From assembly GCF_001650635.1 (NCBI RefSeq), contig NZ_LWQU01000163.1, positions 62,001 to 126,000 on the forward strand: a DNA stretch of 64,000 bases. Direction: 5' to 3'. Both the position numbers and the translations under genes were made by a program. Source of the DNA: Magnetospirillum moscoviense. GTDB lineage: Bacteria; Pseudomonadota; Alphaproteobacteria; Rhodospirillales; Magnetospirillaceae. Numbering within the stretch: the first letter of the stretch is position 1; the number at the start of each line of letters is the position of its first letter. This document shows, piece after piece, positions 1 to 64,000 of the stretch. Under the pieces are notes generated by a model. The model was not told the origin of the DNA, did not search any database, and saw only the letters and a program-made list of their open reading frames with translations.

Positions 1-66
1 CAGGGTTTCCACCTGCGGGGCGGAGACTTCCTGACGCGCGAGAATCACGCATTCATACAACGACAT
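1..66 (-). CDS. rpsF: 30S ribosomal protein S6, N-terminal fragment (gene runs off the window)
   Basis: Only the first 22 codons are present. The reading starts MSLYECVILARQ and continues EVSAPQVETL, which matches the opening beta-strand of ribosomal protein S6 (typical form MxLYExVFIARQDxS). S6 binds the central domain of 16S rRNA together with S18. In alphaproteobacteria rpsF usually begins an rpsF-rpsR-rplI operon, and fabD-fabG-acpP-fabF often lies next door, as here. The ATG is at 66-64 with an AAGGGGTC stretch just upstream on the minus strand. Identification rests on 22 residues plus context. Confidence 0.85.
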   Translation of the reverse strand, partial: MSLYECVILARQEVSAPQVETL

Positions 67-176
67 TGAAAAGACCCCTTTCGGCTTTTCTCTTCCCCCG
101 GAACCTCACCACGAGGCCCCAAAGGCATAGCCGTCCGTGCCTTGAGCGCGGACCGGCAAGGGTTTGGAAGCGCGGG

Positions 177-204
177 ACTATACACGAATCGATGGGGGAT
201 GCAA
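177..204 (-). promoter_or_regulatory. Putative sigma-70-type promoter for rpsF
   Basis: On the minus strand a TTGCAT (-35-like, 204-199) is followed after 16 nt by TATAGT (-10-like, 182-177). This would give a leader of about 100 nt before the rpsF ATG. It fits a strongly expressed ribosomal operon, but it is a motif match only. The stretch 67-176 is otherwise leader sequence with a GC-rich inverted repeat near 131-156. Confidence 0.4.
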
Positions 205-232
205 GCCTCCCGGCGGCGGCGAACCTGGCCGA

Positions 233-679
233 TCAGGCCGGAAGCAGGGACGCGGTCTTGACCGGCAGCAGGCCTTCGCGCAGCAGATGCCCGACCATCT
301 GGAAATCGAAGCGGACCAGCTCGAAATCGGTCAGGGTCACCGCCAGGGATTCGATGGCCTTGCGGTTGGGGCGCCCGGCGACCAGCTCGGCCCGCAAGGC
401 GGTGGCCCGATCAAGGAATTCCTCGTGGCGGATCAGATGTTCCTCGCGGTGGCAGATGCCGCCGGGCAGGGTCAGGCGCTGCAGCAACTGTTGTTCCTGG
501 CGGAAGTGGACGTGCAGCGCGTCGATCAAGGTGTCTCCGGCGGCCAGCGCCGCCGAGGTCGGCCAGACGTCGGCGACCGCCTGATGCAACTCGTTGAAAT
601 GACCCAGCAGCGCGCGATGGTCGGCATCCAGCGGGTCGATGCCAATGGCCATTCCGTCGGTCCAATCGATCAGCGGCAT
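233..679 (-). CDS. Hemerythrin-like metal-binding protein
   Basis: A 148-residue bacteriohemerythrin-like four-helix protein. The family binds O2 (or senses or stores it) at a non-haem di-iron centre. The family opening is seen at MPLIDW..GMAIGID. Likely iron ligands are H21 (DADH), H58 and E62 (HFRQE), and H77/H81 (HREEH). The last helix has H131 in GHLLREG, but the Asp usually five residues further on (HIxxxD) is Gly, with a Glu one residue earlier, so the iron site may be altered. The ATG at 679 is chosen over an upstream in-frame start because it begins the domain and has a GGGAGGAA Shine-Dalgarno. It is transcribed toward rpsF but separated from it by a leader with its own promoter-like motif. 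Confidence 0.8.
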   Translation of the reverse strand: MPLIDWTDGMAIGIDPLDADHRALLGHFNELHQAVADVWPTSAALAAGDTLIDALHVHFRQEQQLLQRLTLPGGICHREEHLIRHEEFLDRATALRAELVAGRPNRKAIESLAVTLTDFELVRFDFQMVGHLLREGLLPVKTASLLPA

Positions 680-880
680 TGGTGGTTCCTCCCTTGGTTC
701 CAACCTTTGCGTTCCTATCCTAACGGAACGGATTACACCCTTGACGCTAATACCAATGGTACGTGTGCGCAAGACGGTGCCTGTGCGTTCTAGAGCGAAT
801 CAAGAATGCCGATCGCCCCTGGCCGAAGGCGGCGCGCGTCCTTATCATGACATTAGTTTCAGTCTTGTGCGGGTGAAGCG

Positions 881-1603
881 ATGAAAGTGGAAATCCTGTC
901 CGATGCCCAGGCCGTCGCCCTTCGTGCCGCCGATCTGGTGGAGCAGGCGCTGGCGTCGCGCCCGCGACCGACCCTGGGGCTGGCCGCCGGGGCGACGCCG
1001 GCCCTGATGTATGCCGAGCTGGTCCGGCGCAAGACCGACTTTTCCGCCGTCGCCTTGTTCGGGCTGGACGAGTATCTGGGGATCGGACGCGACCATCCGT
1101 CCAGTTGCGCCTCTGCCCTGCACAGTTATCTGATCGACCGGATCGCCGTTGCCCCCACCCAGGTTCACCTGCTGGATGGGCTGACCGCCGATATCGCCTC
1201 CGCCTCGGCGGCCCACGAGGCGGCCATCACCGCCGCCGGCGGGTTAGACTTGCAATTGCTGGGCCTGGGGGTCAACGGCCATATCGGCTTCAACGAGCCG
1301 GGCTGCGACTTTGCCGGCCGGACTGGCCCGGTGGTCCTGACCGAGGCCACCCGCACCGTCAATCGCCCGAATTTCCCTTCCGACCAGCCGGTGCCGACGG
1401 CAGCGGTGACCATGGGCGTCGCCACCATCATGGCGGCCCGGCGCGTGTTGCTGCTGGCCACCGGACCAGCGAAGGCGGCGATGGTGGCCCGCTTCGTCGA
1501 GGGGGCGGTGACGTCCCAAGTGCCGGCTTCGGTGCTGCAGCGTCATGCCGACGCGGTGGTGCTGGTCGACCGTGCCGCCGCTGCCCTTCTTCAGCGGACT
1601 TGA
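881..1603 (+). CDS. nagB: Glucosamine-6-phosphate deaminase
   Basis: A 240-residue cytoplasmic sugar isomerase of the NagB/6-phosphogluconolactonase fold. It converts glucosamine-6-phosphate to fructose-6-phosphate and ammonia. Signature pieces are present: a phosphate-binding GLAAGATP loop near residue 35, GLDEY near 67 (catalytic Asp), and LLGLGVNGHIGFNEPG near 127-142 carrying the catalytic His and Glu region. Length is slightly short of the E. coli enzyme (266 aa) but normal for the short bacterial form. It stands alone upstream of fabD. NagB is favoured over 6-phosphogluconolactonase because of the GHIGFNEPG motif. Confidence 0.88.
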   Translation: MKVEILSDAQAVALRAADLVEQALASRPRPTLGLAAGATPALMYAELVRRKTDFSAVALFGLDEYLGIGRDHPSSCASALHSYLIDRIAVAPTQVHLLDGLTADIASASAAHEAAITAAGGLDLQLLGLGVNGHIGFNEPGCDFAGRTGPVVLTEATRTVNRPNFPSDQPVPTAAVTMGVATIMAARRVLLLATGPAKAAMVARFVEGAVTSQVPASVLQRHADAVVLVDRAAAALLQRT

Positions 1604-1661
1604 CAGCGGGCGGGCTTGCCCGTTTCCTCTCGCCCAATCTCATCCCCCAAGGAGGTCAGCG

Positions 1662-2600
1662 ATGTCTCGCGCGTTCGTGTTTCCCGGTCAGGGCTCGCAG
1701 GCGGTCGGCATGGGCCGCGAACTGGCCGAGGCCTTCGCCGAGGCCCGCCATGTCTTTCAGGAAGTCGACGACGCCCTGTCGCAGAAGCTGTCGGCCCTGA
1801 TGTTCGAAGGCCCCGAGGATCAGCTGACCCTGACCGAGAACGCCCAGCCGGCCCTGATGGCGGTCAGCCTGGCGGTGGTCCGCGTGCTGGAAGCCCAGGG
1901 CGGCCTGGACCTGGCCAAGGATGCCCTGTTCGTCGCCGGCCATTCGCTGGGCGAATATTCGGCGCTGGCCGCCGCCGGCACCTTCTCGCTGGGCGATACC
2001 GCACGTCTGTTGAAGCTGCGCGGCCAAAGCATGCAAAAGGCGGTGCCGGTGGGTGTCGGCGCCATGGCCGCCCTGCTGGGCGCCGAGTTCGAGCAGGCGA
2101 AGGAAATCGCCGCCCTGGCCGCCGAGGGCGAGGTGTGCGAGGCCGCCAACGACAACGGCGCCGGCCAGGTGGTGGTGTCGGGCCACAAGGGCGCGGTCGA
2201 GCGCGCCGTCAAGCTGGCCGCCGAGAAGGGCATCAAGCGCGCGGTGATGCTGCCGGTGTCCGCGCCCTTCCATTGCGCCCTTATGCAGCCTGCCGCCGAT
2301 GCCATGGCCGAAGCGCTTTCCAAGGTCGCCATGAACGCCCCCAAGGCGCCCCTGGTGGCCAACGTCATCGCCGCCAAGGTCACCGACCCGGCCGAGATCC
2401 GCGACCTGCTGGTCCGTCAGGTCACCGGCACGGTGCGCTGGCGCGAAGGCGTCCTTTATATGAAGGACAACGGCGTCACCCAACTGGTCGAGCTGGGCGC
2501 CGGCAAGGTGCTGTCGGGCCTGGCCAAGCGCATCGACAAGGAATTGTCGGGCACCAATGTCGGCACGCCGGCCGACATCGAAGCTTTTCTGAAGGGATAA
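1662..2600 (+). CDS. fabD: Malonyl-CoA:ACP transacylase
   Basis: A 312-residue FabD that moves malonyl from CoA to acyl carrier protein, the entry step of type II fatty acid synthesis. The N-terminal FPGQGSQ oxyanion loop and the nucleophile motif GHSLGEY (near residue 90) are intact, and the catalytic His lies in the APFHC stretch. The ATG at 1662 follows a GGAGG at 1651 and begins the family sequence MSRAFVFPGQGSQ; in-frame codons further upstream would overlap nagB. It is the first gene of fabD-fabG-acpP-fabF-mltG. A dispersed repeat lies between it and fabG. Confidence 0.97.
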   Translation: MSRAFVFPGQGSQAVGMGRELAEAFAEARHVFQEVDDALSQKLSALMFEGPEDQLTLTENAQPALMAVSLAVVRVLEAQGGLDLAKDALFVAGHSLGEYSALAAAGTFSLGDTARLLKLRGQSMQKAVPVGVGAMAALLGAEFEQAKEIAALAAEGEVCEAANDNGAGQVVVSGHKGAVERAVKLAAEKGIKRAVMLPVSAPFHCALMQPAADAMAEALSKVAMNAPKAPLVANVIAAKVTDPAEIRDLLVRQVTGTVRWREGVLYMKDNGVTQLVELGAGKVLSGLAKRIDKELSGTNVGTPADIEAFLKG

Positions 2601-2613
2601 GCCGTATCCCATT

Positions 2614-2673
2614 GTCATGCCCGGACTTGATCCGGGCATCCAGGGGGATGGTCGGGTCAAGCCCGGCCATGAC
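2614..2673. repeat. Dispersed REP-like inverted repeat, copy 1
   Basis: Two imperfect palindromes lie head to head, starting GTCATGCCCGG..TGATCCGGGCATCC and ending GATGGTCGGGTCAAGCCCGGCCATGAC. The whole unit runs from GTCATG to CATGAC. The same architecture recurs at 50501-50575 and 63511-63621. It lies between fabD and fabG and could fold into a cloverleaf or act as an mRNA stability element. The family recalls REP/BIME elements; no transposase is near. Confidence 0.75.
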
Positions 2674-2708
2674 GGATTGGGGACGGAGCAAAAACGAGGA
2701 GAAGAGGA

Positions 2709-3446
2709 ATGTTCAATCTGACCGGCAAGAACGCGCTGGTGACCGGCGCCTCGGGCGGTATCGGCCGCGCCATCGCCACCCTGCTGCACCAGGCCGGCGC
2801 CACGGTGGCCATCCACGGCACCCGGCGCGAGGCGCTGGATGCCCTGGCCGCCGAACTGGGCGACCGCGTCCATGTCCTGACCGCCAACCTGTCCAAGACC
2901 GACGAGGTCGAGCAATTGGTCAAGGATGCCGAGGCCGCCATGGGCAGCCTGGATATCCTGGTCAACAATGCCGGCATCACCAAGGACGGCCTGGTGATGC
3001 GCATGAAGGACGAGGACTGGGAAGCCGTCATCGCCGTCAACCTGACCGCCGCCTTCCGCCTGTGCCGGGGCGCCATCAAGGGCATGATGAAGCGCCGGGC
3101 AGGGCGCATCATCAACATCACCTCGATCGTCGGCGTCACCGGCAATCCCGGCCAGGTCAATTACTGCGCCTCGAAGGCCGGCATGATCGGCATGACCAAG
3201 TCGCTGGCCCAGGAAGTGGCCAGCCGCGGCATCACCGTCAACGCCGTGGCGCCCGGCTTCATCGCCACCGCCATGACCGACGAACTGAACGACGACCAGA
3301 AGACCAAGCTGCTGTCCAACATCCCGCTGGGCCGCATGGGGTCAGTCGAGGACATCGCCGCCGCCGTGCTGTACCTGGCGTCCGATCAGGCGGCCTATGT
3401 CACCGGCCAGACGCTGCACGTCAATGGCGGCATGGCGATGATTTAG
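2709..3446 (+). CDS. fabG: 3-oxoacyl-ACP reductase
   Basis: A 245-residue short-chain dehydrogenase that reduces 3-oxoacyl-ACP with NADPH in fatty acid elongation. It shows the Rossmann TGASGGIGRA motif (residues 13-22), NNAG near 87, the catalytic YCASK pair (Tyr/Lys near 151-155) and the family C-terminus GGMAMI. ATG at 2709 follows GAGGAGAAGAGG. It sits between fabD and acpP, which separates FabG from the many other SDR enzymes. Confidence 0.97.
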   Translation: MFNLTGKNALVTGASGGIGRAIATLLHQAGATVAIHGTRREALDALAAELGDRVHVLTANLSKTDEVEQLVKDAEAAMGSLDILVNNAGITKDGLVMRMKDEDWEAVIAVNLTAAFRLCRGAIKGMMKRRAGRIINITSIVGVTGNPGQVNYCASKAGMIGMTKSLAQEVASRGITVNAVAPGFIATAMTDELNDDQKTKLLSNIPLGRMGSVEDIAAAVLYLASDQAAYVTGQTLHVNGGMAMI

Positions 3447-3604
3447 AGGGATCGCCCTTTACGCCACAAGATGTGGCGGGAGTGCTGGTCAAGGGCGAAA
3501 AAGTGTGGTAGGTAGCGGTCACTTTCCGCCGGAAAGGGGGGCGATCCCGTCTCCTGGGGCGGGGAAACCGTCTTTCTGGCAAACGAAATTTTGAGGGAAT
3601 TCAC

Positions 3605-3841
3605 ATGAGCGACGTCGCCGAGCGGGTTAAGAAGATTGTCGTCGAGCATCTGGGCGTGGAAGAGGCCAAGGTGACCGAAAACGCCAGCTTCATCGATGAC
3701 CTGGGCGCGGACAGCCTTGACACCGTCGAGCTGGTCATGGCCTTCGAAGAAGAATTCGGCTGCGAAATCCCCGATGACGCCGCCGAAAAGATTCTGACCG
3801 TCAAGGACGCGATTGACTTCATCTCGAAGGCCAACGCGTAA
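3605..3841 (+). CDS. acpP: Acyl carrier protein
   Basis: A 78-residue acidic ACP. The phosphopantetheine attachment motif [12 protein letters not shown] carries the modified Ser near residue 37. It is the carrier of growing acyl chains for FabD, FabG and FabF. A GAGGGAA precedes the ATG. The 158-nt gap from fabG holds no other gene but does contain GC-rich inverted repeats, and acpP is followed by a strong hairpin, so acpP mRNA may be processed or partly terminated separately from fabF, as is common for this abundant protein. Confidence 0.98.
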
Positions 3842-3851
3842 TTCGGGACCG

Positions 3852-3887
3852 AAGGGCGCCGTTCCCCGACATGGGGCCGGCGCCCTT
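3852..3887 (+). terminator. Hairpin terminator or attenuator after acpP
   Basis: A 10-bp stem AAGGGCGCCG / CGGCGCCCTT encloses an inner CCCC-GACAT-GGGG stem, followed by TTCTCTGATTATT. This is a plausible intrinsic terminator or stabilising 3' structure for acpP, 41 nt before fabF. Confidence 0.65.
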
Positions 3888-3927
3888 TCTCTGATTATTC
3901 CAATTTGCGTTTGAACGGGATATCCCC

Positions 3928-5184
3928 ATGAGACGAGTCGTCGTCACCGGCATCGGTATGGTTACCCCCCTTGGCAATGGCGCCCCCCATAACTGGAAGC
4001 GTCTGCTGAACTCGGAATCCGGTATCCGCACCATCGACCATTTCGACGTTTCGGATCTGGCGGCCAAGGTCGCCGGCGTCATTCCGCGCGGCACCGGCGA
4101 GGGCGAGTTGGACCTCGACAAGGTGGCGTCGTCGAAGGATCGCCGCCGCATGGATGATTTCATCATCTATGGCCTGGGTGCGGCGATGGAAGCGGTCGAA
4201 GATTCCGGCTGGATGCCCGAGGACGAGGAATCGCGTGAACGGACCGGCGTGATGATCGGTTCTGGCATCGGCGGCCTGCCCGGCATCGCCGAGGGCGCCC
4301 AGATCCTGAAGGATTCGGGGCCGCGCCGCATCAGCCCGTTCTTCATTCCCGCCGCGCTGATCAACCTGGTCTCGGGCCATGTGTCGATCAAGTACGGCTT
4401 CAAGGGCCCGAACCACGCGGTGGTGACCGCTTGCGCCACCGGCGCGCACGCCATCGGTGACGCCGCCCGCATCATTCAGTTCGACGACGCCGACGTCATG
4501 GTCGCCGGCGGCACCGAATCGGCGGTCTGCCGCCTGGGCCTGGCCGGCTTCGCCGCCGCCAAGGCGCTGTCGACCAGCTATAATGACAGCCCGACCGAGG
4601 CCTCGCGGCCGTGGGACAAGGGCCGTGACGGCTTCGTTATGGGCGAGGGCGCCGGCATCGTCGTGCTCGAGGAATACGAGCACGCCAAGAAGCGCGGCGC
4701 CAAGATCTACGGCGAAGTGATCGGCTACGGCATGTCCGGCGACGCCTATCACATCACCGCTCCGGCCGAGGACGGCAATGGCGGCTTCCGCGCCATGAAG
4801 GCCGCCTTGAAGCGGGCGCAGATCAACCTGGATCAGGTCGATTACATCAACGCCCACGGCACCTCGACCCCGCTGGGCGACGAGATCGAGCTGGGCGCCG
4901 TCAAGCGCCTGTTCGGCGACCATGCCTACAAGCTGTCGATGAGCTCGACCAAGTCGGCCATCGGTCACCTGCTGGGTGCGGCCGGCGCGGTCGAGGCGAT
5001 CTATTCGCTGCTGGCCATGCGCGACCAGACCCTGCCGCCGACCCTGAACCTGTCCAACCCGTCCGACGGGTGCGACATCGATCTGGTTCCGAAGGTGGCC
5101 AAGCAGCGTTCGGTCAAGATCGCCATGTCGAACTCGTTCGGCTTCGGCGGTACCAACGCCTCGCTGATCTTCAAGGCGGTTTGA
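3928..5184 (+). CDS. fabF: 3-oxoacyl-ACP synthase II
   Basis: A 418-residue KAS II that condenses malonyl-ACP with acyl-ACP. The Cys-His-His triad is visible: the nucleophile in TACATGAHA (near residue 167), His in NAHGTSTPLGD (near 309) and His in SAIGHLLGAAG (near 346). The C-terminal GFGGTNASLIF is typical. It is the fourth gene of the fatty acid operon and lies 25 nt before mltG. Confidence 0.97.
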   Translation: MRRVVVTGIGMVTPLGNGAPHNWKRLLNSESGIRTIDHFDVSDLAAKVAGVIPRGTGEGELDLDKVASSKDRRRMDDFIIYGLGAAMEAVEDSGWMPEDEESRERTGVMIGSGIGGLPGIAEGAQILKDSGPRRISPFFIPAALINLVSGHVSIKYGFKGPNHAVVTACATGAHAIGDAARIIQFDDADVMVAGGTESAVCRLGLAGFAAAKALSTSYNDSPTEASRPWDKGRDGFVMGEGAGIVVLEEYEHAKKRGAKIYGEVIGYGMSGDAYHITAPAEDGNGGFRAMKAALKRAQINLDQVDYINAHGTSTPLGDEIELGAVKRLFGDHAYKLSMSSTKSAIGHLLGAAGAVEAIYSLLAMRDQTLPPTLNLSNPSDGCDIDLVPKVAKQRSVKIAMSNSFGFGGTNASLIFKAV

Positions 5185-5209
5185 TCCGGCGGGACGGGGC
5201 GTCTTTGTC

Positions 5210-6193
5210 ATGAGGACAGCCCTGCTTCGCCTGTTCCTGCTGGTGTCGGTCCTGGTGGTCGCCGCGATCACCTGGGGCGCGCTGGAAGGGCACCGCCGTT
5301 TCACCGCTCCCGGGCCGCTGGCCGAGCCGGCGACGGTCGTGATCCCCAAGGGGGCCGGGCTGGAAACCATCGCGCGGCGCCTGCACGGGGCCGGGGTGAT
5401 CCCCGACATCTACAGCTTCCAGGTCGGCACCCGGATCCGCGCCGCGACCATGCGGGCCGGCGAATATGCCTTTCCCGCCCGGATCAGCCCGGAAGCGGCG
5501 ATGCGCCAGATGGCCGAAGGCCGGACCGTGGTGCACAAGCTGACCATCCCCGAGGGTCTGACGGTCAAGCAGGTGGCGGCCCTGGTATACAGCGCCGACT
5601 TCCTGGCCGGCGAGGTGGGCAAGATGCCGGCCGAGGGCTGGCTGCTGCCCGAGACCTGGCACCTGTCGCGCGACGACGACCGCGCCGAGCTGATGGGACG
5701 GATGGAAAAGTCGATGCGCCAGGCGTTGGAGCAGGCCTGGGCGGCGCGGGCGCAAAACCTGCCGATCAAGACCCCGAACGAGGCGCTGATCCTGGCCTCG
5801 GTGGTCGAGCGGGAAACCGCCTTGAAGGCCGAGCGGCCCAAGGTGGCGGCGGTGTTCCTGAACCGCCTGCGTTTGGGCATGCGCCTGCAATCGGACCCGA
5901 CGGTGATCTATGGGCTGTCGGACGGGCTGGGCGTCCTCGAGCGGCCCTTGAGCCGGGCCGATCTGGAAAAGCCGCATCGGTGGAACACCTATGCGATGGA
6001 CGGCCTGCCGGCGACGCCGATCGCCAATCCTGGCAAGGCCAGCCTGGACGCCGTGCTGCATCCGGCGGAGACCGACGCGCTTTATTTCGTCGCCGACGGC
6101 ACCGGCGGGCACGCCTTCGCCCGTACTCTGGACGAGCATAATCGCAACGTCGCCCAGTGGCGCAAGATCGAGCAGGCCCGCAAGGGCAAATAG
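5210..6193 (+). CDS. mltG: Endolytic murein transglycosylase MltG (YceG-like)
   Basis: A 327-residue inner-membrane peptidoglycan lytic transglycosylase that cleaves nascent glycan strands and so sets strand length. An N-terminal membrane anchor (residues 3-24) is followed by a LysM-like region and the YceG catalytic domain, with the catalytic Glu in LASVVERETAL (near residue 200) and QSDPTVIYG further on. The fabF-mltG order is conserved in many proteobacteria. It converges with the exporter gene, the stop codons being 6 nt apart. Confidence 0.93.
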   Translation: MRTALLRLFLLVSVLVVAAITWGALEGHRRFTAPGPLAEPATVVIPKGAGLETIARRLHGAGVIPDIYSFQVGTRIRAATMRAGEYAFPARISPEAAMRQMAEGRTVVHKLTIPEGLTVKQVAALVYSADFLAGEVGKMPAEGWLLPETWHLSRDDDRAELMGRMEKSMRQALEQAWAARAQNLPIKTPNEALILASVVERETALKAERPKVAAVFLNRLRLGMRLQSDPTVIYGLSDGLGVLERPLSRADLEKPHRWNTYAMDGLPATPIANPGKASLDAVLHPAETDALYFVADGTGGHAFARTLDEHNRNVAQWRKIEQARKGK

Positions 6194-6199
6194 CGCTTC

Positions 6200-7051
6200 C
6201 TAGCCCAACGCCGACAGCGTGGCGATGCCGACGAAGGTGGCCATGATCCCCAGCCATTGCAGGCGGTGGATGGCTTCCTTCAGGGCCAGCCGGGCCAGGG
6301 CGATGGTAACGATACCGAAACTAGACGACACCGTGCCGGCGATGGCGGCGTTTTCCTCGGTCTTGACCGCCAGGATGGCGACGAAGGCCAGGGTGTCGAG
6401 AACGCCCTGAATGGCGGCCAGGCCCAGCCAGCCCGGCGGCGGCAGCCGGGTCGGGCGGTGGCGCAGCCACACGAAGGGGATGACCAGCACCACGCCGACC
6501 ACGCGGGCCAGCCACAGGGCCGGCCCCTGGCCGTGATCCAAGGTGGCGTGCAGGCCGGCCACCAGCGTCACGCCGAACAGGCCACCCGCCAGCAGCGCCA
6601 GGATTGTGCCGCCCTTGGCTTTCCGGGTGGCGTCGGGCGCGTCCGAGGCAAAGCGGGCCACCAGCCACATTCCCGCCATCACCAGGGCCATCGCCGCCCA
6701 CACCATGGGTTCGGGCCTAAGGCCGTCGAAGATCACCATGTACAGGATCGACCAGGCCGGAAACGCCCCGGCCAGCGGCGCCACCGTGGCGATGGGGGCG
6801 CGGTTCAGGGCCTCGTACAGGGCCAGGGTGCCGATCACCGACAGGGCGCCGTACAGCAGGGCGGCGGTGGTCGGATTGCTGGGCGGGGCGGTGCCGGTGA
6901 CGGCCAGCCAGGCCGATACCATCACCGCGCCGGTGGCGGTCACCACCAGCAGGGCCAGGGGCGGCCCCAGCACCCGGCCCGAGAAGCGGGCGGCGAAGTC
7001 GGCGGTGCCCCAGGCCAGGGCGGCGGCAAGTCCCATCAGGATCGCGAACAT
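6200..7051 (-). CDS. EamA-family (DMT superfamily) transporter
   Basis: A 283-residue integral membrane protein with about ten hydrophobic helices in two EamA repeats. It begins MFAILMGLAAALAWGTADF, and the second repeat ends with the typical EAIHRLQWLGIMATFVGIATL. Family members export amino acids, nucleosides or other metabolites; the substrate cannot be told. The ATG at 7051 is chosen because residues upstream of it are not membrane-like and would run into the FNR-type box at 7128-7141. It is divergent from the DUF2946-like gene. Confidence 0.82.
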   Translation of the reverse strand: MFAILMGLAAALAWGTADFAARFSGRVLGPPLALLVVTATGAVMVSAWLAVTGTAPPSNPTTAALLYGALSVIGTLALYEALNRAPIATVAPLAGAFPAWSILYMVIFDGLRPEPMVWAAMALVMAGMWLVARFASDAPDATRKAKGGTILALLAGGLFGVTLVAGLHATLDHGQGPALWLARVVGVVLVIPFVWLRHRPTRLPPPGWLGLAAIQGVLDTLAFVAILAVKTEENAAIAGTVSSSFGIVTIALARLALKEAIHRLQWLGIMATFVGIATLSALG

Positions 7052-7127
7052 CAGGCCAGGGTGCCCGCTGACGGCGACGGAATCAAGGCGGGCGGGGAAT
7101 TGACCTTGCGGACGGCTTGGCTCACAC

Positions 7128-7141
7128 TTGACCTGGGTCAA
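7128..7141. promoter_or_regulatory. FNR/FixK-type operator (TTGAC-CTGG-GTCAA)
   Basis: A perfect dyad TTGACCTGGGTCAA, which fits the TTGAY-N4-RTCAA binding pattern of Crp/FNR-family anaerobic regulators (FNR, FixK, Dnr/NnrR). It ends 50 nt before the ATG of the DUF2946/PCuAC operon, a suitable place for activation. A close relative lies at 9458-9471 before nosZ, which suggests shared control. Confidence 0.65.
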
Positions 7142-7191
7142 AGACCACCCTTGGCAAGGTTGCCAGGGTGGGATTTGATCGGAGGTGGAAC

Positions 7192-7602
7192 ATGATCCAG
7201 TTCGGGCAGGTCAGGTGTTGGTTGGACCGGGGCGCAAGCCGCCGGGTCGCCGCACTGCTTGCCTTGCTGGGCTTCTTGTTCACCTCGACCACGCCCGGCC
7301 TGTCCCTGGTGGCCATGGCCGGCGCCAACGTCTCGTTTTCCGGGGCGTTCGGTCTTTATGTCTGTCATGCGCAAAGCGGGGCCGTGGCTGCCCCCGACGC
7401 GGATGAGACGCTTCCCCTGGCAAGCGACGGCTGCTGTCTGATCTGTCAGGCGGCGCAACTGGCCGGCGGAACGGTGCCGCCCCAACACTTCACTCTCCCC
7501 ACCGAGAGCGCGGCTAAGATCCGGTTGGCTGTTGTCGCCCAGACCATCGCCCACGGGCAGGCCTCAGGCCCGCTTCAGCCTCGCGCACCTCCGGCCGCCT
7601 GA
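7192..7602 (+). CDS. DUF2946-like small exported protein
   Basis: A 136-residue protein. An N-terminal hydrophobic segment (residues 17-40) looks like a signal or anchor. The mature part has the DUF2946 style: single Cys in LYVCHAQ, a CCLIC cluster near residue 82, and a C-terminal LQPRAPPA motif. Function of the family is not established; it is often found beside copper or TonB-linked metal genes. ATG at 7192 has GGAGG at 7181. It is followed by the PCuAC chaperone in the same direction, preceded by an FNR-type box, and near nosZ, so a role in copper supply is a reasonable inference. Confidence 0.65.
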   Translation: MIQFGQVRCWLDRGASRRVAALLALLGFLFTSTTPGLSLVAMAGANVSFSGAFGLYVCHAQSGAVAAPDADETLPLASDGCCLICQAAQLAGGTVPPQHFTLPTESAAKIRLAVVAQTIAHGQASGPLQPRAPPAA

Positions 7603-7690
7603 TCCTTTTCGTACAATTCGCCATTTTTCCGCGCCCCGCCGGTCGATCGACCGTGCGAAAACCGCGAGCATGTTCACAAGGATCATCATC

Positions 7691-8137
7691 ATGAAATTGA
7701 CCGCTCTGACCGCCGCCCTGCTGCTGGCGGTGTCCCCCGCCTTTGCCGGCGACATGGAAATCTCGGGCGCGTTCTTGCGCGCTTCGCCCAAGGTCGCCAA
7801 TGCCGGCGCCGGTTTCCTGACCATCAAGAACGCCACCGGTCAGGACGACCGCCTGATCGGCGCCCAGGCCGACATCTCGAAGACAGTCGAGCTGCACACC
7901 CACATCAAGGACGGCGAAATCCTGCGCATGCGTCCGGTCGAATCCATCGCCGTGCCGGCCGGCGGTGTCGCCGAGCTGAAGCCCGGCGCCGACCACGTCA
8001 TGTTCATCAATCTGACGAAGCCGCTGGCCGAGGGTCAGAAGGTGCCGGTGACTCTGGTGTTCGAGAAGGCCGGCAAGAAGCAGGTGGACATGCCGGTGAT
8101 GGCCATCGGCACCATGGCCGCCCCGGCCGGGCATTAA
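7691..8137 (+). CDS. Periplasmic copper chaperone PCu(A)C
   Basis: A 148-residue exported protein with a Sec signal peptide (cleavage likely after AFA, residue 19). The Cu(I) site of the PCuAC family (HxM..M..HxM pattern) is visible as HTHIKDGEILRM and DHVMF in order. These chaperones pass copper to Sco and to CuA sites of cytochrome oxidase; beside nosZ a role in loading the NosZ CuA or CuZ site is a sensible inference. ATG at 7691 begins the signal peptide; an earlier in-frame ATG at 7670 is possible. Confidence 0.85.
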   Translation: MKLTALTAALLLAVSPAFAGDMEISGAFLRASPKVANAGAGFLTIKNATGQDDRLIGAQADISKTVELHTHIKDGEILRMRPVESIAVPAGGVAELKPGADHVMFINLTKPLAEGQKVPVTLVFEKAGKKQVDMPVMAIGTMAAPAGH

Positions 8138-8251
8138 GGGCCGAGGGCTGCCCGTGCCGGGCCGGCTCAGGCGAACTAAGGGCCGAAGGCCGCCCGTGCC
8201 GGGCCGGCTCAAACGCCGCCGGGCTGGTGTGGAGTAAAGGCCGAGGGCCTT
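8136..8251. repeat. Short direct repeats downstream of the PCuAC gene
   Basis: A 34-nt unit beginning AAGGGCCGAGGG and ending CCGGGCCGGCTCA occurs at 8136-8169 and, with three or so changes, at 8178-8211. A third partial copy, AAAGGCCGAGGGCCTT, is at 8236-8251. The period is 42 nt. Each unit contains GC-rich self-complementary stretches, so the region may also work as a convergent transcription stop between the PCuAC gene and the TlpA-like gene. Confidence 0.7.
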
Positions 8252-8831
8252 AAGGCGCCGTCGTCGTCTTCGCGGGCGGCGGCGGCGCCATGGCCGGGTT
8301 CAGCGTCTGCCCTTTGATCAAGGCCCGCATCAGGGCCATCGCCTCGGGGCCGTCCCATTGGGCCGGGCCGACGAAGCGCGCCACCTCGTGGCCCGACCGG
8401 TCCATCAGCAAGGTGGTCGGCAGTACCGGCGCGCCCAGAACCTCGCCGGCGCGGCGGTGGTGGTCGACATGGACCGCCAGGTTGCGGATACCCAGCCGGG
8501 CATAGGTGTTGACCGCGCCGATGGCGCCCGATCGGTCCAGGCACAGGGCCATGATCCTGGCCCCCTCCGGCTCGATCAGCGGCTTCAGTCGGTCCAGCGC
8601 CGGCAGTTCGGCGACGCACGGCAGGCACCAGCTGGCCCACAGATTGACCAGCGCCGGCTGCCCGGCCAGGCTGTCGAAGCCGGCCATCTGGCCCTGATTG
8701 TCGCGGATGTCCAGGGCGGCGACCGGGCGCGGGCGGTCGTGGACGAACAATCCCTGTTCCACCTTGGCCGCCGCCGTAGGCCGGATCAGGCCGGCCGCCG
8801 CCAGGCCGACCAGAAGATCGCGCCGCCTCAT
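8250..8831 (-). CDS. TlpA-like thioredoxin-fold protein
   Basis: A 193-residue exported thiol-disulfide protein. The N-terminus MRRRDLLVGLAAAGL resembles a twin-arginine or Sec signal. The thioredoxin fold follows, with the active site WASWCLPC near residue 70 and a cis-Pro in APVLPTT. The tail after residue 175 is Pro/Ala-rich. It overlaps the upstream Sco gene by 4 nt (ATGA), so the two are translated together. TlpA-like proteins reduce the Cys pair of CuA sites or of Sco, which fits copper-site assembly for NosZ next door. Confidence 0.82.
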   Translation of the reverse strand: MRRRDLLVGLAAAGLIRPTAAAKVEQGLFVHDRPRPVAALDIRDNQGQMAGFDSLAGQPALVNLWASWCLPCVAELPALDRLKPLIEPEGARIMALCLDRSGAIGAVNTYARLGIRNLAVHVDHHRRAGEVLGAPVLPTTLLMDRSGHEVARFVGPAQWDGPEAMALMRALIKGQTLNPAMAPPPPAKTTTAP

Positions 8832-9394
8832 CGGGCCTTTTCCTTGCCGTCGATCACCTGGGCCAGGCGCTCGGCCACATCCTCGGGCGCCGACAGATGG
8901 CCCAGCTTGGCCACGAAGCGGCCGTCCCGGTCCATGATGTAGATGCCGGCCGAATGATCGACCAGATAATTGTCGGGATCGGCGGTCATCGGCGGATGCA
9001 GCTTGTAGCGGACCTTGAACGCCTTGGCCGCCGCCTCGACCATCTCGGTCGTGCCGGTCAGGCCGACGAAGCTGGGGCCAAAGGCCTGGACGTACTCCTT
9101 GAGGTGCGAGGCGGTGTCGCGCTTGGGATCGACGGTAACGAAGATCGGAACCACCTGGCTGGCCTTGGCGCCCAGGGCGTCGATGGCGGCGGCCATGGTC
9201 GAAAGCGTGGTCGGGCAGATATCGGGGCAGAAGGTGTAGCCGAAGGTCATCATCCGCACCTTGCCGGCGAAGCTTTGGTCGGTGACCCGCCCCCCGTCGT
9301 GGGAGTCCAGCAGGAAACGGCCGGTCAGCTCCTGCGCGCCGGCCGTGCCGGCGAACAGGGCGGTCGCAATAAGGATGGCGAAAAGGCGCTGCAT
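8828..9394 (-). CDS. SCO1/SenC-family copper metallochaperone
   Basis: A 188-residue protein with a Sec signal peptide (MQRLFAILIATALFAGTAGA) and the Sco fold. The copper-binding motif is TFCPDICP (CxxxC) near residue 55, and the third ligand His lies in LVDHSAG. Sco proteins deliver copper to CuA. The ATG at 9394 starts the signal peptide. It is transcribed divergently from nosZ across a 162-nt gap with an FNR-like box, so the probable client is the NosZ CuA site, although cytochrome oxidase cannot be excluded. Confidence 0.88.
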   Translation of the reverse strand: MQRLFAILIATALFAGTAGAQELTGRFLLDSHDGGRVTDQSFAGKVRMMTFGYTFCPDICPTTLSTMAAAIDALGAKASQVVPIFVTVDPKRDTASHLKEYVQAFGPSFVGLTGTTEMVEAAAKAFKVRYKLHPPMTADPDNYLVDHSAGIYIMDRDGRFVAKLGHLSAPEDVAERLAQVIDGKEKAR

Positions 9395-9457
9395 GATGGC
9401 GTTCGTCCGATGAACCTGTGATGGGGCCCATCTCACCAGAGAATTGATGATCGGGAA

Positions 9458-9471
9458 TTGACCAAGGTCAC
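9458..9471. promoter_or_regulatory. FNR/FixK-type box in the sco-nosZ intergenic region
   Basis: TTGAC-CAAG-GTCAC matches nine of ten positions of the TTGAC-N4-GTCAA dyad seen intact at 7128. It lies 85 nt before the nosZ ATG and 63 nt before the divergent Sco start, so it could serve either gene. Anaerobic or nitrogen-oxide control of nosZ by Crp/FNR-family proteins is well established in other denitrifiers. Confidence 0.5.
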
Positions 9472-9556
9472 GGCTGGCTGAACCTCGCGCCCTCATCCTC
9501 ACCGGCGAAGTGTTGGGTCATCTGATATCCCATTTAACAGATCATAGGTGGGGAAA

Positions 9557-11854
9557 ATGAAACGTACCATGAAGCTGGCGAGCCTGCTCGCCACGGTGAG
9601 CTTTGGCGTTCTGGCTGCCAGCGAAGCTCTGTCGGCGGAAAGCCTGGCCGACGTGATGAAGCGCCGGGGCCTGAATGAAAAGGACGTCCTGGCCGCCGCC
9701 AAGACCTACACGCCCACCGGCAAGCGCGACGAATTCGTCGTGTTCTCCTCGGGTGGCCAAAGCGGTCAGGTGATCGTTTACGGCATCCCGTCGATGCGTA
9801 TCTTGAAGTATATCGGCGTCTTCACGCCCGAGCCCTGGCAGGCCTATGGTTTCGACGACGAATCCAAGCGCGTCCTGCGCGAAGGATCGGTGGTCGATGG
9901 TCGCGAGATCACCTTCGGCGACACCCACCATCCGGCGATTTCCGAAACCAACGGCGAATATGACGGCCAGTTCCTGTTCATCAACGACAAGAACACGCCC
10001 CGCATCGCGGTCATCGACCTCAAGGATTTCGAGACCAAGCAGATCGTCTTGAACCCGATCCTGCAGTCCGAGCATGGCGGTACCTTCGTGTCGCCGAACA
10101 CCGACTACATCATCGAGGCGGCGCAGTATCCGGCCCCGCTGGGTGGCGATTTCGTGCCCCTCGAGCAGTTCAACGAAAAGTATCGTGGCGCCGTCACCTA
10201 CTGGAAGTTCAACCGCGCCGAAGGCCGCATCGAGCCCGAGAACTCGTTCTCGCTCGAATTGCCGCCCTACAGCCAGGACCTGTCCGACTTCGGTAAGGGC
10301 CCGTCGGATGGCTGGTCGTTCACCAACTCGTTCTGCGCCGAGCGTTATGTCGGCGGCATCGAGCGCGGCCGTCCGCCGTTCGAAGCGGGCTGCTCGGCCA
10401 AGGACACCGACTTCCTGCATGTGGTGAACTGGAAGAAGGCCGAAGAGCTGTTCAAGGCCGGCAAGGTCAAGAAGATCAAGGGCCACTCGGTCATCGACAT
10501 CGCCACCGCCGCCAAGGAAGGCGTGCTGTTCCTGATCCCCGAGCCGAAGAGCCCGCACGGCGTCGACGTCACCCCGGACGGCAAGTTCATCACCGTCTCG
10601 GGCAAGCTCGACACCCACACCTCGATCTTCTCGTTCGAAAAGATCCAGGCGCAGATCAAGGCCGGTGCCTTCGCCGGCAAGGACGAGTACGGCATTCCGA
10701 TCCTGGACATGCAGAAGTCGCTGCATAAGCAGGTGGAAATCGGCCTTGGCCCGCTGCACACCCAGTACGATTCCAAGCCCTGCGTCGCCTACACCTCGGT
10801 GTATGTCGATTCGCAGCTGGCCAAGTGGGATTATTGCGAAGGCAAGGTGCTGGACAAGATCTCGATCCACTACAACATCGGCCACTTGATGGCCATGGAA
10901 GGCGATTCGGCCAAGCCGGCCGGCAAGTACGTGGTGGCGCTGAACAAGCTGGCCATCGACCGCTTCAACCCGGTCGGCCCGCTGCATCCGCAAAACCACC
11001 AGCTGATCGACGCCTCGAACGACAAGCTGCAGCTGCTGTACGATATGCCGCTGCCGCTGGGCGAGCCCCACTACGCCGTGGCGATCTCGGCCGACAAGCT
11101 GAAGCCGCATATCCGCTACCCGCACGGCACCGATTCCCGCACCGAGAAGAAGCATCCCGCTTCGGTGCGCGCCGGTCAGGAGCGGACCGAGCGTAGCCCG
11201 GGCAAGGTCGAGGTGTTCGGCACCGTCATCCGTTCGCACATCACGCCCGAAATCATCGAGGCGAGCGAAGGCGACGAGGTGATCATCCACCTGACCAACC
11301 TGGAACGCGCCCAGGACGAGACGCACGGCTTCGCCATCTCGAAGCACAACGTCAACCTGTCGCTCGAGCCGGGCAAGACCGCCTCGGTCACCTTCAAGGC
11401 CAACAAGGCCGGCACCTATCCCTATTACTGCACCGAGTTCTGCTCGGCGCTGCATCTGGAGATGGAAGGCTACCTGCTGGTTCAGCCCGCCAACTACAAG
11501 GCGGCCGACACCGCCAAGGGCAAGGAAGGCGTGGCCTATACCCAGAAGGACTATGACGCTCGCGTCGCGTCCAACGTCGCCACCCAGAAGGTCATCGACA
11601 GCGTCGTCGGCTACATCACCAGCGTGAACTACAAGGACTTCCCGTCCGTGGTCGCCCTGGTGGAAGACGCCACCGATCAGCTGAACTTCGCCAAGGGCGC
11701 CAAGGACAAGTCCGAGGACTTCGCGAAGAAGGCCGATTGGCAGAACGCCATGCTGTGGGCCGAGCAGTGGTTCCAGTACCAGGTCAAGGCCGCCGACATC
11801 GGCATTCGCGCCAAGACCCACCTCGAGCAGAACGGGGCCAAGAAGGTCCAGTAA
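9557..11854 (+). CDS. nosZ: Nitrous oxide reductase, Sec-exported (clade II-like)
   Basis: A 765-residue periplasmic copper enzyme reducing N2O to N2. The signal peptide (residues 1-27) has no twin-arginine motif, so export is by Sec, a mark of clade II. The beta-propeller carries CuZ histidines in DTHHP (H124/H125), EHGG, SPHG, PLHTQYD, HYNIGH and PQNH. The cupredoxin domain has the CuA motif C625-TEF-C629-SAL-H633-LE-M636. About 125 residues follow the CuA motif, with no CxxCH haem site; this tail is longer than in Pseudomonas NosZ. ATG at 9557 is preceded by AGGTGGGG; the GTG at 9548 lies inside that ribosome site. It starts a long nos operon. Confidence 0.96.
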   Translation: MKRTMKLASLLATVSFGVLAASEALSAESLADVMKRRGLNEKDVLAAAKTYTPTGKRDEFVVFSSGGQSGQVIVYGIPSMRILKYIGVFTPEPWQAYGFDDESKRVLREGSVVDGREITFGDTHHPAISETNGEYDGQFLFINDKNTPRIAVIDLKDFETKQIVLNPILQSEHGGTFVSPNTDYIIEAAQYPAPLGGDFVPLEQFNEKYRGAVTYWKFNRAEGRIEPENSFSLELPPYSQDLSDFGKGPSDGWSFTNSFCAERYVGGIERGRPPFEAGCSAKDTDFLHVVNWKKAEELFKAGKVKKIKGHSVIDIATAAKEGVLFLIPEPKSPHGVDVTPDGKFITVSGKLDTHTSIFSFEKIQAQIKAGAFAGKDEYGIPILDMQKSLHKQVEIGLGPLHTQYDSKPCVAYTSVYVDSQLAKWDYCEGKVLDKISIHYNIGHLMAMEGDSAKPAGKYVVALNKLAIDRFNPVGPLHPQNHQLIDASNDKLQLLYDMPLPLGEPHYAVAISADKLKPHIRYPHGTDSRTEKKHPASVRAGQERTERSPGKVEVFGTVIRSHITPEIIEASEGDEVIIHLTNLERAQDETHGFAISKHNVNLSLEPGKTASVTFKANKAGTYPYYCTEFCSALHLEMEGYLLVQPANYKAADTAKGKEGVAYTQKDYDARVASNVATQKVIDSVVGYITSVNYKDFPSVVALVEDATDQLNFAKGAKDKSEDFAKKADWQNAMLWAEQWFQYQVKAADIGIRAKTHLEQNGAKKVQ

Positions 11855-11886
11855 GGCTTGAGGCCGAAACAGTAACTGAAGTGCTC

Positions 11887-11910
11887 GGGGGGCGGAGAAA
11901 TCCGCCCCCC
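11887..11910 (+). terminator. Perfect 10-bp hairpin between nosZ and the first cytochrome
   Basis: GGGGGGCGGA - GAAA - TCCGCCCCCC forms a perfect stem with a GNRA-type tetraloop. No T-run follows (next bases GTTGCCTG), so it is more likely an intercistronic processing or stability element that keeps nosZ mRNA abundant than a full terminator. Confidence 0.6.
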
Positions 11911-11937
11911 GTTGCCTGAAAGGCCAAGGAGAGATTG

Positions 11938-12543
11938 ATGATTGTCAAATCCACCCCGACCCTTACGGCCCTGGTCCTGGTCCTGGGGCTGGTAGCCGCC
12001 GGCCCGGCCCTGGCCGCCGACGGCAAGCAATTGTTCGCAGACAAGGGCTGCACCGCCTGCCACGGCGAAGACGCCAACACGCCCTTGGAACCCGGCTATC
12101 CGCGCCTGTCCGGCCAGAACGCCGAATACGCCTTCACCCAGTTGAAGGACATGAAGTCGGGCAAGCGCAATAACGGCCTGTCGCCCGACACCATGAAGCC
12201 CATCCTGGAAGAGGTCACCGAGGAAGAGATGAAGGCCCTGGCCGACTATCTGGCCAGCCTGCCACGCCTGATGGCCGCCACCACGCCGACCTCCGGCGAG
12301 GGCCGGAAGCTTTACATGACCAAGACCTGTGTGGCCTGCCACGGCAAGGACGGCCTGAAGCCGGTCTTGAAGACCTATCCCTTCGTCGGCGGCCAGGACC
12401 AGAAATACATCCTGACCCAGATGATGGACATCAAGACCAGCAAGCGCGTCAACGGACTGACCAACGCCATGCAGCCGGTCATGCATCTGGTCCAGGACAG
12501 CGAGATCGAGGCGATCGCCGAGTTCTTAGCCAACGTCAAGTGA
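11938..12543 (+). CDS. Dihaem cytochrome c (nos cluster)
   Basis: A 201-residue periplasmic cytochrome with a Sec signal peptide (cleavage near residue 27, ALA-AD) and two haem motifs: CTACH at residues 38-42 and CVACH near 130. Each half is a c4/c553-like domain with a distal Met candidate. ATG at 11938 has AAGGAGAG upstream; an in-frame TTG directly before it is not preferred. Clade II nos clusters commonly encode c-type cytochromes (NosC1/NosC2) that pass electrons to NosZ, and this position fits that job. Confidence 0.88.
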   Translation: MIVKSTPTLTALVLVLGLVAAGPALAADGKQLFADKGCTACHGEDANTPLEPGYPRLSGQNAEYAFTQLKDMKSGKRNNGLSPDTMKPILEEVTEEEMKALADYLASLPRLMAATTPTSGEGRKLYMTKTCVACHGKDGLKPVLKTYPFVGGQDQKYILTQMMDIKTSKRVNGLTNAMQPVMHLVQDSEIEAIAEFLANVK

Positions 12544-12600
12544 CCCCGGGGGTGGGGGGTATAAGTTTTGTCTAAAGAACCCTTGTGTGGAGAGAGAGGA

Positions 12601-13356
12601 ATGAAGACGCTGATTCGCGCCGTTGCCGTGGCCCTGGTCGCCACCGCTGCCTTCGGGACCGCCGCCTACGCCGCGGGTGCCAAGGACAAGCCCGCCCAGG
12701 GCAAGAGCCTGGGCGACAAGGATTATCAGTGGAACGCCAATGGCGGCGAGAAGGACGAGGCCCTGCACCTGAAGCCCGACCTGGCCAACGGCCGCGACGT
12801 CTATGAAGTCTGCGCCGCCTGCCACCTGCCGGAAGGCTGGGGCCAGACCGACGGCACCTTCCCGCAGTTGGCCGGCCAGCACAACAAGGTCATCATCAAG
12901 CAGCTGGCCGACATCCGCGCGCTGAACCGCGACAATCCGACCATGTACCCGTTCGCGCTGCCCGACCAGATCGGTGGCCCGCAGGCCATCGCCGACGTCG
13001 CCGCCTATATCGGCAAGCTGAAGATGAACCCCGAGCCGGGCTATGGCGACGGCAAGGATCTCGAGCACGGCAAGAAGCTCTATAAGGAACAGTGCGCCCG
13101 CTGCCACGGCGACCACGGCCAGGGTGACAACGACAAGTACTATCCGCGCCTGGAAAGCCAGCACTACAATTACCTGCTGCGCCAGTACCAGTGGATCAAG
13201 GAAGGCAAGCGCCGCAACGCCAACCCGGAAATGGTCAAGCAGATCCAGTGGATGAGCGACCGCGACACCAAGGCGGTGCTGGACTACGTCTCGCGCATCA
13301 AGCCGCCGGCCAATCTGATCGGCCCCAAGGGCTGGAAGAACCCCGACTTCGAGTAA
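12601..13356 (+). CDS. Dihaem cytochrome c, second of the pair
   Basis: A 251-residue exported cytochrome c with signal peptide residues 1-25 and two haem sites: CAACH at residues 71-75 and CARCH near 166. The two halves resemble a cytochrome c4-type dihaem protein. It is preceded by GGAGAGAGAGG and lies 57 nt after the first cytochrome. The pair probably forms the periplasmic electron relay from the quinol-oxidising NosGH or the bc1 complex to NosZ; which partner donates cannot be read from the sequence. Confidence 0.88.
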   Translation: MKTLIRAVAVALVATAAFGTAAYAAGAKDKPAQGKSLGDKDYQWNANGGEKDEALHLKPDLANGRDVYEVCAACHLPEGWGQTDGTFPQLAGQHNKVIIKQLADIRALNRDNPTMYPFALPDQIGGPQAIADVAAYIGKLKMNPEPGYGDGKDLEHGKKLYKEQCARCHGDHGQGDNDKYYPRLESQHYNYLLRQYQWIKEGKRRNANPEMVKQIQWMSDRDTKAVLDYVSRIKPPANLIGPKGWKNPDFE

Positions 13357-13419
13357 TTACGTCCTGACCGGTGGGGGAGGGGCCAGCCCTCCTCCTCCAT
13401 CCAATGCCAAGAGGTTGCC

Positions 13420-14076
13420 ATGCAGACCCAGGACAAGGGCAAGCTGACGCTCGCCTTCCGTGCCCTCACCGTCGCGGCCGCGCTGCTGATCGGCGGGGCG
13501 TATTTCTCTCCCGTCTGGTGGGTGGCCTTGAAGGCGCCGAACTACCCGGCCCAGACCTTCCCGGACGGCGTGCGTATCCACTTCCACGTCAACGGCGTGT
13601 TCAACGGCTGCAAGGAGCGCCCGAAGACCGACGACGTCTACGAGGAAGAGGCCCTGGACTGCGTCCACGAGATGAACGTCATCAACCATTTCATCGGCAT
13701 GGAACCGATCGAGAAGGGTGCCCGTCTGGAAATCATGGCAGCGCCCTATCTGTTTGCCCTGGTCGGCGTGATGCTGGCGGCCTTCCTGTTCTATTCCGGG
13801 CCGTTCTGGTGGGTGCTGCCGATGTCGGGCATCGTCATCCCCATCGCCTTCGTCGCCGACTACGCCGCCTGGCTGTGGTGGTTCGGCCACAATCTGCATC
13901 CGTGGGGCGCCTTCACCGTCAAGCCCTTCATGCCGACGGTGTTCGGCGAGGGCAAGGTCGCCCAGTTCGGCACCTTCTCGTATCCCCATTACGGCTTCGG
14001 CCTGTTGGTCGCCGGCGCCTTGTTGCTTGTCCTGGCCGCGTTGCTGCGGCGCAAGAGCCTTAAATCGGACGGTTGA
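13420..14076 (+). CDS. NosB-like integral membrane protein of clade II nos clusters
   Basis: A 218-residue protein with about four hydrophobic helices (near residues 13-33, 109-125, 128-150 and 193-210). A periplasmic loop after the first helix contains FSPVWWVALKAPNYP, HFHVNGVFNGC and MNVINHFIGME. It sits between the cytochromes and nosD, where Wolinella-type clusters place the membrane protein NosB. The function of NosB is unknown. The equivalence is by position, topology and my recollection of the N-x-x-NH-x-IGM style; an alignment would settle it. Confidence 0.6.
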   Translation: MQTQDKGKLTLAFRALTVAAALLIGGAYFSPVWWVALKAPNYPAQTFPDGVRIHFHVNGVFNGCKERPKTDDVYEEEALDCVHEMNVINHFIGMEPIEKGARLEIMAAPYLFALVGVMLAAFLFYSGPFWWVLPMSGIVIPIAFVADYAAWLWWFGHNLHPWGAFTVKPFMPTVFGEGKVAQFGTFSYPHYGFGLLVAGALLLVLAALLRRKSLKSDG

Positions 14077-14095
14077 ACTTGTCGAGGTGATGACC

Positions 14096-15367
14096 ATGCG
14101 ACCCTCGCCCCGGGTCCTGTTGTCCGTCGCTGCCGGCCTTGGCGCCCTGTGGGCCGCTGTGTCGGGGGCGACCATCCAGGCGCCGCCCGCCAAGGACGCC
14201 CGCCTGATCCAGGACATGATCGACCAGGCCGATGCGGGCGCCGAACTGGTGGTGCCCGCCGGTCGCTGGAACGGCCGCCTGGTGGTGGATAAGCCGATCG
14301 TGCTGGACGGCAAGGGCCAGGCCACCATCGATGCCGGCGGGTTCGGCACGGTGCTGGTGGTCAAGACCTCGGGCGCCACCGTGCGCGGCCTGAAGCTGGT
14401 CGGCACCGGCGAGAATCACGACACCGAGGATGCCGGCATCCAGGTGCGCGGCAACAACAACGTCATCAAGGACAATTTCATCGAGGATGCGCTGTTCGGT
14501 ATCGACCTGCAGCAATCCTATTTCAACGTCCTGCGCCGCAATCACATCACCTCGAAACCGCGCGACCTGGGGCTTCGGGGCGACGGCATCCGCCTGTGGT
14601 ATTCCGACGACAACACCCTGGAAGACAACACGCTGAAGGACAGCCGCGACTTCGTGCTGTGGTACTCGAAGCGCAACAAGGTGTCGGGCACGCTGTCGGA
14701 GGGCAACCGCTACGGCCTGCATTTCATGTTCTCGGCCGACAACATCATCGAGAACAACCACTTTCTGCACAATTCGGCCGGCATCTCGATGATGTACGAC
14801 CAGGGCGACGTGGTGCGCGGCAACGTCATCGCCCATTCGGTCGGCGCCACCGGCACCTGCATCTCGCTGAAGGAAGCCAGCGACATCGTCATCGAGGGCA
14901 ACGAGCTGGTCTATTGCGCCAACGGCATCTTTCTCGACGTGTCGCCGTTCCAGCCCGACAGTACCAACCGCATCACCAACAACCGCATCGCCTTCAACGA
15001 CATCGCCATTTCCTTTCTGAACGATTGGAAGGGCAACGTGTTCACCGGCAACCGCATCGAAAGCAACATGACCGAGGTGGCGGTGTTCGGCGGCGGATCG
15101 GCCAAGCGCAACGAATGGGACGGCAATTCGTGGGATTCCTATGAAGGCTTCGACCGAGACGGCGACGGCATCGGCGACCGGCCGCACAAGGTGATGAACT
15201 ACGCCAGCCGCATCTGGATGGAACTGCCTAATACCCGCTTCTTCAAGGGGACGGCGGTGCTGGAAGTGATCGACTTCCTGGACCGCCTGGCCCCCTTCTC
15301 GGAACCCGAATTGTTGCTGGAGGACGGCCATCCGGTGGTGGCCCGAGCCCAGGAGAGGAAATCATGA
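14096..15367 (+). CDS. nosD: NosD, periplasmic copper-site assembly protein
   Basis: A 423-residue exported parallel beta-helix protein of the CASH family. It has a signal sequence (residues 1-23) and many short repeats of the N-x-I/F-x-x-N type, such as GNNNVIKDNFIED and NRITNNRIAFND. NosD works with the ABC transporter NosFY to supply the sulfur or metal for the NosZ CuZ centre. ATG at 14096 is preferred over ATG at 14090 because GAGG at 14084 then has normal spacing. It overlaps nosG by 4 nt. Confidence 0.93.
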   Translation: MRPSPRVLLSVAAGLGALWAAVSGATIQAPPAKDARLIQDMIDQADAGAELVVPAGRWNGRLVVDKPIVLDGKGQATIDAGGFGTVLVVKTSGATVRGLKLVGTGENHDTEDAGIQVRGNNNVIKDNFIEDALFGIDLQQSYFNVLRRNHITSKPRDLGLRGDGIRLWYSDDNTLEDNTLKDSRDFVLWYSKRNKVSGTLSEGNRYGLHFMFSADNIIENNHFLHNSAGISMMYDQGDVVRGNVIAHSVGATGTCISLKEASDIVIEGNELVYCANGIFLDVSPFQPDSTNRITNNRIAFNDIAISFLNDWKGNVFTGNRIESNMTEVAVFGGGSAKRNEWDGNSWDSYEGFDRDGDGIGDRPHKVMNYASRIWMELPNTRFFKGTAVLEVIDFLDRLAPFSEPELLLEDGHPVVARAQERKS

Positions 15368-16113
15368 GCGCGAAGCCCAAGCCGCCGCCCCATGTGCAAC
15401 TGGAATATCGCCGCCGCTTCCTGCGCTCGGTCCTGCTGGGCGGCCTGGCGGTCGGCGGCTCATTGGCCGGCTGGCTGCCGCTGGCCCGCGCGCACGAGGC
15501 GCGCCTGCGCCCGCCCGGCGCGCTGGACGAGAAGCAGTTCCTGGCCTCGTGTATCAAGTGCGGCCAGTGCGTCCAGGTCTGCCCGGTCGAGGCCATCGTC
15601 TTAGGCGACATCACCGAAGGCTTCGGCCTGGGCGTGCCCCATATCGATGCCCGCGTCCAGGCCTGCGACTTCTCGTGCGACGCGGTGCAATGCATCCTGG
15701 CCTGCCCGACCGGCGCGCTGACCCATACCCTGTCCAAGAAGGAAGAGGTCCGCATGGGCCTGGCCCGGCTGGACAAGCCCGACATCTGCCTGGCCCGCCA
15801 GGGTGCCGGCTTCAAGGGTCAGGCGCGCGGCGCTGGCTTTCCCGGCATCCATCGCTACGAGAAGGTCGATCGATGGAACCCCATCAAGATCGCCGACCAT
15901 CCCTATGACCTGGAAGTGTGCGACCTGTGCGTCCGTGAATGCCCGATCGAGGGTGCCATCCGCCTGGTGCCGATGAGCGACGATTCCGCCGACAAGCGCC
16001 GCACCCCCGAGATCACCGAGAAATGTGTCGGCTGCGGCATGTGCGAGATGATCTGCCCGACCGAGCCGGCGGCGATCGTCATCGATGCCCGCAAGCAATG
16101 GGGGCAATCATGA
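15364..16113 (+). CDS. nosG: NosG, NapG/MauM-type polyferredoxin
   Basis: A 249-residue Tat-exported iron-sulfur protein. The twin-arginine signal is RRRFLRS near residue 17. Four [4Fe-4S] motifs are visible: CIKCGQCVQVCP, a CDFSC..CILACP set, CDLCVRECP and CVGCGMCEMICP. NosG with the membrane partner NosH is the proposed menaquinol dehydrogenase that feeds clade II NosZ, parallel to NapGH. Start overlaps the nosD stop (ATGA) and the stop overlaps nosH (ATGA), so the three are translationally coupled. Confidence 0.9.
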   Translation: MSAKPKPPPHVQLEYRRRFLRSVLLGGLAVGGSLAGWLPLARAHEARLRPPGALDEKQFLASCIKCGQCVQVCPVEAIVLGDITEGFGLGVPHIDARVQACDFSCDAVQCILACPTGALTHTLSKKEEVRMGLARLDKPDICLARQGAGFKGQARGAGFPGIHRYEKVDRWNPIKIADHPYDLEVCDLCVRECPIEGAIRLVPMSDDSADKRRTPEITEKCVGCGMCEMICPTEPAAIVIDARKQWGQS

Positions 16114-17084
16114 GCCTGATCCAATCCCTGGCCATCATGCTGGGCCGCGATCCGACCAAGCCTTCCCCTCAGGAATACTCCGCCGAGGCCGCCGCTATCC
16201 ACGAGGCCAAGCGGGCCCACAAGCTGGATTCGGCCGAGCGCGCCGCCATCATCGCCGAGCAGCACGCGTCCCACAACGTCCACACCTGGCGCAATCGCCG
16301 CTGGATCACGTTGTTGCTGGTCAACGTTCTGTTCGTGTTGTCCTACCGCTTCGACGTCCAGCTGATCGAAGGCGCGCTGACCGCGTCCCGGGTCATCGGC
16401 TTCCACTTCGCCGATCTCAACTCGGCGCTGCAGGTGACGCTGGCCTTCAAGACCATCCTGATCAACCTGATCATCGGCACCACCACCGTCTTGTTCATGT
16501 GGTGGCTGCTGGGTGGGCGGACCTTCTGTTCGTGGGTCTGCCCCTATCACCTGCTGGCCGAATGGGCCGAGGCGCTGCACCTGAAGCTGGCGGCGAGGAA
16601 GCTGGTCAAGGACCATGTGCTGCACCGCCGCACCCGGGTGGTGATGTATGTGATCTTCGCGGGCCTGGCGCTGGCCACCGGCTACACCGTGTTCGAGACC
16701 ATCTCGCCCACCGGCATCCTTAGCCGCGCCCTGATCTATGGCCCCAGCCTGGCCCTGGCGATCGTCGCCTTGCTGCTGGCGCTGGAAGTGGCCTATTCGC
16801 GGCGGATGTGGTGCCGCTACATGTGCCCGATCGGCATCACCTATGCCGTGGTCGGCGCCGTCAGCCCGGTCCGCGTCGTCTATCGCCCGCTCGACTGCCA
16901 CCACGAAGGCGCGTGCCGCAAGGTGTGCCTGGTGCCCCATGTGCTGGACATGACCAAGAAGGGCTATGCCCCCCAGGTCAATAACGGCCTCGGCGCCGAC
17001 TGCACCCGCTGCGGCCTGTGCGTCGATATCTGCCCGACCGGGTCGCTGAAGTTCGAGGTCAAGGGCCTCGACAAGTTGCTGTAG
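16110..17084 (+). CDS. nosH: NosH, NapH-type membrane ferredoxin
   Basis: A 324-residue membrane protein with a roughly 65-residue cytoplasmic N-terminus and four or more helices. Two CxxxCP motifs typical of NapH/NosH/NosR C-terminal regions are present, FCSWVCPYHL and WCRYMCPIGI, and at the C-terminus a ferredoxin-type CTRCGLCVDICP. It would oxidise quinol and pass electrons to NosG. ATG at 16110 overlaps the nosG TGA and is chosen over ATG at 16098 for coupling. No nosR gene is seen, as expected for clade II clusters. Confidence 0.9.
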   Translation: MSLIQSLAIMLGRDPTKPSPQEYSAEAAAIHEAKRAHKLDSAERAAIIAEQHASHNVHTWRNRRWITLLLVNVLFVLSYRFDVQLIEGALTASRVIGFHFADLNSALQVTLAFKTILINLIIGTTTVLFMWWLLGGRTFCSWVCPYHLLAEWAEALHLKLAARKLVKDHVLHRRTRVVMYVIFAGLALATGYTVFETISPTGILSRALIYGPSLALAIVALLLALEVAYSRRMWCRYMCPIGITYAVVGAVSPVRVVYRPLDCHHEGACRKVCLVPHVLDMTKKGYAPQVNNGLGADCTRCGLCVDICPTGSLKFEVKGLDKLL

Positions 17085-17102
17085 GAAAGGACGACGCTCG
17101 CC

Positions 17103-17981
17103 ATGATCCGCTTCGGCAACGTCTCAAAGACCTTCAAACGGGCCCGTGTGCTCGACGCGGTCACGCTGGACATCGCCCAGGGCGACCGCATCGCCCTGGT
17201 CGGCTCGAACGGCGCCGGCAAGACCACTTTGATCCGCTGCCTGTTGGGCGAATACACCCATGACGGCGTGGTCGCGGTCGATGGCCTGGCGCCGCGCGAC
17301 CATCGCGGCGAGGTGCTGGCCCGGGTCGGTTTCGTGCCGCAGATCCCGCCGCCCCTGAAGATGCCGGTGGGCGAACTGATCGGCTTCGCCGCCAGCGTGT
17401 GCAAAAGCGACCCGGCCCGCATGGTGGCGGTGATCGAGGAACTGGGGCTGGAATACGACCGCATCCGCAAGCTGCCCTTCGTCAAGCTATCGGGCGGCAT
17501 GAAGCAGAAGACCCTGATCGGCGTGGCCCTGGGCCGCGATTCCGACATCTTGATCATGGACGAGCCGGCGGCCAACCTGGACCCCGAGGCCCGTCACATC
17601 TTTTTCCGCCTGCTGGCGGCCCGTAAGGAAAGCGGCGTCATGCTGATCACCAGCCACCGCCTGGACGAGGTCGCCGCCCTGGTCAACCGCGTCATCGAGA
17701 TGGATATGGGCCAGTTGGTGTTGGACGACCGCGTCGCCGACAGTGTCGACATGGCCAGCCGCATGCGCTGCAAGATCACCCTGGTCCGGCCCGACGACGC
17801 CTTCGCCCGCACATTGGGCGAGTGGCATTTCACCGGCGCTGACCGGGAATGGTCGGGGCTGGTCAACGGTCCCGACCGCCTGCGCTTCATGTGCATGCTG
17901 TCGCGTTATACCGGCCTGATCGGCGGGCTGGAACTGGTCGAAGGCAAGGAGGGTGCGCCATGTGCTCCTGTAGTGGTGTAA
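17103..17981 (+). CDS. nosF: NosF, ABC transporter ATP-binding protein
   Basis: A 292-residue ATPase of the NosDFY assembly machinery for the CuZ site. Walker A is GSNGAGKTT (residues 35-43), the signature is LSGGMKQK (near 131), Walker B is ILIMDEPAANLD, and the switch His lies in TSHRLDE. It partners with the permease NosY encoded two genes downstream. nosF ends 22 nt inside nosL, a tight overlap. Confidence 0.93.
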   Translation: MIRFGNVSKTFKRARVLDAVTLDIAQGDRIALVGSNGAGKTTLIRCLLGEYTHDGVVAVDGLAPRDHRGEVLARVGFVPQIPPPLKMPVGELIGFAASVCKSDPARMVAVIEELGLEYDRIRKLPFVKLSGGMKQKTLIGVALGRDSDILIMDEPAANLDPEARHIFFRLLAARKESGVMLITSHRLDEVAALVNRVIEMDMGQLVLDDRVADSVDMASRMRCKITLVRPDDAFARTLGEWHFTGADREWSGLVNGPDRLRFMCMLSRYTGLIGGLELVEGKEGAPCAPVVV

Positions 17982-18445
17982 CCCGGCGTCGGGTTCTGGC
18001 TCTGCTGGGCGCAGCCCTTGCGGTGCCGCTGTCGGCCTGCATGGACAAGGGCACCGGCCCGGTCGAGGTGCGCTGGGGCAAGGAATATTGCGCCTATTGC
18101 GGCATGATCATCGACGATCCGCGCTTCGCCGCCCAAGTGCGCGGCGGCCCTGACAAGAAGGTGTCGAAGTTCGACGATCTGGGCGACGCGGTGCTGTGGT
18201 TGGCCAAGCAGCCCTTCGCCGACGATCCCGCCACCGAGTTCTGGGTCGGCGACGTCGAGAAGTCGGTGTGGCTGGATGGCCGCCTGGCCTGGTATCTGTC
18301 GGGCAAGAAATCGCCGATGGCCCACAATTTCGGCGCGCTGCCCGAGCAACGGCCAGGGGCGATCAGCTTCGCCGAATTGAGGAAGACCATCCTGGAACGC
18401 GGCTCGACCAGCCGCTGCGAAACGCCCGAGCAGGGGAGCACCTGA
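17960..18445 (+). CDS. nosL: NosL, copper-binding lipoprotein
   Basis: A 161-residue outer-membrane-type lipoprotein that delivers Cu(I) to apo-NosZ. The N-terminus has a lipobox LSAC (Cys near residue 28) after an arginine-rich signal (TRRR). The copper site motif CAYCGM near residue 45 is intact. It starts inside the 3' end of nosF and ends 1 nt before the nosY ATG. Confidence 0.92.
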   Translation: MCSCSGVTRRRVLALLGAALAVPLSACMDKGTGPVEVRWGKEYCAYCGMIIDDPRFAAQVRGGPDKKVSKFDDLGDAVLWLAKQPFADDPATEFWVGDVEKSVWLDGRLAWYLSGKKSPMAHNFGALPEQRPGAISFAELRKTILERGSTSRCETPEQGST

Positions 18446-18446
18446 C

Positions 18447-19274
18447 ATGAGCGCCTTGTTGCGGGCCGCCTGGCTGGACATCACCGAATCCTTGCGGGCG
18501 CGCTGGTTCGGGTTCTATGCGCTGGTCTTCGGCGGCATCGTGGTGGTGCTGTTCGTGTTCGGCCTGACCGAATCGCGCATCCTGGGCTTCACCGGCCTGT
18601 CGCGGCTGCTGGTGACCTATATCCAGCTGTGCGTCGCCATCTTGCCGATCTTCATCCTGATCACCACCGTCCGCTCGGTGGCCGGCGACCGCGAGGCTGG
18701 CATCTTCGAATACATGCTGTCGCTGCCGGTGCCGTTGTCGGCCTGGTACTGGGGCAAGATGGTCGGCCGCTTCTCTGTGGTCTTCCTGCCGGTGTTCCTG
18801 GCCATGGCCGGCGCCGCCGCCTGGTCCAGCTTCCAGGAAATCGGCGTGCCGTGGGACCTGTTCGCCGTCTATACCGCGCTGCTGGTGGCGCTGGCCTGGT
18901 CGTTCCTGGGCTTCGGCATGCTGATTTCGGCCCTGGCGCGCTCGTCTGACGTGGCGCAGACCGGGGCCTTCCTGTTGTGGCTGGTGCTGCTGCTGTTCCT
19001 GGACCTGATCTTGCTGGGCGTGATGGTGCGCGACCGCATGCCGCTGGAACTGGTGGTGTCGCTGGCGCTGGTCAATCCGCTGCAATCCTTCCGCACCGCC
19101 GCCATCTTGCTGTTCGACCCGCAGATGGTGGTGCTGGGGCCGGCGGCCTATGTGATCCTCGATTCCCTGGGGGCCAAGGGCTATCTGGCCTTCGCCCTGG
19201 CCTGGCCGGTTTGCTTGGGCACGCTGGCGGCCTGGACCGGCTATCGGGTGTTTCGCAAGGGCGACCTGCCGTGA
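18447..19274 (+). CDS. nosY: NosY, ABC transporter permease
   Basis: A 275-residue permease with six hydrophobic helices, membrane partner of NosF. The conserved region near residues 65-110 (TTVRSVAGDREAGIFEYMLSLPV) is typical of NosY. NosFY with NosD completes the CuZ site. The stop codon overlaps the GTG start of ubiE (GTGA), joining the nos genes to the quinone genes. Confidence 0.93.
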   Translation: MSALLRAAWLDITESLRARWFGFYALVFGGIVVVLFVFGLTESRILGFTGLSRLLVTYIQLCVAILPIFILITTVRSVAGDREAGIFEYMLSLPVPLSAWYWGKMVGRFSVVFLPVFLAMAGAAAWSSFQEIGVPWDLFAVYTALLVALAWSFLGFGMLISALARSSDVAQTGAFLLWLVLLLFLDLILLGVMVRDRMPLELVVSLALVNPLQSFRTAAILLFDPQMVVLGPAAYVILDSLGAKGYLAFALAWPVCLGTLAAWTGYRVFRKGDLP

Positions 19275-19993
19275 CCGAGCCGCTGTCGGGGACGTTCGGC
19301 AATAGCCAGGTCACGCCCGAACAGCGCGAAGGAAAGATCCGCGCGGTGTTCCAGGCGGTGGCCGGCCGTTACGACCTGATGAACGACGTCATGAGCATGG
19401 GCGTGCACCGCCTGTGGAAGCGGGACATGGCACGCCGCGCCTCGGCCAAGCCCGGCCAGTTCATCGTCGATCTGGCCGGCGGCACCGGCGACATCGCCCG
19501 GCTGATGGCCGCCCCCGACCGGCTGGTGGTGGTGTGCGACCCAAGCAAGGCGATGATGGAGGTCGGCCGCGCCCGTTGCCCCGATTCGGTGCGGTTCGCC
19601 GAAGGCACCGCCGAGGCGATGCCCTTTCCCGATTCCTCGGTCGATCTGGTGACCATCGCCTTTGGGCTCAGGAACACCACCCGGCCCGACCAGGCCCTGG
19701 CCGAGATCGTGCGTGTCCTGAAACCCGGCGGCCGCTTGCTGTGCCTGGAATTCTCGCAGGCCTGGCCGTTGATCCGTCCGTTCTACGATGCCTGGTCGTT
19801 CCACGTCATTCCCCGCCTGGGGGCGTGGGTGGCGCGCGAGCCGGCGGCCTATGAATATCTGGTCGAATCGATCCGCCGCTTCCCCGAGCGCGATGAATTG
19901 GCCGATTCCATGCGCACGGCCGGGCTGGTCGAGGTGGGCTGGCGCGATTACACTTTCGGCATCGCCTGCCTGCACCAAGGGACCAAATCATGA
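19271..19993 (+). CDS. ubiE: Ubiquinone/menaquinone biosynthesis C-methyltransferase
   Basis: A 240-residue SAM-dependent methyltransferase. It shows the UbiE/COQ5 signatures YDLMNDVMSMGVHRLWKR (near residue 37), the SAM-binding DLAGGTGDIA (near 69) and NTTRPDQALAEIVRVLKPGG. The family methylates demethylmenaquinone and the ubiquinone precursor. The start is a GTG at 19271 overlapping the nosY stop. Its coupling to nosY upstream and menA downstream suggests the demethylmenaquinone step (MenG role), although it may be the only UbiE of the cell. Confidence 0.88.
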   Translation: MTEPLSGTFGNSQVTPEQREGKIRAVFQAVAGRYDLMNDVMSMGVHRLWKRDMARRASAKPGQFIVDLAGGTGDIARLMAAPDRLVVVCDPSKAMMEVGRARCPDSVRFAEGTAEAMPFPDSSVDLVTIAFGLRNTTRPDQALAEIVRVLKPGGRLLCLEFSQAWPLIRPFYDAWSFHVIPRLGAWVAREPAAYEYLVESIRRFPERDELADSMRTAGLVEVGWRDYTFGIACLHQGTKS

Positions 19994-20931
19994 GGATCGA
20001 GGGCGGCCATAGCCATCAGCCGCCGACCGCGCCGCCTCCGGCCAGTCAGGGCGACCAGCCGCCGACCGGCTGGCGTTTGTGGCTGGCGGCGATTCGCCCG
20101 CGCACGCTCACCATCGCCGTCGCCCCGGTCCTGGCCGGCACCGCTTTGGCCTGGAGCGGCTTTGGCCGACTGTCGCCATCGGTGCTGGCAGCGACGCTGG
20201 CCGGCGCCGTGGCCATCCAGGCCGGCACCAATCTGTGGAACGATCTGGGCGATGCGCTTCGGGGCGGCGACCAGCCGCTGCGCCAAGGCCCGCCCAGGGT
20301 TACCGCCCTGGGCTGGGCGGCGCCCGACCGGGTGCGCCGCGCCGCTATGCTGTGCTTCGCCCTGGCCGGGCTGGTCGGCCTGTATCTGGCCGCTGTCGGC
20401 GGCTGGCCGATCCTGGCCCTGGGCGCGGCCTCGCTGGCGGCCGGCTGGGCCTATTCCGGCGGGCCGCGACCAATCGCCTATACCGCCCAGGGCGAAATCT
20501 TCGTCGTCGCCTTCTTCGGCCTTGGCGCGGTGGCCGGCACCCACTGGCTGCAGGCGGGTCAGCTGACGGCCGAGGTTCTGGTGGTCGGGCTGGCCCTTGG
20601 CCTGCCGGCGGCCGCCGTGCTGATGGCCAACAATTACCGCGACCTGGAAGCCGACCGTCTGGTCGGACGGCGTACCCTGGCGATCCGGCTGGGGATTGAC
20701 GGCTCGCGGGTTGCCTATGCGTTGATGATGCTGACGCCGTTCCCGCTGATGATGGCGCCCACCGCGCCCGATGGCGGTTGGGTGTGCCTGGGCGCGGCGC
20801 CGCTGGCGATCCGGCTGATCATCGACTTCGCCACCCGGCCGCGCGGGCCGGCCTTCAACGCCATCCTGGCCGCCACCGCCCGCTTCCAGGTGATGCTGGC
20901 GGTGCTGGCCGCCCTGGGGGCGCTGCTTTGA
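19990..20931 (+). CDS. menA: 1,4-dihydroxy-2-naphthoate polyprenyltransferase
   Basis: A 313-residue UbiA-superfamily membrane prenyltransferase. About 30 residues of Pro-rich N-terminus precede the MenA opening AAIRPRTLTIAVAPVLAG. The first Asp-rich motif is NLWNDLGDALRGGDQ and the second is NNYRDLEADRLVGRRTLAIRLG, the latter characteristic of MenA rather than UbiA. It attaches the prenyl chain to DHNA in menaquinone synthesis. The start ATG overlaps the ubiE stop (ATGA). Confidence 0.88.
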   Translation: MRIEGGHSHQPPTAPPPASQGDQPPTGWRLWLAAIRPRTLTIAVAPVLAGTALAWSGFGRLSPSVLAATLAGAVAIQAGTNLWNDLGDALRGGDQPLRQGPPRVTALGWAAPDRVRRAAMLCFALAGLVGLYLAAVGGWPILALGAASLAAGWAYSGGPRPIAYTAQGEIFVVAFFGLGAVAGTHWLQAGQLTAEVLVVGLALGLPAAAVLMANNYRDLEADRLVGRRTLAIRLGIDGSRVAYALMMLTPFPLMMAPTAPDGGWVCLGAAPLAIRLIIDFATRPRGPAFNAILAATARFQVMLAVLAALGALL

Positions 20932-21782
20932 TCGCCGAAATCTTCCTGCCGGTGGGGCTGGCCTTCATCATGTTCAGCATGGGCCTGGCCCTGACTTTGG
21001 ATGATTTCCGGCTGGTGGCCAGCCGGCCCCGCGCCGTGGCCCTGGGTCTGGCCTGCAAGATGGTGCTGCTGCCGCTGGTGGCGCTGGGGGCCATCGCGAT
21101 TTTCCGGCCGCGCCCGGAATTCGCCGTCGGCCTGATGATCCTGGCGGCCTGCCCGGGCGGCATCACCGCCAACCTGCTGACCCATCTGGCCGGCGGCGCC
21201 ACCGCCCTGGCCGTCACCCTGACCGCCATCACCTCGATCACCGACAATGTGACGGTGCCGTTGGTGGTCGATTGGGCGCTGACCCATTTCATGGGCCGGG
21301 CCGCCCCGGTGGATTTGCCCATCGCCCGCATGACCGGCGGCCTGTTCGCCGTCGCCACCTTGCCCTTGCTGGTGGGCATGGCCATCAATCGCTGGGCGCC
21401 CAGGCTGGCGGGAAGTGTGCGCAATCCGGCCCGCCAAATCGCCACCGCCTTGTTCGCGCTGATCGTGGTGGGCGCTTTCGCCAGTCAATGGAATGTGATG
21501 ATGGTCCACGCCGGCGAGATTTTGCCGCCGGCCATCGCCGTCAATCTGGTGGTGATGGCGGCGGCCTTCCTGTCGGGGCGCGGCGCCGGGCTTGACGGCC
21601 GCGAGACCATCGCCCTGGTGCTGGAGACGGGCTTGCAGAACGGCGCGCTGGGCATCTTCGTCGCGGCGACGCTGCTGGGCAGTCAGGCGATGATGGTGCC
21701 AAGCATCGTCTATGCGTTGGTGATGAACGTCTCGGCGATTGTTTTTATTGTCGCGGTGCGGCGGGCGGCGACGGTGGCGTAG
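20928..21782 (+). CDS. BASS-family (bile acid:sodium symporter-like) transporter
   Basis: A 284-residue membrane protein with about nine to ten helices. Family marks are FSMGLALTLDDF near residue 16, CPGGITANLLTHLAGG near 69-84 and LETGLQNGALG near 228. BASS members move organic anions such as pantoate, pyruvate or bile acids with sodium; the substrate here is unknown. The start is taken as TTG at 20928 overlapping the menA stop (TTGA), which gives a full-length first helix. It ends the nos-quinone run. Confidence 0.8.
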   Translation: MIAEIFLPVGLAFIMFSMGLALTLDDFRLVASRPRAVALGLACKMVLLPLVALGAIAIFRPRPEFAVGLMILAACPGGITANLLTHLAGGATALAVTLTAITSITDNVTVPLVVDWALTHFMGRAAPVDLPIARMTGGLFAVATLPLLVGMAINRWAPRLAGSVRNPARQIATALFALIVVGAFASQWNVMMVHAGEILPPAIAVNLVVMAAAFLSGRGAGLDGRETIALVLETGLQNGALGIFVAATLLGSQAMMVPSIVYALVMNVSAIVFIVAVRRAATVA

Positions 21783-21829
21783 GGGGGCGCCTTTGCAAGT
21801 TTCCGCACGTTCTCAGGCGATGGACAGCC

Positions 21830-22414
21830 TTACGGGGACAATTCCCGCGTTATGTCGCAGGGTTCCTTGCCCTCACTGTCATCAGGGAAAAATGAATTCT
21901 GGCTGTTTGTCACAATTATGTTGTTAATTAGTATGCGCTGTATTATGCCGTCTTGTACGAAGGCGTTAAGTAGTGTGCATCTAGAGCTTAAATCAATTAC
22001 AGTGGTATTCATTTTTATGGTTTGGTGTACCGAGCCAATTTTTCTTAAGAAACCTTCTGCGGTGCGTTCGTCGTGATGAATGGCATCGTGTAGAAATATT
22101 GCTGTTACGACTATTGGTCCATTGTCTTTTGTGTAAAACTCTGCAAAATGACCGTCACCGTTATCGAATGTATGAAAAATTCCAGTTCCAATTAAACTTG
22201 TTCCGATCTCAGTGTGTTTTTTGTAATTTTTCAAAATTAGTTGCTTCATGTTGTTGGTGTAATTGTTGACAATGTCTTCGAGCGCGGCGTCATCACATGT
22301 TGAATATTCAGGCATGTGTGCGTTTGGCGTTTCGGTCCAATGGCATTCATCAGCGTAGCATCCACTGGCGATCATGATTGCCCCATATGCGATGATAAAT
22401 GTGCGGCGCATCAT
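21830..22414 (-). CDS. Hypothetical lipoprotein, AT-richer than its surroundings
   Basis: A 194-residue protein I do not recognise. The N-terminus MMRRTFIIAYGAIMIASGC has a lipoprotein signal (IASGC). The mature part is polar, rich in Asn, Ile, Thr and Lys, with HDAIHHDE near residue 115 and several scattered Cys. Codon use is clearly more AT-rich than in all neighbours, which suggests recent acquisition. No clear Shine-Dalgarno is seen. It lies alone between the menA/BASS run and hypX, on the same strand as the hydrogenase operon but downstream of it. Confidence 0.6.
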   Translation of the reverse strand: MMRRTFIIAYGAIMIASGCYADECHWTETPNAHMPEYSTCDDAALEDIVNNYTNNMKQLILKNYKKHTEIGTSLIGTGIFHTFDNGDGHFAEFYTKDNGPIVVTAIFLHDAIHHDERTAEGFLRKIGSVHQTIKMNTTVIDLSSRCTLLNAFVQDGIIQRILINNIIVTNSQNSFFPDDSEGKEPCDITRELSP

Positions 22415-22505
22415 GGCGGTGCTGTGTCCTTGATTGCTCAAACCGGCCAATTCCAACAGATTGCCAGGCTCGTCAGGTGAAGGGGGCTGTTGGTTCTCCA
22501 GTGCT

Positions 22506-24122
22506 TCAACCCTTGCCCCGATGCCTTGCTAAATAAAGCGGTGTTCGCGACTTCGGCACTTTCCGGATGAAATTGTAACGCGCCACGTGGTAGCTGGGGT
22601 CGAAGCCGTAGAAGTTCAGCTTCATGCGTTCCAGCTCCTCGGCGCGATAGGTTTCCAGCGGCTTTTCCGCCTCGTCGGCCAGGCGGGCCAGGCCCTTGGC
22701 GGCGATGCGGGCGTCGATGGCCGGGTCGGCGGCCAAAGCGTGGGCGCGGGCCTCGGCCTCGGCGCGGAAGCTGGATGGGCAGGTGCCGAAACTATCGTCG
22801 ATCAGGCCCAGGCGCTGGGCCTCGGCCGTTCCCACCGGCAGGCGCGCCTGGGTCACCTGGCGGGCGGCTTCCTCGCCGCAGCGTTTGGGTAGCAGATAGG
22901 TCCAGTATTCCGAGCCGTACAGATTGCCCATGCCCTTGTAATGGGGGTTCAACACCACGCCGGAGCGCGCCCACACCAGATCGGCGGCCAGCGCCATGAA
23001 CACGCCGCCGGCGCCGCCATTGCCTTGCATCGCCGCCACCGTCAGGTGGCTGGTGCAGGTGATCACGGCACGGCACAGATCGTTCATGGCGTTGATGTTG
23101 GCCCAGGATTCATCGGCCGGGCTGGCCGCCGCCTCGATGGTCGACAGGTGGATGCCGTTCGACCAGAAATCCGGCCCGCCCATCAGGGCGATCACCTTGG
23201 TCGGCCGCTTGGCCGCATCATGGAAGGCCGCTTCCAGCCGGCGGCATTGATCGGTGCTCATGGCGCCGTTGTGGAAGGGAAAGTGCAGGAAGCCGACCGC
23301 GCCCTTCTCGTCATACCAGATGTCGTGATGGCCGGGCATGGTGGGCAGCGAGGCGGCGATCTCGGGCAGCACCTGGGCCGCCGGCAGCTTCAAGCCGTTG
23401 GCACCAAGATGGCCGATCCACACCGCGCCGTCGGTGGTGGCCCGGGCCAATTGGTGGCCGCGCCGGGCGATCCAGGTGCCAGGCGCACCTTCCAATCCTT
23501 CCGATGGGTGGGCGTCGTGCAGGTAAAGTCCGTCGTCCAGAACGCCGGGCGTGCCGTCGGATGCGCGGATCTTGCGCAAGATGGTGGCGCTGTCGTCCTT
23601 GGCCCAAGCGATGGCGCGGTCCTTCTGGCGCATCTGGGGCTTCCACCACGACCGGCGCGGCAATTCGGGGACGGGGCTGTGGTCCACCGCTTCCAGCACC
23701 GCCGACACCGCCGCCTCGGTGATCTCGTTTCGGTAGATCGAGGATTTGGTGGCTTCGCGCATGGTGAAGGTGCGGTGCGCCCAGACCGGGCCGGCATCCA
23801 TTTCCGACACCGCCTGCAGCACGGTCACGCCCCAGCTCTGCTCGCCTTCCAGGATGGCCCAGTCCAGGGCCGAGGGGCCGCGATCGCCGATCGGGCCGGG
23901 ATGGACCACCAGGCAGGTATGGTTTCGCCATACCTGCTCGGGGATGGCCCGCTTCAGGAAGGGCGCGATGATCAGATCGGGCCGGGCCAGCTCGACCGCC
24001 TGGGTGGTGACGGCATCGTTGACGTCGAATTCCAGGCTGACGGCGTGGCCGCGTTGGGTCAGTTCGACCCACAGGCGCTGGGTCAGCGAATTGAAGGAAT
24101 GGGCCAGAAGCAGGATGCGCAT
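22506..24122 (-). CDS. hypX: HypX (HoxX), hydrogenase CO-ligand maturation enzyme
   Basis: A 538-residue fusion. Residues 1-170 form a formyltransferase-like domain (with LVVHPGPIGDRGPSALDWAI), and residues 270-480 an enoyl-CoA hydratase/isomerase-like domain. In Ralstonia and Aquifex work HypX makes the CO ligand of the NiFe site from formyl-tetrahydrofolate through formyl-CoA, needed for full activity in air. It is the last gene of the hydrogenase operon, 1 nt after hypE, the same place as in the Ralstonia hypA1B1F1CDEX operon. The protein appears complete. Confidence 0.93.
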   Translation of the reverse strand: MRILLLAHSFNSLTQRLWVELTQRGHAVSLEFDVNDAVTTQAVELARPDLIIAPFLKRAIPEQVWRNHTCLVVHPGPIGDRGPSALDWAILEGEQSWGVTVLQAVSEMDAGPVWAHRTFTMREATKSSIYRNEITEAAVSAVLEAVDHSPVPELPRRSWWKPQMRQKDRAIAWAKDDSATILRKIRASDGTPGVLDDGLYLHDAHPSEGLEGAPGTWIARRGHQLARATTDGAVWIGHLGANGLKLPAAQVLPEIAASLPTMPGHHDIWYDEKGAVGFLHFPFHNGAMSTDQCRRLEAAFHDAAKRPTKVIALMGGPDFWSNGIHLSTIEAAASPADESWANINAMNDLCRAVITCTSHLTVAAMQGNGGAGGVFMALAADLVWARSGVVLNPHYKGMGNLYGSEYWTYLLPKRCGEEAARQVTQARLPVGTAEAQRLGLIDDSFGTCPSSFRAEAEARAHALAADPAIDARIAAKGLARLADEAEKPLETYRAEELERMKLNFYGFDPSYHVARYNFIRKVPKSRTPLYLARHRGKG

Positions 24123-24123
24123 G

Positions 24124-25173
24124 TCAGCAGATCCGGGGCAATTGTTCGCCGGCCAGCCAATCGACCACCCGGGTTCCGCCCATCGCGGTCTTCATTCGGA
24201 CGAAATGGTGGGGATCGGCCTCGCAGGTGCCGATGCGGGCGGCATCCGTTCCCAGCGGGTGGGCGCGCATCACCGCCAGCAGCCGGTCGGCGTCGGCGGC
24301 ATCGCAGATGCAGATCAGCTTGCCCTCGTTGGCGACGTAAAGCGGGTCCAGGCCCAGAAGCTCGCAGGCGCCGCGCACCGCGTCCTTGACCGGTACGGCG
24401 CGCTCGTCGATGACCATGCCGGTGGCCGATTGGGCGGCGATCTCGTTCAAGGTGGCGGCCAGGCCGCCGCGGGTCGGGTCGCGCAATACCCGGATGCCGG
24501 GGCAGTCGGCGACCATGGCGGCGACCAGGGTGTGCAGTGCGGCCGAATCCGACAAGATGGCGCTTTCGAAGCCAAGGGATTCTCGCTGGCTCATCACCGC
24601 GACGCCGTGATCGCCCATGGTGCCCGAGATCAGGATGGCGTCGCCCGGGCGGGCGCGGTCGCCGGAAATCCGAACGCCCGGCGGCACGAAGCCGATGCCG
24701 GCGGTGGTGATGAAGATGCCGTCGCCCTTGCCCTTTTCCACCACCTTGGTGTCGCCGGTGACCACCGGCACGCCGGCGGCCTTCGAGGCGGCGGCCATGC
24801 TGTCGACGATGCGCTTCAAGTCGGCCAGCGGGAAGCCTTCCTCGATGATGAAGCCGGCCGACAGCGAATGCGGCACGGCGCCGGCCATGGCGACGTCGTT
24901 GACGGTGCCGTGCACCGCCAGGCTGCCGATGTCGCCGCCGGGAAAGAAGAGCGGGCTGATGACATAGCCGTCGGTGCTCATCACCATGCGGCCCTGGGGC
25001 ACCACGAATTCTGCCTGGTCGTTGCCCTGGTTCAAGGCCTCGTTGTCGAAGGCGGCGACGAACAATTCATCGACCAGTTGGGCCATGGCGCGGCCGCCGC
25101 CGCCATGGGTCAGATCGATGCGGCCGTGGGTAATGTCCAGCGGGCGGGGATGGGTGCGGCGGGGCAGGGTCAT
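24124..25173 (-). CDS. hypE: HypE, carbamoyl dehydratase in cyanide-ligand synthesis
   Basis: A 349-residue PurM/AIR-synthase-like enzyme. With HypF it turns the carbamoylated C-terminal Cys into a thiocyanate for the Fe(CN)2CO site. The conserved C-terminus PRIC is present (final Cys 349). Other landmarks are the N-terminal HGGGG loop (near residue 24), the TGDTKVV ATP-binding loop and DPTRGGLAATLNE. ATG at 25173 begins MTLPRRTHPRPLD. The stop of the DUF2442 gene lies 1 nt upstream, so translation is probably coupled. Confidence 0.95.
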   Translation of the reverse strand: MTLPRRTHPRPLDITHGRIDLTHGGGGRAMAQLVDELFVAAFDNEALNQGNDQAEFVVPQGRMVMSTDGYVISPLFFPGGDIGSLAVHGTVNDVAMAGAVPHSLSAGFIIEEGFPLADLKRIVDSMAAASKAAGVPVVTGDTKVVEKGKGDGIFITTAGIGFVPPGVRISGDRARPGDAILISGTMGDHGVAVMSQRESLGFESAILSDSAALHTLVAAMVADCPGIRVLRDPTRGGLAATLNEIAAQSATGMVIDERAVPVKDAVRGACELLGLDPLYVANEGKLICICDAADADRLLAVMRAHPLGTDAARIGTCEADPHHFVRMKTAMGGTRVVDWLAGEQLPRIC

Positions 25174-25174
25174 G

Positions 25175-25438
25175 CTAGTTCTGTCCGGGAAGCGGGGCGC
25201 CGGTGACGCGGGAATACAGCACGTAGGGATCGATGTCGGCACCGCCGGGCCAGCAGATGGTGCCGATCTCGGGGTTGACGGCGACCTTGGCGAACTCGCT
25301 TGGATCCTTGAGGGGGGCGAACACCCCCTTGAACGACAGGACAGAGGCGAAATCCACCTCGCCCACGGTTCCGTCGCCAAAGGTCAGGCGCAAGGTGAAC
25401 TCTCCCGTCCGGGTCACGGCGACAACGTCTCGGTCCAT
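25175..25438 (-). CDS. DUF2442 family small protein
   Basis: An 87-residue protein with the DUF2442 layout: short beta-strands around TLRLTFGDGTVGEVDF and a C-terminal region INP-like VNPEIGTICWPGGADIDPYVLY. Family members are usually paired with DUF4160 proteins, as here, and such pairs have been suggested to be toxin-antitoxin-like, which is not proven. It sits inside the hyp operon, 3 nt after DUF4160 and 1 nt before hypE. It is absent from standard hyp operons. Confidence 0.85.
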   Translation of the reverse strand: MDRDVVAVTRTGEFTLRLTFGDGTVGEVDFASVLSFKGVFAPLKDPSEFAKVAVNPEIGTICWPGGADIDPYVLYSRVTGAPLPGQN

Positions 25439-25441
25439 GCC

Positions 25442-25702
25442 TTACTCCAGCGGTTCGATCTTCTTCAAGGGCAGGTCGTTGCGCGCCAGGTTCCAATCCT
25501 CGGCCAGTTGCGCGCGATGGGCCGCCGCCCATTCTATCACAAGACCCAGGGCGCGAGGCGGCAAACGGCCGCTCAGGCAGGCCAGCGAATCTATCGCGAT
25601 CACCGCTTCGTGGTCGCCGTAGCGGACGTGGAAATGCGGCGGCGCGTGATCGTCGTAATACATCGCGATGATCATGCCCAGGAACCTGCTGATCTCAGGC
25701 AT
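25442..25702 (-). CDS. DUF4160 family small protein
   Basis: An 86-residue protein. It matches the DUF4160 pattern: MPEISRFLGMIIAMYYDDH, PPHFHVRYGDHEAVI, LPPRALGLVIEWA and LKKIEPL. Function is unknown; the family is often encoded beside DUF2442 and regarded as a possible toxin-antitoxin partner. ATG at 25702 lies inside the last codons of hypD (8-nt overlap), so it is translated with the hydrogenase maturation genes. A longer upstream frame is a shadow of hypD. Confidence 0.85.
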   Translation of the reverse strand: MPEISRFLGMIIAMYYDDHAPPHFHVRYGDHEAVIAIDSLACLSGRLPPRALGLVIEWAAAHRAQLAEDWNLARNDLPLKKIEPLE

Positions 25703-26819
25703 CGCGGAAACGTCCATAGGTCCAATGGGCGGCGCAGGCGCCCTCGGCCGAGACCATGCAGCTGCCCATGGGGTTCTCGGGCGTGCACACGGTGCCGAAC
25801 AGCTTGCAGTCGGTGGGCTTCTTGACGCCGCGCAAGATGGCGCCGCATTCGCAGGCCTTGTTGTCGGCGACGCTGTCGGCCGGCACGTCCCAGTGGCGCT
25901 CGGCATCGAAGGCGGCGAAGGCGTCCTTGATGCGAAGGCCGGAATAGGGCACCAGCCCCAGGCCGCGCCATTCGAAACTTTTGCGCAACTCGAACATCTC
26001 GGCCACCAGGGCCTTGGCCTTGGGGTTGCCGTCGCGGGTGACGGCGCGGGCGAACTCGTTTTCCACCTCGAAGCGGCCCTGGTTGATCTGGGCCACCAGC
26101 ATGCGCACCGCCTGCAGCACGTCCAACGGCTCGAAGCCGGCGATCACCACCGGACGCTGATATTCCTCGGCGAAATATTCGTAAGGGGCCGATCCGATGA
26201 TGGTCGAAACATGGGCCGGGCCGATGAAGGCGTCCAACTGCACCGTGCCCAGCTCGCGCACCTCGGGGCTGTCCAGGATCTGGGTGATGGCCGAGGGAGT
26301 CAGAACGTGGTTGCAGAACACGAAGAAATTGGAAAGCCCCAGGGCGGCGGCCTGCTTGACGGCGACCGCCGTCGGCGGCGTGGTGGTCTCGAAGCCGATG
26401 GCGAAGAACACCACGCTTCGATCGGGATTGTCGGCGGCCAGCTTGACGGCGTCCAGGGTCGAATAGACCATGCGGATGTCCGCCCCCTCGGCCTTGACCT
26501 TCAACAGCGACAGGCGCTTCGAGCCCGGCACGCGGAGCATGTCGCCATAGGTGCACAAGATCACGCCCGGTTGGCGGGCCAGCCAGATGGCGGCATCGAT
26601 GCGGCCGACGGGGAGCACGCAGACCGGGCAGCCGGGGCCGTGGATCATGCGGACATTGGCCGGCAGCAGGTCTTCCAGGCCATAGCGGCTGATGGCGTGG
26701 GTGTGGCCGCCGCAGAATTCCATGATGTGGTAGGTGCGAGCCGGATCGGCCTCGGCGCGGATGGCGGCCGCCAGGCGTCCTGCTGCGTCGCCGTCCCTGA
26801 ACTCGTCGATATATTTCAT
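25695..26819 (-). CDS. hypD: HypD, Fe(CN)2CO scaffold protein
   Basis: A 374-residue iron-sulfur protein that with HypC carries the Fe atom while CN and CO ligands are attached. Conserved Cys motifs are MEFCGGHTHAI near residue 34 and HGPGCPVCVLP near 62-72, and the [4Fe-4S] cysteines lie in the C-terminal third (KACECG, KLFGTVCTPENPMGSCMVS). ATG at 26819 overlaps the hypC stop (ATGA). Confidence 0.96.
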   Translation of the reverse strand: MKYIDEFRDGDAAGRLAAAIRAEADPARTYHIMEFCGGHTHAISRYGLEDLLPANVRMIHGPGCPVCVLPVGRIDAAIWLARQPGVILCTYGDMLRVPGSKRLSLLKVKAEGADIRMVYSTLDAVKLAADNPDRSVVFFAIGFETTTPPTAVAVKQAAALGLSNFFVFCNHVLTPSAITQILDSPEVRELGTVQLDAFIGPAHVSTIIGSAPYEYFAEEYQRPVVIAGFEPLDVLQAVRMLVAQINQGRFEVENEFARAVTRDGNPKAKALVAEMFELRKSFEWRGLGLVPYSGLRIKDAFAAFDAERHWDVPADSVADNKACECGAILRGVKKPTDCKLFGTVCTPENPMGSCMVSAEGACAAHWTYGRFRDA

Positions 26820-27046
26820 GTAAGGGCGCCCGTTTCCTGCATCTCGGCCCATAGCGCCAGGGTCTTTTCGGCCTCCGCGGGATCGACCTTGGTCAGGGCA
26901 TAGCCGACATGGACGATGACATAGTCGCCAACCGCCACGCCATCGACCAGGGCCAGCGAAACCGCCTTGGTGACGCCGCCCAGATCGACCTTGGCCTGGT
27001 CGCCGTCCAGCAATTCGGTCACCAGCGAGGGAAGGGCCAGACACAT
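26816..27046 (-). CDS. hypC: HypC, hydrogenase maturation chaperone
   Basis: A 76-residue HypC/HupF-family protein. It begins MCLALPS; the Cys at position 2 binds the iron precursor and contacts HypD and the large subunit. The middle GDYVIVHVGYALTKVD is typical. ATG at 27046 is required by the Cys-2 rule; upstream in-frame codons are rejected. It overlaps hypD by 4 nt. A second family member (hupF) lies at 30551-30784. Confidence 0.95.
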   Translation of the reverse strand: MCLALPSLVTELLDGDQAKVDLGGVTKAVSLALVDGVAVGDYVIVHVGYALTKVDPAEAEKTLALWAEMQETGALT

Positions 27047-27050
27047 GCGC

Positions 27051-28130
27051 TTACATCTCCCGAAGGGCGGCGATCCACGCCTGGCCCAAAGACAAACCGG
27101 CATCGCCCGGCGACGCCTGGGTGGCGGTCAACGGGACAAGGCCGCGCCGTTCCAACTCGGGCACCAGCCCGGCGGTCAGGACGCGGTTGAAGAAACAGCC
27201 GCCGCCCAGGGCAATGGTGCGACAGCCGGTTGATTCGGCCCCCCACACGCACCAATCGGCCAGGCCGGCGATCAAGGTGCCATGGAACAGGTTGGCACCG
27301 TCCCTGGGCTCGGGGCAAGAGGCCAGCAGGCTCATCAAGGGCGCGAAATCCAGCACGCCGCGTTCCAGAATCCACCCCGAGGCCAGGATGGCCGGGTGAT
27401 CGACCAGGGCTTCCAGCGCCATCGGCGCCTGGCCCTCGAATTCGGCGACCGGGTGGACGCCCAGCAGGCCGCAGGCGGCATCGAACAGCCGCCCGGCCGA
27501 CGAGGTGATGGGCGCGTTCAGCCCCTTGTCCAGCACCATCCCCAGCCGGCTGGCGGCGGGAATGCCCTTCCAGCGCGAGGCGATTTCGTCGGCGCGACCC
27601 AGCTTGTGCAGCCAGGCGGCGGCCATGCGCCAGGGTTCGCGGGCGGCCTTGTCGCCGCCGGGTTGGGCGATGTGGACCAGATGGCCCAGGCGGCGGAAAT
27701 CGGCCCCTTCGCAATAAAGCAGCTCGCCGCCCCAGGCCTGGTTTTCCGGCCCCAGCCCGAAGCCGTCCAGCGACAGGCCCAGGATGGGGGCTGCGTGGCC
27801 GTGCTCGGCGGCGATGGCGGCGGCGTGGGCGTGGTGGTGTTGCACCGCCAGGGCCGGCAGGTCCAGCGCCTGGGCGAAGCGGGTGGAATGGAAGTCGGGA
27901 TGCAGATCGTGGGCGACGCGGACCGGCTTGACGCCCAGTTCGCGCACCATCGCCTCGGCCGAATGCTCGAAGAGGGCGATCGAGTCGGGCGTCCCCAGAT
28001 CGCCATGGACCGGCGACAGATAGGCGCGGTCCCCCTTGGTGACGCAAACGGTGTTTTTCAGGAAGGCGCCCACCGCCAGCACCGACGGCCCGGAGCGGGG
28101 CAGGGCGATGGTGGCGGCGACGGTGGTCAA
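27051..28130 (-). CDS. hypF: Short HypF, C-terminal carbamoyltransferase part only
   Basis: A 359-residue protein corresponding only to the Kae1-like C-terminal half of HypF, with the metal-binding [13 protein letters not shown] near residue 113 and GGGCFFN near 306. The acylphosphatase, zinc-finger and YrdC-like domains that make normal HypF about 750 residues long are missing, and no remnant is seen upstream because hypB abuts it. The start is a TTG at 28130 overlapping the hypB stop (TTGA). Ralstonia eutropha HypF1 is, as I recall, similarly short. It may work alone or need a second, full-length HypF elsewhere. Confidence 0.9.
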
Positions 28131-29041
28131 GGCCTGGTCCCGGCCTTGGCGGCGGCTTGCTGGCCCTGGCTAATCCAGTCCAGCCACTGATCCATGCCCT
28201 GGCCATTCTTGGCCGACACCTGCAAAACGGCGATGTTGGGGTTGACCCTGCGGGCATAGGCGATGGCGGCATCAACATCGAAATCAAGATGCGGCAGCAG
28301 GTCGGTCTTGGTCAGGATCATCAGGTTGGCGGCGGCGAACATGTCGGGATACTTGATGGGCTTATCCTCGCCCTCGGTCACCGACAAGATGGCGACCTTG
28401 TGGGCCTCGCCCAGATCAAAGGCGGCCGGGCAGACCAGATTGCCGACATTTTCGATGAACAGCACCGAGCGGCTGGCCGGGTCCAGCCGGATCAGCGCCT
28501 TGGCCACCATGTCGGCATCCAGGTGACAGCCCTTGCCGGTGTTGACCTGCACCGCCGGCGCCCCGGTGGCGCGGATGCGGTCGGCGTCGTTGCTGGTCTG
28601 CTGATCGCCCTCGATCACCGCGACCGGGAAGCGGCCGGCCAGGGCCTCGATGGTCTTGCAAAGCAGCGTGGTCTTGCCCGAGCCGGGGCTGGAGACCAGG
28701 TTCAAGGCGAAGATGCCGCGATTGGTCAGCCAGGTGCGGTTGGCCCCGGCCAGGTCGTTGTTGCGGCCCAGGATATCCTGCTCGATCTGGATGATGCGGC
28801 TTTGGCTTAAGCCCGGCACATGCACGCCGGCGATGCCGGTGCCGAAATGCAGGTCGTCGCCATGATGGTGGTGATGGTGGTCATGATCGTGGTCGTGATC
28901 ATGGTCGTGGTGATGGTGGTCATGATCGTGGTCATGATCGTGATGGTGATCATGGGGATGGGAGTGATGGTGGTCGTGACCATGATGATGGTCGTGGGAA
29001 TGTTCCAGCTTCGACTCGCCGCAGCCGCACACCGTGCACAT
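28127..29041 (-). CDS. hypB: HypB, nickel-insertion GTPase with long His-rich tract
   Basis: A 304-residue GTPase that with HypA inserts nickel into the large subunit. It begins MCTVCGCG (the N-terminal CxxCGC nickel site). Residues 14-60 are a His/Asp tract with 31 His in 47 positions, giving nickel storage ability as in rhizobial HypB. The P-loop is [11 protein letters not shown] near residue 110, and [15 protein letters not shown] carries the G-domain metal site. ATG at 29041 overlaps the hypA stop. Confidence 0.96.
28862..29002. repeat. Low-complexity (CAT/CAC/GAC) tract coding the His-rich segment of HypB
   Basis: Read on the plus strand this is a run of ATGGTGGT / CATGATCGTGG units. 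It encodes residues 14-60 of HypB (mostly His and Asp). Such a tract is prone to slippage and length change between strains. Confidence 0.85.
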
Positions 29042-29385
29042 CACTCGACCTCCAATTCCTTGATCCGCATGTCGGCGCCCTGGGTGACGCTGAGCGCGAA
29101 GCCGCCGCATTCGGGGCAGCCATCGACCCGGGACGCCAGTTTGACACTCTTGGCGCAATCCAGACAAAAGCCTTCGCCGGGGACCCGGACGATTTCCAAC
29201 CTGGCCCCGGCCGCGACCGAAGACCCCCGGGTGACGGCGTCGAAGCAGAACAGCATCGAATCGGGATCGACCTGGGAAAGTTCGCCGATTTCTAGCCACA
29301 CCGTCTTGACTTTGGTGAAGTTGTGGGCCGCCGCCTGGTCCTCGAGGATGCGGACAACGCCTTCGGTCAGGCTCATCTCGTGCAT
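29041..29385 (-). CDS. hypA: HypA, nickel metallochaperone
   Basis: A 114-residue HypA. The nickel-binding N-terminus MHEMSL (His 2) is intact, and the zinc site has CLDC near residue 74 and CPEC near 91. It hands nickel to the hydrogenase large subunit with HypB. ATG at 29385 is fixed by the MHEMSL start and overlaps the hupK stop by 1 nt. Confidence 0.95.
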
Positions 29386-30551
29386 CAGGGGGCCTCCACG
29401 CTGACCTGGCAGGTCACGCACGGGTCCAGGGCGGCGACCAAAAGCCCCGCCCGGGCGGCCAGGTCGCCATCGGCCCGGATGCCGGTCAGGCCGCGGGCCA
29501 GCGGGCCTGCGGGGTGGAAGTTCCATTCGGTCGGAGCCAGGATGCGATAAAGGCTCACGCGGCCCTCCGCCAGATGAACGCGATGCGCCAGCAATCCCCG
29601 CGCCGCCTGGGTGGCGGCCAGGCCCTGGCCCGAGCCCAACCGGGCAGCCCCGGCGGCTTCGGCTTTCAAATCCTGCACCAGCGATGCCATTTCATGCAAG
29701 GCCGCCGCGACATCGACCAGCCGGGCGGTCAGCCGGGCCAGCAGGCCGGCACCTTCGTGCCGCAGGATCGCCGCCACCAGCGGATGGGTATGGTTGCGGG
29801 CCAGCGCGCCGGTTTCCAGGACCTGGCCCCGATAATCGGGGCGCGCCAGATAAAGTCCGTCCGGGTCGCCATCCAGCCGCTCGGCCAGATCGGGCGGGCC
29901 GTTCTCGGGCATGGCCAGCAAATCGGCGGCGCCAAACGACGCCTGCGCCTCGCTGACCACCTGGGCCAGCATGCGGCCGATGGCGGTGGGGGCCTGGGTC
30001 ATCCAGGCCCGGAAGGTGTTGCGGTCCTTCAGCAGCCCGGTGACCTGGCCGCCCAGGCAATGGGCGAAGGCGGCCTGGGCCTCGGCGATGTCGGCCAACA
30101 GGTGCGAGATGTCGGGGGCCAGACGGCCGCCGCCAAGGGTCAGCCAGTCGCCATCGGGATAAAGATGCTGCCTGACCGTCGCCAAGGTCCGCTTGAACTT
30201 GCGGGCGGTCTCCATGTCGGGGCGTTCGCCCATCAGCATCGGCCAGTCGCGGGCCAGCGCCATGCCGTGCTCGGCGACGGCCTCGGCGGAAACCAGGATG
30301 CGCCGGGCCGCGCGGGTGGCCGGCGAGGCGAACAGGCCGCCGGCCTGTTCCATCGCTTCCAGGCCGGTCAGGGCCTGGGCGGTGCCGCACAGGGCGAACA
30401 GGGTCGGCAGGATGGTCAGCACCTCGGCCGGGCTTTTGCCGGCGAACATGGCTGCGGCCTTGACCAGCCGGGTCGAGCCGATCTCGACGGCGCGCACCGT
30501 CCCATGCCCGACTTTCAGCGCCACGGTGATGCCGGCCTCGGGAAAGCCCAT
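29385..30551 (-). CDS. hupK: HupK-like hydrogenase maturation protein
   Basis: A 388-residue protein distantly related to NiFe hydrogenase large subunits. It retains a C-terminal DPCVTCQV like the large-subunit DPCxxC, but the N-terminal RxCxxC is reduced to LFALCGTA. HupK/HoxV proteins are thought to act as scaffold for the iron centre during assembly. It overlaps hupF (ATGA). The reading frame is intact and the composition normal, so it is not a decaying large subunit. Confidence 0.85.
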
Positions 30552-30784
30552 CAGGCCAGGCCGTCGGCCAATACGCCGGACAGGTATTCCAGGGTCGCCA
30601 ACGCGGTTTCCTGGGGCACCTTTTCAGCGGCGAAATTGCCCCCGGCGCCTAGGATGACGTAGTCGCCCACCAGGGCCTCCTCGTCCAGCAGCATCAGGCT
30701 GGTCTGGCGCTCGCGCCCGAACGCCTCGACCGTCGCGGTCTGGCCGTCGATGGCGACGATGCGGGAGGGCACGGCCATGCACAT
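30551..30784 (-). CDS. hupF: HupF (HypC-family) hydrogenase chaperone
   Basis: A 77-residue HypC paralogue. It begins MCMAVPSRIVAIDG with the essential Cys 2, followed by GDYVILGAGG. HupF/HoxL-type chaperones bind the large subunit before cleavage and protect it in air. It lies between hupD (6-nt gap) and hupK (4-nt overlap), the usual hupDFK neighbourhood. Confidence 0.92.
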   Translation of the reverse strand: MCMAVPSRIVAIDGQTATVEAFGRERQTSLMLLDEEALVGDYVILGAGGNFAAEKVPQETALATLEYLSGVLADGLA

Positions 30785-30790
30785 GGCGGG

Positions 30791-31279
30791 TTACGCCGCC
30801 GCCTTGGCGTGGACGGTCACGCCGAAATCCACCAGCTCGGCGACCAGACGCTCGATCACCTGGGGCAGCACGGCGGCCACTTGGGGGGTCAGCTCCATCG
30901 CGGTGTCGAAGCTGGCGGGCTGCACGCCGACCAGCACCACCTTCTTGGGCGCGATGCCCTGGAACACGCAGGCCGCCAGCACGTCGGACAGGCCGACCTG
31001 ATGGGGCGAAATGCGGGTCTTGAACCAGGCATTGATTTCTTCGTCGGCGATGCGGGTGATGTCGCCGGGCTGCTTGCCCGGGCTACGCATGCTGTCGGCG
31101 ATCAGCAGCAGGTCGGCATCGGCGATGCGGTCCAGGCAATCCATGCCCGAGGTGCCGCCGTCGATCACTTCGACCCAGTCTGGCAAGGCATAAAGCTTGT
31201 CCAGTTCGGTGACGGCATAGACCCCGACCCCTTCGTCGGACATCAGGATATTGCCAACCCCCAGAACCACGACACGCAT
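30791..31279 (-). CDS. hupD: Hydrogenase large-subunit maturation protease
   Basis: A 162-residue HupD/HybD/HyaD-type endopeptidase that removes the C-terminal tail of the large subunit after nickel insertion. Signature pieces are VLGVGNILMSDEGVG (metal-binding Glu 16), VIDGGTSG near residue 44 and SPHQVGLSDVL with the conserved His near 93. ATG at 31279 is the start of the fold. It is the gene after hybC. Confidence 0.94.
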   Translation of the reverse strand: MRVVVLGVGNILMSDEGVGVYAVTELDKLYALPDWVEVIDGGTSGMDCLDRIADADLLLIADSMRSPGKQPGDITRIADEEINAWFKTRISPHQVGLSDVLAACVFQGIAPKKVVLVGVQPASFDTAMELTPQVAAVLPQVIERLVAELVDFGVTVHAKAAA

Positions 31280-31338
31280 GGACGATTCTCCAAATAAAAG
31301 GCCCGGCCGCCCCATGGCGACCGGGCCAGACTAGCACA

Positions 31339-33045
31339 TTACAAAGCCTTGACCTGAACGATCTCGCGCTTCTCGTCGTCGTGGACGTGAACCGCGCAGG
31401 CCAGGCAGGGGTCGAACGAGTGGACGGTGCGCAGCACTTCCAGCGGCAGTTCGGCATCGGCGATGGGGTTGTCCATCAGCGAGGCCTCGTACGGACCGAT
31501 GGCGTCGTTCTCGTCGCGCGGACCGGCGTTCCAGGTCGACGGCACCACGCACTGGTAGTTGGCGATCTTGCCGTCCTTGATGACGGTCCAGTGCGACAAC
31601 AGGCCGCGCGGCGCTTCGTGCATGCCGAAGCCCCGAACCTCGCCCTTGGGGAAGGTCGGCTTGTTGAAGGTGGTGGTGTCGCCCTTGCCGATGTTTTCCA
31701 GCAGCATCGACCAGTTCTGGGCCAGCACCTCGCACATGACGCCCGAGCGGATGGCGCGCGCCGCATGGCGGCCCACCGTCGAGTGCAGGATTTCCGGGCC
31801 GACCTTGGCGCCCAGCAGGCCGCCCACGCGGTCCAGCATCTGGGTCGCGTAGGTGACGGTCGGCTGGTGGCCGGCGGCCAGGCCGCACAGCACGTTGGCC
31901 AGCGGGCCGACCTGGGCGCGCTTGCCATAGAAGGTCGGAGCCTTCAGCCAGCTGTACTTCCCTTCGTCCTGGAAGTCGGTGTACTTGGGCTTGGTCTCGC
32001 CGACATAGGGGTGCAGCGGGCCGGGCTTCGAGTATTCGTACCAGGCATGCTTGACCGATTCCTCGACGCCGCCCATCAGGTAGTCGTCGCCGAACTTGGT
32101 GAACGGCTTGTAGGACTTCAGGTCGCCGTTCGGGACGTGGCCACCCGGCACCATGAACTGGGTGCCCTTGGAATCGGTCGGGAAGTCGGGGCTGGAGATG
32201 TAGTTGGTGACGCCGGCACCGTACTTGGTCCAGTCGGCGTAGAAGGCGCCGATGGCGGCGACGTCGGGCAGATAGACCTTGCGGGTGAACTCGGCCAGCG
32301 CGTCGATATGCTCCTTGACCGCCAGCAGGCGCTCGATGGTCAGGTTAGACTGGCTGTTGGTGTCGATCGGGTTGGCGACGCCGCCGACCGCCAGGTTCTG
32401 GATGTGCGGCGACTTCGACCCCAGGATGGTGACGATCTTGTTGGCGTGACGCTGGGCTTCCAGCGCCTGCAGATAGTGGGCGACCGCCAGCAGGTTGACC
32501 TCGGGCGACAGCTTCATCGCCGGATGGCCCCAATAGCCGTTGGCGAACGGACCCAGCTGACCGGACCCCACGAAGCTCTTCAGCTTTTCCAGGGTCTGGG
32601 TCATGACGTGCTTGGAATTCATCGGCCAGTCGGACAAGGATTCAGCCAGCTGGCTGGTCTTGACCGGATCGGCCTTCAGCGCCGACACCACGTCGACGAA
32701 ATCCAGCGCCGACAGATGGTAGAAGTGGACGATGTGATCGTGCAGGGCGTGGGCCGAGGCGATCATGTTACGGATGAACTGGGCGTTGACCGGCACTTCC
32801 AGGTTCAGCGCGTTCTCGACGGCGCGAACCGACGTGATGGCGTGGACCGTGGTGCAGACGCCGCAGATGCGCTGGGTGATGGCCCAGGCATCGCGGGGGT
32901 CGCGGCCGAGCAGGATCAGCTCGACGCCGCGCCACATCTGGCCGGACGACCACGCCTTGGTGACCTTGCCGCCATCGACTTCGACGTCGATGCGCAGGTG
33001 GCCTTCGATCCGGGTGATGGGGTCGATGGTGATACGCTTGGACAA
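31339..33045 (-). CDS. hybC: NiFe hydrogenase large subunit
   Basis: A 568-residue catalytic subunit for H2 oxidation. The N-terminal nickel-binding motif is RICGVCTTVHA near residue 60, and the C-terminal one is DPCLACAVH, followed by a 15-residue tail (VHDDEKREIVQVKAL) to be removed by HupD. DPITRIEGHLRID at the start is typical. It is encoded fourth, after hybO-hybA-hybB, exactly the E. coli hybOABC order. It is cotranslocated with the small subunit since it has no signal of its own. Confidence 0.97.
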   Translation of the reverse strand: MSKRITIDPITRIEGHLRIDVEVDGGKVTKAWSSGQMWRGVELILLGRDPRDAWAITQRICGVCTTVHAITSVRAVENALNLEVPVNAQFIRNMIASAHALHDHIVHFYHLSALDFVDVVSALKADPVKTSQLAESLSDWPMNSKHVMTQTLEKLKSFVGSGQLGPFANGYWGHPAMKLSPEVNLLAVAHYLQALEAQRHANKIVTILGSKSPHIQNLAVGGVANPIDTNSQSNLTIERLLAVKEHIDALAEFTRKVYLPDVAAIGAFYADWTKYGAGVTNYISSPDFPTDSKGTQFMVPGGHVPNGDLKSYKPFTKFGDDYLMGGVEESVKHAWYEYSKPGPLHPYVGETKPKYTDFQDEGKYSWLKAPTFYGKRAQVGPLANVLCGLAAGHQPTVTYATQMLDRVGGLLGAKVGPEILHSTVGRHAARAIRSGVMCEVLAQNWSMLLENIGKGDTTTFNKPTFPKGEVRGFGMHEAPRGLLSHWTVIKDGKIANYQCVVPSTWNAGPRDENDAIGPYEASLMDNPIADAELPLEVLRTVHSFDPCLACAVHVHDDEKREIVQVKAL

Positions 33046-33057
33046 GGCAGTGGCTCC

Positions 33058-34242
33058 TTACTTTTCGTGGGCCGCGGCCAGTTCGGCCGGCGTCAGCTTG
33101 TGGGTGTAGAAGACCGGGAACTTCCGGACGAACACGACATAGAGAAGAATTTCGGTGGCGATGATGCCGATGGTCACCAGCAGCTCCTGGACGCTGGGGA
33201 AGTAGCTCCAGCCGGCCCCGGTCTGATAGGCGACCAGGAAGGCATCCAGGCGATAGAGCGCACCGGCCAGCAGCAAGCTGCAGGCGCCGATCCACAAGGC
33301 CTTCTTGGACATGCGGTTTTCGGCCTTGGCGAACAGCACGACCGGGGTGGCGAACAGCGCGATCTCGATCCAGAACATCAGGCTGCGGATGCCCGAGGTG
33401 AACAGCTCGGCGATGGCGCCGCGCACCACGATGTCGCCGAAGCGGATCACCAGATAGGCGACCATCATGCCCTGGATGATGCGGGCCAGCTTGGCCAGCT
33501 GCGGCATCTCGTGACGCACCGAGCGGTTGAAGGCGCTCGCCCCCAGCAGGGCCTCGAACACCACGATGGAAAAGCCCATGGTGATGGCCGACGCCAGGAA
33601 CAGCAGCGGCAGGATCGGGGTCTGCCACAGGGGATGGATCTGATAGCCCATCACCACCAGCAAAGTGCCCAGCGAGCTTTGGTGCATGCTGGGCAGCAGC
33701 ACGCCCAGGGCCACGAAGACGAACAGGATCTTTTCCAGCTTCTTCTTCGAGTCCTTGAGGCCGAACTTGGTCAGGATGGCCGGCGAGAACTCGATCCACA
33801 GCACGACGATGTAGGCCATCACGCACAGCGCGACCTCGAACATCACCGAGCCGGTATTCCAGTAGCTGGGCACCAGGATATGCCAGGCGTTCCACCAGCG
33901 GCCCAGATCGAAGACGATCGAGATACCGCCCAGGGTGTAGCCGAAGGCCGAGGCCAGCAGGGCCGGGCGGACCATCGGGTGGTACTCGCCCTTGTTGAGG
34001 ACATAGCAAAGGATCGCCATGGCATAGCCGCCGCAGGCGAACGCCGTGCCGATGACCACGTCGTAGACGATCCAGATGCCCCAGGGATAACCGTTATTGA
34101 GGTTGGTGACCGAGCCCAGGCCCAGGACCATTCGCTTGGCCAGGATGACGGCGGCGATCAAGGCCAGGATGGCACAGATCACCGTGGTCTTGCTGAACAG
34201 GCTGCCACCCAGGGGCTCGTGCTCATTATGGAATTTCGCCAT
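33058..34242 (-). CDS. hybB: HybB-type integral membrane subunit
   Basis: A 394-residue NrfD/HybB-family membrane protein with about ten helices and no haem. It links the hydrogenase to the quinone pool. NGYPWGIWIVYDVVIGTAFACGG near residue 50 and HQSSLGTLLVV near 200 match HybB. It lies between hybA and hybC, with 6 nt to hybA and 12 nt to hybC. Confidence 0.94.
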   Translation of the reverse strand: MAKFHNEHEPLGGSLFSKTTVICAILALIAAVILAKRMVLGLGSVTNLNNGYPWGIWIVYDVVIGTAFACGGYAMAILCYVLNKGEYHPMVRPALLASAFGYTLGGISIVFDLGRWWNAWHILVPSYWNTGSVMFEVALCVMAYIVVLWIEFSPAILTKFGLKDSKKKLEKILFVFVALGVLLPSMHQSSLGTLLVVMGYQIHPLWQTPILPLLFLASAITMGFSIVVFEALLGASAFNRSVRHEMPQLAKLARIIQGMMVAYLVIRFGDIVVRGAIAELFTSGIRSLMFWIEIALFATPVVLFAKAENRMSKKALWIGACSLLLAGALYRLDAFLVAYQTGAGWSYFPSVQELLVTIGIIATEILLYVVFVRKFPVFYTHKLTPAELAAAHEK

Positions 34243-34248
34243 GGTGGC

Positions 34249-35226
34249 CTACTCCTCCGGGTGTTCGTCTTCGATGTGGGAGGCCCGCTTGGCCGCCCAC
34301 ACCAGCCCGCCCAGCACCACCACCGGAGCGATCATGCCCTGGTACAGGCTGTGCTGAATGCCTTCGGACTGGGACGAGTAGGATTGTTCGCGCAGCTCGG
34401 GGTAGCCCAGCTTGGTGAACGACACCGCCGACATGTGGCGGAACTGGGTGCCGGCCACTTCCTTCTCGCCGTAGACATGGTCGAGATACTTGGCGGCCGG
34501 ACGCTCATGGGTGTCGCCCGAGCCGATCACCCGGCGCTCGAACACGTTGGCCTCGCCGGCCTTCATGGCCTTGCGGCGGTTGATTTCCTCGGTAAGCGCC
34601 GGGATGGGGCCGAAGATGGTGGCGCCCGTCGGGCACACCTCGGCGCACATCGGGATCTTGCCCTCGGCCTGGCGATGCTTGCACATCTCGCACTTCATGA
34701 TCTTCGGCGTCGGCGTGTCGAATTCCGACTGCGGCACGCCGAACGGGCACGAGGCGACGCAATAGCGGCAACCGATGCAGGCGTCGGCGTTGTATTCGAC
34801 GATGCCGGTCTGCGGATGCTTGGTCATCGCCGTCACCGGGCAGACCGACACGCAGCTGGGATCGACGCAGTGCATGCACGACTTCTTGATGAAGGCGAAG
34901 CCGTTCTTTTCCTGGTCCTTGGTGTCGGCGGTGCCTTCGGCATAGACCTTGATGACGTTGAAGGTCTTGGGCCCGATGTCCAGGGGGGTATCCCACAGGG
35001 CGTCGGGGGTGCTGACATCGACGGGAAGGTCGTTGGCCTCCTTGCAGCCGGCGACGCAGGCCTTGCAGCCGACGCACAGGGTCGAGTCGTAGAGAAGGCC
35101 CACCGCCTGCGGCGGCATCACCTTGTTCGGGCGGGCCTGGGCCGGAGCCGACACCACCGCCGCTGTCGCCAGCGCGGCGCCGCCTCCGGCAGCCCCTTTC
35201 AGAAAGCTTCGACGCTTGAGCGACAT
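34249..35226 (-). CDS. hybA: HybA-type periplasmic ferredoxin subunit
   Basis: A 325-residue Tat-exported iron-sulfur protein (signal KRRSFLKG near residue 4). Cys sets CVGCKACVAGC, CMHCVDPSCVSVCP, CIGCRYCVASCPFG and CEMCKHR form four [4Fe-4S] sites. A C-terminal anchor helix (near residues 292-312, MIAPVVVLGGLVWAA) holds it to the membrane. It carries electrons from HybO to HybB. Confidence 0.94.
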   Translation of the reverse strand: MSLKRRSFLKGAAGGGAALATAAVVSAPAQARPNKVMPPQAVGLLYDSTLCVGCKACVAGCKEANDLPVDVSTPDALWDTPLDIGPKTFNVIKVYAEGTADTKDQEKNGFAFIKKSCMHCVDPSCVSVCPVTAMTKHPQTGIVEYNADACIGCRYCVASCPFGVPQSEFDTPTPKIMKCEMCKHRQAEGKIPMCAEVCPTGATIFGPIPALTEEINRRKAMKAGEANVFERRVIGSGDTHERPAAKYLDHVYGEKEVAGTQFRHMSAVSFTKLGYPELREQSYSSQSEGIQHSLYQGMIAPVVVLGGLVWAAKRASHIEDEHPEE

Positions 35227-35230
35227 GGGC

Positions 35231-36352
35231 TTACTCGCCGTCCTTGGTTTCCGACTTGCCGAGATTGCCGGCGATCTTCATGCCGGCGCCGACCGCCAGG
35301 CCGGCCACTGCGGCCACCGCGGCGGCCGAGGCCAGCGTGGCGCCGGTGCCCTGCTCCTCGACGATGCGGGGATAGCCGGTCGGCGGGTTGGTCTTGAGGT
35401 CGGCCAAAGCGTGGATCGGCTTTTCGAAGCCGATATGCTTCTCGGTGCAGCCGATGCAGGGATGGCCGGTGCCGACCGGCCACGAGCCGGTGCCGACGTC
35501 GTTGAACAGGATCGACGGGCAGTTGGCATAGGTTTCCGGGCCCTTGCAGCCCAGCTTGTACAGGCAATAGCCCTTCTTGTGGCCGGGATCGCCGAATTCC
35601 AGCGCGAAGCGGCCGGCGTCGAAATGGGCGCGGCGTTCGCAATTGTCGTGGATCAGGCGGCCATAGGCGAAGGTCGGGCGGCCCTTGTCGTCGAGCGCCG
35701 GCAGCTTGCCGAAGGTCAGGAAGTGGACGACGGTGGCCAGGAAGTTATAGGGATTGGGCGGGCAGCCCGGGATGGTGACGATGTCCTTGCGACCCAGCGC
35801 TTCCGCCACGCCGGTCGAGCCGGTCGGATTGGGCGGCGTCGAGGGCATGCCGCCCCACGAGGCGCACGAGCCGATGGCCACCACGGCGGCGGCGTCGGCG
35901 GCGCATTCCTTGGTCAGCTCGAACGAGGTCTGGCCGCCGATCTTGCAATAGATGCCGCCATCCTTCATCGGGATGGCGCCTTCCACCACCAGCAGGTACT
36001 TGCCCTTGTTCTTGGCCATGGCGGCCTTGCGGGCGGCCTCGGCCTGGTGGCCGGCGGCGGCGAACACCGTCTCGTGGTAGTCCAGCGAGATGATGTCGAG
36101 GATCAGCTTGTCCAGCGTCGGATGTTCCGAGCGCAGCAACGATTCGGTGCAGCCGGTGCATTCCTGATGGTGCAGCCAGATCACCGAAGGACGTTCCTTC
36201 TTGGTGATGGCGGCGGCGATCTGGGCATCGGCCCCCTTGGGCAGACCCATGGTGGCGGCCATCGCGGCGCAGAACTTCATGAAGTCGCGGCGCGACACGC
36301 CGAAGCGGGTCTCGATATCGGTTTCGGTTTTCAGGTCGCTGTCGTCGTACAT
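35231..36352 (-). CDS. hybO: NiFe hydrogenase small subunit, ordinary proximal cluster type
   Basis: A 373-residue Tat-exported iron-sulfur subunit (signal SRRDFMKF, RR at 21-22) with a C-terminal anchor helix. The proximal cluster motif is C65-T-G-C68, and further on GSCASWGG. Oxygen-tolerant enzymes carry extra cysteines at these two places (CTCC and CASWGC); both are Gly here, so the proximal cluster is the ordinary [4Fe-4S] form. It is the first gene of a 16-gene operon with a sigma-54 promoter about 105 nt upstream. Confidence 0.96.
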   Translation of the reverse strand: MYDDSDLKTETDIETRFGVSRRDFMKFCAAMAATMGLPKGADAQIAAAITKKERPSVIWLHHQECTGCTESLLRSEHPTLDKLILDIISLDYHETVFAAAGHQAEAARKAAMAKNKGKYLLVVEGAIPMKDGGIYCKIGGQTSFELTKECAADAAAVVAIGSCASWGGMPSTPPNPTGSTGVAEALGRKDIVTIPGCPPNPYNFLATVVHFLTFGKLPALDDKGRPTFAYGRLIHDNCERRAHFDAGRFALEFGDPGHKKGYCLYKLGCKGPETYANCPSILFNDVGTGSWPVGTGHPCIGCTEKHIGFEKPIHALADLKTNPPTGYPRIVEEQGTGATLASAAAVAAVAGLAVGAGMKIAGNLGKSETKDGE

Positions 36353-36466
36353 CGGTCTTCCCCACCTCTCCAGGGCTCGTCTCGTGTCCTGCCCCCGAAA
36401 TCCGTGAATGGGAATTCCGGGGAGAGCAGGCCATGATTCCGGTTCTCGGTTGCCTGCTTCACCATC

Positions 36467-36483
36467 CGCAAAAGCCGTGCCAA
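36467..36483 (-). promoter_or_regulatory. Sigma-54 promoter of the hydrogenase operon
   Basis: Minus-strand TTGGCACGGCTTTTGCG matches the -24/-12 consensus TGGCACG-N4-TTGC; GG and GC are separated by exactly 10 nt. The start of transcription would be near 36456, leaving a leader of about 105 nt before hybO. Hydrogenase operons in several proteobacteria are driven by sigma-54 with HoxA/HupR activators, so the placement is sensible. The 347-nt gap 36353-36699 holds this site and the palindrome at 36602. Confidence 0.8.
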
Positions 36484-36601
36484 CTCGTTCGGGTGGGTGC
36501 GGCGCAGCAAATCGGGGCGGTGATTGGCTCTATCCTGCGCGCCGAACGTTGCTGCATTGCGTGTGGTGCATGGCTGGGGCGGTGGAAGGGTAAAAACATT
36601 G

Positions 36602-36617
36602 TTTCCATCGATGGAAA
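36602..36617. promoter_or_regulatory. Perfect 16-bp palindrome upstream of the hyb promoter
   Basis: TTTCCATCGATGGAAA is fully self-complementary. It lies about 120 nt upstream of the sigma-54 site (for hybO) and 83 nt upstream of the divergent EF-hand gene ATG. The distance suits an enhancer-type activator site for the sigma-54 promoter, or an operator for the other gene. The bound protein is unknown. Confidence 0.45.
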
Positions 36618-36699
36618 GTAACTATCCAATTGCGGCGGATGGACGGACGTCGTTGCCGGGTGTAGCCTCGGTTGCATCACGCTTGCGGGAGGGGGAATC

Positions 36700-38856
36700 A
36701 TGACCAGCGCGACATCGTCCCATACCTGGCGATTTTTCCGGGCCGGCGGTTTCGATCAGGTCCGCATCGATAGCGGCGCCGACCTCTTGGCCCTGGACCG
36801 GCTGGATCAGAAATTGTGGGTGGCCCTGGCCTGTCCGGCCGCCGGGATCGAGTTCGATGCCAAGGCGCTGGCGATCCTGGACAGCGACAAGGACGGCCGC
36901 ATCCGCGCCGCCGAGATCCTGGACGCGGTGGCCTGGCTGAAATCGGTGCTGAAGGACCCGGAAGAACTGGTCCGTCCCGGCGACGAGCTGGCGCTGGCCG
37001 CCATCGACGAAACCTCACCCGAGGGGGCGCGGGTACTGGCCTCGGCCCGGCGCATCCTGTCGAACCTGGGCAAGGCCGGTGCCGACACCATCGCCCTGGC
37101 CGACACCCAGGATACCGGCCGCATCTTCGCCCAGACCCAGTTCAACGGCGACGGCGTGATCCCGCCCGAGGCGGCCGAGGATGCCGAGACCAAGGCCTTG
37201 ATCGCCGACATCGTCACCTGCCTGGGCGGCGTGCCCGACCGTTCGGGGGCCACCGGCATCGACCAGCCGATGGTCGATTCCTTCTATGGCGAGATCGAGG
37301 CCTTGGCGACCTGGCTGGACCAAGGCGGCGCCGCCGCCCTGGCCGGGCTGGGCGACGACAGCGCCGCCGCCGGCGAGGCGTTGGAAGCGGTGCGCGACAA
37401 GATCGACGGCTTCTTCCTGCGCTGCAATTTGGCCGCCTATAGCGATGGCGCGGCCCAATCGGTCAACCCGGCGGCCGAGACCTTCGCGCCGCTGACCGGC
37501 CTGAACACCGCCGATGCCGTCGCCCTGCTCGCACCCTTGCCGCTGGCCGCCTTGTCGGCCGGGGCGGCGCTGCCGTTGGGCGACGGTCTGAACCCGGCCT
37601 GGGTGGGCGCGGTGCGCAGCTTCGCCGATCGGGTGGTGACGCCGCTTCTGGGGGCGCGCACCCACCTGACCGAGGCCGAATGGACCGACATCAAGGAACG
37701 CTTCGCCGACCATGCCGCCTGGCGGGCGGCCAAGCCGGCGACCCGGGTCGAGCAATTGGGCAATACCCGGGTGCTGGCCCTGAAGGGCTGCACCGGCAAG
37801 GCCTTGCTGGAATCGCTGATCGCCCAGGACAAGGCCCTGGAGGCCGAGGCCGCCGCCATCGACGCCGTCGAGAAGCTGGTGGTCTTAAGGCTGCACCTTT
37901 ACCGGCTGGTCAACAATTTCGTCAGCTTCCGCGACTTCTATACCCGCAAGCGCAAGGCGATCTTCCAGGCCGGCACCTTGTTCCTGGACAGCCGTTCGGC
38001 CGAACTGTGCGTCCGCGTCGATGACGTCACCCGCCATGCCGCGCTGGCGACGCTGAGCCGGATCTATCTGGTCTATTGCGAGTGCCAGCGTCGCGGCACC
38101 AACGAGAAGATGACGGTGATGGCCGGCTTCACCTCGGGCGAGTCGGACCAGTTGATGGTCGGGCGCAACGGCGTGTTCTACGACCGCAAGGGCCATGACT
38201 GGGACGCGACCATCGTGCGCATCGTCGAACACCCGATCAGCATGCGCCAGGCCTTCTGGTCGCCCTATAAGCAATTGGGCCGCTTCGTCGGCGCGCAGGT
38301 CGAGAAGATGGCCGCCGCCCGCGCCCGAGCCTCGGAGGCGCAGATGCAGGCCCAGGCCATCGGCGCGGCGGCGTCGGGCAAGGCGCCGCCGCCCAAGCCG
38401 GCCGAGGCGCCGTTCGATGTCGGCCGTTTCGCCGGCATCTTCGCCGCCATCGGTCTGGCGGTCGGTGCCATCGGCACCGCCATCGCCTCGGTGATCACCG
38501 GCTTTCTGCGCCTGCCATGGTGGCAGATGCCGCTGGCCCTGTTCGGTCTGGTGCTGCTCGTTTCCGGCCCCAGCATGGTGATCGCCTATATGAAGCTGCG
38601 CCAGCGCAGCCTGGCCCCGATTCTGGATGCCACCGGCTGGGCGGTCAACGCGCGCGCCACCATCAACATCCCGTTCGGCGGGTCGCTGACCCAGGTCGCC
38701 CACCTGCCGGCCGGGGCCGAGCGCTCGCTGGCCGACCCCTTCGCCGAACGGCGCCGTCCGTGGGGGCTTTACCTGTTGCTGACCCTGGGGGCGGCGGCGG
38801 CGGCCTTTGCCTTGTGGAAGCTGGGTTTGCCCGCCAGCCTGTGGCCGCGACCCTAA
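36700..38856 (+). CDS. Large hypothetical protein with EF-hand-like loops and C-terminal membrane helices
   Basis: A 718-residue protein I do not recognise. Two EF-hand-like loops lie in the N-terminal third: DSDKDGRIRAAE (near residue 61) and a weaker FNGDGVIPPEAA (near 148). A long helical middle follows, with a KRKAIFQAGTLFLDSR region near 425, then a Pro/Ala linker (near 555-570) and helices near 577-600, 608-630 and 690-708. It resembles a soluble calcium-responsive or scaffold domain on a membrane anchor. ATG at 36700 has GGGAGGGGG. It is divergent from the hydrogenase operon and shares its 347-nt control region. Confidence 0.7.
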   Translation: MTSATSSHTWRFFRAGGFDQVRIDSGADLLALDRLDQKLWVALACPAAGIEFDAKALAILDSDKDGRIRAAEILDAVAWLKSVLKDPEELVRPGDELALAAIDETSPEGARVLASARRILSNLGKAGADTIALADTQDTGRIFAQTQFNGDGVIPPEAAEDAETKALIADIVTCLGGVPDRSGATGIDQPMVDSFYGEIEALATWLDQGGAAALAGLGDDSAAAGEALEAVRDKIDGFFLRCNLAAYSDGAAQSVNPAAETFAPLTGLNTADAVALLAPLPLAALSAGAALPLGDGLNPAWVGAVRSFADRVVTPLLGARTHLTEAEWTDIKERFADHAAWRAAKPATRVEQLGNTRVLALKGCTGKALLESLIAQDKALEAEAAAIDAVEKLVVLRLHLYRLVNNFVSFRDFYTRKRKAIFQAGTLFLDSRSAELCVRVDDVTRHAALATLSRIYLVYCECQRRGTNEKMTVMAGFTSGESDQLMVGRNGVFYDRKGHDWDATIVRIVEHPISMRQAFWSPYKQLGRFVGAQVEKMAAARARASEAQMQAQAIGAAASGKAPPPKPAEAPFDVGRFAGIFAAIGLAVGAIGTAIASVITGFLRLPWWQMPLALFGLVLLVSGPSMVIAYMKLRQRSLAPILDATGWAVNARATINIPFGGSLTQVAHLPAGAERSLADPFAERRRPWGLYLLLTLGAAAAAFALWKLGLPASLWPRP

Positions 38857-38968
38857 TACCTGTCCATATGGAAGCCCATACGTCCAACATCTGGAGTTTA
38901 GTTTTCCAAATGACTTATCCTGTCCAGGTTAGGCGATAGGCTGTTGGGGCGGCCGCAGGAGTTCATGG

Positions 38969-40228
38969 ATGGGTTTGGAAACCGTTGCCGTCGATCTGTG
39001 GGTCGCGGCCGGGACTGTCGTGTCGGCTTTCTGGGTCGGCCTTCACCGGGGTAGGAAGGGTCGGGGCGGCCGCCGTCAACAAGATGCCGAACGTCTTCAC
39101 GTCGAAGCCGAGTTGCGCGCCAACGCCGCCCGCTTGCGGATGATGCTGGAAACCACCGCCGAGGGGGTGATCGGCATCGACGACGAGGTCCGGGTGATGT
39201 TCGCCAACCGCGCCGCCGTGCAGATCCTGGGCTGGTCGCAATCGGGCGAGTTGATGGGGCAGCCTGCCGGCGACGTTCTGGGGCACCGGTTGAGCGACGG
39301 TTCGTCCTGCGACGGCGATTTGTGCGCCATCCGTCGCACCCTGGTCGACAGCGAGACCAGGCGCGTTTCCAACGAAACCTTCCGCAAGGCCTCGGGCCGG
39401 CAGATCGCGGTGGAGTATGTCAGCTCGCCCCTGGTGGTCGAGGGCATCACCATCGGCGCCGTCGTCGCCTTCCACGACATCAGCGACCGCAAACGCCTGG
39501 AAGAGGATCTGCGCCGGTCCCATGCCGAACTGGAACAGTTCGCCTATGTCACCAGCCACGATCTGCGCCAGCCCTTGCGCATGGTGTCGTCCTATCTGGC
39601 ACTGATCAGGAAGCGCCTGGACGACCGGTTGGGCGACGACGAACGGGAATTCATCGGCTATGCCGTCGATGGCGCCAAGCGCATGGACGCGCTGATCCTG
39701 GACCTGCTGGACTATTCGCGGGTCGGCCACGACCAGTCGCGCGACACCGTGGCGTTGGCCGAGGTGATCGAGGACGTCCGCCACAATCTGTCGGTCACCC
39801 TGGCCGATTGCGGCGGCCGGTTGAATGTGGCGGACGACCTTCCGGACGTTGACGGCAACCGAATGGAACTGATGCGCCTGTTCCAGAACCTGATCGGCAA
39901 CGCCTTGAAATACCGCCACCCCGAGCGTGTACCCGAGGTGGCGGTCGGTTGGCGCGACGATGGCCAGGAATGGGTGGTGTGGGTAGAAGACAATGGTGTC
40001 GGTATCGCGGCTTGCGACCACGAGCGGGCCTTTCGCATCTTCCAGCGCTTGGCGGCAAGCCGTCAGGTCGAGGGTACCGGCATCGGCCTGGCCATCTGCC
40101 GCAAGATCGTCGACCATCATGACGGGCGCATCTGGATCGAGTCCGAGATGGACCAAGGTACGCGCATGCTGGTAGCCTTCCCCAAGCATGGCCTGCGCCG
40201 GTCCCCGGTCGCCGCCCTTAACGCCTGA
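38969..40228 (+). CDS. PAS-domain sensor histidine kinase
   Basis: A 419-residue kinase. A short hydrophobic N-terminus (residues 8-24) may be a membrane anchor. A PAS domain follows near residues 50-170 (AEGVIGIDDEVRVMFANRAA, ending VVAFHDISDRKR). The H-box FAYVTSHDLRQPLRMVSSYL near 192 is of the phytochrome-kinase type, the N-box is NLIGNALKYRHPE, and G-boxes are VEDNGVGI and GTGIGLAICRKIV. AGGAG precedes the ATG. No response regulator is directly adjacent. Confidence 0.88.
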   Translation: MGLETVAVDLWVAAGTVVSAFWVGLHRGRKGRGGRRQQDAERLHVEAELRANAARLRMMLETTAEGVIGIDDEVRVMFANRAAVQILGWSQSGELMGQPAGDVLGHRLSDGSSCDGDLCAIRRTLVDSETRRVSNETFRKASGRQIAVEYVSSPLVVEGITIGAVVAFHDISDRKRLEEDLRRSHAELEQFAYVTSHDLRQPLRMVSSYLALIRKRLDDRLGDDEREFIGYAVDGAKRMDALILDLLDYSRVGHDQSRDTVALAEVIEDVRHNLSVTLADCGGRLNVADDLPDVDGNRMELMRLFQNLIGNALKYRHPERVPEVAVGWRDDGQEWVVWVEDNGVGIAACDHERAFRIFQRLAASRQVEGTGIGLAICRKIVDHHDGRIWIESEMDQGTRMLVAFPKHGLRRSPVAALNA

Positions 40229-40312
40229 TGCAGGGCGGGGGTTGATCTGGGGGCGCGGGCCTTGTAAACCGCATGACCACTGACGGTCACGCCCGCGCGC
40301 CCTGACGAGTTG

Positions 40313-41842
40313 ATGAGCACATCCGACGATCCCCGCGACCGCTTCAAGCGCCCATTGGACAGAACGGCCCGGAACCTGCCTGCCAGGGTTCCCGTGCCGG
40401 TGCCCGATCCGGCCAAGGACGACCACGGCCAACCGGGCGGTTTGGCCCGCCTGCTGGGCGCGGTGGCCAAGATGCTGCAACCCAAGCCGGCCGACGGGCC
40501 GCAGGCGCTTCACCCCATCGAGCCGGCGGCCGAGCCGCCGGTCTATACCGTGCTGGTGGCGGCGATGGTGGGCGACAGCGCCGATGGCGCCGCCTCGCTG
40601 GCCTTGTTCAAGATGCTGGATTCCCGCCCGGCCCTGAAGGTCAAGCCGCTGCCCCGGCCGTTCCAGTTGGACAGCCTGGACGATCCGGTCCAGGTCGCCG
40701 GCCTGGTCACCAACGCCCGCCATGCCGTCGCCGACGAGGCCGCCGACCTGCTGGTGTGGGGCGAGGTGTTGAAGGAAGGCTATCGCCTGCGGCTGGTGGG
40801 CGCCAACCTGCCCGACGAGGAAAAGGCCGGGGCATTCGGTCCGACCACCCGCATCGACCTGCCGATGAACCTGGGTGAGCCGCAATCGAATCTGTTGTAC
40901 GCCGCCTGCCTGGCTGCCGCCGACCCGGCGACCGAGGTCCAGCGCGCCGCCATCCGCCGTTTGCTGCCGCCGGCCGTCACCGTGCTGGAACCGCTGGCGG
41001 CCAAGCCGCCGGTCGCCCTGGCCATGAACCAGCAGCGCACCGTGCAGTTGGTATTCGGCCATCTGTGTGCCGCCTGCGCCCAGGTGGTGGTGCCCTCGCA
41101 ATCGGGCGAATGGTTCAAGAAATCGGTCGATGCCTATCGTGCCGCCGAAAAGCGGCTGGCCCGCACCGATCCCGGTTGGGAAGCCGGCCTGATCAACAAG
41201 CATCTGGCCGCCGTGCTGACCACCTGGGCCGAGAAGTCGAAGGAAGACGCCCGCGCCCATCTGGAAGAGGCGGTCAAGCATTGGCGCGTCGCCTCGGAAA
41301 GCCTGAACCGGGCCACCATGCCGCAGGAATGGGCGGCGGTGCAGACCCGGATGGGGGTGGCGCTTTACCGCCTGGACCTGTTGACCGGCGACAGCGACCT
41401 GCTGCGCGAAGCCTTGAACGTCCTGCAGGCCGCCTTGCAGGTGCATACCCGCCACGAGGCGCCGCAGCGCTGGTCCGATGTCATGAACACCATCGCGCAG
41501 GTGCTTGAGGTCTATGGCGACCAGATGAAGAATCCCGACGTGTTGAAGCGGGCGGTCGATACCTGCCACACCGTCCTGGAGGTCCGCACCCGCGAGCGCA
41601 CGCCGCTGGCCTGGGCCTCGACCGCCAATACCCTGGGATCGGCCTTGTTCCTGCTGGACCGCCATGGCGGCGGCGGCACCCATCTGGCCGAGGCGGAAGT
41701 GGTGCTGGCGGGTGCGCTGGAGGTGTTCCAGGCCTATGGCGCCAAGGGCCCGGCCCAGGTGGCCGCCCGCAACCTGGCCCATGTCCGCAAGCTGGCCGAA
41801 GACCGCAAAAGCCGCGCCGTCATCGATCCGGGGTGGAAATAG
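40313..41842 (+). CDS. Hypothetical protein with TPR-like helical repeats
   Basis: A 509-residue protein. A basic Pro-rich N-terminus (1-75) leads to an alpha/beta region near 80-250 (VLVAAMVGDSADGAASLALFKML, DLLVWGEVLKEGYRLRLVG) that recalls a nucleotide- or TolB-like fold. The last 240 residues are Ala-rich helices of TPR type, with repeated WADVMNTxAxVL-like units (RWSDVMNTIAQVLEVYG, AWASTANTLGSALFLLD). No signal peptide is seen. It follows the histidine kinase by 84 nt with a GC-rich inverted repeat between them. Confidence 0.65.
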   Translation: MSTSDDPRDRFKRPLDRTARNLPARVPVPVPDPAKDDHGQPGGLARLLGAVAKMLQPKPADGPQALHPIEPAAEPPVYTVLVAAMVGDSADGAASLALFKMLDSRPALKVKPLPRPFQLDSLDDPVQVAGLVTNARHAVADEAADLLVWGEVLKEGYRLRLVGANLPDEEKAGAFGPTTRIDLPMNLGEPQSNLLYAACLAAADPATEVQRAAIRRLLPPAVTVLEPLAAKPPVALAMNQQRTVQLVFGHLCAACAQVVVPSQSGEWFKKSVDAYRAAEKRLARTDPGWEAGLINKHLAAVLTTWAEKSKEDARAHLEEAVKHWRVASESLNRATMPQEWAAVQTRMGVALYRLDLLTGDSDLLREALNVLQAALQVHTRHEAPQRWSDVMNTIAQVLEVYGDQMKNPDVLKRAVDTCHTVLEVRTRERTPLAWASTANTLGSALFLLDRHGGGGTHLAEAEVVLAGALEVFQAYGAKGPAQVAARNLAHVRKLAEDRKSRAVIDPGWK

Positions 41843-41847
41843 CGGGT

Positions 41848-41864
41848 TGATTAAAAATTAATCA
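41848..41864. promoter_or_regulatory. AT-rich inverted repeat before the ammonium transporter-GGDEF gene
   Basis: TGATTAA-AAA-TTAATCA is a perfect 7-bp inverted repeat in an AT-rich patch between the TPR gene and the transporter gene. It could be an operator or part of a terminator for the upstream gene; no T-run follows. Its role is unknown. Confidence 0.4.
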
Positions 41865-41905
41865 TATAGCCATACTGACTTAGTATTAAGCAGAGCGGAG
41901 TTCGC

Positions 41906-43801
41906 ATGGACCCGATCGACGCCCTTTCGCCCCATGTGGCCTGGGTCCTGATGGCCAGTTTCCTGGTCGCGCTGATGCAGGCGGGGTTCACCTGCCTGGA
42001 AAGCGGATTTGTCCGCGCCAAGAATTCCATCAATGTCGCGGTGAAGAATCTGGTGGATTTCTGCCTATCGGCGGTGCTGTTCACCGTGTTCGGTTATCAG
42101 CTGATGTTCGGCCCCAGCCTGGGGGGGTGGACCGGGCCGGTGGTTCCCATTCGCTACGAGGCTCTTTCGCCCGCCGACATCACCTTCTTCATCTTCCAGC
42201 TGATGTTTTGCGGCACGGCGGCGACCATTATTTCCGGGGCGGTGTCCGAGCGCATGCGCTTCTCTGGCTACGTTATGGTGACCGTCATCACTGCCGGCCT
42301 GATCTATCCGGTGGTCGGCCACTGGATCTGGAACGGCGTCGCCGCCGGTGCCCCGGGCGGCTGGTTGGGCAAAATGGGTTTCCTGGATTTCGCCGGCTCG
42401 ACGGTGGTGCACAGCGTCGGCGGTTGGGTGTCGCTGGCGGCGGTGCTGGTGATCGGGCCCCGCCTGGGCCGCTTTGGGTCCGATGGCCGCCGCATTGAAG
42501 GCCACAATCTGCCCATGTCGGTTCTGGGTGTGTTTCTGCTGTGGATCGGTTTTTTTGGTTTCAACGGCGGCTCGACCCTGGCGCTGAATCGCGAGGTGCC
42601 GCTGATCGTCGCCAACACGGCGTTGGCCGGTGCCGCCGGCGGTCTGGCCGGACTGGCCTTGAGCTGGCGGGTCTATGGCCATCCGTCTGTGGACGGAATC
42701 ATCAATGGCGTCGTCGCCGGGCTGGTGGGCATCTGCGCCAGTTGCAACCTGATCGGCGAGGTCGATGCCCTGGTCATCGGTCTGGTGGCCGGGGTGATCG
42801 CCGTCATGGGTATTTGGGCCATGGCCATCCTGGAAATCGACGACGTCATGGGCGTGGTGCCCGCGCACCTGTTCGCCGGCATCTGGGGCACCGTGGCCCT
42901 GGCTCTGTTCGTCGATCCGGCCCTGCTGCCGGCCGGCGACCGCTGGAGCCAGTTGGGCATCCAGGTGTTGGGTATCGTCGCCGTCGGTGCGTTCGTGATG
43001 CCCTTTTGCTGGCTGACGTTCAAACTGCTCGACCGCTTTATTCCATTCCGGGTGACGGCCGAGCAGGAGCGCATGGGGTTGAACGTCGCCGAACATGACG
43101 CCACCTCGTCGGTCCTGGACCTGATCACCCAGATGGATTGGCAGGCGCGCTCGGGCGATTTTTCGCGCAAGGTGGCGGTCGAGCCCGAATCCGAGGCTGC
43201 CCCGATGGCACGGTTCTACAACGCGGTGCTTGAGAAGTTCGCCATCGAGACACAGCGTCGCCAGGAGGCGTTGGAGCGGCTGAACCAGTTGGCGACCACC
43301 GATCCCTTGACCGGTCTGCCCAACCGCCGCGCTTTTTTCGACAATGTGCGGCGGGATTTGGCTGCGGCGCGGCGCAACGACCGGGCCGGCGCCCTGATGT
43401 ATCTGGATTTGGACGGGTTCAAGGCGGTCAATGACGGCCTTGGCCACGAGGCCGGAGACCAGTTGCTTCGCCAGGTGGCGATGCGGCTGTCGGCGGTGTT
43501 GCGCGAAAGCGACGTGCTGGCCCGGCTTGGCGGTGACGAGTTCGCGCTGTTGCTGTCGGACATCCGAAGCGCCGACGCCGCCGAGCATGTGGCCGAGAAG
43601 GTGGTGGGCCTGGTGCACGAGCCGTTCGAGCTGGCGCAAGGGCAGGCGTTGATCGGCGTCTCGGTGGGCATCGCCCTGTTTGGCGGTGCCGATCAGGTCG
43701 AGGACGTCGAGGCGGTGCTCCAGCGCGCTGATCACGCCATGTACGACGCCAAGCTGGCGGGCAAGGGCACCTGGCGGACGGCGCCGGCACCCAAAAGCTG
43801 A
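41906..43801 (+). CDS. Ammonium transporter fused to a GGDEF (diguanylate cyclase) domain
   Basis: A 631-residue fusion. Residues 1-385 are an Amt/Rh channel with eleven or so helices; the pore His pair lies in VVHSVGGWVS (near 168) and VPAHLFAGIWG (near 317), and GFTCLESGFVRAKN near residue 28 is typical. A linker (390-465) connects to a GGDEF domain, TTDPLTGLPNRRAFF near 472 and an intact RLGGDEFALLL near 544, so cyclic-di-GMP synthesis is likely. The arrangement suggests that ammonium sensing or transport is coupled to second-messenger output. The gene stands alone. Confidence 0.9.
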   Translation: MDPIDALSPHVAWVLMASFLVALMQAGFTCLESGFVRAKNSINVAVKNLVDFCLSAVLFTVFGYQLMFGPSLGGWTGPVVPIRYEALSPADITFFIFQLMFCGTAATIISGAVSERMRFSGYVMVTVITAGLIYPVVGHWIWNGVAAGAPGGWLGKMGFLDFAGSTVVHSVGGWVSLAAVLVIGPRLGRFGSDGRRIEGHNLPMSVLGVFLLWIGFFGFNGGSTLALNREVPLIVANTALAGAAGGLAGLALSWRVYGHPSVDGIINGVVAGLVGICASCNLIGEVDALVIGLVAGVIAVMGIWAMAILEIDDVMGVVPAHLFAGIWGTVALALFVDPALLPAGDRWSQLGIQVLGIVAVGAFVMPFCWLTFKLLDRFIPFRVTAEQERMGLNVAEHDATSSVLDLITQMDWQARSGDFSRKVAVEPESEAAPMARFYNAVLEKFAIETQRRQEALERLNQLATTDPLTGLPNRRAFFDNVRRDLAAARRNDRAGALMYLDLDGFKAVNDGLGHEAGDQLLRQVAMRLSAVLRESDVLARLGGDEFALLLSDIRSADAAEHVAEKVVGLVHEPFELAQGQALIGVSVGIALFGGADQVEDVEAVLQRADHAMYDAKLAGKGTWRTAPAPKS

Positions 43802-43884
43802 TTGCGCGGGGGTGGGGGCATGCTCCCGTGGCCCCGCGGTCCATAAGTAGCCCGGGACGGGCAGCTTTGCGCAGAACCGCGCGC

Positions 43885-45954
43885 CTATAACGCCTGCTGG
43901 CGTTGATGCAGGACCATCTTCAGATCCAGTTCGCGCACCACCTGATCCAGGGTGGTGATGCCGCGCATCTCCAGCATGTCGATCTGCTTCAGCAACACGG
44001 CGGCGGTGACGATGGCGTCGCCCAGCGCGGTGTGGCGGTCGGTGATCTCGATGCCGAAGCGGTCGCAGATGGCGTCCAGCGAATGGCCGTTCTCGGGGCC
44101 GTCCAGATAGTTGGACAGCATCATGGTGTCCAGCACCGGATTGTCGAAACGCACCCCGAACTGGCGTTCGTTCATGCGCAGGAACTTCAGGTCGAAGGCG
44201 GCGTTGTGGGCGACCAGCACCGAATCGGCGGCGAAGGCCTTGAATTGCGGCAGCACCACCGAAAGCGGTGGCTTGTCGATCACCATGTCGTCGGTGATGC
44301 CGTGGAACTTGATGCTTTCCGGCGGGATCTGGCGGCCGGGATTGACGATGCGGTTGAAGCTTTCGCCCGACAGGATGCGGCCGTTGACGACGCGGACGGC
44401 GCCGATCTGGACGATCTGGTCGCCCTGGCTGGGCTGCAGGCCGGTGGTCTCGGTGTCGAAGACGATGAAGGTCAGGCTCTTCAATGGCAACCGGCCCATC
44501 TCGCCGATGTCGCGCACCCCATCCAACAGCGACAAATCATAGAATTCCGGCCGGGTCGGCAATTGCGCCTTGGGCTGGAAATGGACCTCGACGCCCTTGC
44601 GCATCGGCAGGCGCAGCCACGACCGGCCCTGGCGGTGTTCCTGGCCGATACTGTGGCCGGCATGGTGGGCCAGGACGTCCTTGACGGTCATGCCGGCCAA
44701 TTGGGTCAGGCCCTTGGCCAGCCAGCCGTCCAGCGCCGGCTTGGCGGCGGTGGCACCCGGCCAGCCGATCTCGATCCAGGCGGAATCGTCGTCGGCGCCG
44801 GCGGCCAGGTCGATCTCGGCCAGGCCCATGCGTTCGGCCATCTGGCGGATCAGGCTGTCGACGGCCAGCGCCAGAGAGTGGGAATCGGCATGCAGCCATA
44901 CCGGCAGTCCGGTCACCGTGACCTTCAGGCCTTCGCTCTCGACGCCCTTGGCGACGAAGGCGAAGAAGTCGGCGGAATGGACGTCGGTCATCGGCCACCA
45001 GCCCGACAGGGCGCGCTGATAGCCGTCGGTGACCTTCTTGATGGCGCGCTCGATGTTGGCCGCCTCGCGCTCGACGATGGTCTGGTTGCTGGCAGCGACG
45101 CGCAGGCGGATCAAGGGCGATTCCAGGCCCTCGGTGATCTCGCGCAGCAGCACGTCGCGGCTGGCCAGGGCGGCGACCTGGGGGCCGGCATCGACCAGGG
45201 TGACGACATAGCCGCCGGCATCGCCGTCGGCCGAGCGGATCAGGGTCATGCGGGCCTGCAGCAGCATGTGGCCATCGACCGAGCCGGCCAGGAACGGCGT
45301 GCCCTTGCCGCCCAGCTCCGGCCGGTGCAGCAGCACTTCGTGCATATGGACCACCGGCTCGCGGGCGATCGCCTCGAACAGCGAGCGGCCCAGGCCCAAC
45401 TGGCCGGCCTGCGACAGCATCTCCATCGCCACCGAGTTGTAAAGAACCACCTGATGGCGCTGGTTGCACACCAGCACCCCTTCATGCAGGTCGTTCAAGA
45501 TGGCGGCCAGGCGGGCGGAATTTTCCTCGGCCTTGGCGGTGGCGGTGCCCAGGCCGGTATCCAGCTCCTGGCGGGTCTGCACCAGCTTTGCGGCCATCTG
45601 GTTGATCGCCTCGGGCAGCGGCAGCATCAGGGCGTAGCGGTCGAGATCGACGCCCTGGCGGGTGCTGCCATGGGCGATGGCGCGCACGTCGGCGGCCATG
45701 CGGCGGATCAGGCGGAACACCTGGAAATCGACGATCTTCCAGGCCAGCGCGAACATCAAGACCGCGCCGGTCACCGAAACCAGGGCCAGGGCGGTCAGGT
45801 CCTCGTGCCCGACGACGCGGCTGTTGAGATAGATCGCGGCACCGCCGATGGCCGAGACATTGGCGACCAGGGCGATGGCGAGCCAGGGCAACGGACCCCG
45901 CCCTCGATGCGGCACTGACTCGTCTCCTTGACCGGAGTTTGATACTTCCCCCAA
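43885..45954 (-). CDS. Membrane sensor fused to a DnaQ-type DEDDh exonuclease
   Basis: A 689-residue protein. Two N-terminal helices (near residues 24-45 and 52-72) are followed by a HAMP-like segment, a PAS-like domain (near 145-260) and a degraded kinase-like region (270-465) without a clear H-box or ATP-binding box. Residues 495-675 form a DEDDh exonuclease with all three motifs: FDTETTGL, VAHNAAFDLKFL and HTALGDA. This links an input module to a 3'-5' exonuclease like DNA polymerase III epsilon. It is divergent from the periplasmic binding protein gene. Confidence 0.85.
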   Translation of the reverse strand: MGEVSNSGQGDESVPHRGRGPLPWLAIALVANVSAIGGAAIYLNSRVVGHEDLTALALVSVTGAVLMFALAWKIVDFQVFRLIRRMAADVRAIAHGSTRQGVDLDRYALMLPLPEAINQMAAKLVQTRQELDTGLGTATAKAEENSARLAAILNDLHEGVLVCNQRHQVVLYNSVAMEMLSQAGQLGLGRSLFEAIAREPVVHMHEVLLHRPELGGKGTPFLAGSVDGHMLLQARMTLIRSADGDAGGYVVTLVDAGPQVAALASRDVLLREITEGLESPLIRLRVAASNQTIVEREAANIERAIKKVTDGYQRALSGWWPMTDVHSADFFAFVAKGVESEGLKVTVTGLPVWLHADSHSLALAVDSLIRQMAERMGLAEIDLAAGADDDSAWIEIGWPGATAAKPALDGWLAKGLTQLAGMTVKDVLAHHAGHSIGQEHRQGRSWLRLPMRKGVEVHFQPKAQLPTRPEFYDLSLLDGVRDIGEMGRLPLKSLTFIVFDTETTGLQPSQGDQIVQIGAVRVVNGRILSGESFNRIVNPGRQIPPESIKFHGITDDMVIDKPPLSVVLPQFKAFAADSVLVAHNAAFDLKFLRMNERQFGVRFDNPVLDTMMLSNYLDGPENGHSLDAICDRFGIEITDRHTALGDAIVTAAVLLKQIDMLEMRGITTLDQVVRELDLKMVLHQRQQAL

Positions 45955-46051
45955 AGGTACGGCACTGGTATGGGGTCAGGCAACAGCCGAGAGTGGAAAG
46001 CCGGACGAACATGTGTTGATATGCACAGGTACAACCGAGGGAAGCCAGGAA

Positions 46052-46810
46052 ATGAGGGCTGTTTGGGCGCTTGTCGCGATGCTGCTGGGAATGATGGCGG
46101 CGGACGGCGCGCCTGCGGCGCAACTGGTAAAGGTTGGGGGCTATGAATTTCCCCCATTCGTCGAGGCGGACGGCAAGGGTCTGGTCCACGATGTGATCGC
46201 CGCCCTGAACGCGGCGCAAACGGCCTATGAATTCCGCTTCGTGCCGGTGGCGGCCCGGCGCCGTTACGCCGATCTGGCGGATGCCCGCTTCGACGTCATG
46301 TTCTTCGAAAGCCCGGATTGGGAATGGACCCAGCGCCAGGCCGCGGTCGATTTCACCGCCGAATTCCTGCAAGGCGGCGAGGTGTTCGTCGCCCAGGCCC
46401 GACCCGGGCGCGGGCAGGATTTCTTCGCCAGTCTGACCGGTAAGCGGCTGGTCGGCATCCTGGGCTATCATTACGGGTTCGCCGATTTCAACGCCGATCC
46501 CGAGCGTCTGGCCCGCGACTGGGGCATGAAGCTGGTGGCCAACCACAAATCCAGCATCGACATGGTGCTGGCCGACCGCGCCGATCTGGCGGTGGTCACC
46601 GATTCCTATCTGTGGGCCTATCTGTCCAAGGTCCCCGAGGCGCGGGAAAAGCTGCTGGTGTCTGACCGCTTTGATCAGGTCTATCGCCACCGGGCGCTGG
46701 TGCGCCGCCTTGGGCCCATCGATGTGAAGATTCTGGATGGATTGCTGGCCAGGCTGGAACGTGACGGCACCTTGGCCAGGACCTGGCGCCAGGGCGGGAT
46801 TGTCCGTTAA
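46052..46810 (+). CDS. Periplasmic substrate-binding protein (family 3-like)
   Basis: A 252-residue exported protein with a Sec signal peptide (residues 1-23) and the fold of extracellular solute-binding family 3, beginning KVGGYEFPPFVEADGKG. No ABC permease or ATPase is nearby, so it may act as a sensory or receptor ligand-binding protein, possibly with the chemotaxis receptor downstream. ATG at 46052 begins the signal peptide, with CCAGGA upstream. Confidence 0.78.
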   Translation: MRAVWALVAMLLGMMAADGAPAAQLVKVGGYEFPPFVEADGKGLVHDVIAALNAAQTAYEFRFVPVAARRRYADLADARFDVMFFESPDWEWTQRQAAVDFTAEFLQGGEVFVAQARPGRGQDFFASLTGKRLVGILGYHYGFADFNADPERLARDWGMKLVANHKSSIDMVLADRADLAVVTDSYLWAYLSKVPEAREKLLVSDRFDQVYRHRALVRRLGPIDVKILDGLLARLERDGTLARTWRQGGIVR

Positions 46811-47007
46811 CCCCGCCGCAAACCCTCGATGGTCTCGCCGATACGGGCCAGGGTCGCCGAAATCGAATCGCCGCCGTAATAGGCGTCCAGCAGCAGGCGG
46901 CTTTTCACCCCCAGCAGCCGCGCGGTGGCGCCGAAGCGCTCCATCAGGCGGGCGTCCAAATCGGCCGCCCACAGGGTGAAGCCGGAATCGAACAAGGGGT
47001 AGGACAT
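46807..47007 (-). CDS. Small hypothetical protein
   Basis: A 66-residue protein I do not recognise, mostly helical by eye (FDSGFTLWAADLDARLMERF, LARIGETIEGLRRG). The start has a good GAGGAGAG Shine-Dalgarno. It overlaps the end of the binding-protein gene by 4 nt in the opposite direction. No signal or membrane segment is seen. Confidence 0.55.
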   Translation of the reverse strand: MSYPLFDSGFTLWAADLDARLMERFGATARLLGVKSRLLLDAYYGGDSISATLARIGETIEGLRRG

Positions 47008-47235
47008 CGCACTCTCCTCAACAGCCGGTGAAACTGGCGTCAGAGTGGCCCTCCTTCATGGCCTTTCGCGGACGCCTTCATGGCGCTTTCAAGGCACATC
47101 ATAGGCCCGCCATCTTGAAGATTTGGTGAAACCGCCACGCACAGGTTTCATCCAACCGTCACCCCCCGGTCACGGTTCGGACATCGGCGGTCGCTATGGT
47201 CGGCGCATCCCCCCCGACCAAGCCCGAGGTCATCC

Positions 47236-49284
47236 ATGCGTGAAGCCGTCGCCGCCCTGTCCCAAATTCCCCGCCTGTCCTGGCCCCGTCTGCCGATCGC
47301 TCTGCCCGGCCGCCTGGGCGGCCTGGACCGGCTGCCGATCGGGGCGCGGCTGGGCTTGCTGGCGGTGTTGGCGGCAGTTGTGGCTGTTGCTGTCGGCGGC
47401 ACCTATTGGGCCGGCGAGCGCCATGTCGATGCCGCTCTGGTGCGCCAGGACGGCTATCGCCAGTTGAACGACCTGGCCGGCGATGTCCGCGCCCGCGCCG
47501 CCGCCTTGCACAACCACCAGGAAGCCTTCCTGCGCGAGCTCAAGCCCGATCATGCCGCCGCCTTCGCCAAGGATTCCCAGCTGATCGACCAGGCTTTGGC
47601 GCTGATGAGCCAGCGCACCGCGACCGACGGCCTGACGCTGGCGGTGGGCGAGCTGAAAGAGGGCTTCGCGGCGCTGTCGGCCGGCTTCGCCAAGGTCGAG
47701 ACGCTGACCCGCACCCTGGGCCTGACCGATTCCAGCGGTCTGAAGGGGCAGTTGGCCGATTCGGTCAAGGCGGTCGAGGATGAATTGCGGATGTGGCCCA
47801 ATGCCGGCCCCCTGATGCCGACCATGCTGCATCTGCGCCTGGCCGAGAAGAACTTCATGCTGTACGGCGGCCAGGCCTATCTGGGCCAGCATCGCAAATA
47901 TGCCGCCCAATTCGATTTCGAGCTGGATGCCTCGGCCTTGCCGGCCTCGACGCGGGGCGAATTGCGCACGCTGATGAACCAGTACAGCGCCGACATGCAG
48001 GCCTTCGCCGAAATCGCCCTGGCCCAGGCCGCCGAGATCGAGGCGCTGCGGCGCCGCTTCCAGGCGTTGCAGCCGATCCTGCAATCGGTGTTCCTGAACG
48101 CCCGCGACGGCATGTCGGCGGCCATCACCGAGCAGGAAGGCCAGCGCGCCGGCACCACCCGGCTGGTGGCGATCATCGGCGTGGCGGCGGTGGGTTTGTT
48201 CGTGCTGGCGGTGCTGGTGCTGGCGCAAAGCGTCACCCGGCCGTTGAAGCAGATCGAGCGGGCGATGAAGCGCCTGGCCGGCGGCGATCACCGGGTGGCG
48301 GTGCCCGGCATCGAGCGCAAGGACGAGATCGGCGACATGGCCAAGGCGGTGGCGGTGTTCAAGGACAATGCCGTCGCCATGGTCTCGCTGCGCGAGCAGC
48401 AAGACGAGGTGCGCCGCCAGGCCGAGGCCGCCGCCCGCGACCGCCAGCATGTGTTGGCCGACCGGTTCGAGCACGCGGTCAAGTCGGTGGCCGACGGCGT
48501 CGGCACCCAGGCGGTGGCCATCAAGGATATCGCCCAGCGCATGGCCCAGGGCGGCGGCGACGGGCAGGGGAGCGGCTCGCTGGCGGTGGCCGAGGCGGCC
48601 GAGCGTTCGCGTCACAGCGTCGCATCGGTGGCGCGAGCCACCGAGGAATTGGCGGCCAGCGTGGCGACCATCCGCCAGCGCGCAGCGTCGTCGTCGGGCG
48701 TCGCCCGCGAGGCGGTCGAGGATTTGGGGCGCGCCACCCGCCAGGTGGAGGGCCTGGCCGGCCTGGCCAGCGATATCGACCGGGTGGTCGGGCTGATCGG
48801 CGACATCGCCCAGCGCACCAACATGCTGGCCCTGAACGCCGCCATCGAGGCCCAGCGGGCCGGCGAATCCGGGCGCAACTTCGCGGTGGTGGCCGGCGAG
48901 GTCAAGCAATTGGCGGTGCAGACCTCGGATGCCACCCGCGAGATCGCCGACCGGCTCAGCGCCATCCAGGCAGCCACCGGCGACACCGTGGCGGCCATCG
49001 GCGATGTCGGTGACACGGTGCGGCGGATGGACCAGATCGCCCGCGAGGTCGCCCAGGCGGCCGAACATCAGGCCATGGTCACCGGCAAGATCGAGCGCTG
49101 CGTCGAGGAGGTGGCGAGCGAATCGCGCATCGTGTCCGACGGCGTGGTGACGGTGACCCGGTCGGCGGTGCGTTATTGCGGCTCGGCGGTGCGGGTGATC
49201 TGGGCGGCCGACGATCTGGCCCGGCCGGCGGCCGGCCTGCGCCACGAGGTCGATTCGTTCCTGCAAACGGTCAGGGCCGGCTGA
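47236..49284 (+). CDS. Methyl-accepting chemotaxis protein
   Basis: A 682-residue receptor. A first helix (residues 35-55) and a second (near 308-333) enclose a helical periplasmic sensor of about 250 residues. HAMP follows ([24 protein letters not shown] near 335), then a signalling domain with the hairpin tip near [40 protein letters not shown]. The tip has small differences from the consensus (AAIEAQRAG rather than AAIEAARAG). The last 60 residues depart from usual receptors and lack a CheR-binding pentapeptide. ATG at 47236 has GAGGT upstream. The 228-nt gap before it shows only a short TTCATGGC repeat. Confidence 0.92.
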
Positions 49285-49468
49285 ACCAGATCGCCAGTCC
49301 CAGCAAGATCACCGCCAGCGCCTGGGCCGCCACCCGCAAATTCATCAGCCGGTTGGCGTGACGCAGGTACCAAGGGCCACCCTTGGCGAAGCCCAGGATG
49401 CCGATGGCCAGGACCACCAGGACCGCGACCAGGGCGGCGCCGAGAAGAAGGGGCGGGGGTGGGTTCAT
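49271..49468 (-). CDS. HIG1-domain (twin transmembrane) protein
   Basis: A 65-residue protein with two helices (residues 7-27 and 45-62) around the HIG1 motif [23 protein letters not shown]1 proteins in mitochondria and bacteria associate with cytochrome oxidase or respiratory supercomplexes. The C-terminus overlaps the end of the chemotaxis gene by 14 nt on the opposite strand. Confidence 0.8.
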
Positions 49469-49523
49469 GACAAGAAAATGGGGATGGTTCCGTCGGGAAC
49501 CACCCCCATTTGGTCCAATCAGC

Positions 49524-50450
49524 CTAAGACGCCCCCAAATCGGTCCTGGCCTTGGCGATGGCTTGTTGCAGCACCTGTTCTTTCAGCAGGATGGTCGGCT
49601 CGTTGAACAGAACGTTCTTCATCCAGTCGAAGGCCAACTGTAAAAGCGCGTCGTCGCTGGTCTTGATCAGTTCCACCGCTTCCGGCGCGACGTCGTAGGA
49701 TTCCAGGAACTTGGTTCCCAGCACGAAGCGGCGGAAGCTATCGACGTCGGTGGTGGCCATGAAGAACATCTTCTTCAGCTGGGCCGTCGGAGCCTTGCCG
49801 CCGGGGCCGCCCATCACTTTCCACGACGCCATCTTCATCAAGATATCGATCCAGCCGCGATTGACGCGGTCGAACTCCTCGACGCCTTGTTCGGTGCGGA
49901 ACTGGCCGACATTCTGGGTCTTGCTCTCGCAATGGCCCTGGCAATGGTCTTCCTTGACCAGGAAGAAAAAGTCTTCCTTGCCCTCCATGTCCTTCATCTT
50001 CATCGACACCATGCCCAGCGGGTAATAGCGGCAGGTGGCGGGGCGGCTTTCATAGACCGAGCAGCCGTCCGGCGTCGAGAAGGCGCAGGCGCCGCGTCCA
50101 TCGTCGCCCATCTTCAGCTTGGCGACCGGCAGGTCGGCCTTGGGGTGGAGGTCGGGCAGGGTGTAGGTCAGCAGAAACTCGGTCGGGCGGATGCCCAGAT
50201 GCTTGGACAGGCGCAGGATACAATTGGGGGTCAGGGTGATGTCGGCGCCCTGGCAGCAGCGGTTCCAGCACGACACGCCCTTGTGGCAGCTGAAGCTGAA
50301 GGAATCATCGGCGGTCAGTTTGACCGGCTGGACCGGGAACGAAGCGTACATCTCGACCTGTTCGTCGCGCGAGCTGGCGGCCAGACGGCTGGCCTCGATG
50401 TCCATCTCGTCGAGTTCGTCGTCTTCGGAAGTGCGGGGATTGTTGGTCAT
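49524..50450 (-). CDS. YkgJ-family cysteine-cluster protein
   Basis: A 308-residue cytoplasmic protein of the YkgJ (CxxxCxxCC zinc/iron-chelating) family. Cysteines appear as CHKGVSCWNRCC near residue 55-66, then C..C..C in GACAFSTPDGCSVYESRPATCRYYPLG near 118-142 and DHCQGHC near 165. The family is thought to bind a metal or iron-sulfur cluster; function unknown. It lies downstream of aprA on the same strand but after a strong terminator and a dispersed repeat, so it is probably transcribed alone. No clear Shine-Dalgarno is seen (C-run on the other strand). Confidence 0.82.
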   Translation of the reverse strand: MTNNPRTSEDDELDEMDIEASRLAASSRDEQVEMYASFPVQPVKLTADDSFSFSCHKGVSCWNRCCQGADITLTPNCILRLSKHLGIRPTEFLLTYTLPDLHPKADLPVAKLKMGDDGRGACAFSTPDGCSVYESRPATCRYYPLGMVSMKMKDMEGKEDFFFLVKEDHCQGHCESKTQNVGQFRTEQGVEEFDRVNRGWIDILMKMASWKVMGGPGGKAPTAQLKKMFFMATTDVDSFRRFVLGTKFLESYDVAPEAVELIKTSDDALLQLAFDWMKNVLFNEPTILLKEQVLQQAIAKARTDLGAS

Positions 50451-50500
50451 GGGGGGGGGCGTTTCCCTGTTCGGTTTTTGATTTTGATTTGGGCGGTTCT

Positions 50501-50575
50501 GGATTGCCGGGTCACGCCCGGCAATGACGGAATTGTTTGTTTCTCGTCATGCCCGGATTTGATCCGGGGATCCTG
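50501..50575. repeat. Dispersed REP-like inverted repeat, copy 2
   Basis: Two palindromic arms, GGATTGCCGGGTCACGCCCGG and TCATGCCCGGATTTGATCCGGG, with a spacer of about 20 nt. It belongs to the same family as 2614-2673 and 63511-63621. It lies between aprA and the YkgJ gene. Confidence 0.72.
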
Positions 50576-50591
50576 GGTTAGTCAAGACAAA

Positions 50592-50617
50592 GGGGGCGCC
50601 GGAAGCCCGGCGCCCCC
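50592..50617 (-). terminator. Strong intrinsic terminator of aprBA
   Basis: A perfect 11-bp stem GGGGGCGCCGG / CCGGCGCCCCC with a 4-nt loop. On the minus strand it is followed by TTTGTCTT. It lies 29 nt after the aprA stop. Confidence 0.85.
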
Positions 50618-50645
50618 CCGTCTTATCAACGGTGAGCTTCAGGCC

Positions 50646-52568
50646 TCAGTGGCCCTGGCCCGCGTAGTGCTTTTCCACCATATCCGTGTGGGCGACCTTG
50701 CGCAGGCTCCACTCGCCGGTAGCCGGATCGATCTTCGAATTGACGAAGCACTTCCAGTTGGCTTCGTCCAGCTTCGGGAAGTCGGCCCGGTAGAAGAAGC
50801 CCGGATAACGGGTCTCTTCACGGAACATGATGTGACGCAGGTGGGCTTCCGCCGCGACGATGCGGTGGTAGTTTTCCCAGGCGCGCATCAGTTCGTGCAG
50901 GTCCTTGGCACGCATCTTCTGGCTGTCTTCCTTCAGCATGGTCAGAAGGTGCAGACCGGTTTCCAGCATCACCTTGTTGGTGGTGTAGTAGGTCGAGGTG
51001 CCGGCCACGTACTCATCCATCAGCTTCTGCAGGCGCATCTGCAGGTAACGCGGCAGGATGTAGTGCGGGTTGACGTCCTCGGCCGTGGTCTTGTCCTTGT
51101 GCTCGATATAGGTGCGGACCGGCTTGTAGATCTCTTCGGTGATGGCCTTGATGTCACCCTTCAACGACGGCTTGAAGCCGGCATTGTCGCGGACCCACTT
51201 GACCATCGACTTGCCGCAGATGCGGCCTTCGGCATGCGAACCCGACGAGAACTTGTGGCCCGAGGCGCCCACGCCGTCGCCGGCGGTGAACAGACCCTTG
51301 ACGGTGGTCATGCGGTTGTAGCCCCACTTCCACTCGGCCGGCGAGTTGAGGTCTTCCGGACCCGACACCCAGATGCCGCAGCAGCCGGAATGCGAACCCA
51401 GCAGATAGGGCTCGGTCGGCATCAGTTCCGACATGTTCTGTTCGGGACGGATGTTCATGCCGGCCCACACGCCGGCCTGGCCGATGCACATGTCGAGGAA
51501 GTCTTCCCAGGCCTCGGCTTCGAGATGCTTGATCTCGGCCGGGGTCATGGTCTCGGCCAGCTTCTTCATGGCGGTGGGAGTGTCCATGAAGATCGGGCCG
51601 TTGCCGTCCTTCATTTCCTTCAGCATGGCGTGGTTGCGCAGGCAGGTGGGGACCACCGTCGCCTTGTCGTAGGGCGCGAACTCGGCCAGCATGGCGGCGT
51701 TCTTGGTCACGTAGTTCTCGCCGAAGGCGTTCAGGGCCTGCGACTTGAACAGCAGGAACCAGGCGCCGACCGGGCCGTAACCGTCCTTGAAGCGGGCCGG
51801 CACGAAGCGGTTTTCCATCATGGTCAGTTCGGCGCCGACTTCCGCGGCCATCGCGTAGGTCGAACCGGCGTTCCACACCGGGTACCAGGTGCGGCCGTTG
51901 CCTTCGCCGGTCGAACGCGGACGGAACAGGTTCACGGCGCCGCCGCAAACGTCCATGATCGCGTTGGCCTTGAAGACGTACAGCTTGTGCTCGCGCACCG
52001 AGAAGCCGACGGCACCGGCGATGCGGTTCGGCTCGTTCTCGTCCAGCAGCATCTTCACGATGAAGCAGCGCTCGATGATGTTCTCGATGCCCAGGGCCTT
52101 CTTGGCGGCTTCGGCGACGATGGTCTTGTAGCCTTCGCCGTTGATCATGATCTGCCACTTGCCCGAACGGACCGGCTTGCCGCCGTCCTTCAGGGCGACG
52201 CCTTCCGAGCCCTTGTCCTTCCAAATCGGCAGGCCCCACTCTTCGAACAGGTGCACCGAATCGTCGACGTGACGGCCGACGTCATAGACCAGGTCGTCGC
52301 GGGTGATGCCCATCAGATCCGCCGAAACCATGCGGCAGTAATCCTTGGGGTCGCGATCCGGGCCCAGGTAGGTGTTGATGGCCGACAGGCCCATCGCCAC
52401 GGCGCCGGAGCGGTCCAGGGCGGCCTTGTCGACCAGGGTGATCTTGGCGTCGGGGGCCCAGCGACGAGCCTCGTAGGCCGCGCCGCACGCGGCCATGCCG
52501 CCACCGATGATCAGGATGTCGGTAGTGATCTCGATGATCTCAGGATTGCCGAAAGTGTATTCGGTCAT
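50646..52568 (-). CDS. aprA: Adenylylsulfate (APS) reductase alpha subunit
   Basis: A 640-residue flavoprotein interconverting APS and sulfite plus AMP. The FAD-binding GGGMAACGAAYEA motif is near residue 22. Typical AprA stretches include DRSGAVAMGLSAINTYLG, FEEWGLPIW and EGNGRTWYPVWNAGSTYAMA. Together with Sat it forms either the sulfate-reduction entry or, more likely in this kind of organism, the last steps of sulfur oxidation to sulfate. It lies 31 nt after aprB and ends at a strong terminator. Confidence 0.97.
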   Translation of the reverse strand: MTEYTFGNPEIIEITTDILIIGGGMAACGAAYEARRWAPDAKITLVDKAALDRSGAVAMGLSAINTYLGPDRDPKDYCRMVSADLMGITRDDLVYDVGRHVDDSVHLFEEWGLPIWKDKGSEGVALKDGGKPVRSGKWQIMINGEGYKTIVAEAAKKALGIENIIERCFIVKMLLDENEPNRIAGAVGFSVREHKLYVFKANAIMDVCGGAVNLFRPRSTGEGNGRTWYPVWNAGSTYAMAAEVGAELTMMENRFVPARFKDGYGPVGAWFLLFKSQALNAFGENYVTKNAAMLAEFAPYDKATVVPTCLRNHAMLKEMKDGNGPIFMDTPTAMKKLAETMTPAEIKHLEAEAWEDFLDMCIGQAGVWAGMNIRPEQNMSELMPTEPYLLGSHSGCCGIWVSGPEDLNSPAEWKWGYNRMTTVKGLFTAGDGVGASGHKFSSGSHAEGRICGKSMVKWVRDNAGFKPSLKGDIKAITEEIYKPVRTYIEHKDKTTAEDVNPHYILPRYLQMRLQKLMDEYVAGTSTYYTTNKVMLETGLHLLTMLKEDSQKMRAKDLHELMRAWENYHRIVAAEAHLRHIMFREETRYPGFFYRADFPKLDEANWKCFVNSKIDPATGEWSLRKVAHTDMVEKHYAGQGH

Positions 52569-52599
52569 TGGAAACTTCCTTCCCTACGTGCGCTTGGCG

Positions 52600-53022
52600 T
52601 CAAATGGTCGTCAAGGTCTTGCCGACCTCGGTGAACAGCAGCGGGCTGTCCAGGTCGGCAGCCGCCGGCTTGCCGCCGTAGGGGTCGATCGAACCCACCG
52701 GGGTGGTGCGCACCGGGAACTTGAAGCGCTTCACTTCGCCGTCGCGGAACTTGATGGTCCACATGATCGCCGAGTCGGTGCGCATCGGGATGACGGCGCC
52801 GCCCATCGGCACGAAATCCTGGTAGGCGCGGACTTCGATGGCCTGCTGCGGGCAAGCCTTCACGCAGCACTGGCATTCCCAGCACTGGTCGGGTTCCTGG
52901 TTGAACGCCTTCATGCGGCTGGTATCCAGCTTCATCAGGTCGTTCGGGCAGATGTACATGCAGGCGGTGACCGAACCGCCCTTACAGCCGTCGCACTTAT
53001 CGGTATGCACAAAAGTGGGCAT
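52600..53022 (-). CDS. aprB: APS reductase beta subunit
   Basis: A 140-residue iron-sulfur subunit. The ferredoxin-like N-terminus has CDGCKGGSVTACMYICP and CWECQCCVKACP, giving two [4Fe-4S] clusters, and the C-terminal tail wraps the alpha subunit. ATG at 53022 begins MPTFVHTDKCDGC and has GGGAGG upstream. Electrons come from or go to the QmoAB-HdrCB complex encoded on the other side of the intergenic region. Confidence 0.96.
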   Translation of the reverse strand: MPTFVHTDKCDGCKGGSVTACMYICPNDLMKLDTSRMKAFNQEPDQCWECQCCVKACPQQAIEVRAYQDFVPMGGAVIPMRTDSAIMWTIKFRDGEVKRFKFPVRTTPVGSIDPYGGKPAAADLDSPLLFTEVGKTLTTI

Positions 53023-53188
53023 CAAAACCTCCCGTGTTGCCTTTCGGCGGGTCTCCCTCCAAGCGGCGCGTCCGGTGACGGCCGCCGATCTCTGGCCTTG
53101 GCCTCTTGTTCTCCGCGAGTGTACCCCCGGGGCGATGGGGATGGGGCGCGGGTCGGGCCATACGGTTTTCCAGTCATATTCTGTATTT

Positions 53189-53236
53189 GACATATTTGCA
53201 ATGTCTGACGTACCTATCCACGCAAGATGTTTGCGT
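53189..53236. promoter_or_regulatory. Inverted repeats in the aprB-mazG divergent intergenic region
   Basis: Two short perfect inverted repeats lie in this AT-richer patch: GACAT-N7-ATGTC at 53189-53205 and ACGCAA-GATGT-TTGCGT at 53220-53236. They sit between the divergent aprB and MazG-like starts (53023-53282) and may be operator sites. No known regulator motif fits clearly. Confidence 0.35.
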
Positions 53237-53282
53237 TGCACTTGGAACAATTATAATTTTCGAGTGTTAACAGGCGGATTCC

Positions 53283-53726
53283 ATGGAAGAATCGAAAACA
53301 ATGCTGCAATGCGGCGGTACTGCCCCGACGGGTGGGGCGGTGGATTCGCCGGATTGCCGGGCGCTGACCGAGCGCCTGATCGCCTTCCGTGACGAGCGCG
53401 ACTGGGCCCAGTTCCACACCGCCAAGAACCTGATGGTGTCGCTGGCCCTCGAGGCCGCCGAGCTGCTGGAACTGGCGCAATGGAAGACCGACAGCCAGCT
53501 GGACGAGGCGCTGAGCGAGCCTGCGCTTAAGGCCAGGCTGGCCGAGGAATGTGCCGATGTCTTCCTGTATCTGCTGCTGTTGTGCGAGCGCGCCGGCATC
53601 GATTTGCCGAGTGCCGCCGCCCTCAAGATCGATGCCAACGCCGCCAAGTACCCCGCCCATCTGGCCAGGGGAAGCGCTGCGAAATACACCGAATTGCCCG
53701 AAGTTAAGAAAATTCTTGTGGAATGA
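53283..53726 (+). CDS. MazG-like (dCTPase/RS21-C6 type) nucleotide pyrophosphohydrolase
   Basis: A 147-residue all-alpha NTP-PPase. After a 20-residue N-terminal extension the domain begins FRDERDWAQFHTAKNLMVSLALEAAELLELAQW near residue 38. The metal-binding acidic motifs are EAAELLE and EECADVFLYLL. Such enzymes hydrolyse unusual or excess nucleotides. It lies 80 nt before sat and may be cotranscribed, which raises the question of a role in adenylyl-nucleotide housekeeping; that is an inference only. Confidence 0.82.
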   Translation: MEESKTMLQCGGTAPTGGAVDSPDCRALTERLIAFRDERDWAQFHTAKNLMVSLALEAAELLELAQWKTDSQLDEALSEPALKARLAEECADVFLYLLLLCERAGIDLPSAAALKIDANAAKYPAHLARGSAAKYTELPEVKKILVE

Positions 53727-53806
53727 TGTTCTAATTTAGGCGAACTTCAAGCGGCCGAACGAGAGCGAAAAAAGCTCCGCATGGCACGAACAGGGAGAGA
53801 GGGAAC

Positions 53807-54982
53807 ATGTCCAAGCTGGTGCAGCCGCATGGCGGCGGCTCGTTGAAGCCGTTGCTGGTACCCGAAATCGAACGTCGCGACGAGTTGAAGCGGGCCGGAG
53901 CCTTGAAGAAGGTGCCGATGACCAGCCGCGAGACCAGTGACGTCATCATGCTGGCCATGGGCGCCTATACCCCGCTCGACGGCTTCATGGGCAAGGCCGA
54001 CTGGGAAGGCGTCTGCTCGGGCATGAAGATGACCGACGGCCTGTTCTGGCCGATCCCGATCACCCTGTCGGCGACCAAGGAGCTGGCCGATTCCATCCAG
54101 GCCGACGAAGAGGTCGCGCTGGTCGATGCCGAAACCGGCGAGATCATGGCGGTGATGCAGGTCTCGGAAAAGTACGAGATCGACAAGGCTTTCGAGTGCC
54201 AGCACGTCTATCGCACCACCGATCCCGCCCATCCCGGCGTGCAGAAGGTGATGGGGCAAGGTCAGGTCAACCTGGCCGGCCGGGTGAGCTGCCTGTCGGA
54301 AGGCGAGTATCCCGAGAAGTACAAGGGCCTGTATCTGCGCCCGGCCGAAAGCCGCGCATTGTTCGCCGAGAAGGGCTGGTCGAAGGTGGCCGCCTTCCAG
54401 ACCCGCAACCCGATGCACCGCAGCCATGAGCATCTGGCCAAGATCGCCGTCGAGGTCACCGACGGCGTGTTCATCCATCAGGTTCTGGGCAAGCTGAAGG
54501 ACGGCGACATTCCGGCCGAGACCCGCACCAAGGCCATCGGTGCGATGATCGACAATTACTTCGTGCCCGGCACGGTGATCCAGGCCGGTTATCCGATCGA
54601 GATGCGCTATGGCGGCCCGCGCGAGGCGCTGATCCATGCGCTGATCCGTCAGAATTTCGGTTGCTCGCACCTGATCGTCGGTCGCGACCATGCCGGCGTC
54701 GGCGATTATTACGGCCCGTTCGACGCCCAGCACATCTTCGACACCCTGTGGCCCGGCGCGCTGGAGACCCAGGCCCTGAAGATCGACATCACCTTCTTCT
54801 GCAAGAAGTGCTACGGCATGGCGACCGCCAAGACCTGCCCGCACGGCAAGGAAGACCAGGTCAACATCTCGGGCACCAAGCAGCGCGAGATGCTGTCGAA
54901 GGGTGAGCATATCCCGCCGGAATTCAGCCGCCCGGAAGTGGTGGCGATCCTGCGCGATTATTACGCCTCGTTGGGTAAGTAA
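53807..54982 (+). CDS. sat: Sulfate adenylyltransferase (ATP sulfurylase), dissimilatory type
   Basis: A 391-residue homo-oligomeric ATP sulfurylase that makes ATP and sulfate from APS and pyrophosphate in sulfur oxidisers, or the reverse in reducers. The active-site motifs are [11 protein letters not shown] near residue 200 (the QxRN and HxxH type) and [12 protein letters not shown] near 285. A Cys-rich zinc-type stretch [16 protein letters not shown] is near 330. AGGGAGAGAGGG precedes the ATG. It leads sat-qmoA-qmoB-hdrC-hdrB. Confidence 0.96.
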
Positions 54983-54994
54983 ACTCTAAGGGGT

Positions 54995-55021
54995 GGCCGG
55001 TCCGGTTTCGCCGGGCCGGCC
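54995..55021 (+). terminator. Intercistronic hairpin between sat and qmoA
   Basis: An 11-bp stem (GGCCGGTCCGG with CCGGGCCGGCC, one G-U pair) around a TTTCG loop. There is no T-run after it, so it is more likely an mRNA processing or attenuation structure than a full stop. Confidence 0.5.
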
Positions 55022-55070
55022 CAACGAACAAAGCGTTGCGCGCAAAAAACCGCGAAGTGGAGAGGGAAGT

Positions 55071-56327
55071 ATGAGCGAGACGACGAGCCGCAGCCGCACC
55101 ATCATGGTGGTCGGTGGCGGAATCGCCGGCATCACCGCCGCCGTCGAGGCGGCCGAAGCCGGACATGACGTGGTTCTGATCGAGAAAAGCCCCAGCCTGG
55201 GCGGCCGGGTCGCCCAGATGAACCGCTATTTCCCCAAGCTGTGCCATCCCACCTGCGGTCTGGAAATCAACTTCCAGCGCATCAAGAAGTCCAAGCGCAT
55301 CAGCGTCTTCACCTTCTCGGAAGTGTCGGCGGTCAAGGGCGGGCCGGGCGGTTACACCGTCACCGTCAAGACCAGCCCGCGCCACGTCAAGGCCAACTGC
55401 ACCGCCTGCGGCGATTGCGCCAAGGTGGCGACCTCCGAGGTCTCCAACGCCTTCAATTACGGCATGGATAGCGTCAAGTCGGCCTATCTGCCGCACGTGA
55501 TGGCCTTCCCGATGCGCTATGTGGTCGACCCTTCCGTGGTCGGCACGCCCGAGGGCGAGGCCATCAAGGCCGCCTGTCCGGTCGGTGCCGTCGATCTGGA
55601 GCAGAAGGACGAAAGTTTCGACCTGGAAGTCGGCGCGGTGGTGTGGGCGACCGGCTGGCGCCCCTATCCGGCCGCCAACCTGACCGCCTATCGCTGGACC
55701 GACATTCCCGACGTCATCACCAACGTGGAAATGGAGCGTCTGGCCTCGGTCGATGGTCCGACCAAGGGCAAGATCGTCCGGCCCAGCAACGGCGAGGCGC
55801 CCAAGCGGGTGGCCCTGATCCAGTGCGCCGGCTCGCGCGATCTGAACCATCTGGCCTATTGCTCGCGCATCTGCTGCCTGGCCTCGATGAAGCACGCGGC
55901 CTATGTCCGCGAGCAGCTGGCCGACGCCACCGTCGATGTCTATTACATCGACCTGCGCGCCCACGATAAGCTGGAAAGCTTCCTCAACCGCCTGAAGCGC
56001 GACCCCCAGGTCAATTTCGTCAAGTCGAAGCCCGCCCGCATCGAGAAGTCCGAAGCCGGGGGCCCGGTGGTGTGCGGCGAGAACACCCTGACCCGCGAGG
56101 TCTATGCCGAGCCCTACGACCTGGTGGTGCTGGCCACCGGCATGCAGGCGTCGCTGGCGGCCGAGGGCCAGCCCAGCTTCGCCGCCGATTTCGACGATTA
56201 CGGCTTCGTGTTCGCCGAGGGTGACTCGATCGCCGCCGGTGTGGCCTCGGGGCCGCTGGACGTGTCGATGTCGGTGCAGTCGGCGACCGCCGCCGCCTGC
56301 CGCGCCATCCGCGCCGTGACCGCCTGA
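55071..56327 (+). CDS. qmoA: QmoA, HdrA-like flavoprotein
   Basis: A 418-residue FAD protein related to HdrA of heterodisulfide reductase. The nucleotide-binding GGGIAGITAAVEAAEAG is near residue 15, followed by KSPSLGGRVAQMNRYFPKLCHPTCG, and a CTACGDCAK Cys set is near 108. QmoA and QmoB exchange electrons with AprBA. ATG at 55071 has GAGAGGG upstream; the in-frame extension before it lies in the sat-qmoA hairpin. Confidence 0.94.
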   Translation: MSETTSRSRTIMVVGGGIAGITAAVEAAEAGHDVVLIEKSPSLGGRVAQMNRYFPKLCHPTCGLEINFQRIKKSKRISVFTFSEVSAVKGGPGGYTVTVKTSPRHVKANCTACGDCAKVATSEVSNAFNYGMDSVKSAYLPHVMAFPMRYVVDPSVVGTPEGEAIKAACPVGAVDLEQKDESFDLEVGAVVWATGWRPYPAANLTAYRWTDIPDVITNVEMERLASVDGPTKGKIVRPSNGEAPKRVALIQCAGSRDLNHLAYCSRICCLASMKHAAYVREQLADATVDVYYIDLRAHDKLESFLNRLKRDPQVNFVKSKPARIEKSEAGGPVVCGENTLTREVYAEPYDLVVLATGMQASLAAEGQPSFAADFDDYGFVFAEGDSIAAGVASGPLDVSMSVQSATAAACRAIRAVTA

Positions 56328-56344
56328 CGCCAGGGAGAAGAAAA

Positions 56345-58600
56345 ATGAGCGAGAGGAAAACCGGCGTTTACCTGTGCAGCGGCTGCGGCATCGGTGAGTC
56401 CGTGCAGGTCGGCGCCCTGGAGGGTGTCGCCAAGTCCGAGTACAAGCTGGAAGCCAAGACCCACGCCTGCCTGTGCGGCGACGAGGGCGTCGGCATGATC
56501 AAGGCCGACATCGAGGCCGGCACCAACCAGGTGGTGGTCGCCGCCTGCTCGGCCCGCGTGATGACCGACCGCTTCGGCTTCGAGCCGATCCAGGTGGTCC
56601 GCGCCGATCTGCGCGAAAAGGTCATCTGGTCGCATCCGGCCGGCGACGAGGACACCCAGGCCCTGGCCGAGGACCATGTCCGCATGGCCCTGACCCAGGC
56701 CAGCAAGATCAAGGCCCCCGAGCCGTGGACCGAGGGCGAGTTCTCGCAAACCATCATGGTGCTGGGTGGCGGCGTCACCGGCCTGTCGGCCGCGCTTCAG
56801 GCCGCCGGCCTGGGCCACGACGTGCTGCTGGTGGAACGCGCTGACCAGTTGGGCGGCCATGCCCGCACGGCTTCCAAGCGCCTGCCGCACACGCCGCCTT
56901 ACGACAAGCCGGAAGCCAACGACATCGGCGTGCTGTTGGACGCGGTGGCGGCCAATCCCAAGATCACGGTGCGCCTGAACGCCCTGGTCACCCGCACCGC
57001 CGGTATGCCCGGCAAGTTCGCGGTGACCTTCGCCGACGGCACCATCGAGGATGTCGGCGCCATCATCGTCGCCACCGGCTGGCGTCCCTATGACGCCACC
57101 AAGCTGGGCCATCTGGGTTACGGCGCCAGCCCCGACGTGGTGACCAACACCGACATGGAAAAGATGCTGGCCGCGGGTCAGCTGGCCCGCAAGTCGGACG
57201 GCAAGGCGCCCAAGTCGATCGCCTTCGTCCAGTGCGCCGGCTCGCGCGATGCCGACCATCTGCCCTATTGCTCGTCGATCTGCTGCCAGACCTCGCTGAA
57301 GCAGGCGCTGGAAGTGCTGGAGACCGACCCGACCGCCAACATCTTCGTCATCTACGAAGAGATGCGCACCCCGGGCGTGGCGGAAGAATTGTACCGCCAG
57401 GCGCAAAGCAAGGGCGTCATCTTCATCAAGGGCAAGGTCAAGGCCGTCGGTGCCGACCTGACCGTCACCGTGGCCGACGAACTGGTTCAGCAGGACGTGC
57501 CGCTGGCCGGCCTGGACATGGTGGTGCTGGCCACCGGCATGGTGCCCAACTCGACCAATCCCGATCAGGCGATGGTCGAATACGGCGCCGAGCAGTTGAA
57601 TGGCGACGTCGATCCCGAGGCACCGATCGCGGTGGCCGGCTATTGCGGCGAGGCCCCGGCCGCCCATGAAAAGCGGGTGCAATCGGTGCCGGAAGGCGGT
57701 CCGCTGCTGAACCTGCAATACCGCCAGGGCCCGCATCTGCCGGTGCTGCATGACGGGTTCGCCGATTCGCACTATATCTGCTTCCCCTACGAGACCCGGC
57801 GGACCGGCATCTACACCGCCGGTCCGGTGCGTCGCCCGATGGATTGGGCCGAAGCCGCCGAGGACGCTGCCGGTGCGGTTCTGAAGGCGGTGCAGGCGGT
57901 GCGTTCGGCCGCGGCCGGTGCCGCCCTTCATCCGCGCGTCGGCGACCTGTCGTTCCCCAAGATCAACCTGAACGCCTGCACCAAGTGCCGCCGTTGCACG
58001 GTGGAATGCCCGTTCGGCGCCATCGACGAGGACGAGAAGGAATATCCCAACGTCAACCCCACGCGCTGCCGCCGCTGTGGCACCTGCATGGGTGCCTGTC
58101 CGGTGCGCACCATCAGCTTCGACAACTATTCGGTCGAGATGCTGTCGTCGATGATTAAGGCGGTGAAGGTCCCCGACGAGTTCTCGGGCAAGCCGCGCAT
58201 CCTGATCATGGCCTGCGAGAACGACGCCGTCCCGGCGCTGGACCAGGCCGGCATCAAGCGTAATAGCTGGTCGTCGCATGTTCGCGTCGTGCCGGTGCGC
58301 TGCCTGGGTTCGGTCAGCCTGCTCAACATCTCGGACGCCCTGTCGGCCGGTTATGACGGCGTCATGCTGATGGGCTGCAAGCCGGGCGATGATTACCAGT
58401 GCCACTTCGTCAAGGGCTCGGCCATGGCCGCCGAGCGTCTGTCGAAGGTCGGCGAGACCCTGAAGTCGATGATGCTGGAACCCGAGCGGGTGGTGCAGGC
58501 GGAGGCCTCGATCGCCGATTCCGACCGGTTGCCCAAGGTGATCGACGGCTTCGTCGAGACCATCATGAAAGTCGGCTTCAATCCGTTCAAGGGGTTCTAA
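56345..58600 (+). CDS. qmoB: QmoB, HdrA-MvhD-like flavoprotein
   Basis: A 751-residue protein in three parts. The N-terminus has a short CSGCG and CLCGDEG Cys region. An FAD domain starts at VLGGGVTGLSAAL near residue 140 and a two-cluster ferredoxin near 540-590 (CTKCRRCTVECP and CRRCGTCMGACP). The C-terminal MvhD-like domain has ACENDA, RCLGS and GCKPGDDYQCH. It forms the core of the Qmo complex with QmoA. It starts 17 nt after qmoA. Confidence 0.95.
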   Translation: MSERKTGVYLCSGCGIGESVQVGALEGVAKSEYKLEAKTHACLCGDEGVGMIKADIEAGTNQVVVAACSARVMTDRFGFEPIQVVRADLREKVIWSHPAGDEDTQALAEDHVRMALTQASKIKAPEPWTEGEFSQTIMVLGGGVTGLSAALQAAGLGHDVLLVERADQLGGHARTASKRLPHTPPYDKPEANDIGVLLDAVAANPKITVRLNALVTRTAGMPGKFAVTFADGTIEDVGAIIVATGWRPYDATKLGHLGYGASPDVVTNTDMEKMLAAGQLARKSDGKAPKSIAFVQCAGSRDADHLPYCSSICCQTSLKQALEVLETDPTANIFVIYEEMRTPGVAEELYRQAQSKGVIFIKGKVKAVGADLTVTVADELVQQDVPLAGLDMVVLATGMVPNSTNPDQAMVEYGAEQLNGDVDPEAPIAVAGYCGEAPAAHEKRVQSVPEGGPLLNLQYRQGPHLPVLHDGFADSHYICFPYETRRTGIYTAGPVRRPMDWAEAAEDAAGAVLKAVQAVRSAAAGAALHPRVGDLSFPKINLNACTKCRRCTVECPFGAIDEDEKEYPNVNPTRCRRCGTCMGACPVRTISFDNYSVEMLSSMIKAVKVPDEFSGKPRILIMACENDAVPALDQAGIKRNSWSSHVRVVPVRCLGSVSLLNISDALSAGYDGVMLMGCKPGDDYQCHFVKGSAMAAERLSKVGETLKSMMLEPERVVQAEASIADSDRLPKVIDGFVETIMKVGFNPFKGF

Positions 58601-58604
58601 GGCC

Positions 58605-59219
58605 ATGAACGCCATGTCTCCCACGCCTTCCAAGGCCTATGACCTGAACTTCGCCCGCTGGGTCTATGAAAACGTCGATGGTGGCGACCGCATGGCCTTG
58701 TGCATGCAGTGCGGCACCTGCTCGGGCTCGTGCCCGATCGGCACCCAGATGGACCATGGTCCGCGCAAGCTGTTCATGATGATCCGCGCCGGCATGAAGG
58801 ACGCGGTGCTCAGTTCCAACACCTTGTGGAACTGCGTGTCTTGCTACAATTGCGTGGTGCGCTGCCCGCGCCAGGTGCCGGTGACCTATATCCTGCACGA
58901 CCTGGCCCATGTGGCGGTGCGTGAAGGCTATGCCCAGGCGAAGGAAAGCGACAATGCGCGCTTCGCCAAGGCCTTCTGGTGGTCGGCCGCCAAGTATGGC
59001 CGCACCGACGAACGCCTGGTCACCGCCAAGTATTACTTCAGCTTCGGCGTGGGCGAGGGCATCAAGCGCGGCATGGCCAACCAGAAGATCGCCATGGGCA
59101 TGGTCAAGACCAAGCGCATGCATCTGGGCATGCCGCACAAGGTCAAGAATACCGGCGAACTGCACGCCATCCTGGCCAAGGCGGCCGAGATGGAAGCCAA
59201 GAAGCATGGCGCGAAGTGA
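58605..59219 (+). CDS. hdrC: HdrC-like iron-sulfur protein (takes the place of the QmoC N-terminus)
   Basis: A 204-residue soluble ferredoxin-type protein with CMQCGTCSGSCP near residue 33 and CVSCYNCVVRCP near 76, the two [4Fe-4S] sites of HdrC. QmoC of Desulfovibrio has such a domain fused to a cytochrome-b-like membrane domain; that domain is missing here and no hydrophobic helices are visible. It lies 4 nt after qmoB and is followed by hdrB. Confidence 0.9.
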   Translation: MNAMSPTPSKAYDLNFARWVYENVDGGDRMALCMQCGTCSGSCPIGTQMDHGPRKLFMMIRAGMKDAVLSSNTLWNCVSCYNCVVRCPRQVPVTYILHDLAHVAVREGYAQAKESDNARFAKAFWWSAAKYGRTDERLVTAKYYFSFGVGEGIKRGMANQKIAMGMVKTKRMHLGMPHKVKNTGELHAILAKAAEMEAKKHGAK

Positions 59220-59229
59220 GGATGATGCG

Positions 59230-60132
59230 ATGACCACCAAGACCATGTCGTACTATCCCGGCTGCTCGTCGCAGGCGTCGGCCGTTCATCTCGACACCTC
59301 CCTGCGCGCCGTCATGGGCAAGCTGGGCATCACCTTGCGTGACGTCGAGGACTGGAATTGCTGCGGGGCCTCGGTCGGCCATGTCGATGGCGGCCATCTC
59401 GGCATGTATGCCCTGAACGGCCGCAATCTGGCCGCCGCCCAGGCGCAGGGGCCGGAAGATTTCGTCACGCCGTGCGCCGCCTGCTATCTCAACAGCCATT
59501 ACCACAACGAGAAGATCCGCGGTGACGAGGCCCTGAAGGCTGAGGTCAACGAGGTGCTGGCCGCCGGCGGCAAGTCCTATGACGGGTCCTTGCATGTCCG
59601 TCACTCGTGCGAGGTGCTGGTCAACGATATCGGCATGGACGCCGTCAAGGCCCAGGTCACCAAGCCGCTGTCGGGCCTGAAGGTGGCCGGCTGGGTCGGT
59701 TGCCAGACCGTGCGCCCGTTCGCCAAGACCGAGCGCGGCGGCAATTACGACGCCTATGACGATCCCAAGTTCCTGGACGACTTCATCAGCGCCTGCGGCG
59801 CCGACGCTGTGCCGTTCAAGGGCAAGACCAAGTGCTGCGGCGGCTCGGTCAGCGTCATGAGCCCCGACAAGACCCTGCACCTGATGAAGGACATTCTGGA
59901 CGAGGTGAAGGAAACCGGCGCCGAGGTGGTGGTCACCCCGTGCCCGCTGTGCCAGACCAACCTGGAAATGTATCAGCCGATGATCAACGAGAAGTTCGGC
60001 ACCGATTTCAATTTCCCGGTGATGTTTTATTCCCAGTTGATGGCGGTGGCGTTCGGTCTGGACGCCGAGAAGGATGCGGCCCTGCACCAGCATCTGATCC
60101 CGCCTCAACCCGTTCTTGCCCGGGCGAAGTAG
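59230..60132 (+). CDS. hdrB: HdrB-like CCG-domain protein
   Basis: A 300-residue soluble protein with two CCG-type domains: WNCCGASVGH with CAACY, then KCCGGS with CPLCQTN. CCG domains hold a non-cubane [4Fe-4S] site in HdrB. With hdrC it replaces the membrane subunit QmoC, as described for some Gram-positive sulfate reducers. ATG at 59230 begins MTTKTMSYYPGC, overlapping no other gene; the longer upstream frame is a shadow of hdrC. It is the last gene before a strong terminator. Confidence 0.92.
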   Translation: MTTKTMSYYPGCSSQASAVHLDTSLRAVMGKLGITLRDVEDWNCCGASVGHVDGGHLGMYALNGRNLAAAQAQGPEDFVTPCAACYLNSHYHNEKIRGDEALKAEVNEVLAAGGKSYDGSLHVRHSCEVLVNDIGMDAVKAQVTKPLSGLKVAGWVGCQTVRPFAKTERGGNYDAYDDPKFLDDFISACGADAVPFKGKTKCCGGSVSVMSPDKTLHLMKDILDEVKETGAEVVVTPCPLCQTNLEMYQPMINEKFGTDFNFPVMFYSQLMAVAFGLDAEKDAALHQHLIPPQPVLARAK

Positions 60133-60160
60133 TCACAGGGGGCTTTAGCCCGGGAACCTT

Positions 60161-60186
60161 GGGCCGCGCCTTCCATGGCGCGGCCC
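60161..60186. terminator. Strong terminator after hdrB
   Basis: A 10-bp stem GGGCCGCGCC / GGCGCGGCCC with loop TTCCAT, followed by TATTTTCTT on the plus strand. It touches the stop codon of the convergent GNAT gene. Confidence 0.85.
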
Positions 60187-60674
60187 TATTTTCTTGTCTC
60201 GGCCAATCGCGCCAGCGCCGGGCCGTCCAGGCGCCACGGGCGCCAATCCTCGAGCGGGCCGAACCCCAGCGCGCCATAGAAATCCTGCGCCGTCCGGTTC
60301 CACGTCAGGACGTTGACATCCATCCGGCAGCAGCCGCGCGCCATGGCCAGGCGCGCAGCTTCGGCCAGCAGCTTGCGTCCGACCGCGCGGCCGCGCATGT
60401 CGGCCTCGACGAACAGGTCATGGACCATCAGGGTCGGCTGCCCGGCCCAGCTGGAATAGGACTCCAGCAGCACCACGCCGCCGCAAGCACGGCCGCTTGC
60501 TTCGGCCAGCAGCACGGTGAAAAGGGGCCGCTCGCCGAAGCCGTCGCGGCGGACCGTTTCCTCGGTCAGGGCCGGCGCCGTGGCGGCCTGTTCGAACGCC
60601 GCCAGCCGGTGGATCAGGGCGACGATGGTGCCGGCATCCTTGATGGTGGCGGGGCGGATGGTGATGTCGGTCAT
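60186..60674 (-). CDS. GNAT-family N-acetyltransferase
   Basis: A 162-residue acetyltransferase. It begins MTDITIRPATIKDAGTIVALI; the acetyl-CoA loop RGRAVGRKLL is near residue 106, preceded by VHDLFVEADM, and NRTAQDFYGALGF is near 136. This arrangement resembles diamine or spermidine acetyltransferase-like GNATs, but the substrate is not known. The ATG overlaps the stop of the MFS gene (ATGA). Confidence 0.85.
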   Translation of the reverse strand: MTDITIRPATIKDAGTIVALIHRLAAFEQAATAPALTEETVRRDGFGERPLFTVLLAEASGRACGGVVLLESYSSWAGQPTLMVHDLFVEADMRGRAVGRKLLAEAARLAMARGCCRMDVNVLTWNRTAQDFYGALGFGPLEDWRPWRLDGPALARLAETRK

Positions 60675-61849
60675 CGCCGCATCGCCAGCAACAGGCCGGT
60701 GCCGATCAGGGCCGGCACCGCCGACACCGCATAGGTCAGAAGATAGCTGCCCAGCCAGCCATGCAGCGCGGCGAAGACCGGCGGGCCGAACAGCACGCCG
60801 CCATAGGTGAAGAACAAGGATGCGCCGGTGACGCGCGGGATTTGCGATGGCGGGGCCGAATGGGCCAGCTCGGCCAGATAGATGCCGTTCCAGCCCAGCG
60901 CGGCGGCGCCGAACGGCACCAGCAGGCCATAGACCAGGGCGGTCGGCCAATCGGGCGAGGCGAACCCGGTGACGATGGCTAGTAACGCGGTGGCGGCGCC
61001 CAGCCCGATCAGGGTGGGGATACCGCCGAACACCCGGTCGGCCAGGGTGCCCAGGCTGATGCGGCCGACGACGCCCGCCACCTGCAGCGCCGACAGCAGC
61101 ATGCCGGCCTGGACCAGGCTCCAATGCAGGTCGGTCACCAGCATGGTGACCATGAAGGTCGAGACCGACAATTGCACGGCGGCATAGGCGAAGCCGGTCA
61201 AGGACAGCGAGCGCAGGCGGGGCGTGCGCCAGATCAACCCCAGCCCGTCGAGCGGGCGCGACGTCAGGCCCGCCTTGGGGTCGCGGTCGCCGTCCCAGGC
61301 GGCGCGGCTTAAGCCCAACAGGGCGACCAGGCCCGCGCACAGCAGGCCGATCAGGATCATCGCTGCCGGCCAGCCGAAGGCCAGGGCCACCGGCGGCGCG
61401 ATCAACCCGGCCAGGGTGCCGCCCAGCGGCACCCCGGTCTGTTTGATGGAAAACACCAGATTGCGATGGGCCGGATCGGTGGTGCGGGCCAACAGGTGCG
61501 AGGCGGCCGGGTTGGTCATGCCGTAACCCAGCCCGATCAGACCGGCCCCGGCCAGCACCAGGGCGATATGGCCCAGGGCGGTGCACACCGCGCCGACCGC
61601 CACCAGGGTCAGGGCGATCTGGGTGGCCCGCGTCGCGCCCAGGCGCCGCACCGCATCGCCGCCCATCAGCGAGGTGAGCATGGCACAGCCATAGGCCAGG
61701 CTGACCCACCAGCCGATGCGTGATGCCGCCAGGCCAAGGTCGCGGGCGATTTCCGGCGCCATCGCCGCCGGCGACAGCATGGCCAGCGACACCAGCGATT
61801 GGGCGGCGGTCATCGCCAGCAGGACGGGGACATAGGGCGCAATGGTCAT
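60671..61849 (-). CDS. MFS transporter
   Basis: A 392-residue major facilitator with about twelve helices. The loop between helices 2 and 3 contains SLMGGDAVRRLGATR and the second half RISLGTLADRVFGG. Substrate cannot be told. It is translationally coupled to the GNAT gene, and is divergent from mobB with a 93-nt gap. Confidence 0.85.
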   Translation of the reverse strand: MTIAPYVPVLLAMTAAQSLVSLAMLSPAAMAPEIARDLGLAASRIGWWVSLAYGCAMLTSLMGGDAVRRLGATRATQIALTLVAVGAVCTALGHIALVLAGAGLIGLGYGMTNPAASHLLARTTDPAHRNLVFSIKQTGVPLGGTLAGLIAPPVALAFGWPAAMILIGLLCAGLVALLGLSRAAWDGDRDPKAGLTSRPLDGLGLIWRTPRLRSLSLTGFAYAAVQLSVSTFMVTMLVTDLHWSLVQAGMLLSALQVAGVVGRISLGTLADRVFGGIPTLIGLGAATALLAIVTGFASPDWPTALVYGLLVPFGAAALGWNGIYLAELAHSAPPSQIPRVTGASLFFTYGGVLFGPPVFAALHGWLGSYLLTYAVSAVPALIGTGLLLAMRR

Positions 61850-61942
61850 GCCTGTTCATGCGCCACCTGGGCGGCTTGGGTCAACAGCCGCGCGTACGGG
61901 GCGGGGTTGCGCGCGGCGTGAGGCGGGCTTAGGCTTTCGGCC

Positions 61943-62455
61943 ATGAAGATCTTCGGCATCGCCGGCTGGAGCGGCTGCGGCAAGACCACCCTGGTCACCC
62001 GGTTGATCCCGCTGCTGACGGCTCGCGGTGTGCGGGTCGGCACGCTCAAACATTCGCATCACGACATCCGCCTGGGCGATTCCGAACAGGCGGCGCTGCT
62101 GGCAGCCGGCGCTGTCCAGTCCCTGGCGGCAGGGCCGGAACGCTTCGCCCTGGTCACCGAACATCACGGCCACCCCGAGCCGCCGCTGGCCGAACTGGTC
62201 GAGCGCTTCGCCGGCACCGATCTGCTGCTGGTCGAGGGCTTCAAGTTCTCGAACCACCCCAAGCTCGAGGTGTGGGACCCCGGTCTCGGCAAGCCGTTGC
62301 TGGCGGCTGGCGATGCATCGATCCTTGCCGTCGCCTGCGACCAGTCCCTTGACCATTTTTCCGGCCCGGTCTTTCCACGCGACGCAGTAGACGCCATATG
62401 TCAGTGGGTCCTTGATTTCTGCAGCATCAAGATGGACCGCGGCGTTATTGAGTAA
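61943..62455 (+). CDS. mobB: Molybdopterin-guanine dinucleotide biosynthesis protein B
   Basis: A 170-residue GTP-binding protein. The P-loop is GWSGCGKTTL (residues 8-17), and GTLKHSHHD near 33 and LLLVEGFKFSNHPKLEVW near 94 are typical of MobB. It assists MobA in forming the bis-MGD cofactor used by nitrate reductase and formate dehydrogenase-type enzymes. Here it stands alone. The 285-nt gap after it contains an AT-richer stretch and a 12-bp palindrome. Confidence 0.92.
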   Translation: MKIFGIAGWSGCGKTTLVTRLIPLLTARGVRVGTLKHSHHDIRLGDSEQAALLAAGAVQSLAAGPERFALVTEHHGHPEPPLAELVERFAGTDLLLVEGFKFSNHPKLEVWDPGLGKPLLAAGDASILAVACDQSLDHFSGPVFPRDAVDAICQWVLDFCSIKMDRGVIE

Positions 62456-62589
62456 ATGATATCAAATTTCGCTTTCAACCATTTCCGAACAGCAATAGCG
62501 GCTCGGTCAGGTCTGGCGCTCGTTCAGATGCCGTAATCTGCGGGGCAGGAAATCATTTGATTCTACCCCTTCGTATGGGGGCGCCTTAG

Positions 62590-62601
62590 ATACCATGGTA
62601 T
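62590..62601. promoter_or_regulatory. 12-bp perfect palindrome upstream of the response regulator gene
   Basis: ATACCATGGTAT lies 140 nt before the LuxR-type regulator ATG in a non-coding stretch. It might be an operator; evidence is only the dyad. Confidence 0.3.
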
Positions 62602-62740
62602 AGATGGCGACATGGCCTCGTCTTCATCTCTTCAATGCTTGGCGAAAGTTGCGTTGCCAGATTTAGCTGGCTGTGCTTTAAATTCATGAAGAAAGTTGCG
62701 GGACGCGGTTATCCGTCTCGAATTCGGGGGCTGTCAGGGC

Positions 62741-63373
62741 ATGAAGGTACTTCTCGCAGACGATCACGCGCTGTTTCGCGACGGAGTCCGGCTGGTGCTG
62801 GAAAACCTGGTCGATGATCCGCTCGAGATCATCGAAGCGGCCGATTTCACTCAAGCCATCGCCGCCGTCAAGTTAGACCCGTCCATTGATGTCGGGCTGG
62901 TCGATCTGAACATGCCGGGAAGCGAGGGGGCCAACGGGATCGACGGGCTGCGCCGCGCCGCGCCGAATCTGCATCTGGTGGTGGTGTCGGGGTCGTCGGA
63001 CCCGCGCGATGTCCGCCGGGCCTTCGATGCCGGTGCTCAGGGCTATATCGCCAAGGCATCGTCCAGCAAGTCGATGGTCGAGGGCATCCGTTCGGTTCTG
63101 TCGGGTGAAACCTATCTCAGCCCCGGCATTGACGCGGCCAGTCTGGCCGCTGCCGCGCCTAGCGCTCAACCGGGCCGGACCAAGGCCGGGCTGACGCCGC
63201 GTCAGCGCGACGTGCTGGCGATGGTCAGCCAGGGCAAGAGCAACAAGGAAATCGCGCGCGACCTCAATCTGGCGGAGATCACCGTCAAGCTGCACGTCAC
63301 CGCCATCCTGCGGGCCTTGGGGGTGGAGAACCGCACCCAGGCCGCCATCCTGGCCGGCAAGATCGAATACTGA
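62741..63373 (+). CDS. LuxR/NarL-family response regulator
   Basis: A 210-residue two-component regulator. The receiver domain has the acidic pair LLADDHALFRDG and the phospho-Asp in GLVDLNMPG near residue 52, with Lys in YIAKASS near 103. The C-terminal HTH is of LuxR type (LTPRQRDVLAMVSQGKSNKEIARDL near 149). No kinase gene is adjacent; the PAS kinase at 38969 is far away. ATG at 62741 opens the receiver domain; an in-frame start at 62696 would add 15 unlike residues. Confidence 0.9.
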   Translation: MKVLLADDHALFRDGVRLVLENLVDDPLEIIEAADFTQAIAAVKLDPSIDVGLVDLNMPGSEGANGIDGLRRAAPNLHLVVVSGSSDPRDVRRAFDAGAQGYIAKASSSKSMVEGIRSVLSGETYLSPGIDAASLAAAAPSAQPGRTKAGLTPRQRDVLAMVSQGKSNKEIARDLNLAEITVKLHVTAILRALGVENRTQAAILAGKIEY

Positions 63374-63510
63374 GCGGCTGGCGGGGGCCGCTTACGCCCG
63401 CGATTCCAGTCTGTCTGAGTTTGGTGGGATCGGATTTCCCTTTCGCCCACCCATGGGCTTGACCCAGTACTGCCCGGCGTAATTTTCGCGGGACCATCCA
63501 CACCCCTCGT

Positions 63511-63621
63511 CGTCATGGCCGGGCTCGACCCGGCCATCCATGCGCATCCGCATAACGCGCTGTTTCCATTCGATTTTGTTCGGCGCCACATGGATGCCCG
63601 TGTCAAGCACGGGCATGACGG
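63511..63621. repeat. Dispersed REP-like inverted repeat, copy 3
   Basis: Left arm CGTCATGGCCGGGCTCGACC and right arm GTCAAGCACGGGCATGACG face each other across about 50 nt. Same family as 2614-2673 and 50501-50575. It fills the middle of the 370-nt gap between the response regulator and the last gene; the rest of that gap holds the terminator at 63690 and nothing else I can assign. Confidence 0.72.
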
Positions 63622-63689
63622 AGTGTGGGGCGATGGCGTCGTGTCCCTTCCGGGCTCTATGCTCTGGGCCTGACCGCCCCCCCAAAAGA

Positions 63690-63719
63690 AACCCCCGCCA
63701 GGTTGCCCCGGCGGGGGTT
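63690..63719 (-). terminator. Intrinsic terminator of the last gene
   Basis: A 10-bp stem AACCCCCGCC / GGCGGGGGTT. On the minus strand it is followed by TCTTTTGG and lies 25 nt after the stop codon of the gene at 63744. It could also stop plus-strand transcripts (CTTGTTT follows). Confidence 0.8.
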
Positions 63720-63743
63720 CTTGTTTACGGCTTGGCCACGATC

Positions 63744-64000
63744 CTAGGACAGCAGCTTGTTCCACCAGCCGCGCCGGGCCGGCATGGCCGGGGCGGGGGC
63801 CACCTCCTCGGCGGCGGCAGGAGCCGCCGGAGCGGGCTCCGGCTCTGCGACCGGCTCGGGTTGGACCACGGCAGGTGCCGCCTGCTCGACCACCGGCTCG
63901 GCGACCACCTCGGGGGTGGGCGCCGGTTCGGGTTCGGCGGTGACCGGCTCGGCCTCCGACGCCTTGGGCTTGCGGGCGCGCTTCGGCGCGGCGGCAGGCT
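63744..64000 (-). CDS. C-terminal part of a Pro/Ala/Glu-rich protein, probably RNase E
   Basis: Only the last 85 codons are in the window. The frame reads KRARKPKASEAEP, then a long Pro-Ala-Glu-Val low-complexity run and ends MPARRGWWNKLLS. A basic-acidic disordered tail ending in RRGWW is what I would expect for alphaproteobacterial ribonuclease E, whose C-terminus is a degradosome scaffold. The catalytic part is beyond the edge, so the identity is tentative. Confidence 0.5.
   Translation of the reverse strand, partial: PAAAPKRARKPKASEAEPVTAEPEPAPTPEVVAEPVVEQAAPAVVQPEPVAEPEPAPAAPAAAEEVAPAPAMPARRGWWNKLLS

Follow-up and report, generated by a model that had tools for sequence, protein, structure and literature searches.

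A predicted DUF4160/DUF2442 toxin-antitoxin pair between hypD and hypE in Magnetospirillum and related genera: probable single insertion and repeated loss

Two-gene modules with a DUF4160 toxin and a DUF2442 antitoxin are the closest described systems to the locus analysed here, and both the toxicity of the first protein and its neutralisation by the second are known from such relatives (available portions of PMC8198452 and PMC12724237). In DhiTA of Dickeya dadantii 3937, the DUF4160 toxin gene comes first and the DUF2442 antitoxin gene second, as in the present locus; DhiT inhibits growth, DhiTA together does not, and the pair has its own repressed promoter. In E. coli, only ccdAB2 raised plasmid maintenance and dhiTA did not, which counts against addiction (accessible sections of PMC8198452). 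The Persistence Enhancing Module of Thermus thermophilus (pTthSNM1-1d/pTthSNM3-3d) has the same families in the same order, and likewise a short antitoxin. This module raised plasmid persistence; deletion of its first ORF (DUF4160) still gave Thermus transformants, whereas deletion of the second gave none. In E. coli, plasmids from which one or the other ORF was missing remained stable, again counting against addiction (excerpts of PMC12724237). As for hydrogenase operons, Sll1225-Ssl2420 is likewise a toxin-antitoxin pair, located in the hoxEFUYH operon of Synechocystis 6803 and proposed to stabilise it (PMC4963859, in its available part). Concerning the hyp operons of Magnetospirillum, no report of a DUF4160/DUF2442 pair was found among the open-access matches listed.

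The window, a stretch of 64,000 nucleotides from Magnetospirillum moscoviense, carries a hyp operon in which such a pair lies between hypD and hypE (Table 1).

Table 1. Position and annotation of the hyp operon genes and of the embedded pair in the window
Feature	Position	Strand	Evidence and remarks
Formyltransferase-crotonase fusion, 3' of hypE	22506..24122	-	PF00551, PF02911, PF00378
hypE	24124..25173	-	NCBIfam TIGR02124, 454.4 bits
DUF2442 gene, predicted antitoxin, 87 aa	25175..25438	-	PF10387, 57.6 bits (cut-off 23.9)
DUF4160 gene, predicted toxin, 86 aa	25442..25702	-	PF13711, 80.2 bits (cut-off 23); ATG at 25702-25700
GGAG in the toxin's final codons (CTG GAG TAA)	25445..25448	-	6 nt upstream of the antitoxin ATG; predicted antitoxin Shine-Dalgarno
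hypD/toxin overlap, 8 nt, ATGCCTGA	25695..25702	-	Toxin start codon and hypD stop codon
hypD	25695..26819	-	PF01924, 517.5 bits; TIGR00075; C-terminal end ...GRFRDA*; stop TGA within toxin start
hypC	26816..27103	-	PF01455, 89.8 bits
hypF, C-terminal carbamoyltransferase part only	27051..28130	-	PF22521, PF17788; TIGR00143 match at 381-740 of 741
hypB	28127..29038	-	TIGR00073, 288 bits
hypA	29041..29430	-	PF01155, 118.8 bits

The fusion gene downstream of hypE is presumably hypX/hoxX. Just 3' of the hyp operon, an ORF of 208 aa (21830-22456, minus strand) has, by eye, a signal-like start, and its G+C content is 43% vs. 66% for the window.

The DUF4160 gene overlaps hypD by 8 nt, a gap of 3 nt separates it from the DUF2442 gene, and hypE follows after a single nucleotide. 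The first-pass annotation had given this layout exactly to the base; its assignment of the two genes to the DUF4160 and DUF2442 families was confirmed by the Pfam matches, and the tight coupling that it saw on both sides is supported by these distances. Each family has one match in the genome. That standard operons have nothing at this place, as the same annotation put it, is true of most relatives considered here; it does not extend to some cyanobacteria, in which other extra ORFs sit between hypD and hypE (PMC3858816, as far as its available text goes). While the Thermus module is plasmid-borne and lies ~100 bp 3' of a replication gene, the window pair is chromosomal, lying within a maturation operon with ends that overlap. 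The Synechocystis pair differs as well, being located among structural hox genes of a cyanobacterium, with no overlapping coupling described in the available part of PMC4963859; the comparison made here is one of position.

Judged by its sequence, the pair is a member of the toxin-antitoxin superfamily: a toxin with the DUF4160 domain (PF13711) and an antitoxin with the DUF2442 domain (PF10387) are encoded by adjacent genes on the same strand, 3 nt apart. Besides both Pfam families, the likeness to the Thermus plasmid module supports the toxin-antitoxin-like nature originally suggested, with 63% identity for the toxin (86 of 86 residues) and 48% for the antitoxin (over 75 residues). Toxin residues H19, H23, H25, W58 and W70 are invariant in 76 aligned sequences. 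An AlphaFold model of the DUF4160 protein reached a pLDDT of 95.4, and no clear relative was found when it was compared with solved structures. The window antitoxin is a single domain without the C-terminal part present in DhiA and NE0471, which makes standard autorepression doubtful.

DhiTA proper, as defined by the NCBIfam equivalogs, was rejected as the identity of the pair, since both cut-offs were missed and the antitoxin is not full-length: the toxin scored 93 bits with NF048015 (cut-off 100) and the antitoxin 25.1 bits with NF048016 (cut-off 200), covering positions 4-67 of the 160 in the DhiA model.

Eighty relatives were kept out of 508 confirmed, and a DUF2442 partner stands beside DUF4160 in all 80 (73 toxin-first and 7 antitoxin-first). 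The reversed order (L145, L146, L157, L161, L163, L166 and L169) is confined to one clade of seven; in five of these loci, the antitoxin stop and the toxin start share the same 8-nt overlap, ATGCCTGA. Related toxins were also found on plasmids, in 46 of 72,556 records. A cluster of five DUF4160-type matches, one with an internal stop, was observed within ~3.4 kb of an alphaproteobacterial contig (G576:C67 126-3478; L184 and L196-L199); it may represent several such pairs in tandem.

Within the genus, hypD is present in 13 of 13 genomes and DUF4160 in four, two of which (G000 and G010) have it in the hyp gap. At the order level, hypD was found in 123 and DUF4160 in 68 of 317 genomes; DUF4160 comes immediately after hypD in eight genomes, all of one family, the listed places being compared by eye. 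The hypD region was taken from 49 genomes of this family and, after G120 (no hypE in the stretch) had been left out, 48 junctions with both hypD and hypE were compared. The hypD-DUF4160-DUF2442-hypE order, which the first-pass annotation had proposed to search for, was found in eight of them (G000, G010, G115, G138, G143, G144, G146 and G148, the toxin of G144 being broken). DUF2442 alone occurs in three (G007, G122 and G137), and neither gene in 37, a class based on single-sequence searches from which badly decayed remnants could escape. An accessory hyp gene would be conserved with hypD and hypE, and the pair is not: it varies among genomes that have the operon.

Concerning more distant genomes, HypD was found in 7 of 125 further loci of relatives (L033-L059 and L102-L199), many of which have short flanks; the seven come from six genomes, all of this family. 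In a class draw of 385 genomes, 16 contain a sequence matching the embedded toxins with E no higher than 1e-12, and among their loci HypD is present only at the window's own. The pair occurs in genera g1, g4 and g16 and the antitoxin only in g7, the insertion being common to four genera if the antitoxin-only G122 is counted. As a whole, the pair is not a chance event in one strain and is very probably no piece of hydrogenase machinery.

The ATGCCTGA overlap is identical in all eight pair-bearing junctions and is retained in the G137 relic. A midpoint-rooted tree of 88 toxin-antitoxin rows, built by a quick method, unites the 11 embedded copies in a single clade (SH-aLRT 99-100), whereas in the HypD-HypE tree (48 rows) they are dispersed within one clade, requiring at least 10 changes, or 13 losses when a single gain is enforced. 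Because of the shared overlap and the single clade, these data are most simply read as one insertion, followed by repeated loss in which the toxin would have gone first. G148 and G137 are placed near G000 in the toxin-antitoxin tree. A tree restricted to the embedded copies is poorly resolved, so that the junction could conceivably have been replaced horizontally; neither the g16 (p 0.335) nor the g1 (p 0.224) grouping is rejected by AU tests.

Several stages of decay are present. The toxin of G144 has an in-frame stop and that of G146 a replacement of one invariant histidine; G137 has an internal toxin deletion, with the first and last toxin codons kept and the antitoxin intact, and the toxin is gone from G007 and G122, its place in G122 being taken by some 385 nt of unrelated sequence. 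The antitoxin frame is intact in 11 of the 11 junctions with either gene, the toxin being lost or visibly altered in five, and the hypD and hypE frames remain open where the toxin decays in place. For 16 genome pairs picked by us, dN/dS ranged from 0.04 to 0.18 for the toxin (9 pairs) and from 0.07 to 0.28 for the antitoxin (15 pairs), similar to HypD and HypE (0.05-0.26); the G007 antitoxin stands apart at 0.51 vs. G000 (0.26 vs. G115). Purifying selection thus seems to act on both frames. In all 11 genomes, the pair has a lower GC3 than hypD and hypE, which would fit a foreign origin or weak codon selection.

Other DNA was seen in the hypD-hypE gap of nine loci (L097, L029, L072, L073, L074, L069 and L092-L094, i.e. 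G006, G009, G122, G123, G124, G118, G150, G151 and G154), with sizes of about 90-190 nt, and 385 nt in G122; by eye, several of these spacers are rich in hairpins or repeats. The junction therefore seems to take up insertions.

Concerning translation, the GGAG in the toxin tail is present in 47 of 70 toxin-first relatives vs. none of seven antitoxin-first ones (Fisher p 8e-4, relatedness uncorrected), after exclusion of three toxin-first loci that have no toxin of 86 residues (L101, L113 and L147). The Leu85 codon ends in G in 56/70 cases, vs. 103/245 at leucine columns 40, 47, 54 and 66 pooled (Fisher p 1e-8, relatedness likewise uncorrected). These two biases suggest that the ribosome site of the antitoxin is carried by the toxin gene. 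When a Shine-Dalgarno (SD) is called strong at a duplex energy of -4 or lower, the toxin has a strong SD in the hypD tail in seven of eight genomes, that of the window being borderline (-3.9), and no strong SD was found before the antitoxin in G007 and G122. In g16, five pair-less genomes (G133, G139, G142, G145 and G149) have a hypD tail with CTGGAG or TTGGAG (protein DLE) ahead of hypE, and four pair-bearing ones (G138, G143, G144 and G146) have it ahead of the toxin.

In the window, hypE has no strong SD, its duplex energy of -3.2 kcal/mol comparing with a mean of -2.96 at random hypD positions. A strong hypE SD occurs in 0/11 junctions with the pair or the antitoxin vs. 13/21 counted junctions without (2/11 vs. 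14/21 at a threshold of -3.5) and, within g16, in 0/6 vs. 8/8 counted. Of the 37 junctions lacking both genes, the 21 counted are those whose hypE start aligned; the other 16 include g16-labelled G134, G135 and G141. Once relatedness is allowed for, this contrast comes down to four independent pairs, none opposed, and is not significant (sign test p 0.25-0.5). Six pair-less g1 genomes, forming one clade, also have hypE without a strong SD, with a plain ATGA overlap instead. From these sequence comparisons, translation of hypE may depend on the antitoxin frame, which would account for antitoxins being lost later than toxins. The antitoxin SD in the toxin tail and the missing strong hypE SD in genomes with the pair or the antitoxin are new here.

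As for the neighbourhood of the 80 relatives, same-strand ORFs of at least 80 aa within 60 nt were absent in 42, present only upstream in 12, only downstream in 16 and on both sides in 10. Annotation of 19 neighbouring proteins showed that the two-sided loci include three hyp junctions, a cobN/cobO junction, an ATP synthase junction in a Rhodocyclaceae genome (L154 2580-4992; alpha/beta-type and delta/epsilon-type genes, at a beta-type/epsilon-type junction) and type I restriction hsdS/hsdR-type genes in a Rokubacteria genome. The cobN/cobO pair, from Telmatospirillum sp. J64-1 (L108, G132), is of the same subfamily and has the same 8-nt ATGCCTGA overlap with its upstream gene, but belongs to a cobalamin operon and falls outside the hyp-embedded clade. 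The subfamily thus settles inside operons now and then.

Taken together, the locus is a known kind of element with unusual translational wiring. We consider it probable that a type II toxin-antitoxin pair, made of a DUF4160 toxin and a short DUF2442 antitoxin, entered the hypD-hypE junction a single time, in an ancestor of the Magnetospirillum group, and that it has since been passed on with the hyp operon but lost on many occasions, the toxin often going first. Ribosomes finishing hypD would start the toxin at ATGCCTGA, and the antitoxin would start from its own SD in the last toxin codons, so that it would be made at least as fast as the toxin and be in surplus; hypE, which has no strong SD of its own in pair-bearing genomes, would be reached by ribosomes finishing the antitoxin. 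The antitoxin would bind and block the toxin, and loss of the locus would free it. Given that the longer relatives of the antitoxin have a C-terminal part that it lacks, expression would follow the hyp promoter rather than autorepression. The pair would then be a passenger without a part in hydrogenase maturation, held by addiction and, after the death of the toxin, by the dependence of hypE on the antitoxin reading frame. The family, the architecture, the single clade and the decay series can be read from the sequences themselves.

The first-pass annotation had offered two readings, a parasitic pair keeping itself by coupling to a needed operon and a recruitment for hydrogenase maturation or its control. 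The former is supported as regards a passenger, which may keep itself by coupling. The latter, for instance a switch coupling cell growth to hydrogenase assembly, would account for the position shared by g1, g4 and g16 (g7 with the antitoxin only), for the signs of purifying selection on both genes and for reading frames locked to hypD and hypE; it is nevertheless very improbable, as 37 of 48 junctions have neither gene, toxins decay beside intact hypD and hypE, and HypD stands in just 7 of the 125 further loci (six genomes, all of this family, many flanks being short). Pairs of the same subfamily at the cobN/cobO, ATP synthase and hsdS/hsdR junctions and on plasmids point the same way. Operons without the pair in close relatives and pairs at other sites, which the first-pass annotation would have taken as the mark of a chance insertion, do speak against a role in hydrogenase, but the term "chance insertion" does not do justice to an event shared by four genera (G122 counted) whose embedded copies form one clade.

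There are two further explanations. Several insertions independent of one another, or horizontal exchange, at a hypD-hypE hot spot would suit the patchy spread (at least 10 changes, or 13 losses under a single gain), the placement of G148 and G137 near G000 and the other spacers occupying the gap; we regard this as unlikely, given the same 8-nt overlap in 8/8 junctions, the single clade among 88 rows and AU tests that leave the g16 and g1 groupings standing. It is also quite improbable that the antitoxin alone is kept for a purpose, either as a translational adaptor for hypE or as a guard against related plasmid-borne toxins such as those in the 46 plasmid records: its intactness in 11/11 junctions, with the toxin lost or altered in five and no strong SD before hypE in any, would be expected under this explanation, yet the antitoxin is itself missing from 37/48 junctions, and toxin-first decay is also a usual fate of chromosomal toxin-antitoxin pairs (PMC8198452, in the sections available). 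Returning to the single insertion of a passenger pair, a stronger version, which we put forward tentatively, is that the pair took hold of the operon's translation: it would have seized the SD of the hypD tail for its toxin, brought an SD for its antitoxin within the last toxin codons and left hypE, as a translational hostage, readable only by ribosomes completing the antitoxin; the subfamily would be an operon-settling module in general, as at cobN/cobO, ATP synthase beta/epsilon and hsdS/hsdR. If so, killing the toxin is free while damage to the antitoxin frame silences hypE, and the antidote of the parasite has turned into a component of the operon that hosts it.

It has long been asked how selfish pairs manage to persist on chromosomes. 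In the present case, a single insertion is visible at all its stages in close relatives, from the intact pair through the dead toxin and the antitoxin alone to the empty junction, and there is a concrete, testable reason for which the antidote may outlive the poison, since hypE seems to borrow the ribosomes of the antitoxin. The locus also marks DUF4160/DUF2442, a widespread two-gene family, as able to settle inside core operons.
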